Shown piece after piece: positions 1 through 25,000 of a DNA stretch of 25,000 nt. Both the position numbers and the translations under genes were made by a program. The stretch is from Chromera velia. Taxonomy: Eukaryota > Sar > Chromeraceae. Every line of letters starts with the position of its first letter. The first letter of the stretch is position 1. Under the pieces are notes generated by a model that saw nothing but the letters and a program-made list of their open reading frames with translations, made no database searches and was not told the DNA's origin. The stretch lies in the NCBI GenBank assembly GCA_018398765.1, contig JAHBMJ010001287.1:1-25000 (forward strand). The letters run 5' to 3'.

Positions 1-2950
1 GGCCTTTTGTTGTCGTTTGCTTCCGCAAGTGCACCTGAGAACCGTCAGCGATAGACAAAAGACAGCGGTAGGGATACGGAGAGGCGTCGCGCGCGGGATA
101 CTACGTGTGTTCTCTAATCATGCCTACGGTCTATCCATCGGTTTGTAAGGATCGACGTAATACTGCGATTAATTGGCATGCTGATTTCGAGCTATTAATG
201 TTTAGCTCGGCGTGTATGCGAAGCATCATCTTCCGATGGTTTTTCGCATGCATGCGTTTTTTGTATGTCGTGTAATTAGCATGTATTCGATAAATTCCAA
301 TTAAATCAAACTGCAGCCTGTTGGATTATACTGGATTATGGTAGATTGACCGTGTGCTCCTACCGACACATTTGTGCACAGACAACATAGGATCTCAGCT
401 GTTAGAAGAGACTTTCAATTTCGTAGAATCTCCATTATGAGGGCGGGGGGGCGTTACTGGCGACGGGTTGGGAGGGGGAGGGTAAGAGATATGTGTCGTT
501 CGTCTCATGTCTGCCTGTACCGTGGCCTGCACGTCTCTTCCTAACGTCTGGCCGAATGTTGTTTTGCTAAGGAAAAAAGACTTTGATGCACACTCCCTGC
601 AACCACTCTTTCCCCAAACGCCGGCCCTGTCTTTTCGATCATTTCCAATGCTGTGAAGATGAGGGGTTGCATCATTTTCTTCACCAGTTTTTTTCGTTGG
701 ACTCGTTTTCCGTTCCTACCCCCCCCTCATTTTCTTTCTTTGCACACGTTTCGATCTCTCTAGCCAGATGGAGCCAGCTGAGGGAAATGTTTCAATTGGT
801 CAGTACATAGAAGGAGTTATTGACCGACAGCCCCTAGGACAACCCCTCCTTCTGGTACCATTCTACAGTAGACAGGGCAAAGACAGTCCAGGCAACGAGG
901 CGAGGAGCGGAAGAGGGACTCTAGGCAGGTACACAACGCACTCTCAGAGTCCAAGGAGAAGCATGCCCCTATGCGGCCCTCCTTCTCAACAAAATAATGC
1001 TCCGTCTGAAAGCTAGGTCTGAAAGAGAGGAGCAAAACGCAAGAAGGCGTCTGTCTGCCCCTCAAGGTGAAAAGGGCTCTCTTGTGAAACGACCACTACA
1101 CTCTCTTTCCTCCCATACTCAATAGGGAGTTCAGCAAAAATGCATGGCTCCTCATCATACTTCTGTGAAAGTATATACCTCATCCCGATCGAGTCCCCTC
1201 TCGGTGCAGGTCCAGCCAAACGAGTAGTGGCTGGACACTCAAATTCTTTAGGTGGATCGGGAAGTAGCCAGCCTTTGACGCGTTCTCTCCCGACTTTCCT
1301 TTTCTGCCGCAAAGCAGCAGAAGTTTCTCTTTACGAATCTCTCTTTCGATGACCCCAACACATGAAGTCTTCTCTACCGGCATATCTCGAGAGCCTGCGA
1401 CGGCAAGCCCCGATGCTACCTAAACATCGCTTCCCTCTTCCCGATGCCAAGACGGAAGTAGCAGGGGGCCTGACATCGAGTGAAAGGTAAAATTATAAAA
1501 GGGCAGAAATTATGTATCTGACTGGAGACTGCGAGTGAGTGTATCTTACGGTTGCCTGCTTACTTAAATTCTTGCAACACCCTGCCGATGGTTTGTTTGC
1601 CCACGTGGTCGAGCGTTTTTACTTGTGGAGAGGTACAAGAGGCACTGAAGCCTTGCGAAAGCTCTGAGTGTTAGATAGTGTTAGTCGGTACAAGAGAACG
1701 GTTTACATCGAAAATCATCGAAGGATGTAGGAAACCGTAACACTGCATGTATGCTTCGTTTCGTCTCCGAAAATCATATGTCCGAAGGATGCCCGCGAAG
1801 GCCATGTATGGACGTGCGTGAACCCAGCCCTTTAAATATGGGCCGTTCCTCGTAGGCTGCTATGTTGCAGATAGCCACTAGGCTTAGGTATATCGGAGGC
1901 CTTTGCTATCGGATATATCGTGTCTGCGGCTAGAGAGCCATTTTAGGCTCACAAGTACGCAAGCGGGACTAGTCAGACCGATATAGCGTAGATCGTTTTA
2001 CGATCCACCACTATAATTGGACGACTCGAACCGCAACCCCCCCCTGAGCAAATCGTAGCTAACGTCACCACTGCTATCAATCCGTACGGACAGATCTAGT
2101 CTGCCGGATGGGTGAGTGGGGTGTATACGTGACTGCCTACGATTATAAGGGGGAAAAAGTGGTGGGACGGCGGGCAAACAAAAAAGGGGACTTCGATTTG
2201 ATAATCGAGTCCGTCGCGATGAGACAAGGAGGTGGAGTTCTTAGCCAGCTAAGTGAGGCTTAGCTGCTTTCTCCAGCTTTCTGTCGAATCGGTCTGTCAA
2301 CAGCTCGAAATTTCCCGTTCGTAGCGTTTGACGCTGTGCACGGGGATAATTTCGTGAGGCCGGTCCTTGGGCCCTAAGCCCGCGGAATCGGCCAACTCGC
2401 TGAGCCTGGCGAGGAACCCCGGCTTTCGCACGCGGAGCCTGCTAACGCCGACACAAAGTACAGGTGCGCGTCTGCACGGTGGCCGGGATGTCCATGGATG
2501 TCCTACTTCGATCATCTCTAAAAACAGACCAGAAAATTTCATCAGTGCCATTCAGTGCCACGTTCCTTGGGTCCCGCAGTCGTCTTCTCAAAGTTTCGGA
2601 AGCTCTACGGCGTGGTAACAGTGTGTGGATCGAGTGGGAGAGGGAGAACAACAGTGCTTCATTCGGGCAGTCTCTTTCTGTCTCCATCCGCAACTTGACC
2701 CAGGTGTGCGCTTATGATCGTGATCGCCGAAATCAAAAGGCACCGTTTCGCAACCATCTGCCATTCTTTCAAAGCTGGCGCTCTTTGCACCTGTTGGTAC
2801 GGGGGGGGGGGACGCAGTAATTTGAGTAGAGGAGAGGTGGCTGTTCGGCGTGAAAGACCGTCAGGCCTCTCTCTGCCTGTCTGTGTGGGCTGAGTTGCGC
2901 ACCTTCTCCATTGGCTGCATAAAGGGAGAGGGGGCATCGGGCCGACTTGC
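1..2950. other. Region without a supportable gene
   Basis: I see no reading frame here with a recognisable domain. Short frames open at 768-1016 (+, begins with a true ATG, 82 residues, starting MEPAEGNVS) and at 2491-2820 (+, begins MSMDVLLRS). Neither has a family match I recognise or a clear Kozak context, so both remain candidates only. The stretch 1490-2290 is rich in stops in all frames and has a TATAAAA-like string near 1494. Its direct repeats of TATCGGA lie around 1890-1920. An 11-base G run sits at about 2811-2821. Part of this region could be the promoter or 5' leader of the gene starting at 3006. Confidence 0.5.
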
Positions 2951-2952
2951 TG

Positions 2953-2955
<3 letters not shown>

Positions 2956-2988
<33 letters not shown>
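2956..2988 (+). repeat. (AG)n microsatellite in the 5' leader of the GRIP gene
   Basis: An uninterrupted AG dinucleotide run of about 33 bases ends 17 bases before the ATG at 3006. It lies immediately upstream of the start, so it is probably in the 5' UTR or core promoter, where length variation could affect expression. That effect is an inference. Confidence 0.9.
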
Positions 2989-2993
<5 letters not shown>

Positions 2994-3005
2994 TGAGTCA
3001 GCACC

Positions 3006-4712
3006 ATGTCAGATCTCAGCGACAAGAGCGCCCTCATGGCGATGATCAAGCAGCGAGACGCTGATCACGCCAAGACCAAGGGCAAGCTCGAGAAGGCGGA
3101 GGCAGGATACATTCGGGTGGTCAAAGAGCTCCGTAGTCTCGAAGCCGAGAAAAAGTCCCTGGTGGGGTTCTTGGAGTCCTACGAGTTGGTAGAGCCAGAG
3201 AAGCCCCTGAAACTGCAGGAAGCTACAAAGAAGCTCGAGGGTGTGTTCTCGTCTGTCCACAAAGAAAGGACGTCGTTTGAGTCCTTTGTCCGTCTCGTCC
3301 TTCCCAATGAGCCCGTGGTGGATGACAGTTTCGGTCCCCAGAGCTCTCGTCTAGACGTGAGCCGTCTGGGCACAGTCGCGTTGGAGGATTTAAGGGTGAG
3401 GTGGCAGGAGACGGAGGAAAGGAAAAGTTTAGATTTGGGGGCACTGCAGGCAGCCATGCGAGATGCAGCTCAAGCGTTCGAAACGCGCGAGCAGTCTCTC
3501 TCTTCTCAGCTTGCGCAGTGGAAGAGTCGAGCAGAGGACTTGCAGCAGCAGGTCGAGACAGTGACTCGCGAGAAGACTCAGCTTCTCCTCGCGTCTCTGC
3601 AAGACCAGAGAGACGGGGTGTTCAAGCCCTTCCACGCAGGTCACTTAGGACGGGGGGCGTCTGCGTTACAGCAGAGTGCAGAGGGTTCGCCTCTCTCTGA
3701 CGCTGACGAGACAGGAAAGAAGGCAGCACGGTTTTCAGCCGACACCGTAGACCGCGAGATGCAAACAGAGACAGAGACCGGTTCAGGGGGAGAAGGGGGG
3801 AGTTCCTCTCCGTCTCCGCGGCCTTTTGTCTCACACGTTGCCGTGCAGGTCAGCCTGTCGTCAGCAGCCCAGCCACCCCCCCCTCCCCAATCCGCCAGCT
3901 CTCCCTCTGAGAGCCCACGCTCCCCCACTCCGTTCGGGCACCCCCGGGCCCCGGCATCCGAGGGGCCCGGGGAGAGGGACGAGTTCGAAGCGGACATGCG
4001 GAATTTGACGCAGCACGGCAGACAGGCAGCCGAGTCATGGGCCCACTACATGCACAAGATGGCGGGTCTCAACGATGGCGGCAGTCCCACTGCTGCAGAG
4101 GCCCATGCCGTCTCTCCCTCTGCAGCTGGAGACGGAAGCGGCCAAGCGGGGCCGTCGTCCCCTGCGGAGTTTGAGAACGGAGACCGTGCGACCGACACAG
4201 GGGGTGCTGTACAGAAGTCAGACGAGCGGTGGGAGAGGGAGATAGAGGCGTTGCGGGCTGAGGTGAAACGCTCACAGGCTGAGTTAGTGCAGCGGGAGGG
4301 GGAGTTGCAGGCCCGCATAGAAGAGCTCTTGCGTCAGATGCGTGGGCTCGAGGAAGATCAGTTTGGTGAGAATGCAATAGCGGTGCTAGCCTCTCAGCAG
4401 GCAGGAAGGGAAGGAGAGGTAGCACGGTTACGTGAGGAGGTCGCGGCTTTGCAAACTCGTGTTGCTGACTCTGATCGCTTCCTGCAGTTGCAGGAAGAAC
4501 AGAGCCAGATGTTGAAGGCGCGAATACGGGAGCTGGAGGGATCCCATCACAGGCAGGGGGTGAACGTTGACTATTTAAAGAACATTGTGGTCTCTTATAT
4601 GGGCTTTGTTCTCAAGAGAGACCACCAAGGTGCGCAGCAGTTAGCAAATGTTATTGCTACTGTTCTTCAATTCGATGCGAATGAAAAAAAACGACTAAAA
4701 ATTGTTGCGTGA
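3006..4712 (+). CDS. GRIP-domain coiled-coil protein (golgin-like)
   Basis: This is a single-exon gene of 568 residues. The C-terminus (about residues 519-563) is a GRIP domain: it has the NVDYLKNIV core with Tyr at about residue 523, followed by a second helix (QLANVIATVLQFDANE). GRIP domains bind the GTPase Arl1 through this conserved Tyr and tether long coiled-coil proteins to the trans-Golgi. Residues 10-65, about 120-200 and about 405-515 are charged heptad-like segments consistent with coiled coil. Residues about 225-330 are Ser/Pro/Gly-rich and probably disordered. The start is chosen because the ATG has a purine at -3 (ACCATG) directly after the AG repeat and the frame is open to a TGA. 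At 568 residues it is short for a golgin. Golgi tethering is inferred from the domain; the coiled-coil body gives no closer identity. Confidence 0.9.
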   Translation: MSDLSDKSALMAMIKQRDADHAKTKGKLEKAEAGYIRVVKELRSLEAEKKSLVGFLESYELVEPEKPLKLQEATKKLEGVFSSVHKERTSFESFVRLVLPNEPVVDDSFGPQSSRLDVSRLGTVALEDLRVRWQETEERKSLDLGALQAAMRDAAQAFETREQSLSSQLAQWKSRAEDLQQQVETVTREKTQLLLASLQDQRDGVFKPFHAGHLGRGASALQQSAEGSPLSDADETGKKAARFSADTVDREMQTETETGSGGEGGSSSPSPRPFVSHVAVQVSLSSAAQPPPPPQSASSPSESPRSPTPFGHPRAPASEGPGERDEFEADMRNLTQHGRQAAESWAHYMHKMAGLNDGGSPTAAEAHAVSPSAAGDGSGQAGPSSPAEFENGDRATDTGGAVQKSDERWEREIEALRAEVKRSQAELVQREGELQARIEELLRQMRGLEEDQFGENAIAVLASQQAGREGEVARLREEVAALQTRVADSDRFLQLQEEQSQMLKARIRELEGSHHRQGVNVDYLKNIVVSYMGFVLKRDHQGAQQLANVIATVLQFDANEKKRLKIVA

Positions 4713-5510
4713 CTGCTGAAAATGCCTTTTACACGTGAATTGATCATCGTGAAATATTAGGCGAGATTGCGTGGATCATTACGCGGAGAGATTAAAATTG
4801 TCATTGTTTTGTAACACTAAGATTAAGAGAAGGACAGTTAAAGTAACCAATAAGTTGATATTACTAATTTGATAATAATAATTAGTGACAATTTTGACTA
4901 AGATGCACTGAAGTGTGAAGTTTTTTTTTTTTTTTTAATAATCTTAGTCTCTATATAGGATTAGGATTAAGACTTATGTTCCGGGTTCCCCCGCGGTCAA
5001 CTGCCAGGAGATTTTTTTTTGTTTCAACTTTCAAAATTATAAAGTCATTCAGTGAATTTCTTCAACTTTCTAGAGAGTACTAGAGAGTTTTGACGTACAA
5101 AAAACAAATTAGTAAGGAAGCCGAGTTTAAAACTTCAAGTTATGTGTTAACTAACTATGTTAAATCTAAAAGTTCAATGTTCACTCAAATTATCTTGAAT
5201 CTACTTGAATGAAAGTTTCAGCGATGAGCACATCTGTGCCCACTGGGTGGCGAGATACTAGGAGATACTTCGGGGAGGAGCCGGTTTCGAAGCGAAGAAG
5301 AACAAAAAGAAAGAGAAGGATGCGCGCAAAGCGCGCGAATTTTAAATCCGTAAATTCTTTTTGTAGGTCGAAGGCTGCGACCGGAACCTGTATCGGTAGA
5401 GCGAGTCATGTCGGGCATGCAGGTTAATTTGTGCGTATCGATACTTTCCAATAATGAACAATTATATAAGCAGTGGAAGTGTCTGCAGTGAGTTGGTGTG
5501 TCAAGTGTCG
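4713..5510. other. AT-rich intergenic spacer
   Basis: Base composition changes sharply to AT-rich after the GRIP gene stop, with a poly-T run at about 4921-4936 and no sustained coding frame. A frame at 5209-5427 encodes a basic 72-residue peptide rich in Lys/Arg with no recognisable domain. I do not call it a gene. The end of this stretch probably contains the promoter of the next gene. Confidence 0.6.
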
Positions 5511-5696
5511 ATGAGCGTTCAAGCCCGCCAAGACCCTACCTTCGGCGGCCACTCGAGTTCTGCATCGAAGCGTACTTGTATCTCCTGCCACTAAGTCGCT
5601 ACCAGAGACTGTCAGAATGCAGGAGTAAGCCAACAGAACCAGCCATCGAATGCTGCCACTCCCAGGGCAGTTCCATTCAGGGGAACTGCAGGCCTG

Positions 5697-8600
5697 ATGA
5701 AGCACAAGAAGGTTCGCCGAAACGCAAGGGTGCATCTTCTTCGTAAGAGATCAACCCAAGAAATATGCAAACTAATCTCTGCATGTATCCACCCTGTCTG
5801 TGCCTGCATGCAGATGCGAGGAAGTCGGAAGAGGAACTTCTTTTCGCTCGTTTTACTATTTTCAGGTATGTCAGCTCTTTTTCCTGCCTAGTGCCCCGTT
5901 CTTTCCCTCCTCGCGTCCAAGAGTACCGGCGTGATGGTTGTTTGACTGTCCTTCTAATTTTTTTGCAGGCCTTGTGGGCGTGGCGGGGGAGGAAGGCGCA
6001 GCAGCAGCAACGGGCAGAAATGTAGAGACCAACGCAACTCCCCCAGTGCCCCGGCCACCTCGAGCATTTAACTCTCACTTCCATCCAAAATGGTCTTCCG
6101 TGAGGCGACCAAGTCTTTTCAGCCAGCATAAAAAGGTCAGCGAGGGAGTCCAATTCCTCTACATCGATCTCTGCATGCTCTAGCGTAGACCGCCTAGCTT
6201 CTTTTTTTCTTCCATGCCAACCATCTTTGCACACAAATTACTGTGTATCTTTGTTTTGCAGGACACTGCCTTGGCCCCCTCTGGGCCACCTGAGGCGGGT
6301 CCATCGCCCTCTTTTTTGGGAAACCCGCAGAAGAAGCAGTCTACCCCCACAGCCCCTCCCCCCCCTGCGGGTACAAACCCCCACCCACCTGCACAAACGC
6401 AACCGCTTCCTGCCGTCCTAGCACCCACTGACGCCCAAGCGCCATCCGCCCAGTCTACCGCCCCAACAGCCAACATGCAAATCCCTAGTGGAACCCCCCC
6501 ACACCAACCCACATCCACCCACAGCCACGTCCAGGTCGTCCCCCCCCCCATGCAACCACAAGCACCCCAAATCGCAGCCATCCAAGTCCCCCCAACCGCT
6601 TCCAACACCTTCCCACCCCCCGTCCCACCCCCAGGAATGTCCCTACAAGAACAGAGGGTCATGCAGCAACAGCAACCGAGGAGACACTCCGCCCCCTCCA
6701 TGCCCTCACGTGCCTTTGGAGGACCTCCAAGAGGACCCCCTGCCGCCGTCCCTTCTCAGTCTGCCCACTCCGCAATCACACAGGCCATGTCCCTCATCCC
6801 TCCGATTCCTGACGACTCCCCCCCCCCAGAGCTACTCACCCCCTTGGGCACCCGACAAGGACCCATGCCCTCTCCACCCTCCCAGTGGCAGACCCCAACA
6901 ACAGGACCCGGTCTGCCCACAGCAGGCCCCTCGTCCTTTCTCCCCACAGGGGGTGCAACAGCCGCACAACCACTTCCGTTTCCGCCTCACTTTTCCCAAC
7001 GCTTCTCATATCCCCCGAGTGGCCAATTTCCTTTTTCGTCCAACGCTCAAGCACAGGGGGCGCGCCCCCCCCCAGGGGCCGGTGTGCCGATTCCTGTTGG
7101 ATCCAGTTCTGTTGGGGGGTCTTTCAACCAGCAACAACAGCAGAGACAATCTATGAAAGCTCCCGTCAGGTCTCACACACATTTTGGATCCTCCTCTTCC
7201 TTCTTTTCTCATCCCCTCACCCCCCGTCGTATGCGCTTCTTCCAACCGCCCTCCGCTCAACCATTCCCCGTCCGCCCTCTTCCTCCAACAAACAACCAAC
7301 CCGCTCAAGTTCAAATACAAACCTTCGGATTCCTCCCCAGTGTCCCCGTCAGCACACAGCCCTCAACTCCAGATCCATTCTCGTTCACGATGGGGGGGGG
7401 GAAAGTCGGAGGACAGTCTCCTCCTCCATGGGGTCAGCAGCAGACCCCCAACTCGTTCAACCAAGTCGGCACTCTGCCGTCTCTCTCTCAAGGCCCCAGT
7501 CCCTACACTGCACCTGGACCGGTCGGTCTGCTAATTTGCTCTGCATGGGTATGCAAACGCTTTGGTGGCGAGGTTTGGATGTGAGGGGGCCTACGCACTT
7601 CTTGCTGACTTCCTTTCGTCCGTTCCAATTCTTTTTTCTCTTCTGCCAAGTCCGCGCCCAGACAAAACCGTACCTATCCGTTCCTACCCCTGTGTTATCT
7701 TTCTGTCCTCTTGCTCTTTTCTTGCAACGGTCATGTGATTCTGCACGCACACAGGCCTGCGTTTGTGAGCCCATTCCCTCTGCAAATGATTCTTACTGAA
7801 CGGCTGCGTGTTCTGTTTGTTTAAGCTTTCTGGTTGACGTCATTGTTTTCTCTCTCGTATGCGGAAGGAAATGCAGGGCAACCTCCCGTCTTCACTGTTC
7901 GTGAGTTCGGAACCAGAACACGGCATGATGCTTCTTGCGGTCAGTCGCCATACTCCACACTGCTCCAACTCTGCCTCTCCCCCCCCCTCCCCTTCTTTCT
8001 CTCCAACTTTGTTCGCCTTCTTTTCCTCGTTATAAACGTGGAGGGGATCGACAGGCTATTTCTTCTTCGCTTTTCCCCCGCCGGTATTTTCTCTTCCTGT
8101 CTTTCTATCTTCCGACGCGTATATGGAATCCCGCACTGGAAGTCCACTGCATTCGATCGCACGTAGATCTTCTCTCCTCTCTGGCTATCTGTTCGGCTAT
8201 CCGCCTGTCCCTCTTTGTCTGCTTTCGGTTTTTTTGTCTGCCTCTATGTCTGTCTGTCTGTCTGCAGAGGAACTTCGCCGACATGCTTGAGAGGGCAGCG
8301 ACCTCTTTCATGCAATGGGACGCGCCTCTGGAGAATTACATCAAGCAGATCCAAGAGGTCTGTCTGCGTCTGTCTTCCGGTTCCTGGCAAGACGAGGGAA
8401 TGGATGGATGAATGAAGATTAACACTTTCTCTTTCGATTTTAAAGAACACAGACACACTGAAGCTTTGTCTAATCACGTGTCCTCCTGCACCCTCTCCTT
8501 AAGCGGCACCAGGTCGGTCTGTACGGGGCTTCTCAGTAAGTCCCTCCCATATTTTTTTCATGGGGACATATCCAAATGTGAGGGTCACATGCTCACACAC

Positions 8601-11330
8601 AAAGGGAACAGCTCGGATGCGTCGTTTTGGTGGACACAAGCGCGGAAATAGAGAGTTTATTTGGTGGGAGCGAGTTTCCAGGATCTCATTGCTGCTTGGC
8701 AGGCATTCAGTTTGTTGTTTTCCTTCTTCGATTCCTTCGGTCTGTTGTAAATGTCGTGCAGCTGGACAACGCGTGGGCGAGTGCTGTGCAACTGACTCTG
8801 ACAACTAAGGTCTCCCCCGAGATGGCCCCGAACGTGAACCCAGACGAGAGGGAGGAGGGGATGCGGTTTGGGCTGGAGAACGTGCAGAAGATGGCAGAGT
8901 TCGCCTACAGAGTGCTAAACAGCCTCGGACCGATGAAGCAGTCGCAGCTGGCAAAGACTCTGAACATTGACAGACCCGAGATGGTGTGCCCTCGAATCAA
9001 GGTCAGTCAGTCAGATGTCTCGTAAGTATGGGAATGCATAAGCGATTGTGGTGGCAAGCTTTTGTGTGCCTCTGGATCAGAACGCGTCTTTTGGCGTATG
9101 TGCCCACCCCGGAGATTTTGCATGGCTCTGTGTTGTGTGTCAGTCTGGGAAGGAAGGAAGGAAGGAAGGAAGGAAGGAAGGGAGGAAGGAAGGAAGGAAG
9201 AGGGCCACAGCTCTTGTGAAGGAAGGAACTGTAGAAAAAGCAAATTTCAGGGAAAGAGCTGGGATCTCTGATTCCAACTCAACAAACTGAAATGAAAATA
9301 CACGGTTTCTAAAACAACTTTCTTTTGATTTCATTTTGCAGGATCAAATAGCTGCAATGAGTAATGATCACCCCTTTCCTTATTCGCGTTCATGCAGATG
9401 CTTTTGAGTTTGTGGAGCCAGCACGACAGATGCGGGGGGTTCGATTACACGGCTGGGAAAGGGCCAGCGAGCAGCTGTAATGGCTTCGAAGGGAGGGGGG
9501 GGGCCTTAGCTCGCCTGGACAGGGTGAGTGAGTCTGCTTGTCCGTCTGTCTTCCATCTCTTTTCTTTTCTTTCTTCCCTGCACTCTCTCTTGCGTGGCTC
9601 CCTTCATCCGTTACATCCACTCACTTCTGCTGCAAATTGGGGTCGTCGTGACTTGTCAAGAAGCTTTCTCCAAAAACTTCCAGTTTGAATCGCACGGTGC
9701 ATTTTTCATTCGCCTTTTTGGACTTTTTGTCTCCTCCTTCTTCCCTGACTCCTCTCCTCCCTCTCTGTTGCATTCATGCAGAGCTTCTGGTCTGCGCTGT
9801 CGGATGTCTCTAGCCAGACTCAAAAGGAAATGAGAGAGAACCCCCAGTCTGCTGGACTTGCGGGCATTCGTCAGTCAATTGTTTTTCTCTGTCTTGTGAC
9901 CAATGAGTATTGCTTCTCCGGTTTTCTGTGGATTTTCTTTCAATGCTCTCTCTGCCTCGTCTCGCACGCTCTCTCTCTTCGACAGGTCTGGTCCAGAAGA
10001 AGATCTGTGACTCCCACCCAAATTTTGTGAACATTCAAATTTCATCCAGAGGTTGCGCGTGCCTCTCATCAATCTTTTGTTACCATCAACAATCTTTTTT
10101 TTTCCTTCACCCAGCATGCAGAGTTATACTCCCCAGAATTACAGAATGACTTCTTGCCTCGCCCGTAAGTAAAACCAAGAGGAGAGGAGGTCTGCGTTGG
10201 AAGGTCTCACGTGGACGTCCTGTTTGCGTTTGTGATACCAATGTGATGGTTCTTCTGTATGTGTAACTGTACTGAGATTTTGAGCTGTAGTTCTGTCAAT
10301 GATTCTGCATCCATGCAGAGATTCCAGTGATGCCGAATGGTGGACGTGCCCCAGGTGGAGCCGTCGGCGGTCGGGGTCCGGGTCCCCAACGCGGACAGGA
10401 CCTGATGAGATCGTACGCCGAGAGTACAGGGGGAGACGCGGGAGGAGAGGGGGGAGACGGGTCCGCGGACTCGTTTGCAGAGACGCCGATCCTACCCAGG
10501 CCCCGTCACCATCGACGGTCGCACGGCCGTTCTCATTCAAGCAGGGGATCACGGGTCGGCCCGAAACCCCTCGACTTTGCCAGCTGGCTGAAGGCGACAG
10601 ACGGGGGCAAGCACGATCCCGTGGGACCTGGAATTGGCAGCGATGGGGGGATGGAAGGGGGTGGAGGTGATGAGGAAGAGGGGGGTGAGGGGAATGGGGG
10701 TGGGGATGCGATGGGAGGGGGGGGGGATGAGGAAGGGGGAGGGGGAGCTGGAGAGATGCTTCAAGAGGGAGGCGGGGACAGCGATGAGGACAGTCCCTCA
10801 ATGCATAAGAGAAGGAGATCGAAACGCAAGGACGATACAGACCTCGAAGGTTAGTTTGTCTGGATGCGTGCGTCAATCTGTGCGTGTATGCAACCAGTTT
10901 GCATCTTCCTGAGGTCTTGATTATTGTCATGTCGCTTCCCATAAAATCTCAAGAGAGTCGCAGAAAGTGATGTCTATCTATTACTCTTTCTGTCTGTTTC
11001 CCTCTCTGTATGCCTGCAGAGTTGAGTCAACAATATTTGGGGAAGCACAAGAATGAGGACGAGGACGAGGAGTCCATGGACCTCGGAGAAGGGGGGGGTG
11101 GAGGCATGGGAGGCATGGGGGGTATGGGGGGTATGGGGGGTATGGGGGGAATGGGGGGAATGCCGGACATGAAGGGAATTGGCGGGGGTCCGGGAATGCC
11201 CCCTGATTTGAAGTCGATGGGAGGAGGTCTGGAGATGGACAAAATGGGAGACGCCGATAAGATTCCGGGCGCTTCGGAAAGCCTAGGGGGGGGAGGAGGA
11301 GGCGGAGGAGATTCAAAAGACGGGAAGTGA
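5697..11330 (+). CDS. Unrecognised multi-exon protein: Pro/Gln-rich, helical core, acidic Gly/Met tail
   Basis: Proposed exons: 5697-5865, 5969-6135, 6262-7521, 7877-7900, 8268-8357, 8762-9001, 9398-9523, 9782-9869, 9986-10026, 10122-10164, 10319-10849, 11020-11330. They join in phase into 1029 residues. Residues about 113-532 are Pro/Gln/Ser-rich. Residues about 541-735 are helix-rich (NFADMLERAATSF, FAYRVLNSLG, SQLAKTLNID), the last part vaguely like a helix-turn-helix. Residues about 750-926 are Gly/Asp/Glu-rich with a basic KRRRSKRK string that could be a nuclear signal. The tail has seven GGM units and ends in a polar KDGK. Ten of eleven acceptors read TGCAG. Uncertain points: the 9986 exon may instead end at 10051, which shifts the next exon's frame. 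The N-terminus may extend upstream, because the frame is open back to a TAA at 5592 with an ATG at 5511. I do not recognise the family; a nuclear role is only a guess. Confidence 0.7.
9147..9200 (+). repeat. (GGAA)n tetranucleotide microsatellite
   Basis: About 13 near-perfect GGAA/GGAG units lie inside the intron between exons 8762-9001 and 9398-9523 of the Pro/Gln-rich gene. Frames that read through it give artificial EGRK or SFLP repeats, which are not real proteins. Confidence 0.9.
11103..11162 (+). repeat. In-frame 9-base tandem repeat encoding Gly-Met-Gly
   Basis: About seven units of GGN-ATG-GGN in the last exon encode a (GMG)n run just after an acidic segment (DEDEDEE). Similar Gly/Met-rich tails occur at the ends of some chaperones and co-chaperones, but nothing else here links the protein to them. 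The units differ mostly at third positions. Confidence 0.85.
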
Positions 11331-12720
11331 AGAACTACAAGAAGACAAGAAGCCAGAGCAACAGGACCAGCTTTCACAAAAGAAACTTTGGCTTGTCAAC
11401 ATCTGAGAATCAGATATTAACACGGGAGGGAAGGAGATGGACACAAGAGCTCATCACAAGACCAGCAGGGAAGGGCAAAGAGATGCAGCAGTGACATGTG
11501 CGAGGGTAGGGAGCGAATCCAAGGACCGTCATGCATGCTCAAGGGATAGCTGATATTAATTGAGGAGGAAAGCAGGGACGTTTCTTCGCAAATCGAACGA
11601 ACAGGGACCAGGCGGGTCAATTTGTTAACAGCAAGACACAAATGAAGCCCCCAAGCGCCAAACAAAGAGAAAACACATAAGGCAAAGGGTGGATCAAAAC
11701 ACAGAGCCAGATTTGTATCGGCAGATTCGCGACAAGTACTTAATGGATCCAAACACCCAGTCAAGATTGAAGACAATCATGAGAATGCAGAGATCCACAA
11801 TGCAACCAGGGCACCTTCTTTCCAGTCCACCATCCAGCTTGGTTCATGTCGCCTCCCCGCATGCACTTGTTGTCCTCACAAAAAAGAGAACCCTTCCCCG
11901 ATCAGTCCGGTCGTTGGTTTGTAACGAAGTCTGAAAACGGATCATGCAGTTGAAGTAGTACAGCTTGTTGAATACAGCTGCAGTGGTGGTCATACAAGAG
12001 AATTGAGCGAGATTGGTTTTTGCTAAATAAAAAACTTATTCGGCATGTACATTCAAGAAAACTTCCTTGAAGTTTTTCTTGAACCAGCTTTTGAATGCAG
12101 TACTTAATCCACTAATTTAGTCAGCACGCGTCTTCTTCATGGTAAAATAGTAAACAAGACCTGTCACGTACGTACATTATTTGCAATACTATATCCTAGC
12201 TATAGGTATTAATATTAAATAATTTCAAATGTATATGACCTGAAATGAAGCCTTCTAAGAAGCTTTATAATTCAAGCCTACAAGAAAGCCACGAAGAAGC
12301 CTATAAGAAAACTTTAAAACACTCAGGCTTTAAATTATGAATAATTTATTATTTATAACCAGTAGTCTGACTTATATAGCATATGTTCACCAGCAAAAGA
12401 TCTTTTAATTCTTCCTGCAGCCTTGTTGGCCAAAGCCTATATGGCTCACCGGCTTTAACCTCATACATCATTATCATGCCTTCTGAAAACATTCAAAACA
12501 AAAATTACATATAAAATTTTGTATGTTAGAGCTATTTGCACAAAATTACGTTCAATTTCCATTTTAAAAAGCAGTTCAATATTTAAGCAATACCTCAGTG
12601 ACCCTGCAAGGTTGACTAATTTAGAAAACTAATTACAAATAATAAAAAATGATTTAATCAAATAATTTAAAGTAATTTAGAATAGTACTCCAAAGTATAA
12701 TTTGGGAATAGTATTTTCGA
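11331..12720. other. 3' flank and AT-rich spacer
   Basis: From 11331 to about 11990 the sequence is purine-rich and probably 3' UTR. A frame from a GTG at 11689 to 11934 contains a peptide-like stretch (YRQIRDKYLMDPNTQSR) but has no ATG start or recognisable domain. A possible poly(A) signal AATAAA is at 12026-12031. Beyond it the DNA is AT-rich, with an imperfect hairpin at 12052-12083 and three loosely spaced AAGCCT-containing units at 12248-12302. I see no gene in 12000-12720. Confidence 0.5.
12052..12083. repeat. Imperfect inverted repeat (hairpin)
   Basis: The arms at 12052-12065 and 12069-12083 are reverse complements except for one extra T in the right arm, with a 3-base loop. It begins about 20 bases after an AATAAA string, so it could mark the transcript end of the gene to the left or be unrelated AT-rich structure. 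Confidence 0.6.
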
Positions 12721-12728
12721 TTTAACAT

Positions 12729-12933
<205 letters not shown>

Positions 12934-13181
12934 GAAAGTGAGAGGGCGACGCGTGGATGCTCCCACACAAGCACCTCGGCCGCCCTCCCCCCGCGCACCC
13001 CCACATAAAAGACGCACATTGACATATTCATCCAATTATCTATCTGTAACTTAGTTTTTCTATCTATGTTTCTGTCTACCTATCCCAATCAATGTGTCTA
13101 CCTGTGTGCCTGCCCAAACCAAGAACACCCCCAATACCGACATTTAGACAATATGTCCCCAGATTTATTATCATGCACTCG

Positions 13182-13933
13182 TCATGACGGTTTTGTTCTT
13201 GCCAAATCGAAATAGTAAAGCGACAGGAAGTAGCAGGACCCGGCGGAAAAGAGGTGCCAAACGGAATGGCCCCGGAAAAGCGAATCGGGCCAACAGAGAA
13301 CGCTCGACTGATCCAGTACCAAAAACGCAAACGCAAACGCACTGCCCGCACCAGCAGGGGTTTTGAGGACCCCATTGAATCCATACTGCGACCACTGCAC
13401 TTGACCACATTCAGACTCAGAGCCAATTCCGACCCAAGAAGGGCGAGGATCTGTACGAACACGAGCAATTGGAAGGCCAGGGGGATCTTTAGACCTTGAA
13501 GAACCAGAACCAATCCAGACAAGCATGCGACCAGGGCGACATAGAGCAGCACGAGGGAGGACCGTTTCGGGACCCACCCCAGCCGAGACAAATTGACCAC
13601 CGAGGGCCCAGCAAGGAAGAGAAAGATGCTGAGGAAGTCCCACCACTGGAAGACAAAAGTGTACGTCGCGTGGCAGAGCCCAGGGGAAATGCCGACAAAG
13701 AAAGTACTGTACGCAAAACAATAGTGAAAACGCCGGTGTACAAATCGCTTTGCTCTAGAGTACTGCCGCAGTTTCCTCAGGATGAGTGCGCCTGCGATCA
13801 AGTAGAAAATGTTGGAATAGGTGTTCACGGGTGTCGCCACCCATGAACACCGAGGACGCTCACACCAGGCAATGTTTGGTCGTCTCCACTCAGCCCACGG
13901 GCAGCCAGAGGGAAGTTCGGAAATAGGGAGCAT
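13182..13933 (-). CDS. Ceramidase-like seven-TM hydrolase (CREST superfamily), frame discontinuity
   Basis: The N-terminal frame starts at 13933 (purine at -3, in-frame TGA upstream) and encodes the start of an alkaline-ceramidase-type domain. Its landmarks are WCERPRC, NTYSNIFYLIAG, then Ser83, His88 and Asp99 in GISPGLCHATYTFVFQWWD. Hydrophobic spans follow to about residue 175. The family's C-terminal motif (WPDSLFRGHSVWHLFSA, with the HxxxH pair at 13254-13268) lies in a different minus-strand frame ending at the TGA at 13182. CREST enzymes are integral-membrane, metal-dependent amide hydrolases using Ser, Asp and three His, all represented across the two frames. The switch needs removal of 2 mod 3 bases. 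It could be a 44-base GT-AG intron at 13451-13494, although this would delete a TM-like segment. Otherwise it is a frameshift or assembly error near 13340-13410. Substrate is unknown; ceramide is only the family default. Confidence 0.72.
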
Positions 13934-14673
13934 CCTCCGTCGACGAAATCAATCATGCAGCGTGTTGCAGACTGTTGCATTGATGACTGTATGATGGCTT
14001 TTCGTCCCTCTTGCATGTATTCATATTTCCTCAGCCCACGTGGACCCGCCTCACTGTATGACCAGTCAGAATGCTTGATTGAGGTGAGACTCTTCGTGGT
14101 GTCGCAAGCTCTTTCCCGTCTACGAAACTTCTAACGAAAGACGAAGGAAGGATGAAACATTCATCATGAAACATGCATGCACGTGCAGTGGTACGTCTGT
14201 GTTGCATTGCAACATTCTCTTTAGTGTTGCATGCATGTTGCAAAATTTAAAGCGCGCGCGCGCGGGTCATGCAAGTCATGCAGGATATATAGCTCGGTCA
14301 GCCGGTGCGCGCGCATGCATGCAGAGCCCAGATCCGAGGGCGATGGACGTATATACGTACGCGATCGTACGCGTTTAAATTTTGTGAAGATGGACTCGCG
14401 ATGGATCGTTCATATGATTTTTCGTCGAGTCTGAGATTAAATTCTGCTGTGCATCTGCCTTTCTCAAATGTTCTGAAATGTCCTAAACTGCCTGCAAGCC
14501 TCCAGCAACGCTGAAGTACCGCAGCGACTGGGCGCGCCAAAAAATTTGTGCAGTCGTGATTCGATTTCTTCTGGGGTGTCCCTGCGAAGGATTTGTGGTT
14601 TTCTGTGTGCAGCAAGCAAGTTTTGCTGAGATCACCGTCCAAGTGCCAACGGAAAGGCACTTCCCTTTCCACC
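13934..14673. promoter_or_regulatory. Divergent intergenic promoter region with TGCATGCA and TGTTGCA motifs
   Basis: This 740-base gap separates the starts of the minus-strand ceramidase-like gene and the plus-strand membrane-protein gene, so it must hold both promoters. It contains three exact TGCATGCA octamers (14174-14181, 14228-14235, 14316-14323), but only one other exact copy was noticed elsewhere in the window. It also has five TGTTGCA copies (13963, 13973, 14200, 14225, 14236) and a TGTTGCA/TGCAACA palindrome at 14200-14214. A long alternating purine-pyrimidine stretch (GC repeat near 14252, CGTATATACG and CGTACG near 14350) could adopt Z-form. TGCATGCA is a known ApiAP2 site in apicomplexans; that it works here is inferred. 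Confidence 0.55.
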
Positions 14674-15435
14674 ATGGAGCCCACTTCCACATGGTTTGCC
14701 GCCACGCTCCAAAATGCGTGGTGTTATATCAAGCAGAACGAGGACAAGACTGTCGAAGAAACAGACGCCAGCATTTCGCCCTCCGGTCCCTTCCCTGGAG
14801 TTCTGGCCGCAAAGAAAAGCCTCCACACCTCAGGGAAGACAGATCCAAACGCTGGAGATGACACACCTGCCTCTCTTATCTCAAAGACGGGCGAAGAAGG
14901 GGAAGACGGGGGCCTTCCTCTGAGTTCCTCTTTCCAAGGAGGAGATCGTGAGAGAGCGGCATCAGATGAGGTGTCTGAAGGAGAAGGAGAAGGAGAGGGT
15001 GAGTCCAGCCATGGTATTGTTTCTTCTGACCCGACAGCCAATGCAGTGGTGGAGATTGAAGCCGCGGGGCTCAACTCCTCAGGAGCTGCGTCGACAGTGT
15101 ATGGCCAGAAGGAAAAGACGGACACCGAAGGAGACGGGGGAGATCGAGGCAGCAGGAATTCAAATTTTGAGGCCTTCATGCGTTCCTTGCAGTCCCTTGG
15201 ATGGGGAAACGATGCACGGGCAGCTGCCGAGTGTGCAGCCGAGTCGGACTATCGCGTGAAGAAACGACTCGTTTGGGTGTTCATTTGTGTTTCTTTGTTG
15301 ATCGTCTTCGGCATTCTCTCGAGGGTGAGTCACTGTGAGGTTTTCAGCGTGTGATAATTGTGAACGATCCGTGTGAAAATTATTGAAACCGATGTCCTTT
15401 TCGTGCGCCTGTGGTGTGTCCGCTGTTCCTCCATT

Positions 15436-15476
<41 letters not shown>

Positions 15477-18400
15477 GCCCGTGTGCCTGTGTGTCTGTCT
15501 GTACCTATTCATGAAGAAAAGGAGGGAGGAGGAGGAGAAGAAGAAGAAGAAGAAACATATAGTCTGTCTGTACCTGTGTCCGTCCATCCGTGCTCCTTCT
15601 TGCTCCTGCCGGTCAACTGCTTGCATGGAGTTGTTATTGACTCTGCGTCGCCTTGTTCTTCCCTCCTGCAGGTCCTTATGATCACCTACACCAACCAACA
15701 GCGTCTGGATTTCGTGTACGAAATCCGTCAGTCGTCTAGCTGGTATCTTTGCAGTTGTGTTTCTTGCTCTTGTGCTGATGGTGCATGAAAACTTCCAGCT
15801 CAATTGTGTCAAGCTTCCATGTCCTTGCCTCTCACGCTGACTCTCTAATGGTTGGCAGAGCATGCATCAAGCAGATCGTAAGGCAAAATACATAGACGGA
15901 AAGACCATTCAAAATCAACATCTGCCAAAATGTGACTCTTACTTTCCGATTTCTTAGAGCATCCTTTCAAGGTAGGCCCTCCCTCCATGCACCCTTCTTT
16001 TTTGTGTCTCTCTCCTCCCCTCCCTCGTCCTGCATTGCCTCCTGTCTTCCCTGTTCCCTCTTCCTCTCTGTCTGTCTCTCTCTGCAGTAATGAAGGAATT
16101 TCCTCACCACTTCGATGATACTCTCCCTGTTGGACCTCCGTCTCCCTCTTCTGGCTTTGAGCCTGGAGTTCCAGAGTCTCTCTTAGAGGCCCTGGAGGAA
16201 GTGGAGGGGGGGAAGGGAGGAAGCCCCTCAGATCAGAAGCAGCAGCAGCAGCAGAGGGCGAAGGAGGAGGAGCAAAAGAAGCAAAGAACACAGCCGACTG
16301 CAGCAAAACGAGCGAAGCCAAGAAGACCGCAGTATCTTTTGATTCGCGTCTTCAACTTTCTCGAAAAACATTTCGGCAGGAGCAGACACAGATACTCAGC
16401 ACCACCCCCGACACCTCCCATCAAAATCGTCCTCCGGCTTCTCTTCCAAGGGTCCGTCCGTCCAGAATTAAAGACACTCACTCACTCTCTCCACCAAGCT
16501 AGCTCCTGCTGCGTGTGAGTGAGTGTAAGGGGCCAGTGGGAGACTCCATCTCGTTTGGTGTGGGCAGTATACGAGAATGTTCGAACCTCTTGTAGCACCT
16601 TCTGAGTTAGATTTTCTGCGCACATCTGAACCGTCTGATCGGGCAGTGGTGTTTCGTGCTCTCTTCGTAATTTTCGTTGGCATAGCGTGGTTCAAGACCT
16701 CATACAAAGGCGGGTGTAAGTGAAGAAGCTTCGTCGTGTGGGTGAGCAAGACGAATATTTCATTTGGTTGTGCTCTTCTGTACTCCGCCCCTGACTGCAC
16801 GTATGCATGTGTGCAGAGTCGCAATCGTTCTCTCGTTGATCGCCATCGTTCTCAGATACGCTGTGATTCCTCTCATTTCGGTTGGTGATTCATTTGTTTT
16901 GGGGAGAAAGGGGAAAATGAAGTGCTCTCTTTCTCCTCCCCGCATCTGATTCTGTTGGAAACCTTTCTCTCTTTTTTTGCTTCTCTTTTTTTCACCTGAA
17001 TGGGACTCTCCTGATGCATTCTTCTCTTCTCCCCTTCATTTGCTGTTGTCTCCTTTTTCCGTTGGGTCTGCAGACGATTGTCCACAATCTCCTTCGGTTT
17101 GTGCTTTCTTTTCTGGTCCTTGGAGGGCTCCTCTACTGGTTGTTCTCTCGGGTGTTGTTGGTCTCGTGGGAGGATCCGGAGGAGGACGGGGAGGAGGGGG
17201 GGGAGGTCGAAGGAGAGGGAGAAAGGCAGAAAGAGGCAAAGGACGAAGGAGAAGGAGAGGGGGCACCTCCCCTCCCAGCAGTGCGTCTGCTGAGCAGACG
17301 GCCCTCAAAAGGGGCTAGGGATGACCTTGACTTGTCTCTTTCGTTTGCGGGAGAGACGGACAGAGAGAGAGAACGGGAAAGGGGAGGGGGGGACAGAGAG
17401 GCAGTCCCGAGCCCTTCCCGTCGGCGTGAGAGAGGCACACCGAAAGGAGCACAGGGGGGAGGGATTAGGAGACAACGCAGTGGACTTGGCCGATCCATGG
17501 GAGCAGGGGGCAGTGAGGGGGTGGACAGACAGACAGGGGGAGACGCTCAGCAGAAGCCAAAACGAAAACCGCCGAGGAAGAGCGGGGGGTGGTCTATATC
17601 ATTTAGGAGAGGTCAGCAAAGAGGGGGAGCAACAGCAGGTGGGGGTGCGGGTGAGGGTGAAAAGGGAACGAAGGGGCAAGCGAAGGAGACAGACGAGGTT
17701 CCGGCGCTCCACATCCCCTCTCCCGCAGCGTCTGCATCTGCAATGCTAATACTGTCCATGATTGCATCACCCTTGACCAGTTTTGTCTCGCGTGCTGCTT
17801 TTGGGAGTGGCAGCAGTTTGTTTCTGGGTTCTGGGAAGGGTGAGAAAGGTGTAACAAAAGCACCGCGGAAAGAATCGGGAGACATCGGAAGGAAGGGGGC
17901 CGCATCCTCTTCCTCTGCCACAGGCAGCACAGGGCGCCCTCCAATCGGTGCCTCTTCTGCTAGCAGCAGTGTGAATGCAGAGGGTGGAGGCGTTAGTGCC
18001 CTGGGAAGGGGGAGACAGACAGACGGAGACGAGCTGCCAGTCTCCCTTCCTGCTCGGTCTGTGTCTCGTTCAAGGGGGGGGGCACGTGCTGTGGTGAGTC
18101 GGTCTCCCCAACTGCCTTCTCGTGTGACGGTCCTTCGTCGTCGCACCTCCGCTTCCTCCCACTCAGACGGGAGAGGCGCTGTTCGCACAGGCACGGGCCC
18201 CCCTCCCCTGCTGGGTGCTGCTGCTGTAGGCTCTTCTGTGCGTCCTTCCCCTGAGTCTCCTGCACCCTCCCCTGCCGCGTCTCCACTCCATGACACCACC
18301 CAGCGCCCCTCTGGGGTCCACTCTCTGTCCTTTGCAGGCGGCACCAGCGGTTTCCTCTCAAAGCAGGAAGAAAAAGACGAACCCCCAGTCGTCTCTGATG

Positions 18401-19260
18401 CCCCTGCGAAGACCGAAAATTCCACCCTACCCTCGTTCCCCTCTCTCGGTCTCCGTCCTCATAGGCACGTCTCAAAAGACAAAGAAGAAGCAACAGACAG
18501 CAGAGATAGGGAGATGCTTCATGAAAAGGAGGAAGAGGAACAGAAGCAGGAGAAGCCGAGTGACACCGCCTCAATTGCCGCCACACTTTCTTCCGCAGTA
18601 GTATCCGCCCTCCCCCCCCTTCCCACAGGTGTGTTCCCTGAATCATCTGCCTCCGCGTCTTCTTCCGTCTCTGTCTCTGCTGCCACGGGTGCAAAGGCAC
18701 GGCCCCTCACAGGTCGCCGTCTCCTCGGTCAGTCCGCAGGGATACGTGCCGTTCTCCACGCAAATCCCCCCTCAGTACCCGCTCACTCCTCATCAGCCCA
18801 ACCTGAGATTCCCCGGGAGGAGATCTTCCCGAATGGGAATGGAGTGACAGAGAAGAAGGAGAAGGGGGCCTCTCCCAAGAGCCCCCCCCCCCTCCTGAGT
18901 TCCTCCCTTGGGGCTTCCTCTGCAACGGGCCTGCCCAAGGGTCGAGCGAGAGAGGAGAGGGGAGGGGTGCGTACCCGTGCCGCGGCGGCACTCCGCAAAC
19001 AGAAGGAGTCAGAGAAGGAGAAAGAGAAGGGTAGGGACACTCCCCCCTCTGAGACGACACACAACACGAGCACGTCGATGCCGACTGTGGGCCTGCAGGC
19101 TCTTTTAGCTCGGAACGCGCGTGCAGGAGCGATGCTGTCGGATGCGGGGAGGGCGGGGGGGTTGTTAGAGAGGGAGAGAAGGGAGAGGGAAGAGAGACGG
19201 CGTGTTGAAATGGAGAGGTCAGAAGGAGAGGGAGACGAGGACGAAGATGGAGGTATCTGA
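14674..19260 (+). CDS. Unrecognised polytopic membrane protein with long disordered tail
   Basis: The ATG at 14674 sits in a textbook context (CCACCATGG). Proposed exons: 14674-15324, 15672-15726, 15859-15877, 15958-15971, 16088-16512, 16568-16713, 16817-16880, 17074-19260. They total 1187 codons with all phases matching. Residues 1-195 are acidic and Ser/Gly-rich. TM segments lie at about 198-214 (LVWVFICVSLLIVFGIL), 413-430, 438-457 and 464-482. A Gln run (QQQQQ) and basic stretch fall between the first two. From about residue 490 to the end is low-complexity Ser/Gly/Glu/Arg sequence, with one further hydrophobic patch near residue 680 and an acidic DEDEDGG end. The GT at 16513 could be replaced by one at 16515 if the next exon starts at 16576. 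I recognise no family; the cluster of four TMs suggests a membrane scaffold or channel-like core, unproven. Confidence 0.72.
15437..15476 (+). repeat. (CT)n(CA)n microsatellite in an intron
   Basis: A CT run (15437-15458) abuts a CA run (15459-15476) inside the first intron of the membrane-protein gene. A GGA/AGA-rich purine run follows at about 15525-15555. The order matches the larger CT-CA compound repeat at 12733-12932. Confidence 0.9.
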
Positions 19261-21192
19261 AAAGCTTTTTGTTCCTCAACTGAGCCGGTCTAGCTCAGTG
19301 ATCTTCAAGCACAGCTGGTAACGAAGGGCAACAATGAATTAAGTGAAGGGCAACTGTTCTCTCTCTGCCTTGAACAGAGAGAAAAGCAGGGAGGCTGGTT
19401 GCATTCCAATGTTTTGCTTTTCCGTTGAGCGCTGAACTGACCTGTTGAATTTTGTTGGTTGGCGCTGTTTGTTTCAATCTTTCATTTGTATCCACGCGTC
19501 ACTGCATGCCTTGAAGGCTTCGACTCAACTGATGGTGTCGATGCGGTGACTCTATCTTGCTGGTCGGTGACAATTGAGTGGCAGGCAGGCAGGCAAACAA
19601 GCAGAAACCGTTCTAAATCTTCTCCCTTACACCTGTTCTTCACTTTCTTCTTTGACCTTGTTTTCTCCCTCCCACGCTCAGACCCTCACAGAGCTCTTCT
19701 TCGGGTGTCTTTGAAAGCTGTGCATGTGAGGTGCTCCAAAGACCTCTGTGCGGGAGGCATGCAGGGAAGCACGGCTCGTGTGCAGAGGAGCTGATAGAGA
19801 GAAACGGCGATTTGCGCAGGAGGCCTGTGAAAAAAGGATGCGGAGCTGTAAATTATTGTCGCTTTCGCTACTGCCTTTCACCCGCAATGGTTTCTGTTCT
19901 AGATCTCAATTCTCAAGTCGAGCCCCCAACTAGTCGTCAGATCTATATGGAAGCAGTCAGAACGATGAAGGGTATTGCATATAAGAATGTGAAGAAGAAT
20001 GTGTAGGAGAATTCAGGGGGAAAGTGTACAACATGCATTGATGTCATCGCATTCGTTCAATCAGTTTCTTCAAAAAATGCCAATCAGTGCGTTTCCTGAT
20101 TGATCGAAATTATTATCGAATGCTATATAATAAATGATAACAAGTATTCTTCTAGGTATTTCCAGGTTTGGCTAGGGTTCGTATAAGTAGGGCAGACGAT
20201 AAACTTGAATGCTGTTATCGACACTAAATGTTACGTTTTAAAACGTACAGCATAGCATACTATAGCATTGATGTTCTAGGTTTTGCTGTAAATGACACTG
20301 GTTGAGAACGATATGTAATTAACGATATTTATGTTTCAATCCAGGTTTTAATACAATGCCGACATTTTATAGTTTGCTTCAATATTTAATTCACGGTCTT
20401 GATTTTTGATTAAAACTACCAAACTAGATCAAACCTAGGACTTTCTAAAACAATGGGTAACAATGGATCAAATTTCATAACTATGTATAATTATGAAAAC
20501 TATTATGAAAACGTCTAAGTCGTATGCTTTAATCTATTCATCTTTTTTTTCCATTGATTTTTTGAGTCTGTACGGAGCAGTCCTATCATCGTGCATAATG
20601 GTTTATTTGATAAGTCTTCCGTGCAGTCTGCACAGATTTCAAGAGCTAGTGACAAAACAGAAATTCAGTTTAATTTGTGTACTTCGCCGCTGCCCCGTTG
20701 GTACGCACTACACCTATTCTTACCTATTCTCCGAAGACGTCGGCGCGCAATGCGCGCCCACTCTCGTGTTGAATTAATGAAGTCCATAAGAAAAAAAAAA
20801 AATGCTGCAACACTAGCTGCAGCAACAGTGCAACAGCACGGATGAGTAAGCAGATCGACATTTGAATGAGCTGTTGTGCTCCTTGTGCAACCGTTTTTGC
20901 CCAAATAAATGACCATATTCCGGGCCAATGGAGTGACTCGTGAAGCGCTCGATGACACCCCTACGTTTGCTTAAAGCTTCGAGGGGCGGTTCTTGCAATT
21001 TGAGTCAGACTATAGATCCCAGAACTCGATCCTTGGCTCTGAAATTCTCCAAAGAGCCACAATGGATGCATTCATAGAAGTGTTGAACATCAGGTTCGAC
21101 CCAGTCTGCTGAGGTTGCCACACTCTGGATCTACACATACCATCTAGCTTTCGCTTCTCTTCACCCAAGGAGCTGTTCGAACGTGCTCCGAG
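19261..21192. other. Intergenic region, largely without genes
   Basis: From 19261 to 19880 the sequence is mixed and has no convincing frame; it probably includes the 3' UTR of the membrane-protein gene. A short frame at 19887-20006 (begins MVSVLDLNSQVE, ends TGTAG, 39 residues) has coding-like composition and might be a terminal exon or a small gene, but I cannot assign it. The stretch 20010-20560 is strongly AT-rich. The last 150 bases precede the nuclease gene and should hold its promoter. No tRNA or other RNA gene was recognised. Confidence 0.45.
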
Positions 21193-24100
21193 ATGAGACG
21201 CATCGCCTCGACGCTCTCTCGCGGTGCTACAGACCGTCTACTCTGCCCTGCCGTATCCTCCCTTTCTCGAAGAACTTCTCTGTTATCATCAGAGAGAGAC
21301 AGGAATCGTCACAGGGTTCAACCCGTCGCATGTCAGAGTTGGAAGGATGATGCAGAACCAAGGGACGGCATTGCAGACACAAGCCGTAGTCCTGAAACCA
21401 CTTCCCGTCGCAGTCTTGCCTTTCTAAACTGGTCGTCTCTTTCGAGTCGTTTCTTGGCTTGTGCAGACGGCGTATCTTTGAAAGGCGAGGATAATCACAA
21501 ACAGGAGGTTCATTCTCTCCCCTTTCTCTCACATGGCCACTCTGTGCATCAGTTTTTTCTGATCTATGCTCAGGCACATCTTGGGGAGAGGTGCCATCCC
21601 TTCCCCTATGCTCAGCCTGATTGCCCAGCCCTTCAACAGCGTAGATGGTTCGGTTCGAGTACTGATTCCGCTTCTGCCTGTGTCATTTGTGTAGCGGAAG
21701 CAGCCGGGGGGGAAACTGCTGACAGAGGGTTCCTGGCTCGAGAGCATTCCCATGCTTCAGGTTATTCAAAAGTTGAAGGTCGGGGGGCAGCGTCAGGTGA
21801 GGGTGATGGTGAGACAGGCCCTGACCCTGCCACTTCCCCAGTGGACCCGCAAAATCCCTCTCCCCCATCTAGTCTAAAGAAAAAAGATGATCGTCAGCGT
21901 CGCACCCTTTGTCCACATGGAAGGCAAAGATATTTGTGCAAAGAATGTGGTGGTCGGGGGATCTGTGTTCATGGAAGACAGCGTAGCCATTGCAAGGAGT
22001 GTCGTGGGAAAGGAATATGCGAACATGGGCGTCGCTGATACATATGCAAAGAGTGCGGAGGGAAAGGAATATGCGAGCATGGGCGACACCGCCATACGTG
22101 TAAGGAGTGCGGGGGAAAAGGAATTTGTGAACACTACCGCCAACGGAATCTTTGCAGGGATTGTGGGGGCAAAGCAATATGTGAACACGGACGTCAGCGC
22201 AGCATTTGTAAGGAGTGTGGAGAGAAAGGGATCTGTGAACACGGTCGAAGACGAAACGAATGCAAAGAATGCGGGGGAAGTTCGGTTTGTGTTCATGGTC
22301 GGATCAAATATTCATGTCGGGACTGCCGTGGGAAAGGTGTTTGTGAGCATGGGCGTCAACGCAGCAAGTGTCGCCAGTGTGGAGGGGGGGGGATTTGTGA
22401 GCACGGCCGTATGCGTTCTCGATGCAGGGAGTGTGGGGGTGGCAGTTTCTGTCCACATGGTCGTTTACGCACAACATGCAGAGAGTGTGGAGGCGGGAGT
22501 TTTTGTGAGCACGACAAGCGCAGAAGTGAGTGTGCCGAATGTCAGAAAGACAATCCTGCCTTTGCCAAAAGACGTGAGCAAAAGAGGGTTAAATACCAAG
22601 AGGATATTGGATTCCGAATAGCACACACAGTAAGGCGATCTGTATCGCGGTGCCTCAGTGCTCTGCGCGTCGGGAAGTCCCCGTCCGAAAAGAAACGCAC
22701 CCAAGAGTACCTCGGTTGTTCGTTCGAAGACCTCAAAGCCCACCTAGAGAAGGACGACTTCCACGGCAACCCCGGAATGTCGTGGGAGAATTACGGGAGT
22801 TTGTGGCACGTCGACCATATTGTGCCCATTCAGTATCGGGGGGCAGACGGTCAGAAGCCAGACTTAGAGACCCGAATTGCCCGTCTCCATTTCTTCAACC
22901 TGCAGCCGATGTGGTCCGAAGAGAACCTCCGGAAAGGAAACAGGTTTGTGGGGAAACCGCCACCGATTTTCCCTGGTCCAGACAGCAGCAGACTGAAAGT
23001 CAGCACCACACACCTACCCTTTCACAAAGGTCCTGCGAACACTAGTGGGGTCGGATCAATCCGAAGTCTGCATGCGCTTTTTGGCTCTGCTTCCTCTGCG
23101 AAGGCTTTCTCTCACACTGCCCCACTCAGCTGGAGACATTCTGTTGTTCCGCAGCACTCGTTGTGGGGGACAATGCGAGCGGACAATCTGAATGAGAGGA
23201 ATAGAACTTTCCCCCCCGGAACACAGACCAGGTTTCTGACTGTTCCTCTCCAAAGTGCGCATGGGATCAAGGGGTGCCAAAGAGGAGAGACCGCTCCTCT
23301 TGAATGCTGCAGCGAGAGAAAAGGGAATTCCACTTGTCTCTGTGGAGACTGTACTGTTCCACAGAAAGAGGGGGGAGGGGGCGATACTGAAAAGCAGCAT
23401 GGCCAGCTCGAGAGAAATTTGTCCCCGACATATCGTTCTTTGCACCAAGTCTCGAAAAAAAGTCTCTGTCCCCATGGAAGGAAGCTGTATGACTGCAAAC
23501 AGTGTGGGGGGAGTGGGATTTGCCAGCATGGTCGCCGTCGGAGGCAGTGCAAAGAGTGTGGGGGTTCACAGGTCTGTCAGCACGGACGTTATCGACCGAC
23601 GTGCAAAGAATGTGGAGGGTCACAAATATGTGAACATGGTCGGTTTCGGCCGACATGTAAAGAGTGTGGGGGTTCACAGGTTTGTGAACATGGGCGTATT
23701 CGTAGGAGGTGCAGAGAATGCGGTGGGAGTGGAATCTGCGAGCACGGTCGCCAATGCACTCATTGTCGGGATTGTGGAGGGAGTCAAATTTGTGAAGATG
23801 ACAGGCAGAGAAATAACTGTCCTCAGTGTCAAAAGGACAACCCTGTGTATTTGGCAAGGAGAGAGCGAGAGAGAAGCACTGTGAGAGCTCGATACAGGGA
23901 CGATGCCATCTTTCGAATTACCCAAGTGTCACGAGTCGCTGTGGCAAAGCGACTAGCAGCCATCCGAGCAGGCAGTTTCTCCCTGTCCCCGCGTAAAAGG
24001 ATGCACGAGTATCTCGGTTGTTCGTTCCAAGACCTCAAAGCCCACCTCGAGACGGACGACTTCCACGGCAACCCCGGAATGTCGTGGGAGAATTACGGGA

Positions 24101-24285
24101 GTTTGTGGCACGTTGACTATATTGTGCCTGTCATGTTTGTGGGTCCTGACGGTCGGAGACCAGACATGGAGATACTCGTTTCCCGTCTCCATTTCTTCAA
24201 CCTCCAACCAATGTGGTCGGAGGAGAATCGACGCAAAGGCAATCGTTACATAGGCAAGCCTCCATTCTCTGGTAATTCTTCTTGA
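21193..24285 (+). CDS. Duplicated zinc-knuckle array + HNH endonuclease protein, interrupted by an in-frame TGA
   Basis: The frame from the ATG at 21193 (purine at -3) runs 1030 codons to a TGA at 24283 with one internal TGA at 22036-22038. Order of parts: residues 1-237, Ser/Arg-rich, with the first 30 almost free of acid and like a mitochondrial presequence; 239-454, twelve 18-residue Cys/His knuckles; 506-590, HNH domain one; 590-756, Ser-rich linker; 758-883, seven knuckles; 940-1023, HNH domain two. HNH domains of this type (GMSWENYG, WHVDHIVP, FNLQPMWSEEN) are metal-dependent DNA nucleases known from homing endonucleases. The linker is open for about 160 codons, which argues for one fused gene. 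If the TGA terminates translation, only a 280-residue piece with two complete knuckles is made, so the gene may be a recent pseudogene. A start at 22411 within a repeat is possible but poor. Its biological role is unknown. Confidence 0.78.
21907..22554 (+). repeat. Array 1: twelve 54-base repeats encoding Cys/His knuckles
   Basis: Each 18-residue unit follows C-x-H-G-R-x-R-x-x-C-[KR]-[ED]-C-G-G-x-x-[IV], placing Cys, His, Cys, Cys in a spacing suited to binding zinc. The last unit (CEHDKRRSECAECQKDN) loses the GG and leads into the nuclease. Units differ at many third positions, so the array is not freshly amplified. Repeat 3 has TGA where the second Arg belongs. Such HGR-type knuckles recur in protist and large-virus proteins, but I know no established function. 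Confidence 0.9.
22708..22962 (+). other. HNH nuclease domain, copy 1 (intact motif)
   Basis: This is a domain within the open frame. It shows YLGCSFEDLKAHLE, then GMSWENYGSLWHVDHIVPI with the Asp-His pair at 22813-22818, then FFNLQPMWSEENLRKGN. In HNH nucleases the His after Asp acts as the general base, the middle Asn orients it, and the last motif (here Asn instead of His) helps bind the metal. All expected residues are visible, so this copy could be catalytic. Confidence 0.85.
23464..23841 (+). repeat. Array 2: seven 54-base repeats encoding Cys/His knuckles
   Basis: It has the same 18-residue plan as array 1, but most units end GGSQ or GGSG rather than GGKG or GGGS, showing independent homogenisation inside each array. 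The sixth unit has a Cys in place of the second Arg (GRQCTHC). The seventh replaces the ligand His with Asp (CEDDRQRNNC), which may weaken zinc binding, and again leads through QCQKDN into the nuclease domain. Confidence 0.9.
24010..24264 (+). other. HNH nuclease domain, copy 2 (catalytic His replaced by Tyr)
   Basis: This is a domain within the open frame, closely matching copy 1. Its central motif reads WHVDYIVPV: the codon at 24118-24120 is TAT where copy 1 has CAT. The Asn-Leu-Gln-Pro and EENRRKGN parts are kept. Because the changed residue is the expected general base, this copy is probably inactive for cleavage yet may still bind DNA. That reading is inferred from family knowledge. Confidence 0.82.
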
Positions 24286-25000
24286 GGCGTGGTATTTAAA
24301 ATGTAGCATTCAAGCAAGTTTCTAGGCAAGTTTGACTAAAAAAATATAAACGTTTATGCCAGTGGATGATCCAATTGAACATAGATCTTCAAGTTTGATT
24401 CGCATGTTCTGCTTTCATTTTCTCTTCCTATAGTTTTTTTCTAATTAACAATATAAGCATTTCTCTCTAGATTCGTATAGCATGGAAACTAGCGTAGAAC
24501 AATTCGATCGTGGAACTTCGGTGTATGAAGATGATGATAATATACATATCTATATATCTTAATCCTAGCTATCTTAATCCTATAAAACCACACTGGCATA
24601 CAGATAGTGATAGTGCTAGTGATAGTGATTTAAAGTTAGCCTGAGATTTAAAAAGTATTAATTTTAAGACGATTCAATCTTAATTGTAAGCCGTTTACAG
24701 CGGCGACTTTTGGTAGAATGGCAACAGTGCTCTACTAGGGCACCGGCCTAGACACCGGCTATGCAATCAAACCACTATCATTATTACACTCAGGCTGTTA
24801 CCATGCAACCCTCTTCAAGGAATCAACGTAATTTGAGGAGTGACTTAATAATTTTACTATTTCCGCGGACTATCAAGTGCTATAGAGGAAGTGCATTTCC
24901 ATTAATTTCTATCAATCTGTTTACAAACATCTGCATTTTAACTTGAATTCTGAATTTTAATACCTAGTTCTACCTACATGGTTCAATACTAGGTATTTAG
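24286..25000. other. AT-rich spacer downstream of the nuclease gene
   Basis: There is no coding frame beyond short chance ones. The sequence is AT-rich, has a repeated CTTAATCCTA string near 24560-24580, and a perfect inverted repeat at its right edge. The window ends here. Confidence 0.6.
24959..24997. repeat. Perfect 10-base inverted repeat
   Basis: Arms AATACCTAGT (24959-24968) and ACTAGGTATT (24988-24997) are exact reverse complements with a 19-base loop. The CTAGGTATT half also occurs alone at about 20153 and as a near match (TATAGGTATT) at about 12201, each in an AT-rich spacer, so it may belong to a small dispersed element. The window edge hides what follows. Confidence 0.6.

Follow-up and report, generated by a model that had tools for sequence, protein, structure and literature searches.

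Retroviral nucleocapsid proteins carry small CCHC knuckles of the pattern C-x2-C-x4-H-x4-C. Phages and other viruses encode HNH endonucleases of the MSWENYG/WHIDHIxP/NLQPLW kind, and the phage proteins that match the sequences described below are annotated as HNH endonuclease, endonuclease VII or hypothetical protein. In polinton-like viruses, HNH and GIY-YIG homing endonucleases have been reported, according to the main text of PMC12220804, in which the word zinc does not occur. A TALE-inspired screen addressed repeats 30 to 43 residues long (PMC5472282), and its main text mentions neither zinc nor Chromera. In the open-licence literature, where absence is not proof, we found no paper on the combination of a knuckle array with an HNH nuclease or on such arrays in chromerids. 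An earlier note on the present locus had stated that no function was described for this combination. This still holds for that literature, but the architecture itself is not unique, as it also occurs in viral contigs.

We analysed a stretch of 25,000 nucleotides of Chromera velia DNA (contig JAHBMJ010001287.1, positions 1 to 25,000), referred to throughout as the window. Its forward strand encodes, at 21193-24285, two modules in a row: 12 knuckles followed by a first HNH domain and, after a linker, 7 knuckles followed by another HNH domain. This confirmed the proposed succession of a 12-knuckle plus HNH module and a 7-knuckle plus HNH module, with arrays starting at 21910 and 23467. Array 1 has a repeat period of 54 nt, counted from 21910, and a degenerate knuckle pattern matched the window seven times, whereas 100 shuffled versions averaged 0.00 matches. 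The features of the locus, with the evidence for each, are as follows.

20924-21192, + strand: 5′ flank common to the nearest paralog, L009 (blastn of the window against L009, 82% over a 502-base match from 20924); putative promoter or 5′ UTR
21193-21909, + strand: N-terminal region with a presequence-like start, predicted from the 4-8 Lys or Arg and 0-3 Asp or Glu in the first 35 residues of 13 long-frame paralogs
21910-22542, + strand: array 1, 12 CHCC knuckles with an 18-aa period (translation; pattern against shuffles)
22036-22038, + strand: in-frame TGA within knuckle 3, where the listed ORF ends (translation)
22543-22704, + strand: connector 1 (sequence; paralog alignment A2)
22705-22953, + strand: HNH domain 1 (WHVDHIVP ... 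NLQPMW ... N ... KGN), residues intact (alignments; fold model)
22954-23466, + strand: linker (sequence; linkers evolve fast in 13 paralogs, pooled dN/dS 0.41)
23467-23829, + strand: array 2, 7 knuckles, the last without His (translation)
23830-24006, + strand: connector 2 (sequence; paralog alignment A2)
24007-24255, + strand: HNH domain 2 (sequence; alignments)
24118-24120, + strand: Tyr codon at the conserved His position of HNH 2 (alignment A3, His in 22 of 23 rows)
24283-24285, + strand: terminal stop TGA (ORF list; translation)

Upstream of 20924, the flanks of the window and of L009 are unrelated. The possibility that the linker duplicates the N-terminal region was rejected (profile comparison probability 0.0). 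Upstream of the gene, at about 20721-20783, the window holds a dispersed repeat rich in GTTGCA-type words, to which about 30 of the 38 genome matches of the upstream search belong. Elsewhere it encodes a golgin-like coiled-coil protein with a C-terminal GRIP domain (3006-4712, + strand; PF01465, 8.8e-12) and a membrane protein of the ceramidase family (13076-13933, - strand; PF05875, 2.6e-11).

The two modules had been described as lying in one open frame. This is contradicted by the TGA in knuckle 3, which splits the gene into two listed ORFs, one covering 21193-22038 and the other, opening at a downstream ATG, covering 22411-24285. In the array-HNH family TGA functions as a regular stop and terminates 7 of the 16 listed copies. 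HNH 2 of the window reads WHVDYIVP, and the Tyr, present among the aligned rows only in the window copy, occupies the position of the catalytic His of HNH enzymes. The knuckle of array 2 that lacks its His, knuckle 7, reads CED. Judged from its sequence, the window gene is a decayed member of the array-HNH family. Comparison of its open part with L009, itself broken, gave a dN/dS of 0.19 for HNH and 0.78 for the linker; this low HNH ratio relative to the linker indicates that constraint lasted.

The knuckle unit is C-x-H-x6-C-x2-C, repeated with an 18-aa period, and the CHCC units are predicted to bind zinc. Sequence searches of the arrays against Pfam and solved structures returned no convincing or credible match. 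One solved chain, CAP REPEAT, was reached at 7.2e-6, and no stretch passed on its own. The weak Pfam matches were to DUF7895 (1.1e-5, in 3 of 10 members) and Acb2_Tad1_hairpin, with no zinc-knuckle family among them.

In contrast to the arrays, whose unit is uncatalogued, the second part of each module belongs to a familiar kind. Across 33 algal HNH domains, and likewise in alignment A3, W-H-x-D-H, N-L-Q-P and the N are invariant or nearly so, and the family possesses the HNH core residues (Asp)-His, Asn and helix Asn, HNH 2 of the window having Tyr for His. The domain matched 113 of 50,697 phage records (tblastn, E 0.01) and PHROG 28061 (6.7e-6); Pfam and NCBIfam models gave no convincing match to the window protein. 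The earlier note had called these domains typical of homing endonucleases; the HNH is of a phage or virus kind, and homing is a putative role. It had also named the absence of a beta-beta-alpha metal fold as an observation that would count against its reading. In a fold model of window 22180-22953, strands 209-213 and 241-245 are followed by helix 246-252, the order expected for a beta-beta-alpha-metal core, with weak structural matches. Among the 18 VIA structural rows listed, all of them to be read as weak matches, 13 refer to Cas9 or to an HNH domain, and another three (BrxU, Cap5 and EXOG) are likewise nucleases. The predicted fold thus points, weakly, to HNH.

To place the gene among its relatives, the architecture was searched for in viruses, as had been suggested. 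The HNH core proved common there: of the stretches that two pattern searches picked out in viral contigs, 557 of 597 and 578 of 600 were confirmed. We kept 80 loci from each of the two viral HNH pattern searches, and none of these 160 loci contained two array units. Searching for the arrays themselves yielded 13 viral stretches by the knuckle pattern and 92 by a looser two-unit pattern; the 83 viral loci from both patterns contained 26 frames, in 24 loci, with at least two units at the exact 18-residue period. Three of these 26 frames (L189, L194 and L197) carry the same HNH, confirming that array and HNH are joined in viral contigs as well.

L194 and L197 are two places of one 34.7-kb viral contig, with array-HNH genes in opposite orientation, perhaps within a terminal inverted repeat. 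The L194 stretch encodes an A32-type packaging ATPase (PF04665, 8.3e-17), a ResT/TelK-like, telomere-resolvase-like protein (4e-11) and a GIY-YIG protein (5e-7). This predicted gene content fits a polinton-like virus. Because the capsid-like ORF of the stretch has no Pfam match, the assignment to this virus type is putative; L194/L197 provide a close homolog in such a genome. A mobile-element context is present for both L189 and L194. The L194 protein gave 243 matches in the Chromera velia genome, the best at 8e-66 with about 50% identity. The telomere resolvase gave none in that genome, in a search whose positive control rang in one genome, and neither did the endonuclease VII-type partner, in a search that had no positive control.

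Viral arrays are also found next to other C-terminal domains. We scanned those of 10 of the 26 viral array frames, and 9 of the 10 matched endonuclease PHROGs, several of these matches also including anti-sigma families. With Pfam, an endonuclease match on the same ten domains was obtained only in L195 (Endonuclease_7, above cut-off). The other viral partner-nuclease classes, beyond the Pfam and PHROG matches, were assigned by motif and are presumptive. On these assignments, one array type is joined to several endonuclease types in viruses, and in this it resembles a portable recognition module. Tailed phages may be among the array carriers, since the array-bearing stretch L199 shows a weak baseplate-type match. 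The L198 array protein had no match in the 50,697 phage records. The best-covering phage match, Roseobacter phage CRP-823, was rejected, having the HNH and no array. The strict knuckle pattern found nothing in the prokaryote genome collection; the looser pattern found five stretches, three with real units, two of which also have an HNH-like domain by motif. L288, on a contig from a Poseidoniales single cell, and L286, on one from an Opitutaceae MAG, are array plus HNH-like proteins; either contig may be viral DNA.

The explanation that we favour, and to which we would give an even chance, is that a virus-type endonuclease with an array serving as modular address reader was captured, doubled and multiplied in the alga, the copy in the window having since decayed. 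Each module would pair a tandem 18-residue CHCC array, the address, with an HNH domain, the cutter. The array would recognise a specific stretch of nucleic acid, most likely DNA, one unit after another, with residues 6 and 9 as the readers and conserved Arg at 5 and 7 probably holding the backbone. HNH would then nick near the bound site, and a chain with two modules would make two linked nicks or a paired cut. The viral array-HNH proteins are probably free-standing nucleases that serve in homing or in competition between genomes. The algal gene would have been captured, doubled once, brought to the places it now occupies, at least 71, and kept under selection.

The extent of this multiplication was determined in an assembly of 177.8 Mb in 4040 contigs. 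The genome has 11 matches to the alveolin family, which also matched one bacterial control, Caulobacter, and 58 light-harvesting matches, a content that probably reflects a photosynthetic alveolate. A photosystem II family had no match there, so that the plastid genome is perhaps absent from the assembly, and a light-harvesting protein compared with solved structures gave no close chain. The array-HNH family gave at least 186 genome matches, a lower bound, and 120 of these grouped into 71 loci on 69 contigs, so that the family comprises at least 71 loci (in this grouping, row C1913:12147 stops slightly before the HNH, and one or more other rows from the same locus were left out). Two modules are present in 49 of the 71 loci and one in 22. 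The module duplication seen in the window gene is therefore genuine but not peculiar to it. Both modules share a single stop-free frame of at least 850 aa in 28 of the 49 two-module loci; a stop lies inside a match in 15, and the remaining 6, window included, have shorter or differing frames. Twenty loci were fetched, and the ten with both HNH motifs in frame encode 873-1071 aa from the first likely Met. In L022 and L026, the second modules run on into a C2H2 finger-like stretch.

A tree built from 32 algal modules with 3 outgroups placed the 11 second-module rows together in one clade (support 0.95), indicating that the doubling is old. Besides these rows, the clade includes the single-module L012, one L024 module and two first modules, those of L010 and L014. 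The tree is consistent with a single doubling before the family spread, probably followed by some exchange.

Such a distribution could also be that of a selfish element, the copies representing a still- or once-mobile homing or transposing nuclease gene, with selection acting on spread and not on algal benefit. We consider this unlikely, although it survives better than the other alternatives. The copies are indeed dispersed, gene-sized units: homology between near paralogs spans about 270 bases 5′ of the ATG to 0-120 bases 3′ of the stop, and the flanks of fetched paralogs are mostly unrelated. Their long frames are intronless, whereas many of the 58 light-harvesting matches in the genome are partial, as in split genes, and the 15 two-module loci with a stop inside a match are further copies in decay. 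However, the copies are old, with a pS of at least 0.64 in all but three of the ten closest of 78 paralog pairs, and the two closest pairs examined still show HNH constraint (0.17 and 0.19). Moreover, the copies showed no recognisable terminal repeat or target duplication. A search of their ends for poly-A tails or shared motifs gave nothing clear apart from AT-rich sequence in the 3′ flank and, upstream, words resembling GTGTTGCA.

Retention under selection, as the captured-nuclease explanation supposes, was assessed by pooling dN/dS over the 78 pairs of 13 long-frame paralogs from the 20 fetched. These 13 are the ten with both HNH motifs plus L014, L017 and L022, whose frame ends within module 2; the other seven, which are broken, have a single module or contain N, were excluded. 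Pooled dN/dS was 0.13 for HNH and 0.09 for knuckle positions that are neither ligands nor variable (the ligand class being zero by construction of the pattern), against 0.23 for the connector, the faster linker value given above and 0.58 for the N-terminal region. Purifying selection on both the HNH and the knuckles is strong. Matching knuckle units are likewise conserved between close HNH paralogs (ratio 0.30).

Some of the genome matches of the L194 protein turned out to be arrays without HNH. Ten array-only stretches (L291-L300) contain 13-39 units, the maximum of 39 lying in one frame in L296; L291 has a stop inside its array, and L300 leaves the repeat as after a frame shift. Between-unit pN, averaged over the ten arrays, was 0.54 and 0.55 at positions 6 and 9, respectively, for an overall pS of 0.40. 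Since pS at codons 6 and 9 is itself 0.40-0.41, these are not mutation hot spots. The ratio dN(6,9)/dS exceeded 1 in 9 of the 10 arrays (L293, 0.73), with a bootstrap interval excluding 1 in 6 of the 10, while other non-ligand positions gave 0.10-0.40. Positions 6 and 9 were chosen after inspecting the sequences, a choice answered in part by a leave-one-out check, in which they ranked first and second for variability in every one of the 10 choices. The commonest residues are I, Q and R, then E, V and K, at position 6, and Q, V, R and K at position 9, an alphabet that would suit base contacts. This variation suggests that the repeats could read nucleic-acid sequence.

The same excess is not seen elsewhere. 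In viral arrays, pN at positions 6 (0.58) and 9 (0.70) is not above that at 16 (0.63) and 17 (0.69) or pS (0.69), and in HNH-fused algal arrays positions 6, 8, 9, 16 and 17 all vary (0.64-0.69), below a pS of 0.89. The excess at 6 and 9 thus belongs to the array-only branch, and reading through these positions in nuclease-fused arrays is something that we infer by extension. The idea of a modular binding surface, put forward when the locus was first described, is supported by the hypervariable pair in array-only relatives. A bolder version, which we advance tentatively and rate as rather less than an even prospect, is that the CHCC knuckle of 18 residues represents a new kind of modular repeat for reading nucleic acids, with a variable pair at 6/9, which viruses would use on several nucleases and from which the alga would have built a large repertoire of re-addressable readers, some with nuclease arms and some lacking them: natural two-armed programmable nucleases.

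Array-only relatives also bear on a third possibility, domesticated defence, in which the family would cut the DNA of invading viruses and the arrays would hold viral addresses. The N- and C-terminal flanks of L295, L297 and L299 are 87-92% identical at the nucleotide level, but alignment of their 6/9 strings scores no higher than that of shuffled strings (the observed score is reached in 274, 172 and 164 of 300 shuffles). Arrays addressed to viral sequences would explain such rapid re-addressing, and a large family under selection would be expected of a defence. On the other hand, there is no link to any virus of Chromera velia, the array-only proteins are without a visible cutter, and short-read assembly could have scrambled array order. 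Furthermore, among three more distant pairs, L292/L293 keeps some shared 6/9 order (19 of 300 shuffles reach the score), the other two keeping none. Overall, we find defence less probable than selfish spread. Flanks of the L295/L297/L299 kind have eight genome matches. First units of group B arrays are alike (0.645, against 0.148 shuffled), a similarity that we did not count as evidence because the group split is imperfect.

More doubtful again is an organelle RNA or DNA factor, by analogy a zinc version of PPR proteins, in which a knuckle solenoid would act on organelle transcripts or genomes and HNH would serve in processing. The basic, acid-poor first 35 residues of the 13 paralogs and the large nuclear family would suit such a role, but the N-terminal region evolves fast, as its dN/dS shows, and L189 and L194 are without such a long N-terminal region. 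Finally, a metal store, in which Cys-rich arrays of up to 39 units per frame would buffer zinc or other metals and variation at 6/9 would reflect lost constraint, is highly improbable, since change at 6/9 exceeds synonymous change in homogenised arrays and since arrays are fused to nucleases.

We return to the captured, virus-type endonuclease. If true, a family of virus-type nucleases would have multiplied in a photosynthetic protist, which is unusual. If its arrays read sequence, they would constitute a compact modular reader, with 18 residues per unit, naturally already fused to cutters. In viruses, an uncatalogued repeat joins HNH- and endonuclease VII-type domains, and how those nucleases find their sites thus becomes directly testable.

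Known systems resemble the algal protein in one part or another. With the retroviral nucleocapsid knuckle, the likeness is that of a small putative zinc unit with basic residues, but the retroviral spacing is not that of the Chromera units. Phage and viral HNH endonucleases share the connector and HNH core (38-52% identity in the listed viral loci, 40-48% in the listed phage rows) but have no long knuckle array; instead, many of the 45 proteins examined carry a short N-terminal C-x2-C motif pair. Closest are the L189 and L194/L197 proteins, polinton-like by our assignment, with seven units, the 18-aa period, the same HNH and about 50% identity to algal copies; they differ in having one module and a short N-terminal region. 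The polinton-like virus homing endonucleases with NUMOD and AP2 parts in the main text of PMC12220804 likewise combine a nuclease with a modular recognition part in mobile DNA, but in the algal protein that part is an uncatalogued CHCC array, and homing is putative. As for TALE repeats, the algal unit, an 18-aa CHCC zinc knuckle, has neither their sequence nor their length. Nevertheless, the array-only proteins consist of near-identical tandem repeats that differ and diversify at two positions per unit, and paralogs with similar flanks (L295, L297 and L299) carry different strings. In diversifying at fixed positions, array-only repeats would work like TALE-like code repeats.
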